NCBI RefSeq assembly: GCF_008692195.1 | Contig: NZ_RXOM01000018.1 | Location: 248,001-312,000 of the forward strand | DNA length: 64,000 bases | Direction of reading: 5' to 3' | DNA from: Salegentibacter sp. R32 | GTDB taxonomy: Bacteria > Bacteroidota > Bacteroidia > Flavobacteriales > Flavobacteriaceae | Shown here: positions 1-64,000 of the stretch, one piece after another | Position numbering within the stretch: position 1 is the stretch's first letter | How the letters are laid out: the number at the start of each line of letters is the position of its first letter | Program-made: the position numbers and the translations under genes | The notes under the pieces: model-generated | Seen by the model: the letters and a program-made list of their open reading frames with translations, nothing else | What the model was told of the DNA's origin: nothing | Database searches by the model: none

Positions 1-50
1 CTAATAGCAGTTAAGATGACCAAGGCGAGAAGTAGTAATTTTTTCATCAT
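1..50 (-). CDS. Partial N-terminus of a secreted protein
   Basis: Only the first 16 codons lie in the window; the gene runs off the left edge. The visible peptide starts MMKKLLLLALVIL, a Lys-rich start followed by a hydrophobic run, which is a signal peptide, so the product is exported or a lipoprotein. No mature sequence is visible and no function can be given. Two adjacent ATG codons (50 and 47) are possible starts. Confidence 0.55.
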   Translation of the reverse strand, partial: MMKKLLLLALVILTAI

Positions 51-76
51 AAAATATTTATGTATTAAAAATAAAA

Positions 77-104
77 AAACCTCTTGAAGTTCTCAAGAGG
101 TTTT
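77..104 (-). terminator. Intrinsic terminator
   Basis: A 9-bp stem (arms at 79-87 and 93-101, ACCTCTTGA with TCAAGAGGT) is followed on the minus strand by a run of seven T. It lies just downstream of the small lipoprotein gene at 126-287. Confidence 0.8.
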
Positions 105-125
105 CAATATTATAAAAATTGAAGA

Positions 126-287
126 TTAATCTACAGCGTCTTCAACGTCGTCTGCAGCATCTTCCATAGAATCTCCTACATCTTCTGCAGCGTCTTCTAC
201 TTTATCTTCTGTACTTTCTTCTCTACAACTTGTGAATGTTGTTGCTAGGGTTCCCATTAAAAATAGGGATAAAAATAATTTTTTCAT
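126..287 (-). CDS. Small acidic lipoprotein (53 aa)
   Basis: A 53-residue ORF with a lipoprotein signal: MKKLFLSLFLMGTLA, then a lipobox ending TSC at Cys21. The mature part is almost entirely acidic, with a repeated E/D-D-A-A/V-E-D pattern (EDAAEDVGDSMEDAADDVED) giving roughly heptad-spaced acids and small hydrophobics, so it may form an amphipathic helix on the membrane. Small lipoproteins of this kind are common in Flavobacteria and are of unknown function. A clear terminator follows at 77-104, so it is a single-gene unit or the end of a unit with the next upstream gene. Function not assigned. Confidence 0.7.
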   Translation of the reverse strand: MKKLFLSLFLMGTLATTFTSCREESTEDKVEDAAEDVGDSMEDAADDVEDAVD

Positions 288-318
288 AATTTTAAATTTA
301 ATCGATTTGCTAATTAAT

Positions 319-477
319 TTACGGTCTTCTACCGGTTGCTAGTCTGTATAATATTCCGATTACGGCAAGCACTAATAGGATATGAATTAAACTACCCACG
401 GCTTCACCAAAACCAAAATAACCTATGAGCCATCCTATGATAAGGATTACTACGATAAGCCAAATTAAATCACTCAT
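319..477 (-). CDS. Small lmo0937-like membrane protein (52 aa)
   Basis: The sequence MSDLIWLIVVILIIGW begins a first transmembrane helix; a second covers the region around IHILLVLAVIGILY, and the protein ends in a basic tail (GRRP). Length and layout fit the lmo0937/DUF5670 family of two-helix membrane proteins often linked to stress responses; this is family-level recognition only. The reading frame continues upstream to an ATG at 534, but the start at 477 puts the Met directly before the first helix and matches family length, so I chose it. Confidence 0.65.
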   Translation of the reverse strand: MSDLIWLIVVILIIGWLIGYFGFGEAVGSLIHILLVLAVIGILYRLATGRRP

Positions 478-562
478 GGTTTTTGTTTTTATAGTTAGTT
501 GAAGTAAATGTAAATAATAAGAATTTTCACTCACGAGTGTTTAACTATCAATTAACTAAGAA

Positions 563-2098
563 TTAATACTTATTTGGGTTTTTGAGAATGTCTGCCGATC
601 GCTCTTTATGATTTTTTAAGGTTTCGGGATTCATTTTATTCAATAAACTCATCATCATATTCATTCGTTGATTGTCTTTGAAATGCTCACGTTTATCATC
701 TAAAAAATTCCAATAAAGGGAGTTAAATGGGCAAGCTTTTTCACCTTCTTTTTTGTTTACATTATAATGACAATCTTTACAGTAGTTACTCATTTTGTTA
801 ATGTAACTTCCGCTGGAAACGTAAGGTTTTGTGCCCACAATGCCACCATCAGCAAACTGGCTCATACCACGAGTGTTGGGCATCTCTACCCATTCAATTG
901 CATCGATGTAGATACCCAGATACCAAGCATCTACTTCATCTGGATGAATTTGAGCCAGCAATGCAAAATTTCCCGTGATCATTAACCGCTGAATATGATG
1001 TGCGTAAGCTTCATCTAAACTTTGCTTGATCGAATGATGAAGACAATTCATTTTCGTTTCAGCATTCCAATAAAAATCGGGAAGTTTATTTTGATTGTTA
1101 AGCTTGTTGCTTCTGCGATAACCGGGCATTTCTTTCCAGTAAATACCGCGCATATATTCGCGCCAACCTAAAATTTGTCTTACAAAACCTTCTACTTGAG
1201 AAATATCGATCTCAGTCTTATTTTCGTGATAAGTATCGACCACTTTTTCAATAACTTCTTGCGGAGAAAGCATTTTAGAATTCATCGCAAAAGAAAGGCG
1301 AGAATGAAATAAATAGATTTGCTCGGTATGCATCGCATCTTGATAATCGCCAAAATGAACCAACAAATTATCGCAGAAATAATTAAGTACTTTTAAGCAA
1401 TCTGGTCGAGAAGTTGGCCAGTTGAAGTTTTTCTCCTGAATGCTTCCCATCGTTTTAATGTCTTGCTGCTTGATTTGCTCAACAATTTTAAAAACATCTT
1501 TTCTGAAGCCTTTTTCGTGCGGAATTTCCGGTTGGCCTTTCCATTTTTTGCGATTGCTTTTATCGAAATTCCATTTACAACCTTCCGGGTTTTTTTTATT
1601 TTGCATTAAAATAGAATGTTTTTTACGCATATCACGGTAAAAATATTCCATGGTCATTTCTTTCTTTCCTTCGTAAAATTCAGCTAAATCGGTTCGAGAC
1701 GTGTAAAAATGTTCGGTATCGAAAGCTTCCGTTTCAATTTCTAAATTTGAGCAAAAATCTTTTAATTGTTCATCTAAACGATATTCATCGGGAAGTTGAT
1801 ATTCAAATTTTTCAATTTCATATTTATCGATCAATTGCTGAAGATTTTCCAAGAGATCCTGTTTATTTTCTTCTGCATCGATCTCATAATAAATGACTTG
1901 ATGACTTTTGTCTTTTAAGTATTCATAGAAATTACGCATTGAAGCGAAAAAGACCACCACTTTTTGAATATGATGAACTGTATAATCGGTTTCTTGACGC
2001 ATTTCTGCCATAAAATAAATGATATTTTTATCTGCGGAAGAAAACCAAGAATGTTTGTGATTAAGCTGATCGCCAAGTAAAAATCGAAGTTTTTTCAT
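563..2098 (-). CDS. Cryptochrome/photolyase family protein, FeS-BCP type
   Basis: This 511-residue protein matches the DPRP/FeS-BCP group of bacterial cryptochromes and (6-4) photolyases (PhrB/CryB type). The N-terminus (KKLRFLLGDQLNHKHSW) is the typical antenna-domain start, and the C-terminal half contains the helical FAD-binding domain (LGWREYMRGIYW near 310-321). The four cysteines that bind the 4Fe-4S cluster in this family are present at about C352, C440, C443 and C456. Known relatives use FADH and 6,7-dimethyl-8-ribityllumazine to repair (6-4) photoproducts in DNA with light. It lies next to a second photolyase-type gene (cry-DASH at 2323-3642), separated only by a small membrane-protein gene on the other strand. 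Confidence 0.93.
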   Translation of the reverse strand: MKKLRFLLGDQLNHKHSWFSSADKNIIYFMAEMRQETDYTVHHIQKVVVFFASMRNFYEYLKDKSHQVIYYEIDAEENKQDLLENLQQLIDKYEIEKFEYQLPDEYRLDEQLKDFCSNLEIETEAFDTEHFYTSRTDLAEFYEGKKEMTMEYFYRDMRKKHSILMQNKKNPEGCKWNFDKSNRKKWKGQPEIPHEKGFRKDVFKIVEQIKQQDIKTMGSIQEKNFNWPTSRPDCLKVLNYFCDNLLVHFGDYQDAMHTEQIYLFHSRLSFAMNSKMLSPQEVIEKVVDTYHENKTEIDISQVEGFVRQILGWREYMRGIYWKEMPGYRRSNKLNNQNKLPDFYWNAETKMNCLHHSIKQSLDEAYAHHIQRLMITGNFALLAQIHPDEVDAWYLGIYIDAIEWVEMPNTRGMSQFADGGIVGTKPYVSSGSYINKMSNYCKDCHYNVNKKEGEKACPFNSLYWNFLDDKREHFKDNQRMNMMMSLLNKMNPETLKNHKERSADILKNPNKY

Positions 2099-2149
2099 GA
2101 TTTTGGTAACTTAAACTGAATTTTAGCTACTTATAAAGAAAGTTATCTT

Positions 2150-2326
2150 ATGAAAAAATCTATTTACTATTCTTTACTTGTAGTTTGGTTGTTGAGTCTT
2201 GCTGTTTGTGCTTTTGTATTAGAGTTAGAGCAAAACACATTAATATATATTTACGTAATTACTCAAGGTTTAATGATTAGCCTATATCTAAGTATTTTTA
2301 AGAAAAAATCGTGTGCGAAATCTTAG
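2150..2326 (+). CDS. Small two-helix membrane protein (58 aa)
   Basis: An intact 58-codon ORF starts at ATG 2150, 51 bp from the divergent photolyase gene, and its stop overlaps the last codons of the convergent cry-DASH gene by 4 bp. The peptide has two hydrophobic stretches (about residues 5-24 and 31-50) and a basic tail KKKSCAKS, so it is probably an inner-membrane protein with a cytoplasmic C-terminus. The family is not recognised. The tight packing between two genes and the coherent topology argue that it is real. Confidence 0.55.
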   Translation: MKKSIYYSLLVVWLLSLAVCAFVLELEQNTLIYIYVITQGLMISLYLSIFKKKSCAKS

Positions 2327-3642
2327 AACAATTCTTTTTGACCACCTAACCAAGTTTGTTGATATTTTTGATCGGGATCGTAGCGTTTTGCCTGCGATTG
2401 AATATTAAATTTTCGATCTCGCGGATCGTTACCAACACCACTGTTGTACATCCAATTGCCCCAATTGCTGTGCACGTCGTAATCGATGAGCATACTTTCT
2501 AGATAGGCAGCGCCAATTCGCCAATCTTGTTTTAGCTCTTTTGCCCAAAAACTATTTATGTTTTGGCGACCGCGATTACTCATAAAGCCGGTCGCAGCAA
2601 TTTCTTTCATATTTGCATTTACAAATGGTTTTTTAGTTTTGCCATTTATCCAGTTTTGAAATATTTCTTCATCTTGATTCCAGTCGAGATCTTTGTTTAG
2701 AATGCCACCAAGCTGAAAGATTTGATTTCCGTGTTTTAAGGAAATATATTTGAAGTAATCCCGCCAAATCAATTCAAAAATGAGCCAATACGTACTATCA
2801 TTTTTTACGATTTGCTTTTCAAATTTTTTGATTTCCCAATAAATTTTTCTTGCTGAAATACTTCCGTTGGCTAACCAAGCCGAAAGTTTAGAGCTGTAAT
2901 CTGCACCTAAAAGTCCGTTGCGGGTTTCTTTGTAATGCTGAAGCTGGCACGTATCCCAAAAGTAATGCTGAATGCGTTTATCAGCTTCATCTTCTCCTCC
3001 GCGAAATGGGAAGGCAGATCTTGAATCTTTTTCAACTTCAGCTAAACCTAAATCTTTTAATGTAGGTACTTGCGTAGTTTGCTCTATAAGATATTCTTCG
3101 GCTTGCGGTTGCGGTAAATTAGCCGGTGGTCTTACATTAACATGGTATTCAGATTTTTTTCTGAATTGAGTGTAGACTTCTGGAATATTTTGAAAAGACT
3201 CGTAAGGAATATCTTCAGGGTGAAATAAAAATTGATCGTAAGTTTCAATAAATTCAACTTCCGGTAAATGATAATGTACATTTTTTTGAACTTCAGCTTC
3301 TTCTTGTGTCCATTCTTTTTGAAGGAATAGTTGTTGAAAGTGATATTTTTCAGTGAGATTAGGAATTACTTTTTCTGGATAATCTTGAAAAATGAGTAAA
3401 CTAACATTTAGTTTCTCTTTTAGGTTTTTCTGGAGGTTTTGAACCGTCTCCAAGAGAAATTTAGTTCTAAATTTTTCTGTTTTTTTGAAACCGAATTTTG
3501 TCTTTTCAAAATGTCGGGGATCAAAACAATACACTGCTAAAATGGGAAGGTTGCTTTTAAAAGCTTTTTCAATGGAATAATTATCAAAAACCCGTAAATC
3601 GTTTCTGAACCAAATTAAATTGTATTTTTCTTTTTCACACAT
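2323..3642 (-). CDS. DASH-family cryptochrome
   Basis: The 439-residue product has the photolyase antenna-domain start ([15 protein letters not shown]) and the FAD-binding domain with [13 protein letters not shown] and the C-terminal stretch around [16 protein letters not shown], all typical of cry-DASH. Members bind FAD and a folate antenna and repair cyclobutane pyrimidine dimers, chiefly in single-stranded DNA; some have signalling roles. The gene start overlaps the end of a DUF2256 gene by 28 bp, which itself overlaps a flavin reductase gene by 14 bp, so the three are one translationally linked operon. With the FeS-BCP gene downstream this makes a light-repair island. Confidence 0.93.
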
Positions 3643-3752
3643 TTTTTACTGCAATATTTTACTTGTTCCCAATCGCGCTCCCATTTTTTTCGCCACGAGA
3701 ATGGTCGTTTGCAAACGGGACAAATTTTAGTGGGAAATTCACTTTTTTTCAT
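3615..3752 (-). CDS. DUF2256 zinc-ribbon-like protein (45 aa)
   Basis: This short gene is hidden between, and overlaps, its two neighbours. Its product [20 protein letters not shown], followed by RKKWERDW and YCSKKC, has the two Cys pairs (C11/C14 and C34/C38) and the PFxWRKKW signature of DUF2256. The family is small, probably zinc-binding, and of unknown function, but it is repeatedly found beside cryptochrome/photolyase genes. It overlaps the upstream flavin reductase stop by 14 bp and the downstream cry-DASH start by 28 bp, in different frames. Confidence 0.85.
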
Positions 3753-4386
3753 TTAAAATAGAATTCACCTCTTTGTCAGGCTTGGCGTGTTCAAAACGGT
3801 CTAATAAACGCGTTTCAGCATAACCATCTAAACCATTTATGGCTATGGTTTCAGCTTTTTCAAGATTAAGCCAGCCGTCTTTTTCTTTAATACCATCTTC
3901 AAAAAGTAGGTGTTCAACTTCGCCAATAATCATTCGGCATTTATTTTCTTTAATGTAATAGTAGTTGACGAGTTTGCAGCCAATTTTAATTTTTGCTTCT
4001 TTAACAAAAGGTGGATAAAAACCTTTATGGTATTCTTCGGTTAAATTGGTTTTGTCAAATTCTGAAATTTCGCCATCATATTTAGCTGAAGTATGGTGAG
4101 CATCTTTAATAATGCCTTTATGAATGTGGTTGACGGTAAACTCTCCGGTAGAAACTAAATTATCATAAGTATTTCTTTCCACAGATGTAGGGCGTAAAAT
4201 AAACCCGAGTAAAGGCGGATTACTACCTAGATGAATTACAGAACTATAAATGGCTACATTGGTGATTTCATCTTTAGACTTAGTAGCAATTAAGTTGGCA
4301 GATTTATAGCCACTTAAGCTATTTACCAGATTAATTCTAAATTGCTTTTCTAAGTTTTCAATATCTTCTCTATTGTAGTAGTTCAT
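3739..4386 (-). CDS. Flavin reductase family protein
   Basis: The 215-residue protein begins [13 protein letters not shown] and matches the flavin-reductase-like split-barrel (FMN-binding) fold, with the typical segments [31 protein letters not shown] and TGEFTVNHI. It probably binds FMN or reduces free flavin with NAD(P)H in the cytoplasm. It is the first gene of an overlapping operon with DUF2256 and cry-DASH. A role in flavin supply or reduction for the photolyases is plausible but is inference from context only. Confidence 0.85.
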
Positions 4387-4458
4387 GGAGCTTATTTTTA
4401 AAACAATACTTGTTTAGTTTTTATCTAATAAAAGTTAAACAAAAAATAATTTTAGCCT

Positions 4459-4487
4459 AAAAAAGCTGTCGGTGAAGACAGCTTTAA
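4459..4487 (-). terminator. Intrinsic terminator
   Basis: Inverted arms AAAGCTGTC (4462-4470) and GACAGCTTT (4477-4485) form a 9-bp stem followed by T residues on the minus strand. It lies downstream of the small gene at 4519-4662 and separates it from the flavin reductase operon. Confidence 0.75.
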
Positions 4488-4518
4488 GTTTTGTGATATG
4501 TTTTTAGACATATACCCA

Positions 4519-4662
4519 TTATTCTTTGTTTTCTTGTTCTTTAATAGTAGATTCATCATAATCTACTTTATTGGTATTTTGTTTACGGTCACCTATGTTT
4601 CCTAATGGACTTTCGGTGTCCTCATGTTTTCTTTTTCTATGATTATCTTCAATACGTCCCAT
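4519..4662 (-). CDS. Small hydrophilic protein (47 aa), unknown
   Basis: A 47-codon ORF begins MGRIEDNHRKRKHEDTE and ends with an acidic tail (KEQENKE). It is highly charged, lacks hydrophobic segments and is probably disordered in the cytoplasm. It is followed by its own terminator at 4459-4487. Similar short charged proteins accompany stress genes in Flavobacteria, but I do not recognise the family. Confidence 0.5.
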   Translation of the reverse strand: MGRIEDNHRKRKHEDTESPLGNIGDRKQNTNKVDYDESTIKEQENKE

Positions 4663-4748
4663 AATTACAATTTTTTATTTGCATTAAAGATATGTATAAT
4701 TTATGGCTAGGTTTATTAAAGGCATTGTAAAATCTTGTTAAGTGAATT

Positions 4749-5198
4749 TTAAAGTTGATTTCTGTCTTCTTCATTTGCCGAAAGAACCCAATTTATGGCA
4801 TCTTGAAGATGATAGAAATGAAGGACTTTATCTTTAATAAACATTTTTTCAAATTTAAGATTGAACATAGATGAAGTAGTACGGTGAACGATGATGTAGG
4901 AGCTTATTCGATGTTCAGATTTATAAAAATTAAGCCAATCTGAAGGGTTAACAAAATACTTGTTTTTTCTATTGGAAATATAATGTGGTTTTACATCATT
5001 GCCATAAAATTTAAGTGCTAACTTTAGCATCCGGTTGGCTTTTTTCCAATCATAGAAAACCCCTTCATTAATTTCAGCAATAATGTAGTTTGTATAAAAA
5101 TAGAAGCTACCAAAATACAATTGGTGTTTTTCTATTGCCAATTTATATATTTCTTGATCTTTGATGATTTGATTTTTAGTATTATGAAAATTATCCAA
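4749..5198 (-). CDS. Hypothetical protein (149 aa)
   Basis: The protein has no signal peptide or membrane helix. It is rich in aromatic residues (YFGSFYFYTNYIIAEINEG near 28-46) and ends with a short helix DAINWVLSANEEDRNQL. The alternating strand/helix look and the final helix resemble the small SpoIIAA/STAS-like domain proteins seen in Bacteroidota, but that is a weak impression. The following terminator-like region and the divergent spacing suggest it is monocistronic. Confidence 0.6.
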   Translation of the reverse strand: MDNFHNTKNQIIKDQEIYKLAIEKHQLYFGSFYFYTNYIIAEINEGVFYDWKKANRMLKLALKFYGNDVKPHYISNRKNKYFVNPSDWLNFYKSEHRISSYIIVHRTTSSMFNLKFEKMFIKDKVLHFYHLQDAINWVLSANEEDRNQL

Positions 5199-5283
5199 TT
5201 TTTGAAATTATGATATAAATTTTAAGTGAAATTTAATATTTATTGTTAAAAAAAGAATAATTTTTTTCTACTGCTAAAAATAA

Positions 5284-5312
5284 AAAGCCTTGTAAAATAC
5301 AAGGCCTTGATT
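5284..5312 (-). terminator. Intrinsic terminator of the VWA gene
   Basis: The arms GCCTTGTA (5287-5294) and TACAAGGC (5298-5305) form an 8-bp hairpin flanked by A and T runs, just downstream of the VWA-protein gene on the minus strand. Confidence 0.8.
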
Positions 5313-5333
5313 TTTGTTGTTGGTTTTGTCTAT

Positions 5334-6977
5334 TTAAATAGAAGAATTGACAAGCCGAACAAACTCTGCTCGATATCCTTCTTTGTCCTTTCCTTTTCCG
5401 GCTTCTGCTAACCGAATAATTTTTTCTTTTGAAATATTTTTAGCGTATTCAGATGCTCTTAAATGCATCCCAAACATTGCTAAAGCGGCACTGAATTTCA
5501 AATCTGCTGAAGCTTTTTCAAGTTGAATATCTTCATCCTTTACAACTTTGATTAGTAGTTTACTTTTATCACCATCTGGTTTTTTATAGCGAAACTTTAC
5601 GGTTAATAGGTCTTCAGAATTTCCTTTTACTTTTTTATCTGAATATTTTAAATCATCTATACCCCTTAACCATTCACTTTCTACACCTACCGGAATAATT
5701 TCGTAAAGTGCCGTTACGGTGTGACCGCTTCCTAATTCACCAGCATCTTTTTTATCGTCGTTAAAATCTTCCGCATTCAGTAAACGATTTTCGTAACCAA
5801 TCAAACGATACGCCTGTACTTTTGCCGGATTAAATTCTACCTGAATTTTTACATCCTTAGCGATCGTATATAAAGTGCCGCCAAACTCGGTTCCTAAAAC
5901 GCGTTGCGCTTCTTGCATCGTATCGATATAAGCGTGGTTACCGTTACCTTTATCGGCTAAAGTCTCCATTTTAGAATCTTGGTAATTTCCGGTTCCAAAA
6001 CCTAAACACGTTAGAAAAACGCCGCTTTCTCTTTTTTCAACAATGAGATCTTCCATTGCTTGATCGCTACTCGCGCCTACGTTAAAATCGCCATCGGTAG
6101 CTAAGATTACGCGGTTATTTCCTTTTTTAATGAAGTTTTCTTCAGCAATTTTGTAAGCAAGCTTAATTCCTTGTCCGCCTGCAGTTGAGCCGCCGGCATT
6201 TAAGTTGTTTAAAGCTTCTAAGATTTTATTTTTATCGGATGTAGGTTCTAAAGCCAATCCTGCTGCGCCGGCATAAGTTACAATACTAATTTTGTCTTCG
6301 TCACGAAGTTGATTCACTAATAATTTGAAAGCCGATTTTAAAAGCGGAAGTTTGTTAGTAGAATTCATCGAACCCGAAACATCGATCAGAAAAACTAAGT
6401 TAGAAGGCGGAATATCATCTAACGGAACTTCTTTACCCTGCAAGCCGATTTTTACGAGTTTGGTGTCTTTATTCCAAGGCGATTGTGCCACTTCGGTATT
6501 GATCGAAAACGGATCTACGCCGGTAGGTTGCGGATAGTCGTAATCGAAATAATTGATAAATTCTTCAATTTTAACGGCGTCTTTCGGGATTTCTTGTCCG
6601 TTATTAATCATTCTTCGCACGTTACTGTAACTCGCTTTATCTACATCTATTGAAAAAGTTGAAAGCGGAGAAGCATTTACCATTTTAAAGGTATTTTCTT
6701 CAATTTCTTGATACGATTCTCGATTTTCTTTCGGACTCGGAATTGTATGGATATTATTGGAACTACTTATTTCTTCTGTTTTTCTTTCTAATAATGATGG
6801 CGCTTCAAGAGCTTCCACATCATTATAATCTAAGGTTTCAACGTCTTCTTCTAGAATTTGTGGAACTTGATTGGTTTGTGTTTTTTGATCTTTTTGTTGA
6901 ATAGAATTCTTGATATCTCTATTACAGGAAAATAAGCATAAAGCAATTGCTGCTAATAAAATGTTGAAGTTTTTCAT
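5334..6977 (-). CDS. VWA-domain lipoprotein (YfbK-like)
   Basis: The 547-residue product starts with a lipoprotein signal peptide with the lipobox ending at Cys18. A low-complexity linker (20-90) leads to the conserved N-terminal region of YfbK-type proteins (residues 95-190, STFSIDVDKASYSNVRRMI), then a von Willebrand A domain with an intact MIDAS motif DVSGS at 199-203 and TDGDFN later, and a C-terminal DUF3520-like region (KGKDKEGYRAEFVRL). Family members are metal-dependent adhesion or scaffold proteins of unknown specific role. It is probably anchored in the outer membrane or periplasmic face. It is divergent from the DUF1697 gene and has its own terminator. Confidence 0.88.
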   Translation of the reverse strand: MKNFNILLAAIALCLFSCNRDIKNSIQQKDQKTQTNQVPQILEEDVETLDYNDVEALEAPSLLERKTEEISSSNNIHTIPSPKENRESYQEIEENTFKMVNASPLSTFSIDVDKASYSNVRRMINNGQEIPKDAVKIEEFINYFDYDYPQPTGVDPFSINTEVAQSPWNKDTKLVKIGLQGKEVPLDDIPPSNLVFLIDVSGSMNSTNKLPLLKSAFKLLVNQLRDEDKISIVTYAGAAGLALEPTSDKNKILEALNNLNAGGSTAGGQGIKLAYKIAEENFIKKGNNRVILATDGDFNVGASSDQAMEDLIVEKRESGVFLTCLGFGTGNYQDSKMETLADKGNGNHAYIDTMQEAQRVLGTEFGGTLYTIAKDVKIQVEFNPAKVQAYRLIGYENRLLNAEDFNDDKKDAGELGSGHTVTALYEIIPVGVESEWLRGIDDLKYSDKKVKGNSEDLLTVKFRYKKPDGDKSKLLIKVVKDEDIQLEKASADLKFSAALAMFGMHLRASEYAKNISKEKIIRLAEAGKGKDKEGYRAEFVRLVNSSI

Positions 6978-7085
6978 AATAAATGGTTTAAGTTGAAAAA
7001 AACATTTACAAACAACTTGCCAAAAAAATCGATAGTTTTACAAAATCACTGTTTTTCTATAAATAATTTAACCGAAATTTTAAAG

Positions 7086-7625
7086 ATGAGTCAAAAATAT
7101 GTGGCCTTGTTACGAGGAATAAATGTAGGCGGAAAGCGAAAATTAAAAATGGCAGATTTGCGTGAATCGGTTTTGAAGATTGGTTTTACGCAAGTTTCAA
7201 CATACATTCAAAGCGGAAATTTATTTTTTACTGCGGAAGAAAAAAACACTACAATTTTAGAAGAAAAATTAGCGCAACATTTATTAGAAGAATATACTTA
7301 CGACATTCCGGTGATTATTAGAACTGCGGAAGAAATCGAAAAAGTTATTGCTGAAAATCCATTCCCTGAAGCTGAAGATTTTAAGCAATTACATCTTATT
7401 TTTCTCAAAGAAAAACCTTTAGAAACTTCGATTAAAGATTTTGAAAAACTCGAATTTCCTTCAGAAGAATTTAAAATTGAAGCGCAGCATCTTTACGTGA
7501 ATTATACCGATGGGGTTCGAAATTCAAAACTTTCAACTACGCTTATCGAGAAAAAATTAAACACCAAAGCTACCGCTCGAAACTGGAAAACACTGTTGAA
7601 AATAGAAAGTCTTTTAAAAGATTAA
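7086..7625 (+). CDS. DUF1697 domain protein
   Basis: The 179-residue protein starts MSQKYVALLRGINVGGKRKLKM, the hallmark beginning of DUF1697, and ends with TTLIEKKLNTKATARNWKT, also typical. The family is widespread, cytosolic and of unknown biochemical function. The frame is open upstream to 6993, but that part (NNLPKKSIVLQNHCFS) has no family match and the Met at 7086 aligns with the conserved start. Its promoter lies in the gap divergent to the VWA gene. Confidence 0.88.
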   Translation: MSQKYVALLRGINVGGKRKLKMADLRESVLKIGFTQVSTYIQSGNLFFTAEEKNTTILEEKLAQHLLEEYTYDIPVIIRTAEEIEKVIAENPFPEAEDFKQLHLIFLKEKPLETSIKDFEKLEFPSEEFKIEAQHLYVNYTDGVRNSKLSTTLIEKKLNTKATARNWKTLLKIESLLKD

Positions 7626-7670
7626 TTGAATATTGGTAATGAATCAACATAACAAACCGTCACCCGTTTG

Positions 7671-7766
7671 TCACACTGAGCGGAGTCGAAGTGTTGATTC
7701 AGCTTTTTATGCTTAATATTTTGTTTTTCAAAGTAGTATGCGATTCCGAATCAAGTCCGGAATGAC
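7671..7766. repeat. Two palindromic repeats at the end of the trp operon
   Basis: Between trpA and the convergent DUF1697 gene are a palindrome with core GAGCGGAGTCGA (7671-7697) and one of the type GATTCCGAATCAAGTCCGGA (7742-7766). Both recur, in other orientations, inside and between the trp genes. They are short REP-like elements, not coding. Confidence 0.8.
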
Positions 7767-7806
7767 GAAAATACTCATTATTACAAGTTACGGATAATCA
7801 AAAAGA

Positions 7807-8577
7807 TTAATTAGACTTCCTGATTTGTTCAACAAACGAATTAATGTTTTGCGTTCCGTTTTCGGTGAGGTGTTTGATGAAAGCTGAACCAATAATGGCT
7901 CCTTTGGCAAATTGAGTAGCTTTATCGAAAGTTTCGGCATTGCTAATTCCAAATCCAACAATTTGCGGATGCTGAAGTTTCATTTGATCGATTCTTTCAA
8001 AATAGGCTTCTTGCGCATCACCAAAACTATTTTTTGCTCCGGTAATACTTGCAGAACTTACCATATAAATAAATCCTTTTGAAGCTTCATCGATTTCTCG
8101 AATACGTTTTTCTGAAGTTTGTGGCGTGATCAAAAAGATGTTTTGTAAACCGTATTGCTGAAAAATCGCTTGGTATTCTTCAGTATAAACTTCTAAGGGA
8201 AGATCCGGAATAATAAGTCCGTCGATACCAATTTCAGCACATTTTTTGCAAAATTGTTCAATTCCATATTGTAGCATCGGGTTGAAATATCCCATGATAA
8301 TTAACGGAATAGAAACCGTTTCTCGAATGTCTTCGAGTTGCTCAAAAAGTTTTTCAGTGGTCATTCCATTTTTTAAAGCTTGTGTAGAACTCGCTTGTAT
8401 TGTGGGACCATCGGCTAACGGATCGCTAAACGGTAAACCGATCTCCACTAAATCTACACCCGATTTTTCTAATTTCTCAAGAATAGTTTTGGTATCGTCA
8501 AGTTGAGGATAACCCGCTGTAAAATAAATAGAAAGTAATTTTTTGTTTTCTTGTAATTTATGAGAGATGCGATTCAT
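7807..8577 (-). CDS. trpA: Tryptophan synthase alpha subunit
   Basis: TrpA cleaves indole-3-glycerol phosphate to indole and passes indole through a tunnel to TrpB. The 256-residue chain has the catalytic signature VEIGLPFSDPLADGPTIQ (Glu and Asp) and the phosphate-binding region VGFGISNAETF, and its length is normal. The frame is open upstream to 8631, but I chose the ATG at 8577 because MNRISHKLQ matches the family start; the extension would be read from repeat-derived sequence. It is the last gene of the trp operon, separated from trpB by a composite repeat. Confidence 0.96.
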   Translation of the reverse strand: MNRISHKLQENKKLLSIYFTAGYPQLDDTKTILEKLEKSGVDLVEIGLPFSDPLADGPTIQASSTQALKNGMTTEKLFEQLEDIRETVSIPLIIMGYFNPMLQYGIEQFCKKCAEIGIDGLIIPDLPLEVYTEEYQAIFQQYGLQNIFLITPQTSEKRIREIDEASKGFIYMVSSASITGAKNSFGDAQEAYFERIDQMKLQHPQIVGFGISNAETFDKATQFAKGAIIGSAFIKHLTENGTQNINSFVEQIRKSN

Positions 8578-8609
8578 TATTTTTAGGTTTTGTTTACAGT
8601 TTATTTTTT

Positions 8610-8713
8610 GCGCCAGGGATAGTAGCGGCATCCTTTTTTGCTATCTAAAGCTTCTCGACTCCGCTCGAAGTGACAAGCAAAAAAGATATAGCGAATAGCC
8701 CGCTCGGGCGCCC
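8610..8713. repeat. Composite repeat, copy 1 (trpB-trpA spacer)
   Basis: A ~104-bp element has the ordered blocks GCG..AGGGATAG, a T-rich tract, the palindromic core CTTCTCGACTCCGCTCGAAG, then AAAAAAGATATAGCG and ATAGCC. The same block order occurs inverted at 34719-34826. Outer blocks flank a core that also occurs alone elsewhere in the window, so the core looks nested in an older element. Confidence 0.75.
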
Positions 8714-8716
8714 AAA

Positions 8717-9901
8717 TTATAAATCAAAATATTTCATATAGGTTTCTAGATCTTTATCGCCACGACCGGAAAGGTTGATTACCACAACTTCATCAGGTTG
8801 AAATTTCTTTTGCTCTAAAGCAGCTAACGCGTGTGCACTTTCGATAGCGGGAATTATGCCTTCGAGTTTAGTAAGCTCAGCACCGGCTTGCATCGCTTGA
8901 TCGTCGGTAACCGATAAAAATTCTGCTCGTTTGCTGCTGAATAAATGCGCGTGCATCGGCCCGACACCGGGATAATCTAATCCTGCCGAAATTGAATAAG
9001 GTTCGGTAATTTGCCCATCTTTACTTTGCATCAAAAGTGTTTTGCTTCCGTGAATGATACCGTTTTTTCCCAGTTGTGAAGTGGCTGCGCTTTCTCCGCT
9101 ATGAATCCCTTTTCCGGCAGCTTCTACAGCAATAAGGTTCACGTTTTCTTCATCTAAATAATGATAAAAAGCCCCGGCCGCGTTACTACCACCACCAACA
9201 CAAGCAATAATATGATCGGGTTGGGTTCGGTTTTCTTTTTCTTGTAATTGCAGTTTTATTTCTTGCGAAATTATGCTCTGCAAGCGTGCCACCATATCGG
9301 GATAAGGATGTGGGCCAACCACCGAACCAATAATATAATGGGTTTCTTCGGGATTATTGATCCAATCTCGAATGGCATCATTAGTAGCATCTTTAAGCGT
9401 TTTACTTCCTGAAGTTGAAGGGATCACTTCGGCGCCCAACATTTTCATTCGAGCTACATTGGGTGCTTGTCGTTTCATATCGATTTCTCCCATATATACA
9501 AAACACGGCATTCCCATTAATGCGCAAACTGTCGCAGTAGCTACGCCGTGTTGCCCAGCGCCGGTTTCTGCGATAATTCTTTTTTTACCCAAACGCTTGG
9601 CCAATAAAATTTGCCCGACTGTATTGTTCACTTTGTGCGCTCCAGTATGGCAAAGATCTTCTCGTTTGAGGTAGATTTTTGTATTGTATTTCTCGCTTAA
9701 TCGATTGGCAAAATAGAGTGGAGTAGGGCGACCTACATAATCTCTCAATAATTGCTGATATTCTTCTTGAAACGAAGCATCACCAATGATCTCTAGATAT
9801 TGCTCCTTTAATTGATCGATATTCGGGAAAAGCATTTCTGGAATATACGCGCCGCCGTATTCACCATAATAGCCTTTTTCGTTGATATGATGTGTTTTCA
9901 T
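8717..9901 (-). CDS. trpB: Tryptophan synthase beta subunit
   Basis: TrpB joins indole and serine to tryptophan using pyridoxal phosphate. The 394-residue chain begins [19 protein letters not shown] and contains the PLP-binding lysine in HTGAHKVNN (K90), the substrate region AETGAGQHG, and the phosphate-binding GGGSNAAG. Length and start are standard. It sits between trpF and trpA; both spacers are filled with palindromic repeats, but the coding sequence is untouched. Confidence 0.97.
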
Positions 9902-9920
9902 TTCTTTAAAATTTGTAGGA

Positions 9921-9995
9921 TGTGATGCTGAATCAAGTTCAGCATGACGGTATTGAAAAAAAAATCGTCATTCCGGACTTGATCGGGAATCTCAT
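9921..9995. repeat. Two palindromic repeats between trpF and trpB
   Basis: Element one (9921-9949) has the core ATGCTGAATCAAGTTCAGCA; element two (9967-9995) has the core ATTCCGGACTTGATCGGGAA. The trpF stop codon overlaps the end of the second. Both types recur inside trpF. Confidence 0.8.
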
Positions 9996-10813
9996 CAACT
10001 TTTTATTTTCTTTGTAAAAAAAATTAAATCTTCTATATTTTTTCTTCCCGGTTCGGTTTCGAATTTACTGTTCACATCGATCGCGTGAAGCGGTAAATTA
10101 AGCTGTTGAAATTCTTTGATTTTTTCAACTTCGTTTAATCCAATTCCGCCGCTTAAAAAAAACGGTTTTTGAAACGGATATTCTTTTAAAACTCGCCAAT
10201 CGAAAGTAAAACCATTACCACCGGGATTCTTTCCTTTGGTGTCGAATAAAAAATAATCGACCACCGGAATGTATTTTTCTAATTCCTGAAAATCGAAGTG
10301 ATCATTGATTGAAAACGCTTTGATGATTTCAATCGAATTTGATTTGGTTTGATGTGATGCTGTCCCTCGACTCCGCTCGGGATGATTTTCGGCAAAGTGA
10401 TTTTGTTTTTTTAGAGCGTCACCCTGAACTTGTTTCAGGGTCTCATCCTTATTCTCATTTGTGATGTGATGCTGAATCGAGTTCAGCATGACGTCAGAAA
10501 ATATGTCATCCCGGACTTGATTTGGGATCTCATTTCGCTTTTTATTTCTGAATCCTTGGCAATACTCCACACTTTCAGTTCCATGAAGTTGAATCGCTTG
10601 TAAATTATAGGCTTCAACTTTTTGTTGAATAAAACTCGGTTCTGCATTTACAAAAACACCTGTTTTTTTTATGACTGAATTGAGCTGCGGAATCTGTTCT
10701 TCAACAAATCGCGGAGATTTTTCATAGAAAATAAAGCCCATATAATCAGGTTGAAGTTGTGCCAACTCCAGTATATTTTCTTCGTATTTCATTCCGCAGA
10801 CTTTCAGTTTCAT
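9995..10813 (-). CDS. trpF: Phosphoribosylanthranilate isomerase with repeat-derived insert
   Basis: TrpF converts phosphoribosylanthranilate to CdRP in tryptophan synthesis. The ends are normal: MKLKVCGMKYEENI with the catalytic Cys, PDYMGFIFYEKSPRF, and the C-terminal DTKGKNPGGNGFTFDW with FLSGGIGL. The chain is 272 residues rather than about 205 because roughly 70 residues (89-158) are inserted between QLHGTESVEYCQ and IEIIKAFSI. That insert is translated from four tandem palindromic repeats and stays in frame. I chose the start at 10813 over the ATG at 10855; the upstream extension is itself read from a repeat. Whether the enlarged enzyme is active cannot be told from sequence. Confidence 0.93.
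   Translation of the reverse strand: MKLKVCGMKYEENILELAQLQPDYMGFIFYEKSPRFVEEQIPQLNSVIKKTGVFVNAEPSFIQQKVEAYNLQAIQLHGTESVEYCQGFRNKKRNEIPNQVRDDIFSDVMLNSIQHHITNENKDETLKQVQGDALKKQNHFAENHPERSRGTASHQTKSNSIEIIKAFSINDHFDFQELEKYIPVVDYFLFDTKGKNPGGNGFTFDWRVLKEYPFQKPFFLSGGIGLNEVEKIKEFQQLNLPLHAIDVNSKFETEPGRKNIEDLIFFTKKIKS
10340..10549. repeat. Four tandem palindromic repeats inside trpF
   Basis: In order: 10351-10386 (core TCGACTCCGCTCGGGATGA), 10418-10448 (core CCCTGAACTTGTTTCAGGG), 10461-10495 (core GCTGAATCGAGTTCAGC) and 10505-10537 (core TCCCGGACTTGATTTGGGA). Each differs from the next but has a relative elsewhere in the window except the second. The total length is a multiple of three and contains no stop in the trpF frame. 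Confidence 0.85.
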
Positions 10814-10826
10814 GTTTTTATTTTTT

Positions 10827-10910
10827 GTCATTCCGTGCTTGACACGGAATCTCATTTCGAATTTCTAATATAATGTGATGCTGTCCCTCGACTCCGCTCG
10901 GGATGACATA
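10827..10910. repeat. Two palindromic repeats between trpC and trpF
   Basis: Elements at 10827-10859 (core TTCCGTGCTTGACACGGAA) and 10875-10910 (core CCCTCGACTCCGCTCGGGA) fill almost the whole spacer. The first would be translated if trpF used the upstream ATG at 10855. Confidence 0.8.
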
Positions 10911-10918
10911 GAAATTCT

Positions 10919-11713
10919 TTATTTTTTACTTTCAATTTCTTCGATGAATTGCTGAGCGCTTTTACCGGGATTTTCAGTTTTCATGAAAGTTTCTCCAATT
11001 AAAAATCCGCGATACCCAAATTCTCTTAACTCAATAATATCTTGGGCAGATTTTAGTCCGCTTTCTGATATTTTGACGATTTCCTTCGGAATTAATGTTG
11101 AAAGTTGTTTACTGATTTCCGTAGAAACTTCAAAGGTTTTTAAGTTGCGATTGTTCACCCCAATCAGCTGAACTTCTGCGTTGAGGTTGGCTTGCAATTC
11201 TTCTTGGTTATGAACTTCGAGTAAAACTTCCATTCCTAAGTCGTTAGCTAGTTTTGCAAAATTCTTCACTTGCTGCGGATTTAAAATTGCAGCGATCAAT
11301 AAAATCACATCGGCACCATTTGCTTTAGCTTCTATAATTTGATATTCATCGATAATAAAATCCTTCCGCAGTAAAGGGAAATCTACACTTCCTCGCGCCA
11401 GTTGTAAATCTTCCAAAGAACCTCCGAAAAAACTATTGTCGGTAAGTACAGAACTTCCGCAAGCGCCAGCTTTTTGGTAGCCCGAAACCACTTCATTCAC
11501 ATACAATTTTTGATTGATGTTTTGTTTAGAAGGGGAACGACGTTTATGTTCAGCGATAATTCCGCTTTCGCTTTTTTTTAAAGCTTTGCTTAACGACAAT
11601 CCTTTTCTCTGGAAAAGCGGTGAGGATTCTAAATGCTTAACCGGAAATAACTTTTTTTTAAGCTGAATTTCAGTCAGTTTATGTTGAACGATAGTATCTA
11701 AAATAGTAGCCAT
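10919..11713 (-). CDS. trpC: Indole-3-glycerol phosphate synthase
   Basis: TrpC closes the indole ring of CdRP. The 264-residue barrel has the conserved IIAEHKRRSPSK (catalytic Lys), LLRKDFIIDEYQ, and IGVNNRNLKTFEV motifs and a typical N-terminal helix. Its ATG overlaps the trpD stop (TAATG), implying coupled translation. It is a separate protein from TrpF, as in other Bacteroidota. Confidence 0.97.
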   Translation of the reverse strand: MATILDTIVQHKLTEIQLKKKLFPVKHLESSPLFQRKGLSLSKALKKSESGIIAEHKRRSPSKQNINQKLYVNEVVSGYQKAGACGSSVLTDNSFFGGSLEDLQLARGSVDFPLLRKDFIIDEYQIIEAKANGADVILLIAAILNPQQVKNFAKLANDLGMEVLLEVHNQEELQANLNAEVQLIGVNNRNLKTFEVSTEISKQLSTLIPKEIVKISESGLKSAQDIIELREFGYRGFLIGETFMKTENPGKSAQQFIEEIESKK

Positions 11714-12705
11714 TATGCGCTAAGTTTTTGAAGGATTTTTAATTTTTCTAAAGCTTTTCCGCTTTTTAAAGATTCTTCTGCTTGCGATAAAGCTTCAGCA
11801 ATACTGATTTTTTTTGCGGTTGAAATGGCTAAAGCTGCGTTCGCACAAACTACTTGGTTTTGTGCTTTAGAACCTTCATTATTGAGAATTTTTTGAAATA
11901 GTTTTACCGCTTCCGGAATGGTTTCGCCGCCATAAATTTCTTCTGCTTTAATTTTTTCAGTATTAAAATCTTCCGGAGTTAAAACGGTGTTCATTTGGTT
12001 GCCGACGATTTTTGTATTTCCGGTAAGTGAAACTTCATCGTAACCATCGAGTGCGTGTACGATTCTGAAATTGGTGTCGGTATGTTGATAGAGGTAACTG
12101 TAAATTCTTGCGAGTTCTAAGCTAAAAACACCAACTACCTGATTGGGCGGTTTTACAGGATTTACCATTGGGCCCAACATATTGAAGAAGGTTTTTACTG
12201 CCAGATCTTTTCTAACTGGTGCCACAAATTTCATTGCCGGATGAAAAAGTGGCGCGTGTAATACACAAATACCCGCTTTTTCTAGACAAGTTTCTAAAAA
12301 TGCTTGATCGTTAGAAAATTTTACACCTAGATTCTCTAGCACATTGCTGCTTCCACTCACTGAAGAAACGCTGTAATTACCGTGTTTGGTCACGTTAACT
12401 CCGGCTCCGGCAGTAATAAATGATGCTAAGGTAGAAATGTTGAACGTGTTTTTACCATCGCCGCCTGTACCACACAAATCAATTGGATTGTAACCCGATA
12501 AATTGATAGGAACAGCGAGTTCTAACAACGCATCTCGAAAACCTGCTAACTCTTCAATAGTAATGCTTCGCATCATATAAACTGTTAGAAAACTTGCAAT
12601 TTGACTATGATTGGCTTTGCCTTCAGAAATATTGATGAGCGCTTGTTTAGCTTCCGCTTTGCTCAGAATTTCGTGATGTGTTAGCCTATTGAGTAATTGT
12701 TTCAT
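11713..12705 (-). CDS. trpD: Anthranilate phosphoribosyltransferase
   Basis: TrpD transfers phosphoribose from PRPP to anthranilate. The 330-residue chain carries the PRPP-binding DLCGTGGDGKNTFNIST, the KHGNYSVSS segment and VRKDLAVKTFFNMLGPM, all conserved. Length is normal. It overlaps trpC by one base and is separated from trpG by a short spacer containing a G/C-rich repeat. Confidence 0.97.
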   Translation of the reverse strand: MKQLLNRLTHHEILSKAEAKQALINISEGKANHSQIASFLTVYMMRSITIEELAGFRDALLELAVPINLSGYNPIDLCGTGGDGKNTFNISTLASFITAGAGVNVTKHGNYSVSSVSGSSNVLENLGVKFSNDQAFLETCLEKAGICVLHAPLFHPAMKFVAPVRKDLAVKTFFNMLGPMVNPVKPPNQVVGVFSLELARIYSYLYQHTDTNFRIVHALDGYDEVSLTGNTKIVGNQMNTVLTPEDFNTEKIKAEEIYGGETIPEAVKLFQKILNNEGSKAQNQVVCANAALAISTAKKISIAEALSQAEESLKSGKALEKLKILQKLSA

Positions 12706-12708
12706 AAT

Positions 12709-12735
12709 CCTCCCTTGATCCCTCCAAAGGAGGGA
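12709..12735. repeat. Palindromic CCTCC/GGAGG repeat
   Basis: The core CCCTCCAAAGGAGGG lies in the trpG-trpD spacer. The same G/C-rich family occurs at 12789-12817, 13374-13410 and 13483-13512. Confidence 0.75.
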
Positions 12736-12754
12736 AATTTTTAGATGATTGGTC

Positions 12755-13444
12755 TTAATTTTTTATAAAGTCATTTTGGATTTTAGATTCCTCCCCTTGG
12801 GGGAGGCGAGGAGGGGCTATTTCTATCCAGTTTTTGAGCATTTCTTTGCCTTGTGGAGTGAGCACCGATTCGGGATGAAATTGTACGCCATACACTTGAA
12901 AATCTCGATGACGTATCGACATGACTTGTCCGTTTTCGTCGTAAGAAGTTGGAATTATTGAATTTGGCAAGTCTTGAATTACCCAAGAATGATAACGACC
13001 AACTTCTAGTTTTTTGGGAAGATTTTTAAAGATCGTATCTTCATTTTCAATAATTTCAATAGGAGTTGCAACGCCGTGAAAAACCTGGTTAAGATTGCTG
13101 AGTTTTGCGCCAAAAACTTCGCCGATCGCCTGTTGCCCTAAACAAACACCTAAAATACTTTTGGTTGGAGCATATTTGCTCACGATATCATTGAGTAAAC
13201 CTGCTTCTGAAGGAATACCCGGCCCCGGAGAAAGTAAAATTCTATCGAATGCTTCAATTTCTTCTAGATCTATTTCATTATTTCTTTTTACGATAACTTC
13301 ACAATCGAGATCTTCTAAGTAATGCACCAAGTTGTACACGAAGCTGTCGTAATTATCGATGACTAATATTTTAGCCCCACTCCCTAACCCTCTCCCCGAA
13401 GGGAAGCGGGAATTTGAAGATATACTATTATTTGTTTTTTTCAT
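12755..13444 (-). CDS. trpG: Anthranilate synthase glutamine amidotransferase subunit
   Basis: TrpG supplies ammonia from glutamine to TrpE. The class I amidotransferase triad is present: Cys in GVCLGQQAIG, and His/Glu in VQFHPES. The domain normally starts with MKKILVIDNYDSF; here MKK is followed by about 20 residues (to SRFPSGRGLGSGA) and only then KILVIDNYDSFVYN. No start codon lies at the domain boundary (the codon is GCT), so translation must begin at 13444. The C-terminus after KNWIE (IAPPRLPQGEES) is also repeat-derived. Both tails come from CCTCC/GGAGG-type repeats. Confidence 0.94.
   Translation of the reverse strand: MKKTNNSISSNSRFPSGRGLGSGAKILVIDNYDSFVYNLVHYLEDLDCEVIVKRNNEIDLEEIEAFDRILLSPGPGIPSEAGLLNDIVSKYAPTKSILGVCLGQQAIGEVFGAKLSNLNQVFHGVATPIEIIENEDTIFKNLPKKLEVGRYHSWVIQDLPNSIIPTSYDENGQVMSIRHRDFQVYGVQFHPESVLTPQGKEMLKNWIEIAPPRLPQGEESKIQNDFIKN
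12789..12817. repeat. Palindromic repeat encoding the TrpG C-terminus
   Basis: The core CTCCCCTTGGGGGAG lies within the trpG frame near its 3' end and is translated as part of APPRLPQGEE. Confidence 0.75.
13374..13410. repeat. Repeat encoding the TrpG N-terminal extension
   Basis: The G/C-rich element with core CTCCCCGAAGGGAAG is translated as SRFPSGRGLGSGA, directly before the conserved KILVIDNYDSF of TrpG. Confidence 0.75.
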
Positions 13445-13465
13445 ATTATTTATTTTTTAATTCTG

Positions 13466-14899
13466 TCAACGGGAGAGTTTTATTCCCCTCCTTTGGAGGG
13501 GTTGGGGGAGGCTTTTAGCAATTTCTAAGGCTTTGGTAAGCGCTCCTAATTTATTATATACTTCTTGTAGCTCGTTTTCGGGTTTAGAATCTGTCACGAT
13601 CCCGGCGCCGGCTTGCCAGTGAAGCTCGTGAGCTTTACTTAAAAAGGTTCTAATCATAATGGCGTGATTAAAATTGCCTTTAAAATCCATCACTCCGATG
13701 GCGCCACCGTAAAAAGTTCGGTTAACGGTTTCATATTTATCAATGAGTTCTAAAGCTTTGTATTTTGGAGCCCCGCTTAAGGTTCCTGCAGGGAAAGTAT
13801 CGGCCACTAATTGCATCGTCTCCATATTATTTTTATTTTTTCCCGTTACTTTACTTACCAAGTGAATCACGTGTGAGAAAAACTGAATTTCTCGATAAGT
13901 TTCTACTTTAACTTTGGCACAATTTCTACTTAAATCGTTTCTTGCTAAATCTACTAGCATCACGTGTTCTGAGTTTTCTTTTACATCTGAAGCAAGTTGT
14001 TTGGCAAGTTCTGCATCATGCTCATCGTTCCCTGAACGTTTAATGGTGCCGGCAATAGGATGAATTTCTGCCATCTCGTTTTCAACTACCAATTGCGCTT
14101 CCGGAGAGCTTCCGAAGATTTTAAAATTTCCGTAGTCAAAATAGAAAAGGTAAGGTGAAGGATTTACGCTTCGAAGTGCGCGATAAACATTAAAATCGTC
14201 TCCCTTATATTTTTGTGTAAAACGCTTCGATAATACCAACTGAAAAACATCGCCGCGTGCGCAATGTTGTTTGGCTTTTTCTACGTTTTGCTTGTAAACT
14301 TCATCTTCAATATTAGAAGTGATCTCGCCATCGGTTTCAAAACTAAATTGGGCAAAATTTTTGGTTTGCAGTAAAGCTTGCAGTGTTTCTAAATTGCTTT
14401 CAGAATTGTAATTGTGCGAAAATAAATAGGCTTCGTTGTTGAAATGATTAATGGCAATAATGTTTTGATAAACCGCATAATAAAAATCTGGAATGTCGAG
14501 CTTGTCTTCTTTTTCTTCAAGCTGAATACTTTCAAAATACTTAACAGAATCATAACCAGTATAGCCAAAAATACCGTTGTGAATGAATTTGTAATTGCTT
14601 TCTTCAGTTTTAAACTGTTGTGCAAATTGTTCTATTTCTGATGGAATATGTACGGAAGAAGTAATTTCTTTTTCAATTTTATGACCATCAGGATATTCAA
14701 TAAAAAGCCTGTTGTTTTTCGCTTTAATGGAAGCAATTGGATTGCAACAGATATAGGAAAAACTATTTTTATTGGCGTGATAATCGCTACTTTCTAACAA
14801 TAAACTATGCGGATATTGATCCCGTAATTTAAGGTAAATACTTACCGGGGTGATCGTATCTGCGATTATTTTTTTAGCGTCTGTTTTTAGCGTATACAT
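13466..14899 (-). CDS. trpE: Anthranilate synthase component I
   Basis: TrpE makes anthranilate from chorismate. The chain begins MYTLKTDAKKIIADTITPVS, shows the Trp feedback-site element LLESSD, and has the chorismate-binding core PSPYLFYFDYG, IAGTIKRSG, LVDLARNDLSR and HIVSKVTG-like HLVSKVTG with AGAGIVTDS. The frame is open to an ATG at 14926, but that start lies inside the attenuator, so I use 14899. The last residues (SLPQPLQRRG) are translated from a G/C-rich repeat, replacing the usual short end. First structural gene of the operon. Confidence 0.96.
   Translation of the reverse strand: MYTLKTDAKKIIADTITPVSIYLKLRDQYPHSLLLESSDYHANKNSFSYICCNPIASIKAKNNRLFIEYPDGHKIEKEITSSVHIPSEIEQFAQQFKTEESNYKFIHNGIFGYTGYDSVKYFESIQLEEKEDKLDIPDFYYAVYQNIIAINHFNNEAYLFSHNYNSESNLETLQALLQTKNFAQFSFETDGEITSNIEDEVYKQNVEKAKQHCARGDVFQLVLSKRFTQKYKGDDFNVYRALRSVNPSPYLFYFDYGNFKIFGSSPEAQLVVENEMAEIHPIAGTIKRSGNDEHDAELAKQLASDVKENSEHVMLVDLARNDLSRNCAKVKVETYREIQFFSHVIHLVSKVTGKNKNNMETMQLVADTFPAGTLSGAPKYKALELIDKYETVNRTFYGGAIGVMDFKGNFNHAIMIRTFLSKAHELHWQAGAGIVTDSKPENELQEVYNKLGALTKALEIAKSLPQPLQRRGIKLSR
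13483..13512. repeat. Palindromic repeat at the 3' end of trpE
   Basis: The core CCCCTCCTTTGGAGGGG is within the trpE frame and encodes SLPQPLQRRG just before the stop. Confidence 0.75.
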
Positions 14900-14923
14900 A
14901 TACTTATTTTCAAATTCATTCAA

Positions 14924-14957
14924 CAAAAAAAGGCTTGTCGTGATGACAAGCCTTTTT
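14924..14957 (-). terminator. trp attenuator terminator
   Basis: The arms AGGCTTGTC (14931-14939) and GACAAGCCT (14945-14953), extended by A/T pairs, form a strong stem followed on the minus strand by a run of seven T. It stands between the leader peptide gene and trpE. The loop and one arm (14937-14943) are complementary to 14989-14995, which overlaps the trpL stop codon, giving an alternative antiterminator pairing (GTCGTGA with TCACGAC). Confidence 0.88.
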
Positions 14958-14988
14958 GGATATGGTAAATATACAAAGCGGTGTTAGC

Positions 14989-15045
14989 TCACGACGTTTT
15001 TCGTAAGTTATTCCACCACCAAGTATGTACAGTTAAAATTTTCAT
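14989..15045 (-). CDS. trpL: trp operon leader peptide
   Basis: An 18-codon ORF encodes MKILTVHTWWWNNLRKTS, with three Trp codons in a row. It lies directly behind a promoter and 35 bp before the terminator hairpin upstream of trpE. By analogy with enterobacterial trpL, a ribosome stalled at the Trp codons would cover the segment at 15002-15007 and free 14989-14995 for antitermination. When translation runs to the stop, CTTACG (15002-15007) and CGTGAG (14988-14993) can pair with each other and the terminator forms. Confidence 0.88.
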   Translation of the reverse strand: MKILTVHTWWWNNLRKTS

Positions 15046-15050
15046 TAGTC

Positions 15051-15081
15051 CAAAGATAAGTAGGAAATTGAAATTTCCAAA
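15051..15081 (-). promoter_or_regulatory. trp promoter (Bacteroidota type)
   Basis: On the minus strand TTTG (15078-15081) is followed after exactly 19 bp by TATCTTTG (15051-15058), matching the Bacteroidota consensus TTTG-N19-TAnnTTTG. The trpL ATG is only 6 bp beyond the -7 element, so the transcript should be leaderless or nearly so. Confidence 0.8.
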
Positions 15082-15087
15082 TCTTTT

Positions 15088-15663
15088 TTAGAATTTAAGC
15101 GTAACGTCTAACTCAAATTCGTCATAAATTACTTTGTCGCCTAAACCTTCAAAGAAACTTCCTGAACCGTATTTAATGTCATATTTAGTTCTGTCAACAG
15201 TAAATTCAGTAGTCGCTGTATCACCATTCATTTCTAAATCGAAAGTTACTGAATGAGTTGTTCCTTTAATGGTAAGGTCAGCAATTACTCCGTAAGAATC
15301 TCCTTTTTTAGTCGCATTTTTAATAACTAATTTAGCTGTTGGATGATTGGCAACACCAAAGAAGTCATCAGATTTTAAGTGACCTTCTAGTTGTTTTTTT
15401 CCGTCACCCTCAATGTCGGTTACATTTATGCTGGTCATATCTACCGTAAATTCTCCTCCGGTAATATTTTCGCCATCCATTTCTAGGTAACCGTCTTTAA
15501 ACATAATGGTTCCTTCGTGAGAACCGGTTAGTTTTTCACCTTCCCATTCAATTTTACTTTGTTTTGCGTTTAAGGTTTTTTTCTTGATTGGATTTGTGGT
15601 AAAAGAAATCATCGCAAATACCATTGCTAAAAGACCAACTGATTTAAAAATGTTTGTTTTCAT
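15088..15663 (-). CDS. YceI family periplasmic protein
   Basis: The 191-residue protein has a signal peptide (about 1-23, ending near SFTTN) and one YceI domain, a lipocalin-like barrel that binds polyisoprenoid lipids (LNAKQSKIEWEGEKLTGSHEG, LKSDDFFGVANHPTAKLVI, VDRTKYDIKYGSG). It is periplasmic. It is the third gene of a MarR-nitroreductase-YceI set read in the same direction, a pairing seen often in Flavobacteria, which suggests a shared stress response. Confidence 0.92.
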   Translation of the reverse strand: MKTNIFKSVGLLAMVFAMISFTTNPIKKKTLNAKQSKIEWEGEKLTGSHEGTIMFKDGYLEMDGENITGGEFTVDMTSINVTDIEGDGKKQLEGHLKSDDFFGVANHPTAKLVIKNATKKGDSYGVIADLTIKGTTHSVTFDLEMNGDTATTEFTVDRTKYDIKYGSGSFFEGLGDKVIYDEFELDVTLKF

Positions 15664-15689
15664 TTTGTAATTAATTAAAGTGTTTATGA

Positions 15690-16322
15690 TTAAATGTTTA
15701 TAAATAAATTATCGCTAGATTTTCTAACTTTTTTGAAGTTTTGGGTAACGTCTTCTTCACTTCTGTAACCTACTGTGGCAATTACTGAAGTGGCAAGGCC
15801 TTTTTCTTCGAGTCCTAGAATTTTATCGAATTCTGCAGCATTAAATCCTTCCATTGGGCAAGCATCTATTTTTAAGGTAGCTGCTGCGTTTAATAGGAAA
15901 CCTAAAGCGATGTACGTTTGTTTAGCAGTCCAAACAGCTTGTTTTTCTTTAGGTAAAGTTAAAGAAGCTCCTTTAATGGCTTCTGAATATTGTTGTAGAT
16001 CAGAAAGCTCAATTCCTCTAGTTTCTGCTACATTTTTCATATAAGTTTCAATATATTCTTCTTTTACTTCTGCATAAGAAGCAAACACAAAAACTTGAGA
16101 AGCTTCAGTAAGTTGTGGTTGGTTATTTGCAGCAGCTCTTAGTTTTTCTTTTGTCTCTTCGTCTTCAATTACTAATACTTGGTAAGGCTGAAGCCCATAA
16201 GAAGAAGCACTTAAACGAACCGCTTCTTTTAATGCTGAAAGATCTTCTGCAGAGATTTTTTTATTTTCATCAAAACGTTTGGTAGCGTATCTCCAATTTA
16301 AATTTTCTAGGTGTGTTTTCAT
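15690..16322 (-). CDS. NAD(P)H-dependent nitroreductase family oxidoreductase
   Basis: The 210-residue protein matches the NfsB-like group of FMN-dependent nitroreductases: NWRYATKRFD at the start, SASSYGLQPYQVLVI for FMN and NAD(P)H binding, and CPMEGFNAAEFD near residues 160-172. It would reduce quinones or nitro compounds in the cytoplasm. A copy of the MarR-type operator lies just upstream of its start at 16327-16341. Confidence 0.9.
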   Translation of the reverse strand: MKTHLENLNWRYATKRFDENKKISAEDLSALKEAVRLSASSYGLQPYQVLVIEDEETKEKLRAAANNQPQLTEASQVFVFASYAEVKEEYIETYMKNVAETRGIELSDLQQYSEAIKGASLTLPKEKQAVWTAKQTYIALGFLLNAAATLKIDACPMEGFNAAEFDKILGLEEKGLATSVIATVGYRSEEDVTQNFKKVRKSSDNLFINI

Positions 16323-16326
16323 AATT

Positions 16327-16341
16327 ATTGTATGTACAAAT
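16327..16341. promoter_or_regulatory. Probable MarR operator 2
   Basis: The sequence ATTGTATGTACAAAT, 5 bp upstream of the nitroreductase start, repeats 15 of the 16 bases of the palindrome in front of the marR-type gene, with one arm nearly perfect. Confidence 0.65.
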
Positions 16342-16364
16342 GTTTAATTAAAATTTTTTGTTGG

Positions 16365-16820
16365 TTATGACGACCTGAGTTTTTCTAAGAGGTCGTTGAG
16401 TTGTTCTAATTCTTGTTGACTTAAATTTTTGGTTGCTTCTTTTTCAGATTCTTCTACTTTTGGATCTATTTCTTGTAAAAGATCTAAACCTCCTTGAGTA
16501 ATCACAATTTCAACTTTGCGTCGGTTTTCTTCGCAAACACAACGATCAACTAATTTTTTATCAATTAATTTATCGACCAGACGAGTAGTGTTACTCATTT
16601 TATTGACCATTCTGTCTTGTAGGGTACTCAAGTTGGCGGGTTTGTTTCCTTGTCCGCGTAAAATCCTCAATACGTTGAATTGTTGAACAGAAATTCCATA
16701 CCTTTTAAGCAAACACATCATTCCACTACCAGTGTGGGCACTGGTTAACTGTAAGTTAATGAGCACCTTTTTATGGATAGAGAGTTTTGCTTTTGTTTTT
16801 AAAATTTCTTCAACATTCAT
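16365..16820 (-). CDS. MarR family transcriptional regulator
   Basis: The 151-residue protein has the winged-helix MarR layout: a dimerisation helix, the recognition region KPANLSTLQDRMVNKMSNTTRLVDKL, and the wing DRCVCEENRRKVEIVITQGG. Two cysteines (CVC) in the wing could sense redox or electrophiles, but that is inference. It heads the nitroreductase-YceI set, and matching palindromes precede both its own gene and the nitroreductase gene. Confidence 0.9.
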   Translation of the reverse strand: MNVEEILKTKAKLSIHKKVLINLQLTSAHTGSGMMCLLKRYGISVQQFNVLRILRGQGNKPANLSTLQDRMVNKMSNTTRLVDKLIDKKLVDRCVCEENRRKVEIVITQGGLDLLQEIDPKVEESEKEATKNLSQQELEQLNDLLEKLRSS

Positions 16821-16832
16821 TGTATCAACAAT

Positions 16833-16851
16833 ATTTGTATGTACAAATGTA
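16833..16851 (-). promoter_or_regulatory. MarR operator overlapping the promoter -7 element
   Basis: ATTTGTATGTACAAAT (16833-16848) is a palindrome with perfect 7-bp arms. On the minus strand TACATTTG (16844-16851) fits the TAnnTTTG -7 consensus and overlaps it, which fits autorepression. Confidence 0.7.
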
Positions 16852-17024
16852 TAATTGTTTGTTTGGTATTTTGCTAATAGAATGTTAAATTTTAAAACAA
16901 TTCATTACTTCCTATCATTGAAGTTTTAGTTTTAGCGGCAAGTAAGCTAGTTAGAGATTAAACTATTGTTAATTCAATTTAAAGAAATAGGAGAATGTCT
17001 TAACTTTATGGACAATACTCTAAA

Positions 17025-17537
17025 ATGAATATGAAGAAATTATTTTTACTTTTTATAGGAATTATTTTTTTAGGCTGTAAGGAGCATAATAATTCAAAAA
17101 GTGAAGAAACTTTTCAGGCAGAAAAGGTTCCTACTTATAATTTTGAAGAGTTTGAAAAGCAACTTCCCAAAGAGGAAAATAAAACTTATGTAGTGAATTT
17201 CTGGGCTACCTGGTGTGCTCCTTGCGTAGAAGAGCTGCCTATTTTTACAGAGTTAGATAGTAAAAATGAAAATATAGAGGTGATTTTGGTGAGTCTTGAT
17301 TTGCCAAAACTAAAAGATTCTCAACTAATACCGTTTATAAAGAAGAATAAAATAAGTTCTCAAGTAATTTTATTGGATGATCCCTACAGTAATGTTTGGA
17401 TACCAAAAGTAAATAAAGACTGGGATGGAGCCATCCCGGCCACATTAGTTTATAATACAAAAAATAGAAAGTTTTATCCCCACAAGTTTGAAAGTTATCA
17501 AGAATTATTAGATGAAGTTCAAACTTTAAAAAAATGA
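17025..17537 (+). CDS. TlpA-like thioredoxin-fold lipoprotein
   Basis: A lipoprotein signal (lipobox ending LGC at residue 18) is followed by a thioredoxin fold with the active site WCAPC in FWATWCAPCVEELP. The protein is 170 residues and sits in the periplasm, where TlpA/ResA-type proteins reduce or exchange disulfides. It is the first of four same-strand genes with thioredoxin and rhodanese folds. A second ATG two codons downstream is an equally possible start. Confidence 0.88.
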   Translation: MNMKKLFLLFIGIIFLGCKEHNNSKSEETFQAEKVPTYNFEEFEKQLPKEENKTYVVNFWATWCAPCVEELPIFTELDSKNENIEVILVSLDLPKLKDSQLIPFIKKNKISSQVILLDDPYSNVWIPKVNKDWDGAIPATLVYNTKNRKFYPHKFESYQELLDEVQTLKK

Positions 17538-17546
17538 TTTTAAATT

Positions 17547-18185
17547 ATGAAGACCTTAAAGATTTTAACCATAGTTGCTATTATTATTGCCGCTTCTGCT
17601 TTTGCGGTAAATAATGTGTTTGAAGGTGGAGAAGCCTCAAATTCTTCAGTAGATGGTTACGGCATAGGTGATGTTGCCACTGATTTTAGTTTGAAGAATA
17701 TTGATGGGAAAATGGTTTCCTTGAGTGATTACGAAGATGCCGAAGGATTTATAGTGATTTTTACTACCAATCACTGCCCCTATGCAAAAGCTTATGAAGA
17801 TAGAATAGTTGCCTTAGATAAAAAATATAAATCAAAAGGATATCCGGTAATTGCTATTAACCCCAACAATCCTGATAAAAATGAGCAGGATAGTTTTGAG
17901 AATATGCAATTAAGAGCCAAGCAAAAAGGCTTTACCTTTCCGTATTTATTAGATGAAGGACAAAAAATTTACCCGGTTTACGGAGCTACAAAAACGCCTC
18001 ACGTGTATATTTTACAAAAAGAAGATGAAGAAAATGTGGTAAGGTATATTGGAGCTATAGACGATAATTATCAAGATGTAAATGCGGTAAAAGAAAAGTT
18101 TGTTGAAAATGCTGTAGATGAATTATTGGCTGGTGAAGAAGTTTCGGTAAAGACTACTAAAGCGATAGGCTGTGGTATTAAATAA
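17547..18185 (+). CDS. Thioredoxin-like/AhpC-TSA family protein
   Basis: The 212-residue protein has an N-terminal membrane anchor or signal (ILTIVAIIIAASAFAVN) and a redoxin domain (VATDFSLKNIDGKMVSLSDY). The site is NHCPYA, with one cysteine where thioredoxins have two, so it is more peroxiredoxin-like than a disulfide reductase. A second Cys lies at the extreme C-terminus (AIGCGIK), a feature of this family. It starts 9 bp after the TlpA-like gene. Confidence 0.82.
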   Translation: MKTLKILTIVAIIIAASAFAVNNVFEGGEASNSSVDGYGIGDVATDFSLKNIDGKMVSLSDYEDAEGFIVIFTTNHCPYAKAYEDRIVALDKKYKSKGYPVIAINPNNPDKNEQDSFENMQLRAKQKGFTFPYLLDEGQKIYPVYGATKTPHVYILQKEDEENVVRYIGAIDDNYQDVNAVKEKFVENAVDELLAGEEVSVKTTKAIGCGIK

Positions 18186-18214
18186 AAACTTATTTTTGCT
18201 GAAAGTATTTACCT

Positions 18215-18529
18215 ATGAAAGAACTATCTCAACAAGATTGGAAAGAACAATACGAAAATGATGAAAATTCATTTTTATTAGATGTTCGTACCGATGAAGA
18301 ATACGATGAAAAGCATATTCCCAACTCCACTCAACTTGATATATTTCAAGCTCAGAAATTTATGGAGGAAGTAAATGAGTTTGATAAATCTAAAAACTAT
18401 TACGTTTATTGCAGGTCTGGGAAAAGAAGTGCCCAAGCTTGTCAGATTTTAGATCAGGCCGGTGTAGCCAATACCTATAACCTTCAAGGCGGTATTATGG
18501 AATGGGAAGGCGAGACTAATTCTAACTAA
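18215..18529 (+). CDS. Rhodanese-like protein (cytoplasmic)
   Basis: A single rhodanese domain of 104 residues has the active-site loop YCRSGKRS with the catalytic Cys, and the entry motif FLLDVRTDEEYDEKHIPNS. There is no signal peptide, so it works in the cytoplasm in sulfur transfer. It lies in a run of two thioredoxin-fold and two rhodanese genes. Confidence 0.9.
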   Translation: MKELSQQDWKEQYENDENSFLLDVRTDEEYDEKHIPNSTQLDIFQAQKFMEEVNEFDKSKNYYVYCRSGKRSAQACQILDQAGVANTYNLQGGIMEWEGETNSN

Positions 18530-18539
18530 TATTTATCTA

Positions 18540-18944
18540 TTGAAAAACAATATTTTATACCTAAGCATTTTAGTGTTTTCATTTAATTTTTTGGTATCCT
18601 GTAAAGAAGGGATTGCAAAACAGGAAAACACTATAGAGATGGTTACTTCTCAGGAAATGGAAGATCTTTCTAAGATGGAAGAAGTGAAAGTTCTTGATGT
18701 AAGAACAGAACAAGAGTTTAGCGTAGAGCATATCAAGAATGCCCAGAATATTGTTTACGATGAAAACTTTTCCGATAAAATTGCAGATTTAGATAAAAGT
18801 AAACCTGTAATCGTGTATTGCAAATCAGGGGGAAGAAGCGAAAAAAGCGCTCAAATATTAAAAGATTCCGGATTTGTAAAAGTTTACGACCTTAAAGGCG
18901 GAATCACTCAATGGAAATACGATAAAAAAGAAACTGAAAAATAG
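18540..18944 (+). CDS. Rhodanese-like lipoprotein
   Basis: This 134-residue protein starts at TTG (18540), since no in-frame ATG precedes the lipoprotein signal that ends FLVSC near residue 21. It has one rhodanese domain with YCKSGGRS as the active loop. It is the exported counterpart of the cytoplasmic rhodanese 10 bp upstream. Its stop is 7 bp from the convergent regulator gene. Confidence 0.85.
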   Translation: MKNNILYLSILVFSFNFLVSCKEGIAKQENTIEMVTSQEMEDLSKMEEVKVLDVRTEQEFSVEHIKNAQNIVYDENFSDKIADLDKSKPVIVYCKSGGRSEKSAQILKDSGFVKVYDLKGGITQWKYDKKETEK

Positions 18945-18951
18945 ACTTCTT

Positions 18952-19713
18952 CTAGAGTTTATTTTTCAGTTTTAAAAATTCTTGTTCTAGAAAATTCAGT
19001 TTTTCTTCTAAATTTTTAGCTGAATTTTGTTCAGGAATTCGTTTAAAAAACACATACCTTATTTTCCAGAGTTCCTTAACCTCCTTTAAATCAAAAGTCA
19101 GATCATCTACACTTTTATGATCTGCTCTTAATGTAACTTTATTCTTCGTAATGTAGAGTCGGCGTAAAATAAGTTCATCTTCAACGAGCGCTAATACAAT
19201 ATTTCCATTATTTAATTTTTTATAAACACTGCTGGGGATCAATTCACCAATAACAACATCTTTGGGATATAAACCTTGGTCGTGATCAGTCATTTCTAAA
19301 TTTGAAACCGTGTAGGCCCTAAATTTCTTTTCTGTATTTATAGGAAGTTGAAGAGTTGGTAATCCCGCAATAAATTGTTCATCTTCAAAATTGTGCAAAT
19401 AATCTTTTGCATTTTGTTCTGTGATACAAGGAATGGAGGCAAAATTCTCTTTAATTCTTTCTTCCACTTTTAAAGAGAGATCACCTTTAAACTTCAATAA
19501 ATGATTTACGGTGAGTTCTTTTTTTAGCAAATCATCAACTGTTATGCTAAAATAGTTAGCTATTTTAAGGATAGTTTCAATCTTAGGTTCACTTCTTCCT
19601 TCTTCATAAGCTCCTAAAGTTCCACGTTTTAAGGCGAATAAGTCCGCAAAAGACTGCTGACTCATATTTCGTACATTTCTTATTTTTCTAATATTTTTAC
19701 CAAAAAGCGACAT
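18952..19713 (-). CDS. XRE-family regulator with S24-like domain
   Basis: The 253-residue protein has an N-terminal helix-turn-helix (IRNVRNMSQQSFADLFALKRGTLGAYEEGRSEPK split across residues 10-44) and a C-terminal region that looks like a LexA/CI-type S24 fold (YPKDVVIGELIP, NGNIVLALVEDELILRRL). The usual catalytic Ser of the GDSMxP motif is absent and the expected Lys position reads Arg, so it should not self-cleave. It ends in a coiled coil. It is divergent from the YbjN-PspA-flotillin cluster and preceded by repeated TTGCTAATTA motifs. Confidence 0.82.
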   Translation of the reverse strand: MSLFGKNIRKIRNVRNMSQQSFADLFALKRGTLGAYEEGRSEPKIETILKIANYFSITVDDLLKKELTVNHLLKFKGDLSLKVEERIKENFASIPCITEQNAKDYLHNFEDEQFIAGLPTLQLPINTEKKFRAYTVSNLEMTDHDQGLYPKDVVIGELIPSSVYKKLNNGNIVLALVEDELILRRLYITKNKVTLRADHKSVDDLTFDLKEVKELWKIRYVFFKRIPEQNSAKNLEEKLNFLEQEFLKLKNKL

Positions 19714-19716
19714 ATT

Positions 19717-19837
19717 TTGCTAATTATATTTGCAATAACAAATTTTATTTGTATCTTTATCTAAGATTATTAGCTAATATACAATTAAATTGCTAATTAA
19801 GTAGGCTGAAATAAAATTTCAACTAAAATAATTAGCA
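19717..19837. promoter_or_regulatory. Repeated GCTAAT operator candidates
   Basis: TTGCTAATTA occurs at 19717-19726 and 19790-19799, a variant TTAGCTAATA at 19770-19779 and an inverted copy TAATTAGCA at 19829-19837. All are in the gap between the XRE regulator and the YbjN-like gene, the first directly before the regulator start codon. They are the natural candidates for binding sites of this regulator. Confidence 0.5.
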
Positions 19838-19978
19838 TTAAATGTTAATTAAATTTTAAAAAACTAACCGTTATGTTATCTTTAATTTTAATAACTTATG
19901 CCCATTTATATTGTTTTTTGGAGCAAAGTGAATTGTTATGTGATGTATTACTATAAACCAGCGAAAACCAATTTTTGA

Positions 19979-20374
19979 ATGAAAAATCATTTTCAAATTA
20001 CCAAAAACTTTTTATTGGAGCTTAATTTCAATATTACTTACGAAAATCAAGATGATGAAGTGATTGTGGTGCAAAAGGAAAATTTTGGAATTAAAAATTT
20101 AATTCTAGGCGTTTCCCCGCCCATATTAATTATGGAGCAATTCATTTTTAATATCAGCAATCAATCAGAAAAGGTCTTTAAAAGTCTGTTGCAAAAGAAT
20201 CGGGATATTATTCACGGCGCATTTGTGTTAGATGAATCCGGTACTCGGGTAATTTTTAGGGACACACTTCAAATAGAAAACTTAGACCTTAATGAGCTGG
20301 AAGGTTCATTGAACTCCTTAAGCTTATTAATGAGTGAGTATTCAGATAAAATTATAGAATTTTCAAAATATTAA
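19979..20374 (+). CDS. YbjN-like / secretion-chaperone-fold protein
   Basis: The 131-residue protein has no signal or membrane helix. Its pattern (two strands, helix, strands, final long helix SLNSLSLLMSEYSDKIIEF) and the segment VQKENFGIKNLILGVSPPILIMEQFIF fit the YbjN domain, which has a type III chaperone-like fold. It starts the cluster with PspA, an OB-fold membrane protein, flotillin and a large AAA ATPase, with which YbjN-like proteins are often encoded. Confidence 0.7.
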   Translation: MKNHFQITKNFLLELNFNITYENQDDEVIVVQKENFGIKNLILGVSPPILIMEQFIFNISNQSEKVFKSLLQKNRDIIHGAFVLDESGTRVIFRDTLQIENLDLNELEGSLNSLSLLMSEYSDKIIEFSKY

Positions 20375-20385
20375 AAATCAACATT

Positions 20386-21099
20386 ATGAACATATTTAAA
20401 CGATTATTTAAAATAGGTCAATCAGAAGCCAATTCTGCTATCGATAAAATGGAAGATCCCATCAAAATGACCGAGCAGGGAATTAGAGATATGAAACAAG
20501 ACTTAGAAAAGAGTCTAGAAGCTTTAGCGCAAGTAAAAGCATTAGCGATTCGTGCGAAAAACGAACAAGAAGAACATCAAGATAAAGCAGAAGATTACCA
20601 TAATAAAGCCATTTTAATCTTGAAAAAAGCCGAAAAAGAACAAATGGAAAAGGAAGAAGCAGACCGTTTGGCTAAGCAAGCTTTAGTGAAAAAGGAAGAA
20701 GCACAACAACACGTGACGCGTGCCAAAGAAGAAGTGAAGAAATTCAATGAATCGATAGCGCAATTAGAGAATAATATTCAGGGGATCAAAGCGAATATCA
20801 GCAATTGGGAAAACGAATTAAAAACGCTAAAAGCACGCGTAAAAGTTTCTAACGCTACCAAAAACTTAAATAAACAAATGGCAGAAATCGATAGTGCAAG
20901 TACGGTTTCTATGCTAGAACGTATGAAAGAGAAAGTAGCGCAAGAAGAAGCTTTGGCTGAAGCTTATGGCGATATTGCAAACGCTTCTAAATCGATAGAT
21001 GAAGAGCTTGAAAAAGCCGCAGATACTTCAGAAGCAAAAGCAGACGACGATTTATCTAAACTAAAAGAACAATTAGGCCTTAACAATAAAGACGCATAA
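20386..21099 (+). CDS. PspA/IM30 family protein
   Basis: The 237-residue product is nearly all coiled coil and starts MNIFKRLFKIGQSEANSAID, the membrane-binding amphipathic helix of PspA/IM30/Vipp1 proteins. The conserved EDPIKMTEQGIRDMKQDLE follows. Such proteins form ESCRT-III-like rods or rings that stabilise and remodel damaged membranes. The gene is 11 bp after the YbjN-like gene and 2 bp before the next. Confidence 0.93.
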   Translation: MNIFKRLFKIGQSEANSAIDKMEDPIKMTEQGIRDMKQDLEKSLEALAQVKALAIRAKNEQEEHQDKAEDYHNKAILILKKAEKEQMEKEEADRLAKQALVKKEEAQQHVTRAKEEVKKFNESIAQLENNIQGIKANISNWENELKTLKARVKVSNATKNLNKQMAEIDSASTVSMLERMKEKVAQEEALAEAYGDIANASKSIDEELEKAADTSEAKADDDLSKLKEQLGLNNKDA

Positions 21100-21101
21100 C
21101 C

Positions 21102-21803
21102 TTGAATGATTTAATCAACATCATATTTTCTGAAGTAAATCTGGTACTTACCTGCTTACTCATTTTGCTTGTCGCGTATTGGATTTTAACCATGATCAGC
21201 GGTATTGACTTTGACCTCGATGTTGATGTAGATATTGATGTAGACGTAGATGCAGATGCAGGTATCGAAGGCGGAAATATGGATTTTCAAGACGTCTCGA
21301 ATGCAGAAGTGCATAAAGATGCTGTCGTGGGGAAACGACGCCAACCGCTAAAATGGTGGCAAGTATTTTTAATTTACTTCAATTTCGTAGGCTTGCCATT
21401 TATGTTTACGTTTACCTGTTGGGTGTTCGTTTGGTGGTTTATCACTGTGTTTACCACAAGTCTAACGCATAGTTACGATTCCAGTTTCGGTTTTTTAATT
21501 ATGATCTTAGCCTTCATTCCGGCGCTTATCATTACCAAGATCATCACCACACCATTCAAAAATTTCTTCAAGAATTTGAATAAAGATGGCGATAAAGCAG
21601 TTGATTATATTGGTAGGCGTGGCGTGATGCTTTCAACCATTTCCGAAGAAAAAATGGGCAATGCAGAAGTGGTGATCGAGGGTAACTCTTACAACGTTTA
21701 CGTCAAGTCGCTAGACGGCTCGCCAATAGCTTATCATCAAGAAATTTTAATTATCAATAAGTCGCAAGACAACAATTATTTTTTAGTACAAACTTATAAC
21801 TAA
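21102..21803 (+). CDS. OB-fold membrane protein (YqiJ/NfeD-like)
   Basis: The 233-residue protein has a TTG start, an N-terminal membrane helix (about 10-32), a striking acidic stretch of alternating Asp and hydrophobic residues (DFDLDVDVDIDVDVDADAG, about 38-56), two more membrane helices (about 90-150) and a C-terminal soluble OB-fold-like region (YIGRRGVMLSTISEEKMGNA). YqiJ/NfeD-like proteins are regular partners of flotillins. It lies between pspA and the flotillin gene. Confidence 0.82.
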   Translation: MNDLINIIFSEVNLVLTCLLILLVAYWILTMISGIDFDLDVDVDIDVDVDADAGIEGGNMDFQDVSNAEVHKDAVVGKRRQPLKWWQVFLIYFNFVGLPFMFTFTCWVFVWWFITVFTTSLTHSYDSSFGFLIMILAFIPALIITKIITTPFKNFFKNLNKDGDKAVDYIGRRGVMLSTISEEKMGNAEVVIEGNSYNVYVKSLDGSPIAYHQEILIINKSQDNNYFLVQTYN

Positions 21804-21819
21804 TTTAACTTAATTTATT

Positions 21820-23913
21820 ATGGAAGAGATATTTTCTAGTTTAGGAATACTACTCGTTGGAGGGATAGTATTCTTATTGATTATTGGCGTTGCTATTATT
21901 GCAATGTTTTATAAAAAAGTTCATCAAGGTCAGGCGCTAATTCGTACTGGTTTTGGTGGTACAAAAGTCGCCACCGATAAAGGTCTATATGTGGTGCCGG
22001 TATTACATCGTGTAGAAGTTATGGATGTATCGGTAAAGAAAATTCAGATCGAACGCCAAGCGCACGAAGGTCTTATTTGTAAAGACAATATGCGTGCAGA
22101 TATTAAAGTGGCATTTTTCGTTCGGGTGAATAACGATATTAGCTATATTAAGAAAGTTGCGCAAACCATTGGAGTTGCACGTGCTTCAAGAATCGAAACT
22201 TTAGAAGATCTTTTTGAGGCTAAATTTTCTGAAGCTTTAAAAACCGTGGGTAAAAAGTTTGAATTTATCGAGCTTTACGAAGCACGTCGTGAGTTTAGAG
22301 ATGAAATCGTAAATATTATCGGGACCGATCTTAACGGATATACGTTAGAAGATTGTGCGATCGATTTCTTAGAGCAAACGCCGGTTCAGCATTTAAAACC
22401 AGATAATATTTTAGATGCAGAAGGGATCAAGAAAATTACAGATCTTACCGCTGCACAAAACATTAAAGCGAATTTAATTAAGCGTGATGAAGAAAAAACC
22501 ATCCGTAAGCAAGATGTAGAAGCACGCGAGGCGATCTTAGAATTAGATAAACAATTAGCAGAAAAAGAAGAATCTCAAAAACGAGAGATTGCTAATATTA
22601 AAGCAAGAGAAGGAGCCGAAATTCTAAAAGTTGCCGAAGAAGAACGTCTAAAATCTGAAACCGCTCGCATTGCTACCGAAGAAAAAGTAAAAGTAGCTGA
22701 AGAGAATATGAACCGTCAGATCATCGTTGCAGAAAAGAATAAGCAACGTACAGATGCGGTGGAGACAGAACGTGTAGAAAAAGATCGTTTATTAGAAGCT
22801 ACCGAAAGAGAACGCGTAGTTACTTTAGCTCAAATCGAAAAAGAAAAAGTAGTTGAAGTAGAGAAGAAAAACATTCAGGATGTGATTAGAGATCGTGTGA
22901 TGTTAGAAAAAGGTGTAGTTGAAGAGCAAGAAAATATGAAAGATATTGAAGCCTTTAAAACTGCCGATCGAGATAAGAAAGTAAAAGTAACAAACGCTGA
23001 AGCTAACGCACAAGAAGAATTAATTAAAACCATTAAAGCTGCGGAAGCTCAAAAAGAAGCGGCAAAACAAAGAGCGGAAGAAATTAATATCGAAGCAATG
23101 GCTCGTAAAGAAGCGAGTGAAAAAGAAGCTGAAGCCAGAAAAACATTGGCAGAAGCACAAGCTAAAGAAGAAGCGATCATCGGTATGTCTGAAGCGCAAG
23201 TTATGCATGCAAAAGCAGATGCAAATGAGCGTCAAGGTATTGTAGATGCTTCTATCATCGAGAAAAAAGCTAAGGCAGAAGCTGCAGGTATCGAAGCTAA
23301 AGCAGAAGCTTCTAGAAAAGAAGGTAAAGCAGAAGCAGAAGTAATCAAAGAAAAAGCCCTTGCCGATGCTGCCGGAATCGAAGAAAAAGCAGCTGCAATG
23401 AAGAAGCTTGATGGTGTTGGTAAAGACCACGAAGAGTTTAAACTACGTTTAGATAAAGAACTACAAATTGACTTGGCAAACATCAATATTCAAAAAGATA
23501 TTGCCGATGCACAAGCGCAAGTTTTAGGTGATGCATTAAAACAAGCGAAGATTGATATTGTGGGAGGTGAAACCATGTTCTTCGATAATATTGTATCGCA
23601 AATTAGTCGCGGTAAAGGTATCGATAGATTAGTTCAGAATAGTGAGAATATTCAGCAGGTAAAAGATTCTATTTTAGGAAGCGACGATATTCAAGGGAAC
23701 TTATTAGAACGTGTTCGTGAGTTTGCTGCAAAATATGGTATTTCAACAGAAGATTTAAAAAATCTAACCATTGCCAACTTACTCATGGATCTTAAAAATA
23801 GATCGAACAGCGATAAAGAACATACAATGTTCAATAACCTGTTCAATTTAGCAAAAGGTTTAGGATTATCAGATAAAACCATTGGCGCCGTAGGAAGAGA
23901 GCGTTTAAGCTAA
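21820..23913 (+). CDS. Flotillin family protein
   Basis: The 697-residue protein has one N-terminal membrane helix (about 10-30), an SPFH/band-7 domain (about 35-200, with QALIRTGFGGTKVA) and a very long Glu/Ala/Lys-rich coiled coil (about 220-560), then a C-terminal oligomerisation region. This is the YqiK/flotillin layout; such proteins form large membrane-bound cages or rafts. The two antisense open frames over the coiled coil are shadows caused by codon bias. Confidence 0.95.
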   Translation: MEEIFSSLGILLVGGIVFLLIIGVAIIAMFYKKVHQGQALIRTGFGGTKVATDKGLYVVPVLHRVEVMDVSVKKIQIERQAHEGLICKDNMRADIKVAFFVRVNNDISYIKKVAQTIGVARASRIETLEDLFEAKFSEALKTVGKKFEFIELYEARREFRDEIVNIIGTDLNGYTLEDCAIDFLEQTPVQHLKPDNILDAEGIKKITDLTAAQNIKANLIKRDEEKTIRKQDVEAREAILELDKQLAEKEESQKREIANIKAREGAEILKVAEEERLKSETARIATEEKVKVAEENMNRQIIVAEKNKQRTDAVETERVEKDRLLEATERERVVTLAQIEKEKVVEVEKKNIQDVIRDRVMLEKGVVEEQENMKDIEAFKTADRDKKVKVTNAEANAQEELIKTIKAAEAQKEAAKQRAEEINIEAMARKEASEKEAEARKTLAEAQAKEEAIIGMSEAQVMHAKADANERQGIVDASIIEKKAKAEAAGIEAKAEASRKEGKAEAEVIKEKALADAAGIEEKAAAMKKLDGVGKDHEEFKLRLDKELQIDLANINIQKDIADAQAQVLGDALKQAKIDIVGGETMFFDNIVSQISRGKGIDRLVQNSENIQQVKDSILGSDDIQGNLLERVREFAAKYGISTEDLKNLTIANLLMDLKNRSNSDKEHTMFNNLFNLAKGLGLSDKTIGAVGRERLS

Positions 23914-23960
23914 ACTATGATGAACCTGCAAGGTTTATTTCAGATTTAGAATTGTAATCT

Positions 23961-24016
23961 GTCAGTTCGAGCGGAGTCGAGAACTATTGAGTAGGTTTCG
24001 ACCCGCTCAACCTGAC
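23961..24016. repeat. Palindromic repeat between flotillin and the membrane-protein gene
   Basis: A 56-bp inverted repeat begins GTCAGTTCGAGCGG and ends CCCGCTCAACCTGAC; it contains the common core AGCGGAGTCGA. It marks the left edge of the gene that interrupts the cluster. Confidence 0.75.
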
Positions 24017-24094
24017 AATTTGGGAAATTATACTTATCAAGTTCCAAAGACCTGATAGCAAAATTGAAGGAATTAAAAAGTTATTAATATAATC

Positions 24095-25441
24095 ATGTTG
24101 AAGTTTTCAAAAAAAGATATTTTTCATTTATTTCTTCTATTATCTGGCGTCTTATTACTTCTTATTTTTTCTGGTAAAGTTTCCCATGCATGGGATTCTA
24201 TAGCTAATTGGTTATACAAAGAAAGAATAGATAAGAATGCTGAATTATTGAAAGTTATTTTAACTATTATAGGAGGTACTGCAGGTATTGCTACTATTGC
24301 TATAAGTTATAGAAGATTAAAATCTTTTCAGGAAAGTGTAGATAATCAAAGAGAGGAACTCAAACAAAATCAAAATTTCCGATTAGACGAAAGGTTTAAT
24401 AATGCTCAACAACAATTGGGAAGTGAAAATGAGGTTTTAATTTTAGGAGCAGTTCAAGTCTTAAATGAGATAGCTAAAAAAGATCCTGATAATTACGCTT
24501 ACTTGGTTTTAGAATTATTCACAACCTACATCAGTACTGAAGCGTCATTAGGTAAAGAAGTTTCAAATATAAAACATAATATAATAAATCAGGTTTTTTT
24601 GTTAATATCAAATAATGAATATTACAAAAACTTTAGAAAGGAATTGTCGAATGTCAATCTTTTAAATACTAAACTTATTAGTATCGATTTATATAATTAT
24701 GAATTTACTAATGTGATTATGCCCAAGAAAATAGAAAAAGTAAATTTTTATAATTGTAATTTAAATTTTGTGAAATTTATACCTACAACATATTCACAAT
24801 TTGAAAGCAACTTTTTAAATAAACCATCTAATAGAAATAATTATGGCTTAATATCTTTTACAAAATTTTTAAATTGTGAGATAACTAATAGTTTATTTTC
24901 AAATATAACTTTAAGAAACGTAGGGTTTGTAAAAGGCAAGTTTTATGAAAATGTATTTGATAGAACTATATTTCACAATCTTATGGGCAGATTCAATTTC
25001 ACTACATTTTACTTGTGTAATTTTAAATCATTTAATGTGTCATTAGGTCCTGTATGTCATTTGTATGCATCTTATATTAATCAATCAAATTGGAAACAAA
25101 TGATTACTGATAATGAGTTCTCAAGGATTTTTTTTCATAATACAGTTTTTAAGGGAAAAGTATATCGAACATTATTTCTAGGTTGTGAATATTCTAAAAA
25201 GGATGATATAGACCTTAATGATTTAGAGCAAGTTTTAGTCCCTTCTACTTCAAAGTTGGATGTCTCTAATTTTGAAGAACATTTGCAGTTGAGATTGCTA
25301 AAAATTGACGGAAATTATTGTCAAGATTTAGTTGATTATTATAAAGAAATTCCTGTAAGGTTTAATTACCTGAAAACTGATTATTTTAATTCTCACTATT
25401 CAAAAGATAAAAGAATTGATGTGTTGAGATATTTTTGGTAA
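24095..25441 (+). CDS. Membrane protein with degenerate pentapeptide-type repeats
   Basis: The 448-residue protein has two membrane helices (about 10-28 and 50-68), a short coiled coil, then a helical module (RFNNAQQQLGSENEVLILGAVQVLNEIAKKD) that I associate with membrane pentapeptide-repeat proteins. The C-terminal half has irregular repeats of the type N-F-x-x-C/T (VNFYNCNLNFVKF, SFTKFLNCEI, NFTTFYLCNFKSF), suggesting a degenerate beta-helix. Function unknown. It is much more AT-rich than the genes around it and sits in the middle of a cluster that is otherwise conserved, next to a repeat. Confidence 0.75.
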   Translation: MLKFSKKDIFHLFLLLSGVLLLLIFSGKVSHAWDSIANWLYKERIDKNAELLKVILTIIGGTAGIATIAISYRRLKSFQESVDNQREELKQNQNFRLDERFNNAQQQLGSENEVLILGAVQVLNEIAKKDPDNYAYLVLELFTTYISTEASLGKEVSNIKHNIINQVFLLISNNEYYKNFRKELSNVNLLNTKLISIDLYNYEFTNVIMPKKIEKVNFYNCNLNFVKFIPTTYSQFESNFLNKPSNRNNYGLISFTKFLNCEITNSLFSNITLRNVGFVKGKFYENVFDRTIFHNLMGRFNFTTFYLCNFKSFNVSLGPVCHLYASYINQSNWKQMITDNEFSRIFFHNTVFKGKVYRTLFLGCEYSKKDDIDLNDLEQVLVPSTSKLDVSNFEEHLQLRLLKIDGNYCQDLVDYYKEIPVRFNYLKTDYFNSHYSKDKRIDVLRYFW

Positions 25442-25513
25442 TCCTAGATGATGTATATTTTATTAGATGAATAAATTTAATCACTACACTAACCTCTTGT
25501 TCAAAAATTACTT

Positions 25514-28500
25514 ATGCAAGAAGAACAACAAGAAAAAAATAATCAAGCCTTAGATGGCGGGACGTATGAGATTATCAAGAACAGGTTGCAAAAGCAGAAG
25601 CAAGAACTTCAACAGCGATTGCAACAACTCAACGAAAACAGAAAAGAAGTTTTCGGTTCTTTAGAAACTAAACTCATTGCCAATAACCGCATCAATACCG
25701 AAAATAACTGCATTGCCAGAGATATTGTGTCTATCGATAAGCTTTGCATTTTCGGGTATAATGTGCATTTTGGCTTGCGTACTGAAATTACGCTGAGCGA
25801 CGTTTTTAGTATATATCACTATAAAGATCAGCAGTTTGAGCCGGTTTCGTTAGATTTAATTGAAGATGAAACATTTCAAACCGATTTTACCAATCTTTAT
25901 AAATATTACCGAAACACCATTTTCTCCAAGTTTGCAGTTATTGGTAATTACTTACATATGGTTTTTCAGTTGAGTGATAGCGTGACCGATATTAAAACCT
26001 TTAAATGGTTAATTAAGGACGGAAGATTGCAATACATCAATAATCGAAGTGAACACGAATATAAATTTCCGCAGCAACACGAATTCAACTGGCAAGAAGC
26101 CGGAAGAGATGAACAACGCCACGGAGAACATTCGCACATTTCTATTTTAGATAAAGTTTTTGTAGAAACCATTGGTGGCGATCTTACCATAAAAATTGAA
26201 GATAATACCCAAGACGGTAAAGGTATTTACAACGAACCGGTTGAATATAAAGACCAAACCTTAGACGATGGTAAATTTCGCTTTGCTAATCTAGGAAACC
26301 TGATCACCTTAGAAATTAAGCCTTTTCAAGAAGAGGCGCGCTATTTTGTGTACAACCATAAACTGCAGGAAGTTCAGAAAATAGATAGCATTAAAGAAGC
26401 GGCGATCTTGTTACCCGACGAACAGGGAATCATTTTTCCTAACGGCTATTATTTACAAACGGGAGAATATCAGGTTTTCGATAGTGAAACACAAAACTTA
26501 AAATTTCAGAAGCGGATCGCTTCTCCTAACGGGGAAGATTATTTGTTCGTGTTTTATGCGCAAGATCGCGGTACGTATGTGTTAATGTCGTACAACGTGA
26601 TCGAGCAAACTGTACAAACACCCATTATTTGTAACGGTTACACGGTTCAGCCCAACGGAGAGTTATGTTATTTTAAAGGTGAAGAAGAGCAAACCAAGCA
26701 TCATATGGTGCAAATTTGGCAAACTCCATTTTTAAAAGGTGATATTATGCCTTCGCAACATCAAGATACGATGTTGTATAAAATTGGGAATAAAGATATT
26801 GTTCGCGCAATGGCAGAAGCGCAAGAACTTATTAATTTACTGAGCAAAGAAGACAATTATAGCGGACTTTATGATGATGTTGCCAAACTTTCTAAAGATA
26901 TTTTAGATACTTATTATTGGCTAGCTGAAGAAGAAACGCAACAATTAAATCTTCCTTTAGCTGAAATTAATAAAGCGGCAAATGCTGCGATCGATGAGTT
27001 TGAAAAAGTAGTTCAGCTGAAGCGAAATGCTAAGCAAGAAACTGAAAAATTCACCAAAAAAGCAGAAGAGGTTTTTTCAAAAGTAAAAAGTACTTCTTTT
27101 AAGTCGATTGAAGATTTTGTACAACTGCTCAACCAAATGCGAACCTTGCGTGGTGAAGCCATTGGTTTGTATGAAATTCGATACATCAATGAAGTGCTCA
27201 TCAAATCTGTAGAAGAAGAAATTGCCGAATATACCGAAAAGATCTCTCAGCGATGTGTTCAGTTTTTGTTAGATGAAAAAGCTTTGGCGCCTTATCACGA
27301 AAAGGTCGAAGCTAAAGAGCAAGCGCTCGATAAAATTGAAAAAGTTGTCGATGCAAAAAAGCTGGAAGAAGAAGTTAACCAAATTGCACAAGATCTAGAA
27401 ATGCTTATCGAGATCGTTTCGAATCTCGATATTGAAGACACTTCGCATTCGACCAAGATCATCGATAATATTTCGTTGATTTTCGCAACACTTAACCAGT
27501 TAAAAGCGGCGATCAAGAACAAGCGAAAAAGTTTAGGTAGTAAAGAAGCGAAAGCAGATTTTGCAGCGCAGTTAAAATTGATCAATCAAAGTATTATTAA
27601 CTACTTAGATATTGCAGATACGGTTGAAAAAACCGATGATTTTCAAACAAAAATTTCTATTCAGCTTGAAGAATTAGAAGGTAAGTTTGCCGATTATGAA
27701 GAGTTCATCACGCAAATTATTGAAAAGCGAGAAGAAGTTTACAACGCTTTTGAAGCTCGAAAAAATGCCATTACCGAAAAGCGAAACAAACGAAGTTTAG
27801 CTTTAGAAAATGCGGCTGACCGAATTTTAAAAGGCGTCGATAAACGCGCCTTAAATTTAGGTTCGGCTACCGAGATCAATGGCTATTTTGCTTCCGATTT
27901 AATGGTGAATAAACTTCGCGATATCATTCAGCAATTAAAAGATCTAGACGATTCCGGTCGAGCAGAAGAGATCGAAACCAAGCTGAAAGTTGCGCGTGAA
28001 GATGCCTTGCGCAAACTAAAAGATAAATTAGAACTTTACGAAGATGGCGATAAAGTCATCAAATTTGGGAAGCATAAATTTGGGGTAAATAAACAAAACC
28101 TCGACTTAACGATTGTTTACCGAAATAATGAATTACAATACCATTTAACAGGAACAGATTTTTACGAAGAAGTCACCAATTCAACTTTATTAAACTCTAG
28201 AAGCCTTTGGGATCAAGAATATATTTCTGAAAATGATGAGGTGTATCGAAGTGCTTATCTGGCATATAAATTATTCCGCAGTTTACCATTTTCAACTTTA
28301 GCGAATGCAAACGCCGAAGAGTTGTTGAAAATCGTTCAAGAGCAAAGCAGTAGTAATTATGCTGAAGGTTATGTAAAAGGAGTTCACGATCGTGATGCTG
28401 CCGATATTTTGTCGGTTTTGGTGCGTAAACATCAGGAGTTAGGTTTGCTTCGTTTTTCACCTAAAACCAGAGCGCAAGCGCAATTTTTCTGGCATAGTTT

Positions 28501-30382
28501 ACCGGAAGAAATTCAGCAGAAATTTAATGAAGCCTTAAAATCTTCCGGAGAAGTATTAAGCTTTTTTCCGGATACGAAAGAATACGATTTTTTACTTCAG
28601 CAATTAGAAAAGGAAATCTTGCAAGTTGCTGAGAACTCGGTGTTGTTCTCTTCAGAAAATAGCAAAGCGATGGCGAGTTATTTATTCGAAGAATTGCAAG
28701 GCGACGATCAGTTTCAAATAAGTGGCGATGCGCTGAAAATAAAAGAAGATTTCATAAAGACGCTTCAGCAAAAACAAGCCGATCTAAAATTTAAAAACAG
28801 TTACGAAAAATTGGATGAGCTGGAAGCTAAAATTCAGCTAATTCGACAATGGGTAAAATCTTTCCTCAGAACATCTTCCACTAACTATGATGAAAACTAT
28901 TTAGATGAAGTGGTGAGCGTGATTTTATTTGCCGATGATTCGGTTGAAAAAGTAAAACACATTCCGGCAAGCGAAAGTATTCAAAATTTAAAAGGAGATC
29001 ATCCAAGTTTAAAAGAAGGTGAATTTCAATTTAATTACCATCAATTCATCGAAACTTTAGCAGAATATAATAAAGAAGTGGTGCCGGCATTTAAGCAGTT
29101 TAAAAAAGCAAAACATGAGGTCACCGAAAGTTTAAAAGAAGAGTTGAAGCTGGAAGAATTAAAACCTCGCGTATTAACTTCTTTTGTGCGAAATAAACTC
29201 ATTAACGAAGTGTATTTGCCGCTTTTTGGAGATAATCTCTCGAAACAATTAGGAACCGTTGGCGATAACAAACGAACCGATAGAATGGGAATGTTGTTAT
29301 TAATCTCGCCACCAGGTTATGGTAAAACCACCTTAATGGAATATATCGCTAACCGTTTAGGATTGGTGTTTATGAAAATTAACGGGCCGGCGATTGGGCA
29401 TGAAGTAACTTCTGTAGATCCTGCGGCAGCCAACAATTCAGCAGCACGGGAAGAATTAAAGCGACTGAATTTAGCTTTTGAAATGGGTAATAATGTGATG
29501 TTATATTTAGATGATATTCAGCATTGTCATCCCGAATTTTTACAGAAATTTATTTCACTTTCTGATGGAACGCGAAAAATAGAAGGAGTTTACAAAGAGA
29601 AATCGAAAACCTACGATTTACGCGGAAAGAAATTCTGCGTGATCATGGCAGGAAACCCGTATACTGAAAGTGGAGAGAAATTCAGGATTCCCGATATGTT
29701 GGCCAACCGAGCCGATATTTATAATCTGGGAGATATTATTGGCGACACGGCACATTTATTTAAATTAAGTTTAATTGAAAATGCGCTCACGTCGAATACA
29801 ACTTTACAGCAATTAAGCAGTAAACATTTTGATGATATCTATAAACTGATCGATCGCGTAGAAAATAACAATGCTGAAATTCAGCTCGAAGGGAATCATA
29901 CGCCGCAAGAAATACAAGATTATGTTTCGGTTTTAGAAAAAGTAATAACAATTCGTGATACGGTGCTAAAAGTGAATGAAACTTACATCAAATCTGCCGC
30001 GATGGAAGATGAATACAGAACCGAACCGGCATTTAAATTACAAGGCTCGTATCGAGATATGAATAAGTTGATTAGTAAAGTCGTGCCGATTATGAATGAA
30101 GAAGAGCTTTCAACCCTTTTATTATCACATTATGAAAGTGAATCGCAAACCTTGACGACTTCTGCCGAAGCCAATCTGTTGAAATTTAAAGAACTTCAAC
30201 AAAGTCTTAATTCGCAAGAAACTGAACGTTGGCAGGTAATTAAAGAAACCTTTGTAAAGAACAATAAGTTAAAAGGTTTAGGTAATAAAAATGAGATGGC
30301 GCAAATGCTTAATCAAATGATGGCATTTACCGATAACTTGGAAGGAATTAAAAAAGTACTGGAACAAGGTTTAAGTAAATAA
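25514..30382 (+). CDS. Giant DUF3686/AAA ATPase (1622 aa)
   Basis: This very large protein has an N-terminal coiled coil, a beta-rich DUF3686-type region (about 50-430), long helical stretches with several coiled coils (450-900), and a C-terminal AAA+ ATPase with Walker A GYGKTT near residue 1268 and Walker B LYLDD near 1330. It is annotated in databases as a DNA-repair ATPase by distant similarity, with no experimental support I know of. The ATPase domain is of the MoxR/dynein-like broad class. It ends the PspA-flotillin cluster and is followed by a strong terminator. Confidence 0.88.
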   Translation: MQEEQQEKNNQALDGGTYEIIKNRLQKQKQELQQRLQQLNENRKEVFGSLETKLIANNRINTENNCIARDIVSIDKLCIFGYNVHFGLRTEITLSDVFSIYHYKDQQFEPVSLDLIEDETFQTDFTNLYKYYRNTIFSKFAVIGNYLHMVFQLSDSVTDIKTFKWLIKDGRLQYINNRSEHEYKFPQQHEFNWQEAGRDEQRHGEHSHISILDKVFVETIGGDLTIKIEDNTQDGKGIYNEPVEYKDQTLDDGKFRFANLGNLITLEIKPFQEEARYFVYNHKLQEVQKIDSIKEAAILLPDEQGIIFPNGYYLQTGEYQVFDSETQNLKFQKRIASPNGEDYLFVFYAQDRGTYVLMSYNVIEQTVQTPIICNGYTVQPNGELCYFKGEEEQTKHHMVQIWQTPFLKGDIMPSQHQDTMLYKIGNKDIVRAMAEAQELINLLSKEDNYSGLYDDVAKLSKDILDTYYWLAEEETQQLNLPLAEINKAANAAIDEFEKVVQLKRNAKQETEKFTKKAEEVFSKVKSTSFKSIEDFVQLLNQMRTLRGEAIGLYEIRYINEVLIKSVEEEIAEYTEKISQRCVQFLLDEKALAPYHEKVEAKEQALDKIEKVVDAKKLEEEVNQIAQDLEMLIEIVSNLDIEDTSHSTKIIDNISLIFATLNQLKAAIKNKRKSLGSKEAKADFAAQLKLINQSIINYLDIADTVEKTDDFQTKISIQLEELEGKFADYEEFITQIIEKREEVYNAFEARKNAITEKRNKRSLALENAADRILKGVDKRALNLGSATEINGYFASDLMVNKLRDIIQQLKDLDDSGRAEEIETKLKVAREDALRKLKDKLELYEDGDKVIKFGKHKFGVNKQNLDLTIVYRNNELQYHLTGTDFYEEVTNSTLLNSRSLWDQEYISENDEVYRSAYLAYKLFRSLPFSTLANANAEELLKIVQEQSSSNYAEGYVKGVHDRDAADILSVLVRKHQELGLLRFSPKTRAQAQFFWHSLPEEIQQKFNEALKSSGEVLSFFPDTKEYDFLLQQLEKEILQVAENSVLFSSENSKAMASYLFEELQGDDQFQISGDALKIKEDFIKTLQQKQADLKFKNSYEKLDELEAKIQLIRQWVKSFLRTSSTNYDENYLDEVVSVILFADDSVEKVKHIPASESIQNLKGDHPSLKEGEFQFNYHQFIETLAEYNKEVVPAFKQFKKAKHEVTESLKEELKLEELKPRVLTSFVRNKLINEVYLPLFGDNLSKQLGTVGDNKRTDRMGMLLLISPPGYGKTTLMEYIANRLGLVFMKINGPAIGHEVTSVDPAAANNSAAREELKRLNLAFEMGNNVMLYLDDIQHCHPEFLQKFISLSDGTRKIEGVYKEKSKTYDLRGKKFCVIMAGNPYTESGEKFRIPDMLANRADIYNLGDIIGDTAHLFKLSLIENALTSNTTLQQLSSKHFDDIYKLIDRVENNNAEIQLEGNHTPQEIQDYVSVLEKVITIRDTVLKVNETYIKSAAMEDEYRTEPAFKLQGSYRDMNKLISKVVPIMNEEELSTLLLSHYESESQTLTTSAEANLLKFKELQQSLNSQETERWQVIKETFVKNNKLKGLGNKNEMAQMLNQMMAFTDNLEGIKKVLEQGLSK

Positions 30383-30394
30383 CAATTTAACTAA

Positions 30395-30420
30395 AACTCC
30401 CTCATTCAGGGAGTTTTTTA
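30395..30420 (+). terminator. Intrinsic terminator of the AAA/flotillin cluster
   Basis: Arms AACTCCCT and AGGGAGTT around CATTC form an 8-bp stem, followed by a T run. It lies 13 bp after the ATPase stop. Confidence 0.85.
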
Positions 30421-30449
30421 TTTTCACTTATTATTGAAGTTCAACACTT

Positions 30450-30557
30450 GTGAAAAAAATCAATCACTTATTGAATAGCGTCATGGTATTCTTCTTCATT
30501 TCAATAGTTTTATCCTGTAATTCAGGTTTTAGACGTTTTATTAACTTCTATTGTTAA
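30450..30557 (+). CDS. Possible small lipoprotein or gene remnant (35 aa)
   Basis: A GTG-started frame encodes a basic start, a hydrophobic run and a lipobox-like SIVLSC, then only about 12 residues before the stop. This looks like the signal region of a lipoprotein gene whose body is gone, or a very small lipoprotein. Evidence is limited to composition. Confidence 0.25.
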   Translation: MKKINHLLNSVMVFFFISIVLSCNSGFRRFINFYC

Positions 30558-30669
30558 TAAATTGTAAAAATTTTAATCAAAAAGTTAAATTAAAATGCAA
30601 TAAAATCTGTTGAATTGAGTTATCTTTATAAAAGAAGCTAATAAATTTAATTTTTAAAATTATTTAACT

Positions 30670-30756
30670 ATGGATATTGTGATTAATGCAATAATGACTT
30701 TGGGAGGTATTTCTTTTTTAGGAATTATTTTAGATGAATTTATGAAGACTTTATAA
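30670..30756 (+). CDS. Possible 28-aa membrane peptide
   Basis: ATG at 30670 opens a 28-codon frame encoding MDIVIN then a hydrophobic helix (AIMTLGGISFLGIILD) and a short tail. A single-helix membrane peptide is possible, but it could be chance in AT-rich sequence. It ends 13 bp before the convergent gene at 30770. Confidence 0.3.
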   Translation: MDIVINAIMTLGGISFLGIILDEFMKTL

Positions 30757-30769
30757 ATAAGTCTTGAAT

Positions 30770-30997
30770 TCAGTCTTCCCAACCGCAAAGTGTTCTTTTT
30801 AGCTTTTTGACATCTTCTAAGCTAAGCTTTTTGATGTTTGCTTTACAGGCGTTTAGACCTCTGCAATCTTTTACATAATGGTATTTTTTGGCAGTTTGGC
30901 TGTCACAAATAAAAACCGATTTTTCTGAACTTACTAGTGCTAAGTTGATACTTGAAAACGTAATAAAAACGATAAAAAGAAGTAGTTTCTGTTTCAT
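30770..30997 (-). CDS. Small secreted cysteine-containing protein (75 aa)
   Basis: A signal peptide (about 1-22) precedes a 50-residue domain with FICDSQTAKKYHYVKDCRGL, a further Cys at NAC and a final LCGWED. The pattern CDS..KKYH...CRGL is a recurring motif in small exported Bacteroidota proteins and looks like a metal-binding or disulfide-stabilised knuckle. Function unknown. Confidence 0.75.
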   Translation of the reverse strand: MKQKLLLFIVFITFSSINLALVSSEKSVFICDSQTAKKYHYVKDCRGLNACKANIKKLSLEDVKKLKRTLCGWED

Positions 30998-31148
30998 GAC
31001 TAAGTGTTTTATGAATAGTATTTTATTAAAAAAAGTTAAGTTATTTTAACAAAACATTATCTAATTTACAAATATTACTTATATCTCTATGGTTTTAGTG
31101 GAGAGATTTTAATAAGACTATTTTAAAACCTGGTCAGAACAAAAAAAG

Positions 31149-31170
31149 GTTCTCGTTTAGAGAACATTTT
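31149..31170 (-). terminator. Intrinsic terminator
   Basis: GTTCTC (31149-31154) and GAGAAC (31160-31165) form a short hairpin flanked by A and T runs on both sides, downstream of the helicase gene on the minus strand. The surrounding 31000-31237 shows no other feature. Confidence 0.6.
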
Positions 31171-31237
31171 TGCTAGTTAGATTTTTTCTTTTTCCTTCTT
31201 CGTTTTCGCCAAGGAGCATTTAAAATATATTATTTTG

Positions 31238-33931
31238 TCAATAAATTAATTTGACCAATTCTTTTACCGCTTTACTTTTATTCTTTTTCCAAAAACTATA
31301 ATGTAAAGGCAAACTTTTTATGCCCGTTCTACCTAATGTTTTGTAACGTTCTAAACTAAAGGCTTCTTTAAACTTTCCCGGGTAGCCTATTAAATCTATA
31401 AAATAGTTTTTATCTTGATGGGTAACCAAAATATCCAATATACTTCCGGCAACGGGATAACCACATTTAATATTTTCTAATCCCTCTTTTTTTAATGCTT
31501 TGACCACTTCACTTTGAAACTTATCTAATCTATTTTCTTCTGCATTAAAATGACTGAAGTTTTCAATGAAATCTAAATATTGATAAAATAAAGAATCTTG
31601 TTTTAGCTGATTTTTTTCAACAGAAGTAATTATAAATTGAAGTGATTTTGCCCTTGTAATCGCCACATTTAAAACTTCTGGTTTGTTGAGATGAATATAT
31701 GCTGAATGATGGGTGTTTGGACAAATCCCAAAAGACATCAAAATAATTTCCCGTTCAGAGCCTTGAAAATTATAAGGAGTTCCGCAAAGTAGATTGAATT
31801 GTTTTAAGGTGGAAAGTTCATAGTGTTCGCGTAAGACTTTTTTAAGATAAGTTACTTGACTATTAAAGGGGGAAATAATTCCGATAGAAGGTTTTAGTTG
31901 TTCTTCTTTATACTCTTTAATAATAGAATTTAACTGTTGCAAAACTTGTAGGGCTTCTTTTTCATTGACTCCTTTTTTATTTCTTTCCCCGTTTACTCTA
32001 ATTAATTCAATTTGTTTATTGTTAACGTGAGTGGGAGTAGATTTTAAAACCTCTAATTGTCCATCGTAAAATTGTTGATTACTAAATTCAATTAGAGACG
32101 GTGTAGAGCGAAAATGTTCTCGCAGAAAGGAAATCTGTTTTTGATGTTTTGCCTTGGCAATAAATACATCCAAAATACTTCGATGACGATAATCAAAAAT
32201 TTTATCTTTCGGGAGATTGTATTTTTTCTGTAAATCGAATTGTTGTGCTTTCGCAACAAAGGAATAATGACGCAATTGATTAGGATCTCCTGCAATAACT
32301 ACACGTTTTGCTCTATATAAAGCAGGAAGTGCAGAAGCGATATCACATTGTGTAGCTTCGTCGATAATTACCAAATCAAAACTATCTTTTTCTAAGGGCA
32401 GTACAGCGTTAAGGTCTGATAAATTAGCAAGCCAAATAGGGAATACTTTTAAGACGTGTTCAAAATCTACTTGCTGGAGAATACGCTTATATTCAGAAAA
32501 ACTGGAAGTATCTAAAGCATCGTGAAACAAGGAAACTTCATTGCGGTAACGATGGGAGTTATTTTGAATGTTGAGTGCAATCTTTCGTTTAGAGTATAAG
32601 CTAACTTCTTTTTCCAATTGTTCTAGCACTTGATTAATTTCTTTAAAAATCAACCATAGCTCTTCACCGTTGTAAGAAAGTCTATTTAAATAAAATTTTT
32701 GCCATTTTTCCCAAAGGTTAAGTCGATGAGAAAATTCAAGGTCAGAGCGTTTTAATTCATCTTCAATATAGTCTTCAAAGTTTAGTTCTAGCCGAGATAG
32801 TTTGTTCGAAAGATTTTCAATTTTTTCAAGATCAAAAGTAGAGGTTGTTTTTGCTGAAATTCCACTTAAATATCGTCTTATTTTAGCTTTTAAGCTCACT
32901 TTGTAATTATGTCCGGTAGTATGAATCAAGTAATTTTTCAGCTTAAAATCTTGTTCCAACATTTTTCGTAAAATTTCAACGGCTTGTTTGGTTTTAGAAA
33001 CCACTAAAACCGATTGATTATTAACTACGGCATCAGAAATGATAGAAGTGATAGTATAACTCTTACCAGTCCCAGGTGGACCTACGATTACTGAGTTTGA
33101 ATAGCGATAGGCATTCTTCAAAGCTTCATATTGTTCAGCGTTTAATCGTGTTTTATAGAAGCTTTTTTCAAATGAAAATTCGTGTAAAGAATCACTTAAG
33201 AGTTTGCTGAGGCTTGAGTTGAATTTAGCCTGTGTGGCCATTTCTTTTAAATCATTCAAGACACGCAGGGAAGATTCAGATTTTTCTACTAGAATGGTTC
33301 CTGCTGCCGGAACCATATGAAAATTTTCATCTTCAATTTTTTCCGAAGAAAGAAAACTTCTTAATTTTTGGGCAGACCAAACTGTGGGGAACATCAAAAG
33401 TTCTTCAGTTTCTAAGTTGGTAACATACTTATCTAAAAAACTTTTTAAACCAATATAGTTTTGATTATTAATACGTTCAGTGAGTAAACGTACAAACTCA
33501 TCTTTATCAATAAGCTCTTCCTTTAGTTCTAGTAAACGAAGAGCAGACCTATTAATGTCAAAATTTTCCTGTTCTATTTTTAAAAATTTTTCTTCCTCTA
33601 AAGTTTCTATACTGGAAGGAAATAATAGAAGAGGAGCACAAACACGTTTATCTTTGGTTAAAGGATTTTCATTTTTCCCAAGAATAAAAAAGCAACCGTA
33701 AAACAGTTTTTTCTCTAAGTTATAAAGTGCCATTTCCTTCTCTAAAGCCAATACTTTTTTATGGGTATAGGGAATTAAAGGGAGATGTTCAGAAAGTAGT
33801 TCTTCTTTCTTATCAGCAAACCATTTATAAGTATACTTACTGGAAAGAATATTATTTATCGTAAATTCTTTATAATCTAATTGGTAGCAATCTTTAAAAT
33901 AGTTAAAGAAATCTTCGGCGTTAAATTTCAC
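31238..33931 (-). CDS. SF1 helicase with nuclease-like C-terminus
   Basis: The 897-residue protein has a unique N-terminal region (1-270), a superfamily 1 helicase core of the DNA2/NAM7/UPF1 type with Walker A GPPGTGKS (about 283-290), Walker B IIDEATQCD (about 520), motif III AGDPNQL and the C-terminal GSEREIILMSFG and NVAITRAKS. The last ~100 residues (EVVKALKKEGL, DILV...FIDLIGYPG, RYKTLGRTGIKSLPLHYSFW) resemble the VSR-like MTES_1575 endonuclease domain fused to similar helicases, though the catalytic acid pattern is not clearly complete. It could act in DNA repair or in defence; no defence partner genes are adjacent. Confidence 0.83.
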   Translation of the reverse strand: MKFNAEDFFNYFKDCYQLDYKEFTINNILSSKYTYKWFADKKEELLSEHLPLIPYTHKKVLALEKEMALYNLEKKLFYGCFFILGKNENPLTKDKRVCAPLLLFPSSIETLEEEKFLKIEQENFDINRSALRLLELKEELIDKDEFVRLLTERINNQNYIGLKSFLDKYVTNLETEELLMFPTVWSAQKLRSFLSSEKIEDENFHMVPAAGTILVEKSESSLRVLNDLKEMATQAKFNSSLSKLLSDSLHEFSFEKSFYKTRLNAEQYEALKNAYRYSNSVIVGPPGTGKSYTITSIISDAVVNNQSVLVVSKTKQAVEILRKMLEQDFKLKNYLIHTTGHNYKVSLKAKIRRYLSGISAKTTSTFDLEKIENLSNKLSRLELNFEDYIEDELKRSDLEFSHRLNLWEKWQKFYLNRLSYNGEELWLIFKEINQVLEQLEKEVSLYSKRKIALNIQNNSHRYRNEVSLFHDALDTSSFSEYKRILQQVDFEHVLKVFPIWLANLSDLNAVLPLEKDSFDLVIIDEATQCDIASALPALYRAKRVVIAGDPNQLRHYSFVAKAQQFDLQKKYNLPKDKIFDYRHRSILDVFIAKAKHQKQISFLREHFRSTPSLIEFSNQQFYDGQLEVLKSTPTHVNNKQIELIRVNGERNKKGVNEKEALQVLQQLNSIIKEYKEEQLKPSIGIISPFNSQVTYLKKVLREHYELSTLKQFNLLCGTPYNFQGSEREIILMSFGICPNTHHSAYIHLNKPEVLNVAITRAKSLQFIITSVEKNQLKQDSLFYQYLDFIENFSHFNAEENRLDKFQSEVVKALKKEGLENIKCGYPVAGSILDILVTHQDKNYFIDLIGYPGKFKEAFSLERYKTLGRTGIKSLPLHYSFWKKNKSKAVKELVKLIY

Positions 33932-34005
33932 GTTTATGGTATTCAGATTTTCGAAGCCTGAAGATACAAATCTTCCTAAAAGAATAGTGATTTAAAAAAC
34001 AAAAA

Positions 34006-34040
34006 ACCCGCATTCAATTTTTTTGAATACGGGTTTTTTA
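34006..34040. terminator. Bidirectional terminator after tmRNA and before the helicase gene
   Basis: ACCCG.ATTCAA and its complement around a T-rich loop form a ~11-bp stem with A and T runs on both flanks. On the minus strand it lies directly behind the 3' end of the tmRNA gene. Confidence 0.85.
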
Positions 34041-34043
34041 TAG

Positions 34044-34440
34044 TGGAGTCGGGGAGATTCGAACTCCCGTCCAAACAAGCAATTCAGTTGCTTTCTACGC
34101 GCTTAGTTTTCACTTCAATTGTCGGGAAAAATCTGGCAGAAAACCTCCCAATTTTTCCGTAACCTTTAAAGTTTCAATAGCCCTTAAAGGTGTCGGGCTA
34201 CCTAGATTTATTTTATCGGTGCCTCTTGGTGGAACGCCATAAATCAAGGCTTTCCAGAGACATCTTAGCCCTATGTCTTACATAGGTTAAGGTAATCTTA
34301 CTGTAGTTCAGATTACGCAGCTAAGGCGTAATTATTTTCGCCGTTTAAAAAAGTGTGAAATATGAGATTTACGAGCTATATCCCAGCGCTCGGCGTGCTT
34401 ACAACTCAATTAGACTCGCTGTCAAAACCAAGTCGACCCC
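34044..34440 (-). ncRNA. ssrA: Transfer-messenger RNA
   Basis: On the minus strand the RNA begins GGGGTCGACTTGGTTTTGAC and ends GGTTCGAATCTCCCCGACTCC-like tRNA T-arm and acceptor sequence (complement of 34044-34075). The 5' GGGGUCG pairs with the 3' CGACUCC to close the alanyl acceptor stem, including one G-U pair. CCA is not encoded. The tag frame at 34313-34342 reads GENNYALAA followed by TAA, the flavobacterial tag. tmRNA with SmpB rescues stalled ribosomes and marks the products for degradation. Length is about 397 nt, normal for a one-piece tmRNA. Confidence 0.96.
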
Positions 34441-34443
34441 AGA

Positions 34444-34463
34444 ACTCCTGCGCAGGCAGGAGT
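34444..34463. repeat. 20-bp palindrome abutting the tmRNA 5' end
   Basis: ACTCCTGCGCAGGCAGGAGT has perfect 8-bp arms and lies only 3 bp from the mature 5' end of tmRNA, so it would be part of the precursor. It belongs to a CCTGC/GCAGG family with relatives at 51026-51044 and 56747-56762. Confidence 0.7.
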
Positions 34464-34522
34464 CTATGTTATTGTATAATCTCTTCGCTAATGCATTAGC
34501 ATTTCAACTTCAAGACCGTCCA

Positions 34523-34627
34523 TTCAAGTGAAAATCTATAAAGATCTTTGTATCGAGCATAGGCTTGAAATTAAAATTCTGTTCTCGATACAATTTTGCT
34601 TTGTTTCACTGCACAAAATCACTTGAA
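34523..34627. other. Nested inverted repeats in the tmRNA upstream region
   Basis: Outer arms TTCAAGTGA (34523-34531) and TCACTTGAA (34619-34627) enclose inner arms GTATCGAG (34550-34557) and CTCGATAC (34584-34591). The 34441-34972 stretch has no gene; it holds this structure, a hairpin CGCTTGCTT/AAGCAAGCG at 34694-34715 and a composite repeat. Identity unknown: it could be a structured RNA or a small mobile-element relic. Confidence 0.5.
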
Positions 34628-34718
34628 CTGACGAATTTTAATTCCTAATATATTACTAATTTAATAGCAAAAACTATTGTCTTTTAGGCGTTTCGCTTGC
34701 TTTATCAAGCAAGCGGCT

Positions 34719-34826
34719 GGCTATGCGCTATATCTTTTTATTTTGTCATTTCGAGCGGAGTCGAGAAACAAAATAAAAAAGATAAATTTATCCTGAGCAT
34801 AGCCGAAGGGCTGCTATCCCTAACGC
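34719..34826. repeat. Composite repeat, copy 2
   Basis: Read on the minus strand it has the same ordered blocks as the trpB-trpA spacer element: GCG..AGGGATAGCAGC, a T-rich tract, core TCTCGACTCCGCTCGAAATG, AAAAAGATATAGCG, ATAGCC. It also contains an extra block with GGCTATGCTCAGGA. Confidence 0.7.
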
Positions 34827-34972
34827 AAAAATAATATGTAAAAGAACCACTTACTTTTAGCGTAAGGCTGGCAAAGATACAATAAAATCATATATTTACC
34901 CAACAACAATAAAAGTGCAAAGCCTGTGCCAAGGTAATCGTGTCAGGTTTACTTCAATATAAATTAAAATTT

Positions 34973-36178
34973 ATGAAAATAGGAATTATTAGAGAGCGAA
35001 AAACACCACCCGATAGAAGGGTTGTTTTTTCACCTGATAAACTAAAAGAACTTCAACAACAATTTCCGCAGACCCAATTAAAGGTAGAAAGCTCCTCCAT
35101 TCGGATTTTCCCGGATACCGCCTATCAAGAACAAGGGATAGAAGTTGCGGAAGACTTATCTGATTGTGAGGTACTTTTAGGCGTAAAAGAAGTTCCTATT
35201 TCAGCTTTAATTCCCAATAAAAAATATTTTTTCTTTTCGCATACCATTAAAAAGCAACCCTATAATCGGGAACTGCTACAAGCCATTTTAGAAAAGAATA
35301 TTGAGCTTTTCGATCACGAAACCATTACCGATAATAAAGGAAACCGCCTTATTGGTTTTGGGCGTTATGCCGGAATCGTAGGTGCTTACAACGGTTTTCG
35401 GGCTTTTGGGATTCGGGAAAATTCATTTCAGCTTGAAAAAGTAGAAAACCTACCCGATTATAAAGCCGTCAAGAAAGAACTGCAAAAAGTGCAATTGCCC
35501 AATTTAAAAATTGTGCTTACCGGAAGTGGCAAAGTAGCCAATGGCGCCAGGGAGATTCTTGAACATCTCAATTTAAAAGAAGTCAACGTTCAAGATTATT
35601 TGGTGAATAATTTTGAAGAGCCGGTGTTCTGCCAAATCGACGTGTTGGATTACAACAAACGAAAAGATGGCAAAAATTTAGACCGTTACGATTTTTATAA
35701 TAATCCCGATGAATACGAATCAGATTTTATGCGATTTGCAAAGGTGAGTGATGTGTTTATCGCCGGACATTTTTATGGGGATGGCGCTCCATTTTTATTT
35801 ACACGGGAAGACGCGAAACACACCGATTTTAAAATCAATTTGGTAGCCGATGTAAGTTGTGATATCAATGGTCCGGTGGCCAGCACATTAAGACCTTCTA
35901 CCATTGCCGAACCGTTTTATGGTTACCATCCACAAACAGAACAAGAAACGAAATTTGATCACCCGGAAGCCATTACCGTGATGGCGGTCGATAATTTACC
36001 TTGTGAATTGCCCAAAGATGCCAGCGAAGGTTTTGGGGAAATGTTTTTAGAAAATGTAATTCCGGCTTTTTTTAATGAAGACGTCGATGGAATTTTAGAA
36101 CGTGCCCGAATGACTTTTCAAGGAAAGTTAACGCCGCGATTCGCTTATTTACAAGATTTTGTAGATGGAAAAGAATAG
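34973..36178 (+). CDS. Saccharopine/alanine dehydrogenase-like NAD(P) oxidoreductase
   Basis: The 401-residue protein starts MKIGIIRERKTPPDRRVVFSP, the alanine dehydrogenase/transhydrogenase N-domain start, and contains a Rossmann region LKIVLTGSGKVANGAREIL. Bacteroidota proteins of this kind are annotated as saccharopine dehydrogenase (lysine forming) or generic NAD(P)-dependent oxidoreductase; substrate is not determined. The open frame extends to 34940, but the Met at 34973 matches the family. It ends 4 bp before the EEP hydrolase gene, so the two are probably co-transcribed. Confidence 0.82.
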   Translation: MKIGIIRERKTPPDRRVVFSPDKLKELQQQFPQTQLKVESSSIRIFPDTAYQEQGIEVAEDLSDCEVLLGVKEVPISALIPNKKYFFFSHTIKKQPYNRELLQAILEKNIELFDHETITDNKGNRLIGFGRYAGIVGAYNGFRAFGIRENSFQLEKVENLPDYKAVKKELQKVQLPNLKIVLTGSGKVANGAREILEHLNLKEVNVQDYLVNNFEEPVFCQIDVLDYNKRKDGKNLDRYDFYNNPDEYESDFMRFAKVSDVFIAGHFYGDGAPFLFTREDAKHTDFKINLVADVSCDINGPVASTLRPSTIAEPFYGYHPQTEQETKFDHPEAITVMAVDNLPCELPKDASEGFGEMFLENVIPAFFNEDVDGILERARMTFQGKLTPRFAYLQDFVDGKE

Positions 36179-36182
36179 TAAG

Positions 36183-37016
36183 ATGAAAAAACAGGTATTT
36201 ATAGCAGTTCTCCTTATGATTTCGACCTTAAGTATTTCAGCACAAGAATTTACGGCAATGACGTATAACATCAAATATGCCAATGAAAATGATGGTGAAA
36301 ACAGTTGGTCGAGGCGCAAAGATTTTTTTGCCAATCAACTGAAGTTTTATCATCCGCAAATTTTTGGCGTACAAGAAGCGGTAAAATCACAAATAGATTT
36401 TATTGAAGAGAATTTACCTGATTATCAATACGTAGGCGTAGGAAGGGAAGGGAAGGATAAAGGAGAGTTTAGTGCCATTTTTTACGATACCACAAAATTT
36501 AAAGTCGTAGAGAGCAATACGTTTTGGCTTTCAGAAACCCCTCATCAAATCTCTAAAGGTTGGGATGCCAATTATCACCGTATTTGTACTTATGCTTTGA
36601 TGCAAGAGAAAAAAAGTGGAGAAAAATTCTATTTTTTCAATACCCATTTTGACCATCGAGGAGATGAAGCCAGAACCAATAGTGCTCGATTAATCATTCA
36701 GAAAATAAAAGACATCAATGCTGAACATTATCCGGTACTGTTAACAGGCGATTTTAACTTAGAACCGGAAACAGAACCCATTCAATTTATAAAATCTTAT
36801 TTGAACGATGCAAAGGATGCTTCCGCGGAAATAAAATTAGGTCCGTCAGGAACATTTAATGGTTACGATTTCTCAACACCGGTTACCCGAAGAATTGATT
36901 ATGTATTTCATTCCGAAGAAGTTAAAATTAAAACCTATGCAGTATTAAGCGATAATGAAGAAGGAAGGTATGCTTCTGATCACTTACCGGTTTTTGTAAA
37001 GATAAAATTGAATTAA
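36183..37016 (+). CDS. Secreted endonuclease/exonuclease/phosphatase family protein
   Basis: A signal peptide (MKKQVFIAVLLMISTLSISA) precedes an EEP-fold hydrolase of about 255 residues with FTAMTYNIKYANENDGENSW, the catalytic Glu in FGVQEAVKSQ, GDFNLEPET (Asp/Asn) and SDHLPVFVKI (Asp/His). The exported location suggests a phosphodiesterase, sphingomyelinase-like or nuclease function outside the cytoplasm; substrate unknown. I chose the ATG at 36183, which gives a clean signal peptide, over 36165. Confidence 0.9.
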   Translation: MKKQVFIAVLLMISTLSISAQEFTAMTYNIKYANENDGENSWSRRKDFFANQLKFYHPQIFGVQEAVKSQIDFIEENLPDYQYVGVGREGKDKGEFSAIFYDTTKFKVVESNTFWLSETPHQISKGWDANYHRICTYALMQEKKSGEKFYFFNTHFDHRGDEARTNSARLIIQKIKDINAEHYPVLLTGDFNLEPETEPIQFIKSYLNDAKDASAEIKLGPSGTFNGYDFSTPVTRRIDYVFHSEEVKIKTYAVLSDNEEGRYASDHLPVFVKIKLN

Positions 37017-37023
37017 TCGTTTT

Positions 37024-37731
37024 CTATTTCGTTTTTTCATACGTATTCAAACATTCATCTAGCGATTTTCCTTGATAGTGAATGCAATCGCAAAAATCAA
37101 AATTGGTGTTTTGGAGTTGATTATTGTTGAATTGTTTTGAACAATCTTTATAGCTGTTTCTGGGCATAAGTTCAAAAAGCTTATTGCTGCTCACAAGTGT
37201 TCCTACGGCTATTAAAAATACTGCTATAAAAAATTTAAAAGGAAATTTTTTACTGTATTTATCCAGCCGAAAAGGAGTATAGTTGAGTTGCTCGGATTTT
37301 AACGGTAAAATAAATTTCAATCGATCATAATTGTAGAGCAAAATATACAAATTAGCAAAAACCATAAGGGTTGAGGTAAATAACGAACCTTCAAAACGTA
37401 CCGCCCAAGACAATATCCAAATATTGACAATGATAGGAAAATAGAGCAAAGCTCCTAAAATAACAGTCCGAGGGATGATGAGAAAAATTCCGGCGAGTAT
37501 TTGAGCTATCCCAATAAACGGGTAATAGAATCCGGTATGGTGCAGAGCTTCTAGATAAGCGCCCATCGGATGCTTTACTGCAAGTCCACTTGCAAAACGC
37601 TCTCCAATAATTTTTACGTAACCCGCAGCGATAAAGCCTAATGCAAGTGAAAATCGGCAGAATATGTAAAATAATTTATGCCAAAGGTTATGGCGGACGT
37701 CTTTATAAAATTGTTTGATTTTTGATTTCAT
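37024..37731 (-). CDS. DoxX family membrane protein
   Basis: The 235-residue protein has four to five membrane helices (about 15-36, 60-80, 83-105, 110-130 and 155-175) and the DoxX-like SLALGFIAAGYVKIIGERF and PFIGIAQILAGIFLIIPRT. The C-terminal extracytoplasmic tail has several Cys (KDCSKQF, FCDCIHY, ECLN). Function unknown; relatives act in membrane redox or thiosulfate metabolism. It follows creD on the same strand with a 65-bp gap. Confidence 0.82.
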   Translation of the reverse strand: MKSKIKQFYKDVRHNLWHKLFYIFCRFSLALGFIAAGYVKIIGERFASGLAVKHPMGAYLEALHHTGFYYPFIGIAQILAGIFLIIPRTVILGALLYFPIIVNIWILSWAVRFEGSLFTSTLMVFANLYILLYNYDRLKFILPLKSEQLNYTPFRLDKYSKKFPFKFFIAVFLIAVGTLVSSNKLFELMPRNSYKDCSKQFNNNQLQNTNFDFCDCIHYQGKSLDECLNTYEKTK

Positions 37732-37796
37732 GTTTGAATAATGATGAAAAAGAATCGGTACTGTCATAAAATACCGATTCTTTTAATGATTTAAAA

Positions 37797-39140
37797 TTAA
37801 GAGTTCCATTCTATTTTTCGAGAAGCAAACATGATGATTGCTAGGATGATAAATAGTCCAATGCTTCCTATCAATAGAGCGTAATTTTCAAGCTGAATAA
37901 TTACGTAAATAAAACTATATACTGCCGCTAAAGAAAAACTAATGAGTAACGGGAATTTGATGTTTTTAAAAATAAACCGGGAGTAAATACCTATCAATAC
38001 CAAGACTGAACTTCCGGCGATGAGGTAAGCTTTAAAATACGTGGAATGTTCAGAAATGGAAATTAATAAACTGTAAAACATCACCAACGCCAAGCCAATC
38101 ATTAAGTATTGAAAAGGATGAATATAAATTTTACTCACCAACTGAATCAAAAAGAAAACAATCAAGGTTAAGCTAATCACCATAAAACCGTATTTGGCCG
38201 TCCGTTCATTTTTCTGGTAATCATCCACAGGAATAATCAAATTGGTACCAAAAGCAAACTGAGTGAGGTCGGGTAAATTTCCTTTAAAAGATTGTTCAAA
38301 CTGTCGATTAATTTGTAAGATTTTCCATTCTGCTTTAAATCCGTTTTCGGTGATTTCCCGAGAGCCGTCTTCCGGTAGAAAATTTCCATCAAAACTGGGT
38401 GATGCCCAATTAGAAGTCATCTTCGCATGGGTAGTTTTTCCTATTGGTATAAATTTTAAACTTTCACTTCCGTTAATATCAATGCTTAAGTGAAACGGGA
38501 TTTTTTCATCTTTTACTTCTGCAAATTTCGAAATCGCTTCCGATTGTAAGGTTTTTAAATTCTCTTGATTATAGATCGGCATCAATTGCGTAGAAAGGGA
38601 GCCTAATTTAATTTCCAACTGACTTTTAATTCCTTTCAGATTCGAGGTTTTTACTAAGATAGTGGCTTTTTCCCAAAGCACATTTTCTGTCGGGATTTCA
38701 AATTCTTCCGTAGAAATTTTCGGGAAAAATCCTTCAAAGTTCATCTGAGAATGATAAACGACTGATTTATAAATACTGCGTTCCAAAGGTTTGGTTTCTA
38801 CTTTTGCATCAATATTTAATTCATTTGGGAAGTAGTACAAATAGGAGAGATGCTCTTCCTGTTTGGTGACCATTTCTTCCTGCTTTTTATCGTATTCTTT
38901 TATTTCAGTATAAAAATGATAGGGTATTTTTAAAATAGGACCGGAGACCAAAACTTCGTTACCCCATTTTTGATTGATTTCTGAAATTACTTGCGATTGC
39001 CGGTTGGAGCGTTCATAAATAATATTTTTAACAAAACTAAGCGGGATGAGTAATACCAATGCTAAAATACCAACGATAAGCAGTTTAGCAGTAATGGAGT
39101 TTCTTAACCAATTTCCAAATTTTCCTTTTTGATTTTCCAT
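37797..39140 (-). CDS. creD: Cell envelope integrity protein CreD
   Basis: The 447-residue inner membrane protein has one N-terminal helix, a large periplasmic domain (about 40-310) and a C-terminal block of five or six helices, with the conserved SLSFVKNIIYERSNRQSQVISEI-like region at 30-55 and FLIQLVSKIYIHPFQYLMIG. CreD confers resistance to colicin E2 and affects envelope stress in other bacteria. Its start overlaps the Coq4-like gene by 37 bp. The unit is preceded by the ACTTTGAA palindrome. Confidence 0.92.
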   Translation of the reverse strand: MENQKGKFGNWLRNSITAKLLIVGILALVLLIPLSFVKNIIYERSNRQSQVISEINQKWGNEVLVSGPILKIPYHFYTEIKEYDKKQEEMVTKQEEHLSYLYYFPNELNIDAKVETKPLERSIYKSVVYHSQMNFEGFFPKISTEEFEIPTENVLWEKATILVKTSNLKGIKSQLEIKLGSLSTQLMPIYNQENLKTLQSEAISKFAEVKDEKIPFHLSIDINGSESLKFIPIGKTTHAKMTSNWASPSFDGNFLPEDGSREITENGFKAEWKILQINRQFEQSFKGNLPDLTQFAFGTNLIIPVDDYQKNERTAKYGFMVISLTLIVFFLIQLVSKIYIHPFQYLMIGLALVMFYSLLISISEHSTYFKAYLIAGSSVLVLIGIYSRFIFKNIKFPLLISFSLAAVYSFIYVIIQLENYALLIGSIGLFIILAIIMFASRKIEWNS

Positions 39141-39646
39141 AATGATTGATTTATATGAATATTGAATTGAAGTTGATTGGTAATAGTGGCTTTGTTAAAA
39201 ACCATTGATTGAAATACTTTGTAATCTAGATGCAAAACCTGCTCATAATCAAAATTATGAAATGGATGAGCCTGCTTTCCGATTTGATACGACTGTAGGT
39301 AGAATGAAAAGTATTCTGGTAAGAGGAGTGTTCCCAACAAAATCGCTCCGTACATATATGGACTTTTTTTACCATTGCCCATACATAAATATTGCAGGCC
39401 GATTTCCTCTTCTACGCGGGTTCCGTAATTGGTGAGTGTATGGTAAGCATCGTGACGCTCTACTTTTGGAATAAGCTGAAAGTTATTTTTCTTTAGAAAT
39501 TCACCTAAATGAAAACCAAAGGTTTCTGTAGGGAATTGGAGTAGATCTTCTGTAGTGACGTCCCAAGGAACGTGATTTCTCTTGAAAGATTTGGTGTAAA
39601 GGCTTTTGGAGATTTCAAAAAGAAAGACAACAAGTTTTTTTCTCAT
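39104..39646 (-). CDS. Coq4-like protein
   Basis: The 180-residue protein contains HDAYH followed by exactly eleven residues and then Glu (HDxxH-x11-E), the metal-binding signature of COQ4, within ERHDAYHTLTNYGTRVEEE. The downstream GLQYLCMGNGKKSPY also fits. COQ4 acts in ubiquinone biosynthesis, but Bacteroidota use menaquinone, so the role here must differ or be unknown. It overlaps creD, the next gene, by 37 bp and is preceded by the ACTTTGAA palindrome. Confidence 0.72.
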   Translation of the reverse strand: MRKKLVVFLFEISKSLYTKSFKRNHVPWDVTTEDLLQFPTETFGFHLGEFLKKNNFQLIPKVERHDAYHTLTNYGTRVEEEIGLQYLCMGNGKKSPYMYGAILLGTLLLPEYFSFYLQSYQIGKQAHPFHNFDYEQVLHLDYKVFQSMVFNKATITNQLQFNIHINQSLWKIKKENLEIG

Positions 39647-39664
39647 AATAATTAGTTTTAAAGA

Positions 39665-39681
39665 ACTTTGAAATTCAAAGT
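39665..39681. promoter_or_regulatory. 17-bp palindromic operator, site 1
   Basis: ACTTTGAAATTCAAAGT has perfect 8-bp arms and lies 18 bp upstream of the Coq4-like/creD unit. The same sequence occurs at 40838 and a variant at 41793. Confidence 0.75.
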
Positions 39682-39701
39682 ATATAAGTAAAAAAATAGA
39701 A

Positions 39702-40469
39702 TTAGTTAGGGTAGCGGTCTAAGGCTTTAATTTCGGTTTTGTAAGTATTTGGTAAGATAAGTTCTTTAAAAAAAGCATCGGCTTTCACCATTTGGCTTAG
39801 TTTATAAATGGGGATGACTAGTTTTAGTACTGAATGTTTCCTGAAATTCAACAGCTTTTTAATAGTTGCTGGAGCCAGTAAAGTTTGGGCTTCCAATACC
39901 AATTGATAACGGAACAAGCCTAAATGTTTTTTGTATTGAATAAATAAATCTTCCGTATAATTACTGTAGGCAAAATTTTCTTGAAGCTGAAGTGCTCGCT
40001 GTTCTTCCCACCCTTCAAAGCTGTTTGGCAATCCTGGGATTTTCATTAATTTTCCTACCCGGTTAAAAACTTCAAAAGCTTCCTTTTTTTCTTCAGAAGT
40101 CAGCTTCCGTTCTAGTTTTTCATAAGCCCGAATCGAATAATCAATCAGCATAAACAAGACATCCCGATACGCCCAATCCGGTATTTTAAAACCGCGTTTT
40201 TTTTCCACTTTTCCGTGAATATGATTCATTTGTTGAATGGCTTGAACTGCTGCTTCCTCTTCAGCAAAAACAATCACCTTAGCATAATTCACCGTAGAAA
40301 ATAATCTGCCTAAAGGATCGGCTGGTAATTTTCCGGTAAAGTACAACCAATCTACTGCTTTATTCAGGGCAAATTCGGCAGCTGCTCCGGCAAAAATAAA
40401 TAGCACCGTATCTGCTTTTCCCCAAATTTCCCGAACGATAGAATCTTTATTTACAAAATAGGTTTTCAT
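39702..40469 (-). CDS. MpaB/DUF2236-like oxygenase
   Basis: The 255-residue protein matches the oxygenase MpaB (DUF2236) group: an entry region GAAAEFALNKAVDW, then RLFSTVNYAKVIVFA, IQQMNHIHGKV and WAYRDVLFMLIDYSI, in the order typical of this family. Known members bind haem b and are latex-clearing-type oxygenases, but most are uncharacterised. It is 32 bp behind a small membrane protein gene that carries the ACTTTGAA operator. Confidence 0.82.
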   Translation of the reverse strand: MKTYFVNKDSIVREIWGKADTVLFIFAGAAAEFALNKAVDWLYFTGKLPADPLGRLFSTVNYAKVIVFAEEEAAVQAIQQMNHIHGKVEKKRGFKIPDWAYRDVLFMLIDYSIRAYEKLERKLTSEEKKEAFEVFNRVGKLMKIPGLPNSFEGWEEQRALQLQENFAYSNYTEDLFIQYKKHLGLFRYQLVLEAQTLLAPATIKKLLNFRKHSVLKLVIPIYKLSQMVKADAFFKELILPNTYKTEIKALDRYPN

Positions 40470-40501
40470 AGGAAGTTTTATTTTTACTTTTACTTACAAA
40501 A

Positions 40502-40822
40502 TTAATCCCAAAGACCTACTTGAGCTAAGCCAAATACTAAACTCAGCCAAAAACCGATAAGAAATATCAGTACACAAAATGCATTGATTAGGAATTTGTA
40601 GGAAGATTGTTGGAGTAGGTTTTCACTCACTAAATGAAAGAAAATTCCACCACAAGCACCACCAATCGAAACGCTAAGTATAGGAATGTAAATCCACGAT
40701 TCAACTTCACCAATAATGAGAAGTAAAATGGAGAGTAAGAGGAGGGCGATTCCAGTTCCTTGCAAAGCTCTTTTGGCTATTTGTGGCCAGCTTAAATTGA
40801 TAAAAAAGTGTTGTAATGTCAT
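40502..40822 (-). CDS. Small membrane protein (106 aa)
   Basis: Three hydrophobic segments (about 22-38, 44-66 and 80-102) make this a three-helix membrane protein. The family is not recognised. It is the first gene of a unit with the MpaB-like gene, and the palindromic operator lies 15 bp upstream of its start. Confidence 0.7.
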   Translation of the reverse strand: MTLQHFFINLSWPQIAKRALQGTGIALLLLSILLLIIGEVESWIYIPILSVSIGGACGGIFFHLVSENLLQQSSYKFLINAFCVLIFLIGFWLSLVFGLAQVGLWD

Positions 40823-40837
40823 AGATATTGCTATTTA

Positions 40838-40854
40838 ACTTTGAAATTCAAAGT
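40838..40854. promoter_or_regulatory. 17-bp palindromic operator, site 2
   Basis: ACTTTGAAATTCAAAGT, identical to site 1, is 15 bp upstream of the 106-aa membrane protein gene. Confidence 0.75.
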
Positions 40855-40876
40855 GGATTAATAAAAAAATATAGAT

Positions 40877-41176
40877 TTACTTCATTTGTTTTTTAATAAT
40901 GTTTTCTAAGGCTTCAATGTGCTTTTTAAATTCTGCTCTTCCCAATTTAGTAGCAATATATTGCGTATTGGGTTTACGCTCGATAAACGATTTTTCTACG
41001 ATAATGTATTCTGCTTTTTCCAGTGCTTTAATGTGACTGGCAAGATTACCGTCGGTTACTTCTAATAGTTCTTTTAAACGTTTAAAATTCACTTTTTCAT
41101 TCACCATTAAAATCGACATGATTCCCAAACGAATTCGGTGATCAAAAAGTTTATTTATATTGTCTATAATACTCAA
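40877..41176 (-). CDS. Winged-helix transcriptional regulator
   Basis: The 99-residue protein is a single winged helix (HTH_27-like): RIRLGIMSILMVNEKVNFKR, KELLEVTDGNLASHIKALEKAEYI as the recognition region, and a wing with ERKPNTQYIATKLGRAEF. Such regulators accompany creD in Bacteroidota. It is 1 bp behind the membrane protein gene at 41178 and is the natural candidate for binding the three ACTTTGAA palindromes. Confidence 0.9.
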   Translation of the reverse strand: MSIIDNINKLFDHRIRLGIMSILMVNEKVNFKRLKELLEVTDGNLASHIKALEKAEYIIVEKSFIERKPNTQYIATKLGRAEFKKHIEALENIIKKQMK

Positions 41177-41177
41177 C

Positions 41178-41783
41178 TTACTGTCTTTTTTCTTCTCGGT
41201 ACATTAAAATTCCGTAGATAATATGCAGAACTCCAAAACCCATGGTCCAAAAATATAAACCATAACCGGGAAATGCAGCACAAATCAGTCCTAAAATTAT
41301 TTCAGAATAACCTAAATATTTTACGTTACCAATGGTAAATTTGGAAGCATTTACTAAAGCCAATCCATAAAAAATGAGCATTAAAGCAGCACTTAAACCA
41401 TAGTGTTGTTGGTAAGCTTGTATTAAAATATAAATTCCTCCTGTGACTAAAGGAATAAGAAAATTGAGTAATAGTCGTTGAGTGGTCGCATCCCAAATCT
41501 TTTCTCCGTTATTCTTAGCTTTTTTCATCGTTAGGATGATTGCGGTAACAATACTAAAGGCCGCAATGAGAAGCAAATCTAAAATGATATATTCAATTTT
41601 TAACGGACTTGTTGTTGAATAATCTAATTGCTTTGGGAGAAAATAAATGTAGGCAATTGCTGCTCCGATGAGCGCGTAACATCCGGCTAGAATCCCGGAG
41701 AGTCCACTTAAAGAAATAAACCTTGAAGATTTATTCATTAAGTCTTTGATTTCTGAAATGTCTTTAAAATAATCTTTTTGCAT
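41178..41783 (-). CDS. Six-helix membrane protein
   Basis: The 201-residue protein begins MQKDYFKDISEIKDLMNKSS and has about six hydrophobic helices. This start region followed by SLSGLSGILAGCYALIGA is typical of Bacteroidota membrane proteins paired with a small winged-helix regulator; function unknown. I chose the ATG at 41783 over 41834, since the upstream extension would run through the operator. Confidence 0.78.
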   Translation of the reverse strand: MQKDYFKDISEIKDLMNKSSRFISLSGLSGILAGCYALIGAAIAYIYFLPKQLDYSTTSPLKIEYIILDLLLIAAFSIVTAIILTMKKAKNNGEKIWDATTQRLLLNFLIPLVTGGIYILIQAYQQHYGLSAALMLIFYGLALVNASKFTIGNVKYLGYSEIILGLICAAFPGYGLYFWTMGFGVLHIIYGILMYREEKRQ

Positions 41784-41792
41784 ATTTAAAGT

Positions 41793-41809
41793 ACTTTGAA
41801 AAACAAAGT
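41793..41809. promoter_or_regulatory. 17-bp palindromic operator, site 3 (variant)
   Basis: ACTTTGAAAAACAAAGT keeps the outer six bases of each arm of sites 1 and 2 and is 9 bp upstream of the membrane protein-regulator unit, consistent with autoregulation. Confidence 0.7.
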
Positions 41810-41848
41810 AAAATGAAAAAATTGATTTATGCAAGTGGAAAACAAAAA

Positions 41849-41876
41849 AAGCCTCTCAAATTTTGAGAGGCTTTGG
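41849..41876 (-). terminator. Intrinsic terminator
   Basis: GCCTCTCAAA (41851-41860) and TTTGAGAGGC form a 10-bp stem followed by T residues on the minus strand, directly downstream of the universal stress protein gene. Confidence 0.85.
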
Positions 41877-41896
41877 AATAGAAAAATCTTGTATTT

Positions 41897-42754
41897 TTAT
41901 TTCACCACTAACAGCGGACTTTTTAAACTTTCATTGAATAGTTCTTCGGTTAAACTTCCTATAAGAAGCGAAGAAATATTATTGCCGCCTTTGTCTGAAA
42001 GCACTACTAAATCTGGATGACGTTTTTCAATTTCCAGTAAAAACTTTTCACTTACGCTTTTATCTTTCGCATAAATTAATTCTTTTTTATCTGGTGTGTT
42101 GATTACAAATTTTTTGAAAAACTTGGTTGATTTTTGCTCAAGATGCTTTTCTATTTTTTCAACAGCATCATCTTTGGGTACATAAGGTGAAAACTGAATA
42201 GGAACGTGATAAATGTGAAGCGAGTTGAGTTGAAATTTAATTTTGTCTCTTATCTGTTCTACAAATTGAAAGGATTTTTTAGAAGGTCCTGAAAAATCGG
42301 TTCCTATCCATACTTCTTCTAATTTTATATTCGCTGTTTGCGGAACGCTAATGATATGGGATTTAAGAAGTCGTAATAACTTTCCTGTAAGAACACCCGC
42401 TCCTGCTCTAGCTTCTTTATTTCCAACAATGGTAAGGTCAATCCTGTATTTGTTAACCACGTAATCAATGAGGGATTCTGTATTGGAATCTTCAGAAATC
42501 AAGACTTCCCAATTGGCTTTAGTGCTAAATCTTTTTTCTATTTTTTCATTAAGTTCATCCCCTATAAGTTGATCTAAGTTGATTTTGCTGAGTTCTTCTT
42601 CAAATAATTCAGAAATCTCATATTTCTTTATGTTATGAACAAAATAAACGTTTTCAGCTTCTAATTTTTCAGCAAGAAAAGAACTGTATTCAATAAGGTG
42701 ATTGTCTATTGAAGAGAGGTCTAAGGCTACTAAAATATTTTTTACAGTTTCCAT
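41897..42754 (-). CDS. Universal stress protein (two domains)
   Basis: The 285-residue protein has two UspA-like halves: KNILVALDLSSIDNHLIEYSS in the first, and EVWIGTDFSGPSKKSFQFVEQI with DLVVLSDKGGNNISSLLIGSLTEEL near the end in the second. Tandem Usp proteins bind nucleotides and signal stress. Its ATG overlaps the BCCT transporter stop by one base (TAATG), so it probably senses or modulates the transporter. Confidence 0.9.
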   Translation of the reverse strand: METVKNILVALDLSSIDNHLIEYSSFLAEKLEAENVYFVHNIKKYEISELFEEELSKINLDQLIGDELNEKIEKRFSTKANWEVLISEDSNTESLIDYVVNKYRIDLTIVGNKEARAGAGVLTGKLLRLLKSHIISVPQTANIKLEEVWIGTDFSGPSKKSFQFVEQIRDKIKFQLNSLHIYHVPIQFSPYVPKDDAVEKIEKHLEQKSTKFFKKFVINTPDKKELIYAKDKSVSEKFLLEIEKRHPDLVVLSDKGGNNISSLLIGSLTEELFNESLKSPLLVVK

Positions 42755-44367
42755 TATTGGTCTTTTTTATTTCTTCGTTCTACAATTTCTTTTACGACTT
42801 CTTCATAGTCGTCCATTTGTTTTTCAGATTTTTTCTTTTCTAGTTTTTGCAGGTCTTCCTTTAAACCTTTGTAGAGGGAATAACACATGATAAGCAAAAT
42901 GATGGCAAAGGGCAGGCCGGTAACAATAGTTGCAGTTTGCAAAGCTTCTAACCCACCGCCAATTAAAAGAACGGCAGCTACGGCACCTTCGGTGACGGCC
43001 CAAAAAATACGCTGTCCCACGGGTGCATCAATTTTCCCTCCTGAAGTTAAACTGTCGACTACTAACGAACCGGAATCTGATGAGGTAATAAAAAATCCGG
43101 CAATAAGAATCACAGCAACTATATTAATGACCATTGAAAGTGGGTAATCTTGGAAAAATACAAATAAAGCGGTAGCGATATCATCTTGTACGGCATCAAC
43201 TATAGTGGTGTCGCCACCTAATGCCTGTTGAATGGAAACACTACCAAAAGCAGACATCCAGAAAAAAGTTACTAAGGAAGGAACCAATAAAACACCTAAA
43301 ATAAATTCACGGATGGTTCGTCCTTTAGAAATTCTAGCGATGAACATTCCCACAAAAGGAGACCAGCCAATCCACCAACCCCAATAGAAAACAGTCCAAT
43401 CGTTTTGCCAAGAATTTCCGCTGTAGGTTTCACTCCACGTTGAAATTTTTAAGAAGTTGAAAAAATAACTTCCTGTATTTTCTACAAATGAACGGAAAAT
43501 AAATAGGGTAGGACCTAAAATTAAAGCAAGCAATAATAAAACTACAGCTACACGCATGTTCCATTCACTTAAAATTTTAACTCCTTTGTCAACTCCTAAC
43601 ACTACTGAAGTGGTGGCTACTAAGGTAATTCCGGCAATTAATAGCACTTGGGTTAAAGTACCGTCGGCAATGCCAAATACGTGATTTAAACCGCTGGCAA
43701 TTTGTTGAACGCCAAAACCTAGGGAAGTTGCTAAGCCAAATAGTGTAGCAAGCACCGCAAAAATATCGATGGCATCCCCAATTTTACCATGAATTTTATC
43801 ACCCAAAAACGGATAGAAAATAGACCGGATAGTCAGCGGTAATCCTCTGGAAAATGTAAAATAGGAAAGTGCTAAACCTACTAAAGCATAAACTGCCCAA
43901 GCGTGAAAGCCCCAATGTAAAAAGGTGAAATTCATCGCTTCTTGAGCGGCAGCAACGGTATTGGCTTCAGCGGTGGCAGGATTAATAAGGTGTTTTACCG
44001 GTTCGGCAACACCAAAAAAGAGTAGTCCAATTCCCATTCCGGCGCTAAAAAGCATAGCAAACCAGGACATGGTTTTAAATTCGGGTTTGGCTTTTTGTCC
44101 GCCAATCCTCAGCTTTCCGTATTTTCCTAAAGCAAGATAAACCAAGAACACCAAGAAGAGGTTAATGGTTAATATGAAAAACCAGTCGGCATTTTCTGCA
44201 ACGGCATGTTGAATGTTTTTAAATGCTTTTTCTGCTTGCTTTTCAAAAATTAAAGTGAGCGTAATACTTACAATAATGAAAAAGGAAGAAATGAAAAACA
44301 CCGGACCGTTGACGTCCAGTCCAAAAATTGATTTTTTTTCGTCGCTTCGAGTAACTTTTTTAGCCAT
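42754..44367 (-). CDS. BCCT family transporter
   Basis: The 537-residue protein has about twelve membrane helices and the BCCT signature: GMGIGLLFFGVAEPVKHL, WGFHAWAVYALVGL and the Trp-rich WGWWIGWSPFVGMFIARIS with RTIREFI. Such carriers import betaine, choline, carnitine or other quaternary amines, coupled to sodium or proton. The cytoplasmic C-terminus is charged. It lies between an outer-membrane porin-like gene and a universal stress gene, suggesting an uptake system for an osmolyte. Confidence 0.95.
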   Translation of the reverse strand: MAKKVTRSDEKKSIFGLDVNGPVFFISSFFIIVSITLTLIFEKQAEKAFKNIQHAVAENADWFFILTINLFLVFLVYLALGKYGKLRIGGQKAKPEFKTMSWFAMLFSAGMGIGLLFFGVAEPVKHLINPATAEANTVAAAQEAMNFTFLHWGFHAWAVYALVGLALSYFTFSRGLPLTIRSIFYPFLGDKIHGKIGDAIDIFAVLATLFGLATSLGFGVQQIASGLNHVFGIADGTLTQVLLIAGITLVATTSVVLGVDKGVKILSEWNMRVAVVLLLLALILGPTLFIFRSFVENTGSYFFNFLKISTWSETYSGNSWQNDWTVFYWGWWIGWSPFVGMFIARISKGRTIREFILGVLLVPSLVTFFWMSAFGSVSIQQALGGDTTIVDAVQDDIATALFVFFQDYPLSMVINIVAVILIAGFFITSSDSGSLVVDSLTSGGKIDAPVGQRIFWAVTEGAVAAVLLIGGGLEALQTATIVTGLPFAIILLIMCYSLYKGLKEDLQKLEKKKSEKQMDDYEEVVKEIVERRNKKDQ

Positions 44368-44381
44368 AAATTATATTTTGA

Positions 44382-45527
44382 TTAAAAGTAGTATCCAATA
44401 TTAATGTTGAACCGGGCTTCCCAATTTGCATCAGGATTTCCGGTTGAAAAATCGTCTTCAAAATTACCGCCAAGCCAAGAATGATTGTATCCTGCTGCGT
44501 AGTCAATATAAGTATAAACTTGCCCTGCGGTAACGAGCAAGCCGGTGACGTTCATAAAAGAATCGGTGAATTCTTTTTCTTTTTTCTGCATATAACCAAA
44601 GTCATTGTAAACTTCAATTTCAGAAACTGGTCCCCATGCTACGGAAATTTTTTTAGAAACCGCAAGCGTATACATATTAAAATCGGCTGCAATTTCATAG
44701 GGAGTTCCATAAGCGCCCATTTTTAAAATTTCATTGGACTGTCCTTCTTCATTTTCAGGGGAGTGGGAAACGGTAATCGCTTCAGTTTTTAAATTCCAAT
44801 TGTTCCAATTTAATTCGTAATGCAATGCTAATGCGTAATGACTTCCATTTCTATTGGTGTCAATATTGTAAAGGCTTCCATATTGACCGGAAAATCCTAT
44901 TCGATGTTGAATGCTATCTCCTAATTTACGAACAATTTTTCCGTTAAACTGATTGGTTTCTTTATTTCTTCCTACCACATCGTAAGAATACCTACTGGAA
45001 TTATTTTCGGTATCTCCACCAAAGTTTAATTCTTCCGCATTTTTCAAAAAAGCAAAAGCATATTCCCATTTTTCATCTTTATGAAGGTATTTGAAGCCCA
45101 TATCATGGTCGTCTTCTAAACCAACATAATAAGTGATATTAAAAAACCAGTTATGGGAATTGTATTGTTTGATGCCGAAGGGAACGTAAACCAATCCCAC
45201 GTGAATCTGATTTTTTTCGTTGAATTTATAACCAACCCAACCTTGTTTAAGAAAACCGCCCCCGAAAGCTTCAGAATATAATCGGTATTCTGCATTCAAA
45301 AAAACACCTTTGTAAGAGGCTTTGGCATTAATACGAAACATATCGTAGCCAAATTCACCTCCTTTGGTCTTTTGCTCTTCTTTCCACGAAGAATAAATAT
45401 AGTTGAAACGTAAAGCACCGCCGAGATCGAGCTCAGGTTTTTCTTTTTCTTGGCTAAAACTTAAAAAAGGAAATACTAAAAAAATAGATAGCCTAAAGAA
45501 ATAGGAGACTTTTAGAATTTTGAACAT
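44382..45527 (-). CDS. Outer-membrane porin-like beta-barrel protein
   Basis: A signal peptide (about 1-25, ending LSFSQ) is followed by a barrel of alternating strands (LGGALRFNYIYSSW, DMFRINAKASYKGVFLNAEYRLY) that ends in a terminal aromatic (IGYYF), as expected for an outer-membrane barrel inserted by Bam. The family is typical of porin-like proteins of Bacteroidota. It starts the unit with the BCCT transporter, 14 bp apart, and may let the transported solute through the outer membrane. Confidence 0.8.
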   Translation of the reverse strand: MFKILKVSYFFRLSIFLVFPFLSFSQEKEKPELDLGGALRFNYIYSSWKEEQKTKGGEFGYDMFRINAKASYKGVFLNAEYRLYSEAFGGGFLKQGWVGYKFNEKNQIHVGLVYVPFGIKQYNSHNWFFNITYYVGLEDDHDMGFKYLHKDEKWEYAFAFLKNAEELNFGGDTENNSSRYSYDVVGRNKETNQFNGKIVRKLGDSIQHRIGFSGQYGSLYNIDTNRNGSHYALALHYELNWNNWNLKTEAITVSHSPENEEGQSNEILKMGAYGTPYEIAADFNMYTLAVSKKISVAWGPVSEIEVYNDFGYMQKKEKEFTDSFMNVTGLLVTAGQVYTYIDYAAGYNHSWLGGNFEDDFSTGNPDANWEARFNINIGYYF

Positions 45528-45609
45528 TCTTAATTTTTTGGTTGGTTATCCGGGAAATTAAGACGAAAATTCTAGAACTTCTTGTAAAAGGCTAAATATT
45601 AATAATACT

Positions 45610-46428
45610 TTAAAACTTTTTGATGGTTTGCCTAATTTTGACCAAGTTTGATAATAGTTTTTCTAGATACTGAAGGTCGAGCATATTGGCTCCATCACTT
45701 TTTGCATTGGCAGGATCAAAATGTGTTTCAATAAAAAGTCCATCAACGTGGTTAACTACTCCAGCCCGGGCGATGGTTTCAATCATATCGGGTCTTCCTC
45801 CGGTGACACCACTACTTTGGTTAGGTTGCTGAAGGGAATGTGTGACGTCTAACACAGTAGGAGCGAATTTTCGCATCGTTGGAATTCCGCGGAAATCTAC
45901 AATTAAATCCTGATAGCCAAACATCGTTCCTCGATCGGTCACCATTACTTGTTCGTTATTACAATCGGTCACTTTGGTAACGGCGTGTTGCATACTTTCT
46001 GGACTCATAAACTGTCCTTTTTTCAAGTTAACTACTTTTCCGGTTTCTGCTGCAGCCACTACCAAATCGGTTTGACGAACAAGAAATGCAGGGATTTGTA
46101 GTACATCTACATATTCAGCAGCTTTTTGCGCATCACTAATTTCGTGAATATCGGTAACGGTAGGAACATGAAAAGTTTCAGACACTTTACGAAGAATCTT
46201 TAAGGCTTTTTCATCGCCAATTCCGGTAAAACTATCAATCCTACTTCGGTTAGCTTTTTTAAAACTTCCTTTAAACACGTAAGGAATGCCTAACTTATCG
46301 GTAATACCAACTACTTTTTCTGCAATTCGTAAGGCCATTTCTTCACCTTCAATAGCACAAGGTCCGGCTAATAGAAAAAAGTTGTCTTTATCGGTATGCT
46401 TTATATTTGGGATGTTTTCTAATTTCAT
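45610..46428 (-). CDS. kdsA: 3-deoxy-8-phosphooctulonate synthase
   Basis: KdsA condenses phosphoenolpyruvate with arabinose 5-phosphate to give Kdo-8-phosphate for lipopolysaccharide. The 272-residue barrel has LAGPCAIEGE, FKGSFKKANRSRI, TDIHE, MVTDRGTMFGYQDLIVD and ThHSLQQP-like DVTHSLQQPN. Length and start are standard. Monocistronic or with the downstream operon; the gap to the porin gene is 82 bp. Confidence 0.95.
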   Translation of the reverse strand: MKLENIPNIKHTDKDNFFLLAGPCAIEGEEMALRIAEKVVGITDKLGIPYVFKGSFKKANRSRIDSFTGIGDEKALKILRKVSETFHVPTVTDIHEISDAQKAAEYVDVLQIPAFLVRQTDLVVAAAETGKVVNLKKGQFMSPESMQHAVTKVTDCNNEQVMVTDRGTMFGYQDLIVDFRGIPTMRKFAPTVLDVTHSLQQPNQSSGVTGGRPDMIETIARAGVVNHVDGLFIETHFDPANAKSDGANMLDLQYLEKLLSNLVKIRQTIKKF

Positions 46429-46468
46429 AAACTGAATTTTAATGCAAAGGTAATTAATTATTCAGTAG

Positions 46469-46738
46469 CTAAAATTTCATTTTATCTTTTGAAATATAGT
46501 TCTTTAAAATAATCCCAACGTATGTAGTTGAAAGGAATATAGAGTTTCCAAATTTCATTTTACTGATTATTCCTTTTTTATAGAGTCGTGTTCCATCTAA
46601 AAGTGGCCTGTAAATAAAAACATAGGAAACAAGTACAATGATGAATGGGGTACTTTCGATTAATTCAGCTTTCTTCAGGAGAAAAAGTAACAGCATGGGA
46701 AGGAAAACTGCTAAATAATACAAGAATAAGTTCCGCAT
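46469..46738 (-). CDS. Small membrane protein (89 aa)
   Basis: Two hydrophobic helices (about 5-22 and 30-45) precede a segment YRPLLDGTRLYKKGII and a third weak helix. Family not recognised. It is 40 bp upstream of kdsA on the same strand. Confidence 0.65.
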   Translation of the reverse strand: MRNLFLYYLAVFLPMLLLFLLKKAELIESTPFIIVLVSYVFIYRPLLDGTRLYKKGIISKMKFGNSIFLSTTYVGIILKNYISKDKMKF

Positions 46739-46848
46739 AAGAAAGGTCGATTTGCTTCAACGTTAAGGCTTTGCGAGTAGAATTTCAACATTCCATTAAA
46801 TAGCGCTATAATTTTACGTTTATTGCTTTATTTCCAGAAAATTAAGCT

Positions 46849-46856
46849 TACATTTG
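46849..46856 (+). promoter_or_regulatory. Probable typA promoter -7 element
   Basis: TACATTTG fits the TAnnTTTG -7 consensus 23 bp before the typA start. A clear -33 TTTG at standard spacing is not visible (ATTG lies 23 bp upstream). Confidence 0.5.
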
Positions 46857-46878
46857 CAGCCTTTTAAAAGAGGCTTTT

Positions 46879-48681
46879 ATGACAGCAATTAGAAATATTG
46901 CAATTATTGCACACGTTGACCACGGTAAGACTACCTTGGTAGACAAAATTATGTACCACTGCCGTTTGTTTCGTGATAACGAAAGCACCGGTGAATTAAT
47001 CTTGGATAACAACGATTTAGAACGTGAACGTGGAATCACGATTACTTCTAAAAACGTTTCGGTAACTTATAAGGATACCAAAATTAATATTATTGATACT
47101 CCTGGTCACGCCGATTTTGGTGGAGAAGTAGAGCGTGTTTTGAACATGGCCGATGGAGTGTTACTATTGGTTGATGCTTTTGAAGGACCAATGCCACAAA
47201 CGCGTTTTGTACTTCAAAAAGCGATTGATCTTGGGTTGAAGCCTTGCGTGGTCGTTAACAAAGTAGATAAAGAAAACTGTACACCAGATGAAGTACACGA
47301 GAAAGTGTTTGATTTGATGTTTGAATTAGGTGCTGAAGAGTGGCAGTTAGATTTCCCTACGGTTTATGGTTCAGCCAAAAACAATTGGATGAGCGAAGAT
47401 TGGAAAAAGGAAACCGATAGCATTGAGCCTTTATTAGATATGGTCATGGAACATATTCCTGCACCAAAAGTAGATAAAGAAGGAACACCGCAAATGTTAA
47501 TTACTTCCTTAGATTTCTCTTCGTTTACCGGAAGAATTGCTATCGGACGTTTACACCGTGGTATTTTAAAAGAAGGAATGCAAGTTTCTTTAGTGAAGCG
47601 TGATGGAAGCATCAAGAAAACAAGAATTAAAGAACTACATACATTTGAAGGTTTAGGCCGTAGAAAAGTTGAAGAAGTTGTAGCCGGAGATATTTGTGCG
47701 GTAGTTGGTTTAGAAGGTTTTGATATTGGTGATACGATTGCCGATTTTGAAAATCCTGAAGCTTTAAAAACTATCGCTATCGACGAACCAACGATGAGTA
47801 TGTTGTTTACCATCAACGATTCTCCTTTCTTCGGAAAAGACGGAAAGTTTGTGACGTCACGACATATTAAGGAACGTTTAATGAAAGAGTTGGAGAAAAA
47901 CTTAGCGCTTCGGGTAGAAGAAACCGATAGTGCCGATAAGTTTATGGTGTACGGTCGTGGAGTTCTTCATTTATCTGTTCTTATTGAAACTATGCGTCGT
48001 GAAGGTTATGAATTGCAAATTGGTCAGCCACAAGTTATCATCAAAGAAATTGATGGTGTGAAATGTGAGCCGGTAGAAGAATTAACTATCGATTTACCGG
48101 AAAATGTTTCAGGTAAAGCGGTAGAATTTGTGACGCTTCGTAAAGGTGAAATGTTAAGTATGGAAGCTAAAGGCGACCGTATGGTTTGTGAGTTTATCAT
48201 TCCATCTCGTGGAATCATTGGTCTCCGTAACCAATTATTAACTGCAACTGCCGGTGAAGCGATTATGGCGCACCGTTTTAAAGAATATCAACCATTAAAA
48301 GGAGGTATTCCTGAGCGTTTAAATGGTTCGTTGGTTTCTATGGAAAAAGGAACAGCTATTCCTTATTCTATCGATAAACTTCAAGATAGAGGGCGTTTCT
48401 TCGTAGACCCGGGAGAAGATATTTATGAAGGTCAGGTAATTGGTGAAAATTCACGTCAGGATGATATGACGGTGAATATTACCAAAACCAAAAAACTGTC
48501 GAATGTACGTTCTTCAGGAGCCGATGAAAAAGCGAAAATTGTTCCAGCGATTAAGTTTAGCTTAGAAGAAGCTTTGGAATATATTCAAAAAGATGAATAT
48601 GTAGAAGTAACGCCTAATCACTTAAGGTTACGTAAAATTTTCTTAACTGAAAACGAGCGAAAAAGAAATAAGATTATCTAA
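46879..48681 (+). CDS. typA: Translational GTPase TypA/BipA
   Basis: The 600-residue GTPase has G1 AHVDHGKTT at 10-18, switch region [13 protein letters not shown]3 [15 protein letters not shown], and G4 NKVD, followed by the EF-G-like domains and the TypA-specific C-terminus ([25 protein letters not shown] in the region 525-550). TypA binds the ribosome under stress and helps 50S assembly. It is monocistronic, with its own promoter element and a terminator at 48703-48733. Confidence 0.97.
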
Positions 48682-48702
48682 GAAAATAAATCTTCAATTT
48701 TA

Positions 48703-48733
48703 AAAATCCCGAGCAGTTGTTCGGGATTTTTTA
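48703..48733 (+). terminator. typA terminator
   Basis: AATCCCGA and TCGGGATT around an 8-base loop form a strong hairpin followed by six T residues, just after the typA stop. Confidence 0.88.
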
Positions 48734-48782
48734 CTTTTATAGCCGCGAAGCCTAAAAAAATAGTAATTTAGAAGTTTAAATT

Positions 48783-49766
48783 GTGCCTTTGAAAACCTTA
48801 CGTGTAGAACAATATTCAGCCGAAAAAAAAGTAGCGTGGAATGCTTTCGTAAAACAAGCTAAAAACGCGACTTTTCTTTTTGATCGTAATTTTATGGATT
48901 ATCATCAAGATCGTTTTCAAGATTTTTCGTTGATGATTTATGAAAAGCAAAAACTAATTGCTGTTTTACCCGCAAATAGAGTGGGGAATGAAATATTTTC
49001 TCATCAAGGCTTGACGTATGGCGGATTTATACTTTCAAGAAAAATAAAGTTTGAAAAAGTTCTGGAAACTGTAAAAGAGAGTCTGAAATATTTAGAAGAA
49101 CAAAATATTTTAAAGCTTCAACTAAAATTAGTACCTAAAATTTATCATATTTATCCTTCAGATGAAATAGATTATTTACTGTTTTTGTTGAATGCAAATA
49201 TTATAAGAAGAGATATTTCTTCAACTATTCAAATAAATGAAGCCCTGAAAATACAATCCAACCGATTGGAAGGTGTGAAGAAAGCGGTGAAGAACGGACT
49301 TCGAATAGAAAAAACAACAAACTTTAATGAATTTTGGGATAAGATTTTAATACCTAATTTATTGAAAGCGCATCAAGCTAAACCTGTTCATTCTTCAAAT
49401 GAGATAAAAAAAATAGCTAAAAATTTCCGTGAAAATATCCATCAATATACTGTTTATAATGATTCAAAAATAGTTGGAGGAGCTACAGTTTTTGAAACAA
49501 AAAAAGTAGCTCATATTCAATACATTTCAGCAGATGAAAATAGACAGCAATTGGGTACACTAGACTTTCTATTTCACTATTTAATAGAAAAAGAATTTAA
49601 AGATAAATCTTATTTTGATTTTGGAACTTCCAATGAAGCTCAAGGACTAAAGTTAAATAAAGGATTGTTGTACTGGAAGGAATGCTTTGGAGGAAGAAGT
49701 GTTGTTCATGATTTTTATGAAATTGAGATTAAAAATCATAAAAGATTAAATCATATTTTTATATAA
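48783..49766 (+). CDS. GNAT/FemAB-like acyltransferase
   Basis: The 327-residue protein has the layout of the Acetyltransf_6/FemAB-like group: an N-terminal NATFLFDRNFMDYHQDRFQDFSL, HQGLTYGGFIL near residue 78, and a C-terminal half with IVGGATVFETKKVAHIQYISA and DFGTSNEAQGLKLNKGLLYWKECFGG. It starts with GTG; no closer ATG fits. It overlaps the aminotransferase gene by one base (TAATG). It could N-acylate the amino sugar made by that enzyme, which is inference. Confidence 0.82.
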   Translation: MPLKTLRVEQYSAEKKVAWNAFVKQAKNATFLFDRNFMDYHQDRFQDFSLMIYEKQKLIAVLPANRVGNEIFSHQGLTYGGFILSRKIKFEKVLETVKESLKYLEEQNILKLQLKLVPKIYHIYPSDEIDYLLFLLNANIIRRDISSTIQINEALKIQSNRLEGVKKAVKNGLRIEKTTNFNEFWDKILIPNLLKAHQAKPVHSSNEIKKIAKNFRENIHQYTVYNDSKIVGGATVFETKKVAHIQYISADENRQQLGTLDFLFHYLIEKEFKDKSYFDFGTSNEAQGLKLNKGLLYWKECFGGRSVVHDFYEIEIKNHKRLNHIFI

Positions 49767-50866
49767 TGATCCCATTTTTAGATTTACATAAAATTAATCA
49801 ACCTTACGAAAAGGCTTTTAAAGAAAGCTTTCAAAAGTTTTTAGATTCGGGTTATTATGTATTGGGCAATGCTGTAAAAGAATTTGAACAAGCTTTTGCA
49901 AAGTATTGTGGAGTTAATTATTGTGTAGGAGTAGGGAATGGATTGGATGCTTTAACTTTAATTTTAAAAGCTTATATAGAATTAGGGAAGTTGCAAAAAG
50001 GAGATAAAGTCATTGTCGCTGCCAATACCTATATAGCTACTATTTTAGCTATTAAACATGCAGGTTTAGAACCTGTATTGGTAGAACCGGATGACCAAAC
50101 TTTTAATTTAGATCTGAAAGAAGTAGAAAAAAATATAAATGCTTCTATAAAAGCTATCTTGGTGACTCATTTGTACGGTCAATTAGCCAAGATGAAAAGT
50201 TTAAGAAGAATAGCAGATGAAAATAATTTACTTTTAATCGCCGATGCTGCTCAAGCTCATGGAGCAGAAGATAGAAATGGTAACAAAGCCGGAAGTTTAG
50301 CCGATGCAGTTGGGTTTAGCTTTTACCCTAGTAAGAATTTAGGAGCGTTAGGGGATGGAGGAGCTGTAACCACCAACAATAAAGATTTAGCGAAGGTGAT
50401 TTCTCAACTTAGAAATTACGGAACTTCGTCAAAATATATCAATGAATATATTGGTTTCAATTCTCGTTTAGACGAATTACAAGCCTATTTTTTATTGGAT
50501 AAGCTAAAAGATTTGGATGATGCTAATAGTAATAGGAAACTAGTAGCTTCAAGATATTTAAATGAAATAAAAAATGAGAAAATTAAGCTTCCGTTTTGGG
50601 ATGGGAGTATGGATCATGTTTTTCATTTATTTGTAGTTCAAGTAGAAGATAGAAAAAGGTTTGCTGAGTTTTTAGAAAAGAACCAAATAGGTTATCTTAT
50701 TCATTATCCGCTGCCACCACATCAGCAAAAAGCCTTTTCATACTTTTCAAATTTGTCATTTCCTATCACCGAAAGAATTCATCAGCAAGTAGTGAGTATT
50801 CCCGTAAGTCCGGTAATGGAAGAAGAGGAGGTCTCTAGGGTCATTCAGGTTTTGAATGCTTATTAG
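49766..50866 (+). CDS. DegT/DnrJ/EryC1 family sugar aminotransferase
   Basis: The 366-residue PLP enzyme has DGYYVLGNAVKEFE-like SGYYVLGNAVKEFEQAFA, VGNGLDAL, and the PLP lysine in YPSKNLGALGDGG (K190), plus NYGTSSKY and the family C-terminus IPVSPVM. It transfers an amino group to a keto-deoxy nucleotide sugar; with the 3,4-ketoisomerase at 59077 it fits the FdtA/FdtB route to dTDP-3-amino-3,6-dideoxyhexose. Its last 150 codons are duplicated at 57279-57723. Confidence 0.93.
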   Translation: MIPFLDLHKINQPYEKAFKESFQKFLDSGYYVLGNAVKEFEQAFAKYCGVNYCVGVGNGLDALTLILKAYIELGKLQKGDKVIVAANTYIATILAIKHAGLEPVLVEPDDQTFNLDLKEVEKNINASIKAILVTHLYGQLAKMKSLRRIADENNLLLIADAAQAHGAEDRNGNKAGSLADAVGFSFYPSKNLGALGDGGAVTTNNKDLAKVISQLRNYGTSSKYINEYIGFNSRLDELQAYFLLDKLKDLDDANSNRKLVASRYLNEIKNEKIKLPFWDGSMDHVFHLFVVQVEDRKRFAEFLEKNQIGYLIHYPLPPHQQKAFSYFSNLSFPITERIHQQVVSIPVSPVMEEEEVSRVIQVLNAY

Positions 50867-51025
50867 AATTTTATGTCTTTTAAAATAAAACACTAAAGAA
50901 AATAGACAGATAAGTTTTACTTTCGTTTAAAAAGAATTTGGTCATAATGTTGTGATAATTTTACTTTGTTTTTTGCAAATAAAATATAAGGAAAAAACAC
51001 AGACATAGCATCAGCTATGACGAGT

Positions 51026-51044
51026 ACCTGCCGGACAGGCAGGT
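51026..51044. repeat. 19-bp palindrome in the aminotransferase-flippase gap
   Basis: ACCTGCCGGACAGGCAGGT has 7-bp arms and belongs to the CCTGC/GCAGG family seen at 34444. The rest of the 256-bp gap (50867-51122) holds no gene; the corresponding gap in the duplicate at 57724 is absent. Confidence 0.65.
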
Positions 51045-51122
51045 TTTTAATGAAATAATTGAGAGAAAAGATGTTAAAGAATATGGCATTATATGATTAA
51101 ATTGGTATAAAATACAAGCTAT

Positions 51123-52397
51123 TTGAAAACTCCTAAATTTGTACGCGAAAATTTATTGCTAAAGATAACTTCTTTAAACGCGGTAGTTATTAGCGTTAGA
51201 CTTTTTCTATCACTGTTTATACAACGTATTTTGGCAGAAATGGTTGGGGAAGCTGGAATAGCTAAAATTGGGCAATTACGAAACCTTACCCAAATACTAA
51301 CATCGATTTCTTCACTAGGTATATTTAGTGGTGTTGTAAAGTATATTGCACAATATAAAGAAGATGAAAAGCAGTTACAAAAGCTTTTTTCTACCTCATT
51401 TGTTTTTATTTTAATAGGTTCATTCGTTACGGCAACTTTTCTATTGCTAGCTTCAAGACAGGTTAGTCATTATTTATTTAGCACTGCAGAATATGCCTAC
51501 CTTATAAAGTTAATGGCTGTAGTAGTTCCATTTATAGCTATTCAACAAATATTTAATGCCGTTGTAAATGGCTTATCTGAATACAAGAAATTTGCTTTAA
51601 TTGATTTAGTAGGTTATTTAGTTAGTTCGGCACTGACCATATTTTTTCTTTTTCAATATTATATTGATGGTGTCTTAATAGCCATAGCAGTTACACCTAT
51701 CATTCAATTGCTTATTTTGTTATTTATTTTTATTAAAACCCTAAAAGAGTATATACATTTTTCTGAATTATCATTCAAAATTCCATTTGCAAAAGACTTA
51801 CTTACTTTTTCGCTGATGTCTTTTTTTTCTACTGTTTTATTTAATTATGTAGAAATAGCTATACGGTCTATGCTTATAAGAAAAATATCCGAAATTGATG
51901 CAGGAATATGGACCGCTATGTTAAACATCTCCAAAAATTATATGGTCTTTTCTAATGCTTTATTTTCATTATATGTATTACCTAAGTTTGCCGGAATACA
52001 CAAGGTAAAAGATTTTAAAAAAGAATTATATTCAATATATACTACTTTATTACCTCTTTTTGGCTTGGGAATGATTATTATTTATTTTGCAAGAGATTTA
52101 TTAATACAGCTTGTATATCCAGACTTTATAGGGCTTGCTCCATTATTCAAATGGCAATTAATGGCAGATTTTGTGAAATTAGCTTCCATCATTTTGGCTC
52201 ATCAATTTTTAGCAAAAAAAATGGTAAAGAGCTTTATTTTTTCAGAGATTGTCTCTTTAGCTTTATTTTTCGGTTTAGCTTATTTTCTAACCGATATTTA
52301 TGGGGTAGAAGGTGTAGTAATAGCCAACTTAATTCGTTATTGTTTGTATTTTTTATTGGTTTTATTTTTAGTAATACGCTACTTTAAGAAAAACTAA
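51123..52397 (+). CDS. Polysaccharide flippase (Wzx/O-antigen translocase)
   Basis: The 424-residue protein has about twelve membrane helices and the MATE/PST-type layout of O-antigen flippases (LAEMVGEAGIAKIGQLRNL, SSLGIFSGVVKYIAQYK). It moves lipid-linked sugar units across the inner membrane. The start is TTG (51123), which aligns with the paralogue start at 57724. A broken paralogue follows at 57724-59007. Confidence 0.92.
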   Translation: MKTPKFVRENLLLKITSLNAVVISVRLFLSLFIQRILAEMVGEAGIAKIGQLRNLTQILTSISSLGIFSGVVKYIAQYKEDEKQLQKLFSTSFVFILIGSFVTATFLLLASRQVSHYLFSTAEYAYLIKLMAVVVPFIAIQQIFNAVVNGLSEYKKFALIDLVGYLVSSALTIFFLFQYYIDGVLIAIAVTPIIQLLILLFIFIKTLKEYIHFSELSFKIPFAKDLLTFSLMSFFSTVLFNYVEIAIRSMLIRKISEIDAGIWTAMLNISKNYMVFSNALFSLYVLPKFAGIHKVKDFKKELYSIYTTLLPLFGLGMIIIYFARDLLIQLVYPDFIGLAPLFKWQLMADFVKLASIILAHQFLAKKMVKSFIFSEIVSLALFFGLAYFLTDIYGVEGVVIANLIRYCLYFLLVLFLVIRYFKKN

Positions 52398-52411
52398 TTA
52401 CGGGTAATCAA

Positions 52412-53374
52412 TTATTTTTTATCTCTTTCAGTAGGTAGGGTTATTTTTCGTATTATATAAGGGCGTTTATCTTGCGATTCGTAATAGGTTCGCATTTGTA
52501 AATCAATAACAATACCGATGGTAAAAAGCTGAATACCCAACAGCACAAATAACACCCCTACAATTAAAATGGGTCTTCCCCAAATGTCAAAGCCAAGTAT
52601 TTTTTCTATTAAAAGGTATATGTTAATGAGTACTCCTAAAGAGAAAAAAAACAGACCAATATTTCCAAATAAATACAAAGGTTTTTGTAGGTAATTACGT
52701 TGAAAAAGTATTAGCAAAAGATCATTTATAACCTTAAAGGTTCTCCCTAATCCATATTTAGATTTTCCAAACTTTCTGGGGTGGTGCTTTACGGGGACTT
52801 CTTTAATTCTAGTACCATTTAAAAAGGCTAAGAGGACTATAAAACGATGCATTTCGCCATATAAATTCAGTTCTTTAGCTGTTTCTTTTCTAAAAACTTT
52901 TAAGGCACATCCTTGGTCTTGAATGTTTAATTTGGTTGTTTTTCGAATAATAAAATTTGCTATTTTTGAAGGGATTTTTTTAAAGAAAGAGTCTTTTCTA
53001 TTGACTCTTATACCCGTTACAAGGTCAATATCTTCTTCGATTAGTAGTTTAAGCATTTTTGGGATATCATTTGGATCATTTTGCATATCTCCGTCTAGTG
53101 AAATAATAAAATCTCCCAAGGCATTGTCAATCCCAGCGGCTAAAGCTAAACTTTGCCCGTAATTTTTTTTTAACTCAATTAATTTTACGTTTGAATTTTG
53201 TAAAGACTTAATGTTTTTTACCGTATTATCTGTACTAAAATCATCTATATATATGATTTCAAATTTATAGTTGATTAATGCTGTTTCAATTTGTTTTGTT
53301 AAGGGTAAAACATTTTCATCCTCATTATAAACTGGAATTATGATAGATAAAAAACTTGAAGAAGTCATAAGCAA
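52412..53374 (-). CDS. Glycosyltransferase family 2 with C-terminal membrane helices
   Basis: The 320-residue protein has a GT2 domain (SIIIPVYNEDENV, YIDDFSTDNT, SLDGDMQNDPND with the DxD) and two membrane helices at about 230-260 and 268-293, the GtrB/ArnC/dolichol-phosphate-mannose-synthase-like layout. It probably transfers a sugar to polyprenyl phosphate. The next gene, a membrane GT, is its natural partner, 8 bp away. Confidence 0.92.
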   Translation of the reverse strand: MLMTSSSFLSIIIPVYNEDENVLPLTKQIETALINYKFEIIYIDDFSTDNTVKNIKSLQNSNVKLIELKKNYGQSLALAAGIDNALGDFIISLDGDMQNDPNDIPKMLKLLIEEDIDLVTGIRVNRKDSFFKKIPSKIANFIIRKTTKLNIQDQGCALKVFRKETAKELNLYGEMHRFIVLLAFLNGTRIKEVPVKHHPRKFGKSKYGLGRTFKVINDLLLILFQRNYLQKPLYLFGNIGLFFFSLGVLINIYLLIEKILGFDIWGRPILIVGVLFVLLGIQLFTIGIVIDLQMRTYYESQDKRPYIIRKITLPTERDKK

Positions 53375-53382
53375 ATGATGTT

Positions 53383-54987
53383 TTATTCTGATTTTTTATA
53401 AACCCTAAAATAGTTTCTCTTTTCAACTAATTTCCAATTATTTTTCACATAAACTGTGAGTAAAGAAGTTTCTTCATAATTATTGATGTTATTTTCAAAA
53501 TTTTCAAGAAAAACGGTTACATTTTTAGTCTCTAGCTTGTCAATATATAGTTGAATTTGATCGGCTAAGTGATGGTTAAAAACCCAGTCAACACCAATTG
53601 GGTTTTTTGTTTTGGTTAAATAATGCCCAAGGGTTACAGAGGGCAATATGGTATAATTGGTATAGTTTTGTGATAATTTTTTTAACTCTAAATACTTTTC
53701 GTAAGTAGGTTTGTCGCTTTTTATACAACTAAGTTGCGGATAAATAGCTCCCATGTTATAAGTTAGTTCTTTTCGATTGGAGTCCATATAAACGTTTTGA
53801 TAGCCTACATAAAAAACAATTACAAAACATAAAACACTTATTGACCCGACTAATTTTGAAAATGTAAAGGTTTTTAAATCATAGCTCATTATAAAAAAAG
53901 TAAACACAATTGGGGTTGAAAAATGAATTGGTGTATTAAAACCATTGCTAATAGCAGCACACCAACTGAGACTTAAAAGGAGTAATAAAAACCAATATCT
54001 TTTATCTTTCTTTGCGAAGTATAATGCATGTAAAGCTGAAATAACTAGTAGCGATTGCATTAAAGCATTTTTTACTGTATGGTAACTGTCTTCATGCAAG
54101 TAGAAGTATAAAAATAGAACCGCAATACTTGTAATTGCATAGAGAAAAGTAACATGATTAGGAAGGTATTTTTTTACTAAGAAGAAAACTGACAATAATC
54201 CTATTATTAATAAGTAATTAAACTTAAATGCTAAATAATATACTTTTATTGCGGTATTAATAAAACTAGAGGCAGGTGTAAAGCTGAAAATTTGATTATA
54301 AAATGCATCCCAAGCATCATTTAAAAATAAAATAATAATGAATAGTAGGGCAGTCCCTAATCCACTAATTACAAAAATAGTAGCTTTTTTATAATTCTTT
54401 AGCAGTATTAGATAAGCGGTTAAAAATACAGGAAAGAAGAAGAAAGATTGCTTGCATAAAACACCTAGTGAGATTAAAAAAGTCCCTAAAATAATTTGCC
54501 ATATTTTTTCTTTTCTATGCAGCAAAAAATAGGTGCCTAAAATAGAAAAGAAAATACCGTCTACCGTATTCCAAGGCATTGGGGGGTAATTGTGTATACT
54601 TATTAATGCACCTAGTATCGCAATAAAATAAACAGTGTTTTTAGAGTTTATTTTAAATATTTTACAAAGTAGTTTTGCTGCAAAATAGGAGTACAAAAAA
54701 ACCTGTATGTAATAAAAGCCTCTATTAATTAGATATGCGTAATCTTCGGTTATGTACAGAAATAAAGAGTGGAAATAAGGTGAAAAAGGAGGTTTTATGT
54801 AAGTGAAATCTGTATATGGGAAATAACCATTGTAAATACTCCAAGAAATACTGAAAATAGTACCCATATCACCATCTTCAAAACCATAAGTAGTGTACAT
54901 TACAATGTAGAAAAGAAGTAAAACCCAGTACAGGTATTTAAAAGAGTTTTCCTGTAAATAAATTAAGTTTTTTTGATGCATTCTCAT
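53383..54987 (-). CDS. GT39-like membrane glycosyltransferase
   Basis: The 534-residue protein has about ten or more membrane helices and the early acidic motif in GFEDGDMGTIF followed by YPYTDF-like PYTDFTYIKPP, typical of PMT/ArnT-like glycosyltransferases that use polyprenyl-phosphate sugars. It is probably the acceptor-side enzyme for the GT2 product encoded by the next gene. Substrate unknown. Confidence 0.82.
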   Translation of the reverse strand: MRMHQKNLIYLQENSFKYLYWVLLLFYIVMYTTYGFEDGDMGTIFSISWSIYNGYFPYTDFTYIKPPFSPYFHSLFLYITEDYAYLINRGFYYIQVFLYSYFAAKLLCKIFKINSKNTVYFIAILGALISIHNYPPMPWNTVDGIFFSILGTYFLLHRKEKIWQIILGTFLISLGVLCKQSFFFFPVFLTAYLILLKNYKKATIFVISGLGTALLFIIILFLNDAWDAFYNQIFSFTPASSFINTAIKVYYLAFKFNYLLIIGLLSVFFLVKKYLPNHVTFLYAITSIAVLFLYFYLHEDSYHTVKNALMQSLLVISALHALYFAKKDKRYWFLLLLLSLSWCAAISNGFNTPIHFSTPIVFTFFIMSYDLKTFTFSKLVGSISVLCFVIVFYVGYQNVYMDSNRKELTYNMGAIYPQLSCIKSDKPTYEKYLELKKLSQNYTNYTILPSVTLGHYLTKTKNPIGVDWVFNHHLADQIQLYIDKLETKNVTVFLENFENNINNYEETSLLTVYVKNNWKLVEKRNYFRVYKKSE

Positions 54988-55011
54988 TGTATTTGTAAAA
55001 GGTACATAAAT

Positions 55012-55695
55012 CTAAGCACTCTTCTGTACTACCTCAAATACCTTTTGCCTGTCGCATTTTAAAGTTTTGGATGGATATTTAAGTAAAAGCGCATAATCGT
55101 GTGTGGCCATTAAAATAGTACGACCATTTTTATTAATTTCTTTCAAGACTTCCATGACTTTCACAGAAGTTTGTGGGTCTAGGCTTCCCGTAGGCTCATC
55201 GGCTAAAATTAATTCAGGATCGTTTAATAAAGCCCTGGCAATCGCTATCCGTTGTAGCTCTCCACCTGAAAGTTGATAAGGGTATTTAAAGTTTTTGGTT
55301 TTCATCCCCACTTTATCCAATAATTCATCAATCTTGCTTTCCATCGCCCGTTTTTCTTTCCAACCGGTCGCTTTTAGCAAAAAAAGGAGATTATCTTTTA
55401 TCGTGCGGTCATTCAATAACTTAAAATCTTGAAAAACTACGCCCTGTTTTCTTCGTAAAGACGGAATTTGTTTTTGTTTCAGATTACGCAAGTTAAAGCC
55501 TACAATATTTTCTTCACCTTTAGATAAAGGTAAATCGCCATAAAGCGTTTTCATAAAACTACTTTTTCCCGTTCCGGTTTTACCAATTAAATAGACAAAA
55601 TCACCTTTGTTGATTTCCACATCAACCTCCGATAAAATTAAATTTTAACGTTGGTAAATCGCAGCATTTCGAAGTTCTAGAATAGTCTCGGCCAT
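55012..55695 (-). pseudogene. ftsE: FtsE-like ATP-binding protein with an in-frame stop
   Basis: The ABC ATPase is FtsE-type: Walker A GKTGTGKSS, Q-loop VFQDFKLL, signature LSGGELQRIAIARALL and Walker B ELILADEPTGSLD are intact. The family start MAETILELRNAAIYQR is present at 55695-55648, but codon 17 is TAA (55645-55647), followed in the same frame by NLILSEVDVEINKGDF. The rest could be translated from GTG at 55620 (202 residues), which would lack the first strands and the A-loop Tyr. It may be a nonsense mutation, a sequencing error, or a gene surviving by reinitiation. FtsE normally works with FtsX in division and peptidoglycan hydrolase control. Confidence 0.85.
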
Positions 55696-55974
55696 AAACT
55701 TTACTTTAGGCTTTAAAGGTAAATTTTTCTCTAGAATTATAACTCATTTTCTATTAAAAAAGTATGCAAACACTAGAAATTAGTAGAATTAAGCTGAACG
55801 GTTTCTTTTTTAACATTAACATAATTAAAGCATTTTTTATGCGTTTTAAAAATGTAGTTTAACGTGAGTTCGATATAAGAAAAGTAAAAAAAGAGGAATT
55901 AGATAACAAAGAAAAAACAGAAAACAAGTGTATTTAAGTATCTATAATTCAAGTATTTAACTAATATTCTGCTT

Positions 55975-56902
55975 GTGATTTCTACCGATAAAATTACTGA
56001 AATTTTCTGTTTTATTGATGGATTTCATCAAGAATTTGAACAAGCTCAACAAGGAGGACTACTTCTTGGAGCTGATTGCTTTATCAAAAGAAGGAATAGG
56101 AATTCCAAGCTCTCCAATAGTGAAGTAATGACCTTAAGGGTACTTTTCCATTCCGGGAATTTCAGAAACTTGAAGCACTTTTACCTTTTCTATGTAAGGC
56201 CACATTTGAAAAGTGAGTTTCCTGAAACAGTATCTTAAAACCGCTTTGTGGAACTCCAACAAAAGGCAGGGGTGCCGATGGCCTTGTTCCTTAAAATGTG
56301 TTGTTTGGGAAAGTGCACCAGTATTTCCTTTATAGGTTCCACCCCACTGAGGTCTTGTCATATAAAAAGGGAAAAACAGCATAAGACTTTTAAAGGAATG
56401 GCTACTAAGGTACAATGTTCCATAGGATGGTTCATTTGGCTTCAAACTTCATTTAATTATCAATGACAGAGGGGAAATCTTGGGTTTTATGCTGACCCAA
56501 GGAAATGTTGATGACCGAGAACCTTTAAAAAGTGATAATTTCCATAAGAAGATAATAGGCAAACTCTATGGGGACAAAGGGTATATAGGCAAAGATATCT
56601 TTGAAAAACTCTTTGTGGATGGGGTTCACCTGATTACCAAGATCAGAAAGAATATGAAAAACAGCTTAATGCACACTTACGATAAAGTGATGTTGAAAAA
56701 GAGGGCCATCATTGAAACAGTAAATGATGAACTCAAGAATAACTTGCCTGACGGCAGTCAGGTGTGCCAAATTGAACACACCAGGCACAGGAGCTTTGAT
56801 AATTTCCTCTCAAACCTACTCTCTGGGTTAATCGCCTACAGCTTCTTTCCCAAAAAACCATCCTTAAACCTTGAGATAATAGATCAAAGATTATATGCTT
56901 AA
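55975..56902 (+). pseudogene. IS982 transposase, broken
   Basis: Three fragments make up one IS982 transposase. The first starts at GTG 55975 and ends at TAA 56236-56238, a nonsense codon in the same frame as the second (resumes NRFVELQQKAGVP). A frameshift near 56430-56455 moves the frame to the third fragment, which continues LHLIINDRGEILGFML and ends DELKN...CQIEHTRHRSFDNF. A palindrome encoding NLPDGSQV is inserted in frame in the DELKN/CQIEH segment. No full-length product is possible. Confidence 0.9.
56747..56762. repeat. Palindrome inserted in the IS982 transposase
   Basis: CCTGACGGCAGTCAGG has 6-bp arms and adds about seven codons, in frame, at a place where family members read DELKNI-CQIEH. 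It belongs loosely to the CCTGC/GCAGG family. Confidence 0.6.
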
Positions 56903-56961
56903 GTCGAACTCACGTTAGTTTAAATTATCTTTGAACCAACTAGCTATAAAATATTGTCCTA

Positions 56962-57723
56962 ATGAATTATAAACAGATTCTCGGTTTTTTCGCTATTATT
57001 TTACTGGGATACATGGATATTGCGCAACAATCAGCAGTGTACACCAACGATTTTGCAGAGTATAATAAAACAATCGATTTATACAACAACCATCAGTACA
57101 AAGCCGCACAAAAACTTTTTAAGGAAGTGAAAGGTGAGGCGAAAACCATTTCTTTAGAGTCAGATTGTACTTATTACATTGCTAATTGTGCTGTACGCTT
57201 AAACCAATCGAATGCTTTAGAGCGGTCTGAATTAAATAAAATTATTGGGGAAAGTTATTTCAACTTAGAGCAATACGGAACATCATCAAAATATATCAAT
57301 GAATATATTGGTTTCAATTCTCGTTTAGACGAATTACAAGCCTATTTTTTATTAGAAAAGTTAAAAGGTTTAGCAGAGTCAAATCAACAAAGAAGACTGG
57401 TTGCTCAACGTGACTTATTTGAAATTAAAAATGAAAAAATTAAGCTTCCCTATTGGGATGAAAGTAAAAATCATGTTTTTCATTTATTTGTAGTTCAAGT
57501 AGAAAATAGAAAGAAGTTTGTTGAGTTTTTAGAAAAGAACGATGTAGGTTATCTTATTCATTATCCCCTGCCACCACATCAACAAAAAGCTTTTTCAAAA
57601 TTTTCAAACTTGTCGTTTCCAGTTACAGAAAAAATTCACGAGCAAGTGGTGAGTATTCCTATTAGTCCAGTAATGGAAAATTCAGAAATATCAACTGTTA
57701 TTTCAGTATTAAATGTCTATTAA
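56962..57723 (+). CDS. Chimeric ORF: TPR-protein N-terminus fused to aminotransferase C-terminus
   Basis: Residues 1-105 are the start of an exported TPR protein (signal peptide to AQQ at 21-23, then YNKTIDLYNNHQYKAAQKLF and CTYYIANCAVRLNQ). From residue 106 (GTSSKYINEYIGFNSRLDELQ) to the end it is the last third of the sugar aminotransferase. The PLP lysine part is missing, so it cannot be an aminotransferase. A second junction inside the TPR part (LNQSNA then LERSELNKIIGESYFNLEQ) suggests an internal deletion too. If translated it would be exported and probably useless; I regard it as a rearrangement product. Confidence 0.85.
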   Translation: MNYKQILGFFAIILLGYMDIAQQSAVYTNDFAEYNKTIDLYNNHQYKAAQKLFKEVKGEAKTISLESDCTYYIANCAVRLNQSNALERSELNKIIGESYFNLEQYGTSSKYINEYIGFNSRLDELQAYFLLEKLKGLAESNQQRRLVAQRDLFEIKNEKIKLPYWDESKNHVFHLFVVQVENRKKFVEFLEKNDVGYLIHYPLPPHQQKAFSKFSNLSFPVTEKIHEQVVSIPISPVMENSEISTVISVLNVY

Positions 57724-59007
57724 GTGAAAATTCCTGAAAAAATACGAACAAATTTATTACTAAAAATGACTTCTGTAAATAGTGTGGTCATATTGGTAAG
57801 ACTATTTGTTTCACTTTTTTTACAAAGACTTTTTGCTCAATATTTAGGAGAAACAGGAATAGCTAAAATAGGCCAATTAAGGAACCTATTAAATATTCTA
57901 GGTTCTTTTTCTTCTTTAGGAATTTATAATGGAGTCATCAAACACACTTCAGAGTTTAAAGATGATAACCTCAAACTTCATAAACTATTTTCCACTTCTT
58001 TTGTATTAGTGGGAATAAGTAGTAGTATACTTTTTTGTATACTTTTTTTTCTTCCAGAGAATATCAGTGAGTATTTGTTTGCTACAAAAGATTTTTCTTA
58101 CCTCATTAAATTATTGCTTTTTTTATTCCCTTTATAGGTTTACAAAAAGTTTTCTATGGTATTATAAATGGCTTTTCTGCTTATAAGAAAATTGCCAAAA
58201 TAGATTTGACTGCCTATTTGTTAACTACCATTTTTACTATATATTTTCTTCTTATACATAATATAACAGGGGTTTTTGTTGCTATAAGTATTAATCCAAT
58301 AGTCCAATTATTAGTATTATTGATTTTATTAGTTAGGTTTTTAAGGAAATATGTAGATTTTTCAAAACTTAGTATTGAAAAATCATTTCTTAAAAGTTTA
58401 ATGACATTTAGTTTAATGTCTTTTTGTTCTTCTATATTATTAAATTATGTAGAGTTAGAAATCCGTTCTACTTTAATAAATAAAATTTCTGAAAGTGATG
58501 CTGGTATTTGGACAGCCATGGTGAATATATCAAGAAACTATATGGTTTTTTCCAGTGCGCTTTTTTCAATGTATGTTTTACCTAAATTTTCAGGAATCCA
58601 TAGTCAAATTAAATTTAGAAAAGAGGTGATTTATATTTATAAAACCATCTTACCAATTTTTGGAGTAGGGATGTTAATGGTTTATTTTTTTAGAATTAAT
58701 TGTTTCTCTAATATATCCTGACTTTGAAGGATTAACTTCTCTTTTTAAATGGCAATTATTAGGAGATTTTGTAAGATTAGCTTCTATGGTACTTGCCCAT
58801 CAATTCTTAGCTAAAAAGCTTATTGGTAGTTTTATTTTCACCGAGATATTATCTTTAGCTCTTTTCTATGGTTTTTCAACTTATTTAATTCCTATTTATG
58901 GGATTAATGGAGTAGTAATTGCCCACTTAATAAGATATGTATTATATGCAATAATTGTTTTTCTTTTAATAAGGGGATATTTTTTGAAAAAAGATGTAGA
59001 ACGTTAG
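57269..59007 (+). repeat. Diverged duplicate of aminotransferase 3' end plus flippase
   Basis: 57269-57723 corresponds to 50419-50866 and 57724-59007 to 51123-52397. The first ~75 bp are nearly identical between the copies; after that they diverge to clear but incomplete similarity, and the flippase copy is broken. The right copy lacks the 256-bp gap between the genes. This is more like import or recombination of an allelic locus than a recent tandem duplication. Confidence 0.85.
57724..59007 (+). pseudogene. Flippase paralogue, frameshifted
   Basis: The start (GTG, KIPEKIRTNLLLKMTSVNSVV) and the rest follow the intact flippase at 51123 along its full length, but the frame breaks near 58117-58135, next to a run of seven T, and again near 58690, where two bases appear lost in AGAATTA compared with the expected RE-L. 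The three pieces are 57724-58137, 58206-58721 (open from about 58130) and 58786-59007 (open from about 58690). As sequenced, no complete flippase is made. Confidence 0.88.
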
Positions 59008-59076
59008 ATAAAAATTTATATTAGATTTTTATGTTTACAAGCTCAAGTTATTATTGAATATACATATGTGCATTTT

Positions 59077-59490
59077 ATGAATACAGAATTAGATGATTTA
59101 GAACTTATTGAAATTCCAAAAATATCAGATCCTGATGGTCGTGGAAATTTATCTGTTATTGAAAAGAACCTTCTCCCTTTCGAAATTAAACGGGTATATT
59201 ATTTGTATGATGTTCCCAGTGATTCCTCCCGAGGCGGTCATGCACATATTGAATTAAAACAATGTTTAATAGCTTTAAGCGGAAGTTTTGAGGTCGTCTT
59301 GAAAGATGGTAAGGAAGAGAAAAGGATTTGGTTAAATAAGCCAAATAGAGGTTTGCTTATTCCTTCTGGAATTTGGCGTGAACTAGAAAACTTTTCATCA
59401 GGTGCTGTATGTCTTTCTCTGGTATCTGATTTTTTTAAAGAAGAAGATTATATTCGGGATTATCGGGATTTCTTAAATTTTAAAAGTTAG
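59077..59490 (+). CDS. Sugar 3,4-ketoisomerase (FdtA/WxcM-like cupin)
   Basis: The 137-residue cupin has LIEIPKISDPDGRGNLSVIE, YYLYDVP, RGGHAHIELKQCLIALSGSFEV and the end WRELENFSSGAVCLSLVSD, matching the FdtA/QdtA dTDP-sugar 3,4-ketoisomerase group. It would act just before the aminotransferase at 49766 in making a 3-amino-3,6-dideoxy sugar. A GTG at 59068 extends the frame by three codons; I chose the ATG. It overlaps the convergent glycosyltransferase by 4 bp. Confidence 0.92.
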   Translation: MNTELDDLELIEIPKISDPDGRGNLSVIEKNLLPFEIKRVYYLYDVPSDSSRGGHAHIELKQCLIALSGSFEVVLKDGKEEKRIWLNKPNRGLLIPSGIWRELENFSSGAVCLSLVSDFFKEEDYIRDYRDFLNFKS

Positions 59491-60626
59491 CTTGTTTGAT
59501 AAACTTTTAGATATTTTTGAGCTACTTTTTTATAATCGTGATGAGTTTCGATAAATTGGCGAGCACATTTTCCTATCTCTTCAATTTTAGAAGGGTTTTC
59601 AATAAGCCACGATAGTTTTTCTACTAAGTAATCAACATCAGGTAGTGCATTAATACAGACTTCGTCTTCTTGTAAATTATAATATTCTAAAAACTCTTTT
59701 TCGGCTCCGGTAAATACTACTTTTCCTTTGGCCATGGCCTCTAAAGCATTGTAACCTTGGTCGTAAGCATAAATTTGGTCTAATAAAATATGAGCTGAAT
59801 TATATTTGTTAATATACTCTTTATAGGGAAGATTACTAACCGTAATTATTTCAACTTTATTTATATATTTTTTCTTAATTTCTTTTAAGGAAGCATCAAA
59901 AATATCATTTCCTTTTTTATAGTAATTAGTTTTATTAATTCCATGAAAAATTGTTATTGGATTATTTTTTTTAATTTTTTTATATTTTAACTTGTTTATA
60001 TTGATGGGATTAGGAATTAAGCCTTTAAAATATGGATAGTTTTCATAAGGTAAAACATAGTCTATGTCAGAAGCTGAAACGGAACTAATTTTTTTAAATA
60101 CTTCTTGGTGGTGCTGATAACTTTCCTTAGAAGTATAATCGAGAATATGATGGGATTTTTTTTTACTGATTTTTTTTTCAAAATAAGGCGTTAAAATAGA
60201 ATATCTATATTTCTTATCTGCAGCGAATTTTACACTTATATAATCGGTACCACAAGCCAAGAGATGAAGTTTTTTATTATTTTCTTTTAAAAAGTCAATA
60301 ATTTTAAAGGCATTTTTTCCTTTAATTCCAAAAGGGCGCTCATTAATTAATTGTACAACATCATAGTTAATCAAATCTTTCTGATATGTGAAAAATTGTT
60401 TAGTAATACTTATTTGGGTAATATCTTTTTTTAAAATTAAGTAAATAGCAATCTTAAGTTTTCTTAGAATCCCCTCATCATATTTTCTTGTTAGTTTTAT
60501 ATCTGCCGGAAAATTTTTGAAATAATCTCCAGTAGCAATAATAGTAACTTCATGACCTAATTGCTGTAAACCTTCTTTTAAAGAGTTGTGTAGCCTACTA
60601 TATTCGCCAACTAATAAAATCCTCAT
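59487..60626 (-). CDS. Glycosyltransferase (GT4-like)
   Basis: The 379-residue protein starts MRILLVGEYSRLHNSLKEGL, the N-domain start of GT-B enzymes, and has the C-domain region ITIFHGINKTNYYKKG, ILLDQIYAYDQGYNALEAMAKGKVVFTGAE and a C-terminal helix with YKKVAQKYLKVY. It probably transfers a sugar to the growing polysaccharide on the cytoplasmic side. The open frame reaches 60680, but 60626 gives the family start and avoids overlap with the divergent gene at 60674. Confidence 0.85.
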   Translation of the reverse strand: MRILLVGEYSRLHNSLKEGLQQLGHEVTIIATGDYFKNFPADIKLTRKYDEGILRKLKIAIYLILKKDITQISITKQFFTYQKDLINYDVVQLINERPFGIKGKNAFKIIDFLKENNKKLHLLACGTDYISVKFAADKKYRYSILTPYFEKKISKKKSHHILDYTSKESYQHHQEVFKKISSVSASDIDYVLPYENYPYFKGLIPNPININKLKYKKIKKNNPITIFHGINKTNYYKKGNDIFDASLKEIKKKYINKVEIITVSNLPYKEYINKYNSAHILLDQIYAYDQGYNALEAMAKGKVVFTGAEKEFLEYYNLQEDEVCINALPDVDYLVEKLSWLIENPSKIEEIGKCARQFIETHHDYKKVAQKYLKVYQTS

Positions 60627-60673
60627 ATAATATTTTATCTTTGGCAATATAAAGATATTATAGCGTAAAATTA

Positions 60674-61774
60674 ATGGCATATTCGGTTCTTGATAAAAAG
60701 GTGTGTATTGTTTCTATTTCTTTAGGTAAAGGGGGAGCGGAACGCTCTACGGCCTTACTTTCTCAAATGCTCAACAGCTTGGGCTATCAAGTACATTTAG
60801 TAATTTTGACTGATGATATTTCTTATGAATATGAAGGTAAATTATTCAATCTTGGTTTAGAGAAAAAAAAGAGTAATACTTTTTTTAGTAGGTTAGTACG
60901 ATTTAGAAGGTTTAAGAAATATATAGTTCAACATAAATTTGATTATATCATAGATAACAGGGTCAAAAACAACTCTTTAAAAGAGCTGTTTTATCTTAAT
61001 TATGTTTATCAAAATCAAAAACTTATTTACGTAGTAAGGAGCGCTTATTTAGAAAATTACTTTCCGAGTAGAAATTCTTATCTGGCAAAATATACCTCTA
61101 AGAAAATAATAGAGCGAGTCCATAAGATTGTAACTGTTTCAAAATTTATTCAAAAAAAGGTAGAAGAAAAGTTCAATTTAAACAAAGTATATACCATTTA
61201 CAATCCAATTGAAGAGCTAAATGTAGGTATTGAAACCTTCAAAGAAAAATATATTTTGTTTTTGGGACGAGTGGTAGACGAAGTTAAAAATATTAGTTTA
61301 TTACTTGAAGCTTATGCTACATCTAACTTACCTAAATATAATATTCATTTAAAAATTTTAGGTTATGGTCCAGATACTCTATTTTTAAGAGAAAAGGTTG
61401 AAAATATCAACCTTTCAGAATATGTGAAGTTTATATCCTATACTCCTGAAGTTGGAAACTTTTTGAATCATGCTAAATTTACTGTTTTAACGAGCAGATA
61501 TGAAGGTTTTCCAAGAGTTTTAATAGAATCACTTTCGGTAGGGACTCCTGTAGTTTCTGTAAATTGTAACAGTGGCCCGGCAGAAATAATTCACCATGAA
61601 AGAAATGGTTTACTGGTCGAGAATCATAATCCTTCTGAATTAGCTTTAGCTTTTAATAGAATGCTTGAAGATAAAGAACTTTATTCATATTGTAAAAAGT
61701 ACGCACGTAGTAGTGTTGAACATTTAAGGATGGAGGTTATCGCGAAAAAGTGGAAAGAAGTTTTATTAGGATAG
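60674..61774 (+). CDS. Glycosyltransferase family 4
   Basis: The 366-residue GT-B enzyme begins with KVCIVSISLGKGGAERSTALLS (the donor/acceptor glycine-rich loop) and has YILFLGRVVDEVKNISLLLEAY and the EX7E motif region in SRYEGFPRVLIESLSVGTPVV, followed by GPAEII. It adds a sugar to the polysaccharide. It is divergent from the GT4-like gene at 59487-60626. Confidence 0.93.
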   Translation: MAYSVLDKKVCIVSISLGKGGAERSTALLSQMLNSLGYQVHLVILTDDISYEYEGKLFNLGLEKKKSNTFFSRLVRFRRFKKYIVQHKFDYIIDNRVKNNSLKELFYLNYVYQNQKLIYVVRSAYLENYFPSRNSYLAKYTSKKIIERVHKIVTVSKFIQKKVEEKFNLNKVYTIYNPIEELNVGIETFKEKYILFLGRVVDEVKNISLLLEAYATSNLPKYNIHLKILGYGPDTLFLREKVENINLSEYVKFISYTPEVGNFLNHAKFTVLTSRYEGFPRVLIESLSVGTPVVSVNCNSGPAEIIHHERNGLLVENHNPSELALAFNRMLEDKELYSYCKKYARSSVEHLRMEVIAKKWKEVLLG

Positions 61775-61796
61775 GAAAGTTTCTTTTTCTATAATT

Positions 61797-62738
61797 TTAA
61801 CCTTTAAAAGCCGTTAAGTATATATTTTGTTTTAGAAGAAATAATTGAAATTTCTTACTTACTTTTAAAATAACTTTTGGTAAACCAAGTAGAAAACGTT
61901 GTTTATCTGTAAGATTATTTAGGTCAATATCGTTAATCACTCTTTTCCAAATAGGATTATCAATCATTTTACATCTTATTACTAATGCATATCTATTAGA
62001 ATCTAGATATTTTTTAAAAGATGGGTTGGCGTCTTCCTCTTCTCTAAATTTATTAATAAAGTACTCCCTGTCTTCATTATAGAAGGATTGAGCTAAGTTG
62101 TTTTCACTTTTTTGATAGTAGCGCATAGTTACTGTTGGATTTAAAGCGATATCAAATTTTAGAGCAGCCCTTACAAAAAAGTCTAAATCTTGAGCAGTTC
62201 TTAGTCTTAAATCAAATTCTCCAATTTTACAAAAGTTTTTTTTAGAGAAAGCAGAAGCAGATGTCCATATCACTGCATTAATAGTACTTGCTTCAAAGTA
62301 ATCCGGTACCAATTGAATTTTATTAGGTTTGAAATTTCGGTATTCTGCTTTGCGAAGGGTTTTGCCATCCAATAAAATTTCGTAGCCGGTACCATAAATA
62401 CCTGCCTTAGGAAATTTTTCAATAGTTTTATAGAGTTCTTCTAAGTGATTGGGGTACCAATAATCGTCGGCATCTAATAGTGCTATATACTTACCATCCG
62501 CGATTTTTATTCCAAAATTTCTGGCAGAAGAGACTCCGCCATTTTCTTTTTTAATTATAGAAACTTTTTCGTGATTACCGAACGGTTTAACTCTATGGTA
62601 GCTATTATCAGTCGAACCATCATCTACGACAATTACTTCGTAACTTTTAAAGTCTTGTGCTAATACACTTTCTATGGTTTTAGAAATATAGTTTTCTTTA
62701 TTATATAAAGGAATAACGACTGTAAAAAAAGGACTCAT
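61797..62738 (-). CDS. Glycosyltransferase family 2
   Basis: The 313-residue GT2 enzyme has FTVVIPLYNKENYI, VVDDGSTDNS, SSARNFGIKIADGKYIALLDADDYW (DxD) and a typical C-terminus without membrane helices. It overlaps the downstream-coded upstream gene at 62735 by four bases (ATGA), so the two GT2 genes are translationally coupled. Confidence 0.93.
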   Translation of the reverse strand: MSPFFTVVIPLYNKENYISKTIESVLAQDFKSYEVIVVDDGSTDNSYHRVKPFGNHEKVSIIKKENGGVSSARNFGIKIADGKYIALLDADDYWYPNHLEELYKTIEKFPKAGIYGTGYEILLDGKTLRKAEYRNFKPNKIQLVPDYFEASTINAVIWTSASAFSKKNFCKIGEFDLRLRTAQDLDFFVRAALKFDIALNPTVTMRYYQKSENNLAQSFYNEDREYFINKFREEEDANPSFKKYLDSNRYALVIRCKMIDNPIWKRVINDIDLNNLTDKQRFLLGLPKVILKVSKKFQLFLLKQNIYLTAFKG

Positions 62739-63622
62739 TTATTTATAATATAGCAGAAATAACTTAATCTATAAAGATTGAAAATTTTTAATGAAGGAGA
62801 AGATGATGTTAAGTTTTGCTTTAAATTTTTTTTGAATAATTTATAAAAAATAGCAAAAATAGCATCAGCTTTAATTTTTTTTAATTTCTCATAGGTTTTT
62901 AGAATTTTGACAAAATCGGCATTAATATAACCGGCAACATAAATTTTCTTTAGATTATGAAGTCCTTTAGAAAACTTTTCAAGAAACTCTGTATTGCTAT
63001 CAATATCTATATGAATTACAGGGTTATCTATATGTTCAACTTTTATTTTTTTTTCTTTAATTTGATAACTAAATAGTGTGTCTTCGTGACCATATTCTGT
63101 TATGTTTTCATCAAAAGCGATAAAGTTAAATAACTCTTTTTTTATAATTGTATTATTGAAAAGTAAAGATCTGTATGGACTCAATTTTCTTTTTGCAGAA
63201 GATTTATCTTCATTGTTTTTACCATATTTCCATCGCAAGCTAATATTTTTTTTACTGTAATCTTCAGCATGAATTCTTCCGCCGTAGATGATTTCTGTAG
63301 TATTTTCAATAAATTCTATATATGTAACCAAAAAATTTTCAGGGATAATAGAACCATCATCTAAAAAAAGTAGATAAGGGAATTTTGCTGTGGAGGCCAA
63401 TAAATTTCTATTTTTACTTCTTCCTAGATTTTTTCGATTTTCTTTAAAGGTAACATTCTTGAGTAAATTTATTTTTTTATTTTCTTTGTTTAATTTTGAT
63501 TTGGAACCATCTTCAAATACAATAATTTCAAATTCAATACCTAGTGAACTGGCTTGCAAATGAAGTTCTTCAACAAATCCTTTAATATTATAATTATATA
63601 TAGGAATTAAAATTGAGAGCAT
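62735..63622 (-). CDS. Glycosyltransferase family 2
   Basis: The protein starts MLSILIPIYNYNIKGFVEEL and has the GT2 elements EIIVFEDGS, GRSKNRNLLAS, and FLDDGSIIPENF in place of the canonical DxD. The frame is open to 63721 but the region before 63622 (KTFKNYFRKLCSF) does not match a GT2 start and would run into the divergent gene. The C-terminal part has no clear membrane helix. Confidence 0.88.
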   Translation of the reverse strand: MLSILIPIYNYNIKGFVEELHLQASSLGIEFEIIVFEDGSKSKLNKENKKINLLKNVTFKENRKNLGRSKNRNLLASTAKFPYLLFLDDGSIIPENFLVTYIEFIENTTEIIYGGRIHAEDYSKKNISLRWKYGKNNEDKSSAKRKLSPYRSLLFNNTIIKKELFNFIAFDENITEYGHEDTLFSYQIKEKKIKVEHIDNPVIHIDIDSNTEFLEKFSKGLHNLKKIYVAGYINADFVKILKTYEKLKKIKADAIFAIFYKLFKKNLKQNLTSSSPSLKIFNLYRLSYFCYIINK

Positions 63623-63667
63623 TGTGATGTTTAAATATTTATCTTTACAAAGTAAATACTTTTCATT

Positions 63668-64000
63668 ATGGAAATAATTAAAACTGCAGAGTTTTCTGAA
63701 ATAATTCTTAAACGTCTTCAAGAAAAAAGAACAGAGTTAATAAGTCAATATCAATCTTTTAAAAATAATATTGGATATTTTTACTTGGATAATTTATTAC
63801 CTAAAGAATGGGCAGGACAAATAAATAATTCATTTCCACAACATGAAGAAATGGTTTTAAAGAAAAGTATTCGGGAAAATAAATATGTTGCAGCCCAGAT
63901 GGATAAATATAACCCAATCTTGGAAAATATAATTTATGCATTTCAAGATGATAGGATTGTAAAAGAAATTTCTGAAATATGTGAGATTCAAAATACATAT
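63668..64000 (+). CDS. Partial oxygenase-like protein (2OG-Fe(II) type?), right edge
   Basis: An ATG at 63668 opens a frame of 111 codons that runs off the right end without a stop. The peptide begins MEIIKTAEFSEIILKRLQEK and continues GYFYLDNLLPKEWAGQINNS, MVLKKSIRENKYVAAQMDKY and YAFQDDRIVKEISEI. This resembles the N-terminal part of 2OG-Fe(II) oxygenases found in surface polysaccharide clusters; the metal-binding HxD part lies outside the window. The opposite-strand frame here is a shadow. Confidence 0.72.
   Translation, partial: MEIIKTAEFSEIILKRLQEKRTELISQYQSFKNNIGYFYLDNLLPKEWAGQINNSFPQHEEMVLKKSIRENKYVAAQMDKYNPILENIIYAFQDDRIVKEISEICEIQNTY

Follow-up and report, generated by a model that had tools for sequence, protein, structure and literature searches.

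Why does the phosphoribosylanthranilate isomerase (TrpF) encoded in the window, the whole stretch of 64,000 nucleotides analyzed here, contain a segment of short palindromic repeats, and is this segment an accident of one gene or an instance of something more general? We addressed this question by examining the gene, the repeats and their relatives in the same genome, and the corresponding region of TrpF in sister species and across the family.

The interrupted trpF gene

The trpF gene lies on the minus strand within a trp operon, whose genes we named by reading the ORFs of the window. From the ATG at 10811-10813 it encodes 272 amino acids; the longest ORF, with a start further upstream, has 286. 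Its product matches the TrpF of named Mesonia records, reaching 78% in the best-matching segment, and the Pfam profile PF00697 in two pieces, profile positions 2-92 and 86-190, with the insert in between. In Pfam and NCBIfam, the TrpF family alone matched the protein. Compared with the uninterrupted 207-aa TrpF of M. aestuariivivens, the excess amounts to 64 residues; the extra segment described in an earlier note on this DNA is therefore real, and its size is smaller than the 70 or so residues given there. The same note held that palindromic repeats lie in frame within TrpF, which is borne out: the insert consists of four short repeat units, and the frame is open across all of them, so that they would be read through into protein. 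To call the enzyme essential was too strong, since TrpF went unmatched in 6 of 15 genomes of the genus. The features of the region are collected in Table 1, which also lists relatives in the trpC-trpF, trpF-trpB, and trpB-trpA spacers; the earlier note had likewise recognized relatives in nearby spacers.

Table 1. Repeat units and associated features in the trp region (positions in the window)
Feature	Position	Strand	Remarks
trpF, phosphoribosylanthranilate isomerase, with insert, 272 aa	9995..10813	-	PF00697 E=2e-30 in two pieces; AF2 model similar to 1nsj
Insert segment (residues 96-157), predicted disordered, flanked by helix 82-94 and strand 162-169	10343..10528	-	pLDDT <50
Unit 1, 29-nt CGTC-type REP, read as EIPNQVRDD	10505..10533	+	1 mismatch to pattern
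Unit 2, 29-nt CGTC-type REP, read as VMLNSIQHH	10464..10492	-	1 mismatch; DNA fold z -3.2
Unit 3, 29-nt CGTC-type REP, read as DETLKQVQGD	10418..10446	+	0 mismatches; DNA fold z -3.8
Unit 4, chimera, read as HPERSRGTASH	about 10352..10386	-	T4 model E=1.2e-5; has a spacer twin
Twin of unit 4, trpC-trpF spacer	10873..10907	-	100% over 34 nt; nearly the same element here in M. oceanica
29-nt REP, trpC-trpF spacer, upstream of the trpF ATG	10827..10855	+	3 mismatches
29-nt REP, trpF-trpB spacer, half of a head-to-head pair	9967..9995	+	1 mismatch; pair absent from M. oceanica
29-nt REP, trpF-trpB spacer, other half of the pair	9920..9948	-	0 mismatches; absent from M. oceanica
29-nt REP between trpA and the convergent downstream gene	7738..7766	-	1 mismatch
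Type-4 repeat, trpB-trpA spacer	8654..8675	-	Repeat comparison (D11, I19)
Type-4-like repeat, downstream of trpA	7667..7689	+	Repeat comparison (D10)

A further inverted repeat of the region (CCTCCAAAGGAGG) occupies positions 12706-12738 and 13482-13514 of the window. One of its arms lies in the trpD-trpG spacer and the other at the 3' end of the trpE ORF, where it may be another translated repeat, read as SLPQPLQRRGI.

Three units of one dispersed repeat and a chimera

Units 1 to 3 share a single 29-nt consensus, with a GTC tag, an 8-bp covarying stem, a 5-nt loop, and the tail CTCAT; these three of the four units fit the pattern GTCAYNCYGRNCTTGNTYCRGNRTCWCAT, and in the window's trpF they match our model of this type (S1) with E values of 2.4e-8 to 4.8e-7 (locus L003). 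The stem joins positions 4-11 with 24-17 and is paired in 92 to 99% of 89 distinct units; its first pair is A-T in 87 of them and its second T-A in 71. Since the search pattern favors most of the stem pairs, the one pair that it leaves open on both sides offers a fair test of covariation. This pair is standard in 84 of the 89 units, as compared with 41 on average and 51 at most when the data were shuffled 500 times, and its composition is mixed (CG, 32; TA, 28; GC, 17; AT, 4; G-T or T-G, 3). The overall covariation figure (0.775 versus 0.662) also averages in two flanking non-pairs. The loop, positions 12-16, is mostly CTTGA or CTTGT, and the tail reads CTCAT or CACAT, partly set by the search pattern. 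Among 120 units, the base preceding GTC, itself part of the pattern, is C in 90, T in 25, and A in 5.

Unit 4 is a chimera in which a type-4 core (CGAGCGGAGTCGAG) is joined to a tail of the first type, GCATCACAT; it has an identical 34-nt twin at 10873-10906. Thus, the insert holds three stem variants of one type plus one chimera, instead of the four different families that had been proposed. As single-unit DNA, units 2 and 3 fold clearly better than shuffled sequences, and units 1 and 4 do not (z scores of -0.85 and +0.5).

The 29-nt repeat is not a product of chance, because its pattern has 95 matches at three or fewer mismatches in the window's genome and the reversed pattern has none. It was matched in 15 of 16 same-genus genomes, with up to 145 copies, and one reversed match overall, in genome G008. 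These many dispersed copies are mostly intergenic: when all 95 sites of the window's genome (88 + 7) were checked against ATG-started ORFs of at least 100 aa, only the three in the trpF insert fell inside such a gene. The unit at 10827 lies within the longest trpF ORF, yet upstream of the trpF ATG. The type-4 pattern has 25 copies in the window's genome, and among 13 that were checked, 2 are within ORFs, namely, unit 4 and a copy near the start of a 454-aa ORF. Near the best matches in other same-genus genomes, 5 of 43 sites of the S1 type and 6 of 14 of type 4 are inside ORFs, some of them at ORF ends and one of each type being that of the M. oceanica trpF.

Two further proteins of Mesonia carry translated repeats, and the TrpF loop is therefore not the sole tolerated place. 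As a clear case, the leucyl-tRNA synthetase of M. oceanica (L125:3-2708, G002:C3) has an in-frame head-to-head REP pair (NAMLKQVQHDGSERHSELDSESHHNEI); the same protein has a DUF559 domain at residues 120-223, ahead of the editing-domain match. A glycosyltransferase (L143:1049-2218) holds a translated type-4 unit, YHLERSRET, in mid-protein, and a similar-sized ORF of another same-genus genome (L144:1046-2212) has a type-4 unit too.

As a candidate for a dedicated mover of the repeats, we considered the Y1 transposases (PF01797), which were matched in 5 of 10 same-genus genomes searched, including that of the window. Their presence does not track copy number, as G008 has 97 copies and no match and G001 has a match and 1 copy, and we rejected this candidate. 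None of the eight Y1 transposase loci checked in the genus had a hit of S1 or of the type-4 model (T4) at an E value of 0.01 or less.

Predicted structure of the interrupted enzyme

The earlier note left the question of whether the insert forms a surface loop. In an AlphaFold2 model built on an alignment of 36 sequences (mean pLDDT, 79.9; pTM, 0.73), the TrpF barrel is predicted intact, mostly with pLDDT above 90, and the insert is predicted to be a disordered α4-β5 loop, its residues having pLDDT below 50, as have residues 196-201. The best PDB match of the model is the TrpF of Thermotoga maritima (1nsj), with a TM-score of 0.84 by target length. The presumed catalytic Cys and Asp, C6 and D191, are invariant in the 36 sequences; in the T. 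maritima enzyme, these roles belong to Cys7 and Asp126. Helix-to-strand loops in such barrels face away from the active site, and the position of the α4-β5 loop opposite the active site would explain why TrpF tolerates an insert there.

Loop arrays in sister species

Ten same-genus genomes have TrpF, that of the window included, and five of them carry repeats in the loop. In M. oceanica all four units recur, and unit 1 encloses an additional small palindrome. The arrays of M. mobilis and Mesonia sp. UWMA-0090 pair unit 1 with a first-type unit into which the type-4 core is set; in M. phycicola, unit 1 is accompanied by a type-4 unit in reverse orientation and by another unit in forward orientation. 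All of these arrays are in frame. Outside the loop, the TrpF of M. oceanica (L065) seems to be extended at its N terminus by a G+C-rich repeat (CCTTCCCCTTGGGGGAAGG...) just past the likely start codon. The trpF frame of L009 (G021) continues into trpB via a palindrome-like stretch read as IPAFAGMTE, and joined trpF-trpB frames of that kind occur in several family members.

Between the window and M. oceanica, the parts of trpF on either side of the insert have diverged at synonymous sites (N-terminal part, dS of 0.95 and omega of 0.10; C-terminal part, 1.10 and 0.11), whereas the insert has a dS of 0.144, a dN of 0.108, and an omega of 0.75. In rounded counts, 6 of about 46 synonymous sites differ in the insert versus 63 of about 112 in the body (Fisher P = 4e-7). 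The insert peptide is thus weakly constrained, and the insert DNA is far more alike in these two species than the gene surrounding it. The insert dS of M. oceanica versus M. mobilis is likewise below that of the body (0.36 versus 1.07 and 1.13). The window and M. mobilis do not share this pattern, the insert value of 0.30 falling between the 0.41 and 0.18 of the flanking body parts. In the comparison of the window with M. oceanica, an insert dS of 0.14 beside a body dS of about 1.0 is not what simple neutral decay from the time of divergence would give; the alternatives are a later exchange of the array and a constraint acting on the DNA as such.

Recurrence across the Flavobacteriaceae

The recurrence of the loop site in the family is a point absent from the earlier note. 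TrpF was matched in 232 of the 249 genomes of an even draw, and we examined the TrpF DNA of 162 (143 plus 19 added, mostly short), which include all those with long-span or split matches. Repeat sequence occupies the α4-β5 loop in 25 of the 162 genes, 25 of 143 in the first set and 0 of 19 in the added set. A loop hit of S1 or T4 at an E value of 0.01 or less was obtained in 17 genomes; the count is 25 with class 3, which is assigned by peptide pattern, not by model. Among the remaining 70 of the 232 genes (L337 and L404 among them), those listed span at most 621 nt, which corresponds to short loops. Fifteen of the 18 longest loops in the draw hold a recognized repeat. Examples of loop repeats in the family range from a single clean unit (L257) through forward-reverse pairs (L223 and L235) and type-4 pairs (L102 and L241) to a large palindrome in Aquimarina (L071) and nested hairpins (L238).

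We then located S1 and T4 hits at the same threshold in 187 distinct trpF loci. Forty are in loops (13.4 kb), a figure inflated by the choice of these loci partly for long loops; they comprise 24 S1 hits, and 16 hits of T4, whose 22 training sites come in part from L140, the M. oceanica trp operon with its trpF unit, and the 3 hits of L007 are counted as loop hits. Another 46 are intergenic, and none lies wholly inside the 593 kb of other coding DNA of these loci, coding being approximated by the longest ORFs of at least 100 aa. Five hits overlap ORF ends, and three more lie at or before the trpF start (upstream in L003 and L006, and overlapping the likely start by 3 nt in L005). On a tree of TrpF plus TrpB, the presence of S1 or T4 (23 positive of 185 rows) requires at least 17 changes, gains and losses together, on a weakly supported topology with 67 of 182 branches open. 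This tree excludes L091 and L101; L105 and L378 were not parsed, and the loops of L003 and L004 were miscut, part of the insert entering the alignment ahead of the 50% column filter.

Wherever the insert is of the 29-nt type, that type is in the genome's own stock: the 11 such genomes searched have between 6 and 63 copies, counting those in the insert. Its copy numbers are 0, 0, 1, 11, 15, and 19 in six genomes whose inserts are all of type 4 or class 3, and 0, 0, 1, 1, 2, and 11 in six insert-free genomes. A stock does not force an insert, and abundance alone is no predictor of one, because insert-free genomes can hold the repeat (11 copies in G107 and 38 in M. aestuariivivens). One clade (L260, L262, L268, L269, and L274) has loops such as RSTKLLSRPIE, which may be what erosion has left of an old insertion of S1 (RHAELVSAS).

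As a control, a class-level draw gave a TrpF match in 47 of 119 genomes. In 29 parsed loci of the 30 best, one of them from the same family, the distance from QLHG to IIKAF is 24 to 29 residues; taking the 30 best-scoring loci of the 47 matched genomes favors intact genes. No loop repeat was found in these 29 TrpF sequences, and the sole repeat hit was outside the loop.

Origin of the insert

The insert is made up of copies of a repeat scattered through the genome, whose stem shows covariation. These copies lie in frame in one loop, and the loop arrays differ both between same-genus genomes and between genera. Taking these observations together with the predicted structure, we estimate at roughly 85% the probability that the insert is an array of CGTC-type REPs and that such REPs have repeatedly landed in the α4-β5 loop of TrpF, where they would be read as a disordered, weakly constrained peptide. 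Under this model, dispersed hairpin repeats would land in the loop again and again; the loop would tolerate them because it lies on the side of the barrel away from the active site; in-frame insertions would survive; and the survivors would then decay, grow, become nested, or be replaced by other repeats.

Many landings may not be needed if a single ancient insertion in the family was followed by the swapping of repeats in place through conversion with genomic copies, a scenario that we regard as rather improbable. Several genera have in common a forward-then-reverse pair with similar spacing (L012, L074, L220, L223, and L224), short loops elsewhere resemble eroded remnants (RSTKLFS and RHAYS), and one spacer position carries different stems in the window and in M. 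oceanica, which has a unit with another stem at the place of the REP at 10827..10855. However, the Mesonia arrays run in the opposite order, reverse and then forward, and the next-branching rows of the same genus, L017 and L021, have a 12-residue loop. Moreover, the neighbors L219 and L257 have different repeat types, and the single type-4 insert of L258 stands beside the empty loop of L081.

Repeated landing also has to be weighed against a role of the hairpins in the trp mRNA, for which they would be kept to act on the stability or translation of trpF, trpB, and trpA, with the peptide merely tolerated. The repeats in the three trp spacers besides trpF would suit such a role, as would the twin of unit 4 in the trpC-trpF spacer, which is almost the same in M. 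oceanica although its flanks have diverged, the low insert dS relative to M. oceanica, and the RNA fold of the insert, which is somewhat better than that of shuffled sequences (z = -2.08; 7 of 200 as good). Yet 5 of the 10 genomes of the genus that have TrpF lack repeats in the loop, the trpF-trpB pair is missing from M. oceanica, the make-up of the array varies among species, and units 1 and 4 fold poorly alone. We therefore consider an mRNA role unlikely as the reason for the insert.

That the insert is a genuine protein domain, or an extension of TrpF that has long been conserved, is very improbable. It is suggested by class-3 loops of 38 to 39 residues (RHYEERNDEVISS...SRND), which are alike across several genera; against it are the Pfam and NCBIfam results, which give the TrpF family alone, the low pLDDT and the omega of 0.75 of the insert, and the occurrence of class-3 repeats away from trpF in 4 of 14 genomes searched. 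The earlier note had named a long-conserved domain in relatives as the finding that would speak against repeats; we looked for one and found instead different repeat arrays, or none. We give practically no credence to an assembly or sequencing artifact, as the same four-unit arrangement is open in frame in M. oceanica and related in-frame arrays occur in three further same-genus assemblies.

Relation to known palindromic repeats

The CGTC-tagged REPs described by Di Nocera, De Gregorio, and Rocco in 2013 (PMC3733652) have a CGTC or TGTC tag, a stem of 8 or 9 bp starting with a paired A-T, a loop of 4 or 5 nt, and a short unpaired tail, most often CCA. They form head-to-head pairs and are mostly intergenic, with some translated in genes, and no flanking transposase is reported for them. 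The TrpF units agree with them in the CGTC/TGTC tag, the 8-bp stem starting with A-T, the 5-nt loop, and the head-to-head pairs, and TrpF-type repeats are also mostly intergenic and sometimes translated. They differ in the tail, which is CTCAT or CACAT, and in the repeated colonization of one enzyme loop over many genera. Where that paper names the phyla with CGTC repeats, Bacteroidetes are among them and Flavobacteria are not (PMC3733652). Stacking of units at one site, which the earlier note considered notable, is not new in itself because REP clusters inside genes, encoding 43 to 82 amino acids, are already reported in that paper; it also notes a single instance in which different REPs occupy roughly one position, in recB of two Xanthomonas species.

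The earlier likening to Rickettsia palindromic elements (RPEs) was right as to in-frame palindromic repeats. According to PMC2229807, classical RPEs are 105 to 146 bp long with 12-bp terminal inverted repeats and are inserted in frame and translated in conserved genes, and a guanylate kinase with such an insert is reported active. The TrpF repeats are likewise palindromic and read in frame in a conserved gene; they differ in their 29-nt units. RPE-4 and RPE-6 have been equated with CGTC-4 and CGTC-1 REPs, as stated in PMC3733652. With the GTAG REPs and their RAYT transposases, as presented in that paper, our repeats share the form of short hairpins thought to be nonautonomous mobile units; the tag is another one, and the eight Y1 loci of the genus lack nearby copies at the threshold given above. 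Overall, the earlier interpretation holds for the in-frame repeats, the predicted disordered loop, and the spacer relatives, and is mistaken or overstated for the four families, the novelty of stacking, and essentiality.

Implications

Translated palindromic repeats are thus a known kind of element, and the novelty is the recurrent use of one enzyme loop across many genera. Among open-access PMC papers, we found no print record of repeats in trpF and none of the repeated colonization of one enzyme loop across many genera. More tentatively, the α4-β5 loop could be a standing landing site for REPs, whose arrays, within a working gene, would be acquired, become nested, replace one another, and travel between species in short tracts of DNA; a mobile noncoding repeat might thereby supply a protein segment that changes rapidly and perhaps also a hairpin with a regulatory role in the trp mRNA.

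In Rickettsia and several other bacteria, the translated palindromic repeats described so far are scattered over many genes. The TrpF loop brings together a large set of comparable cases, among them lone clean units, arrays of four, hairpins nested in one another, and what look like eroded remnants. This makes two questions accessible to testing: by what means CGTC REPs, which have no known dedicated transposase, move, and how protein sequence arises from a selfish repeat.
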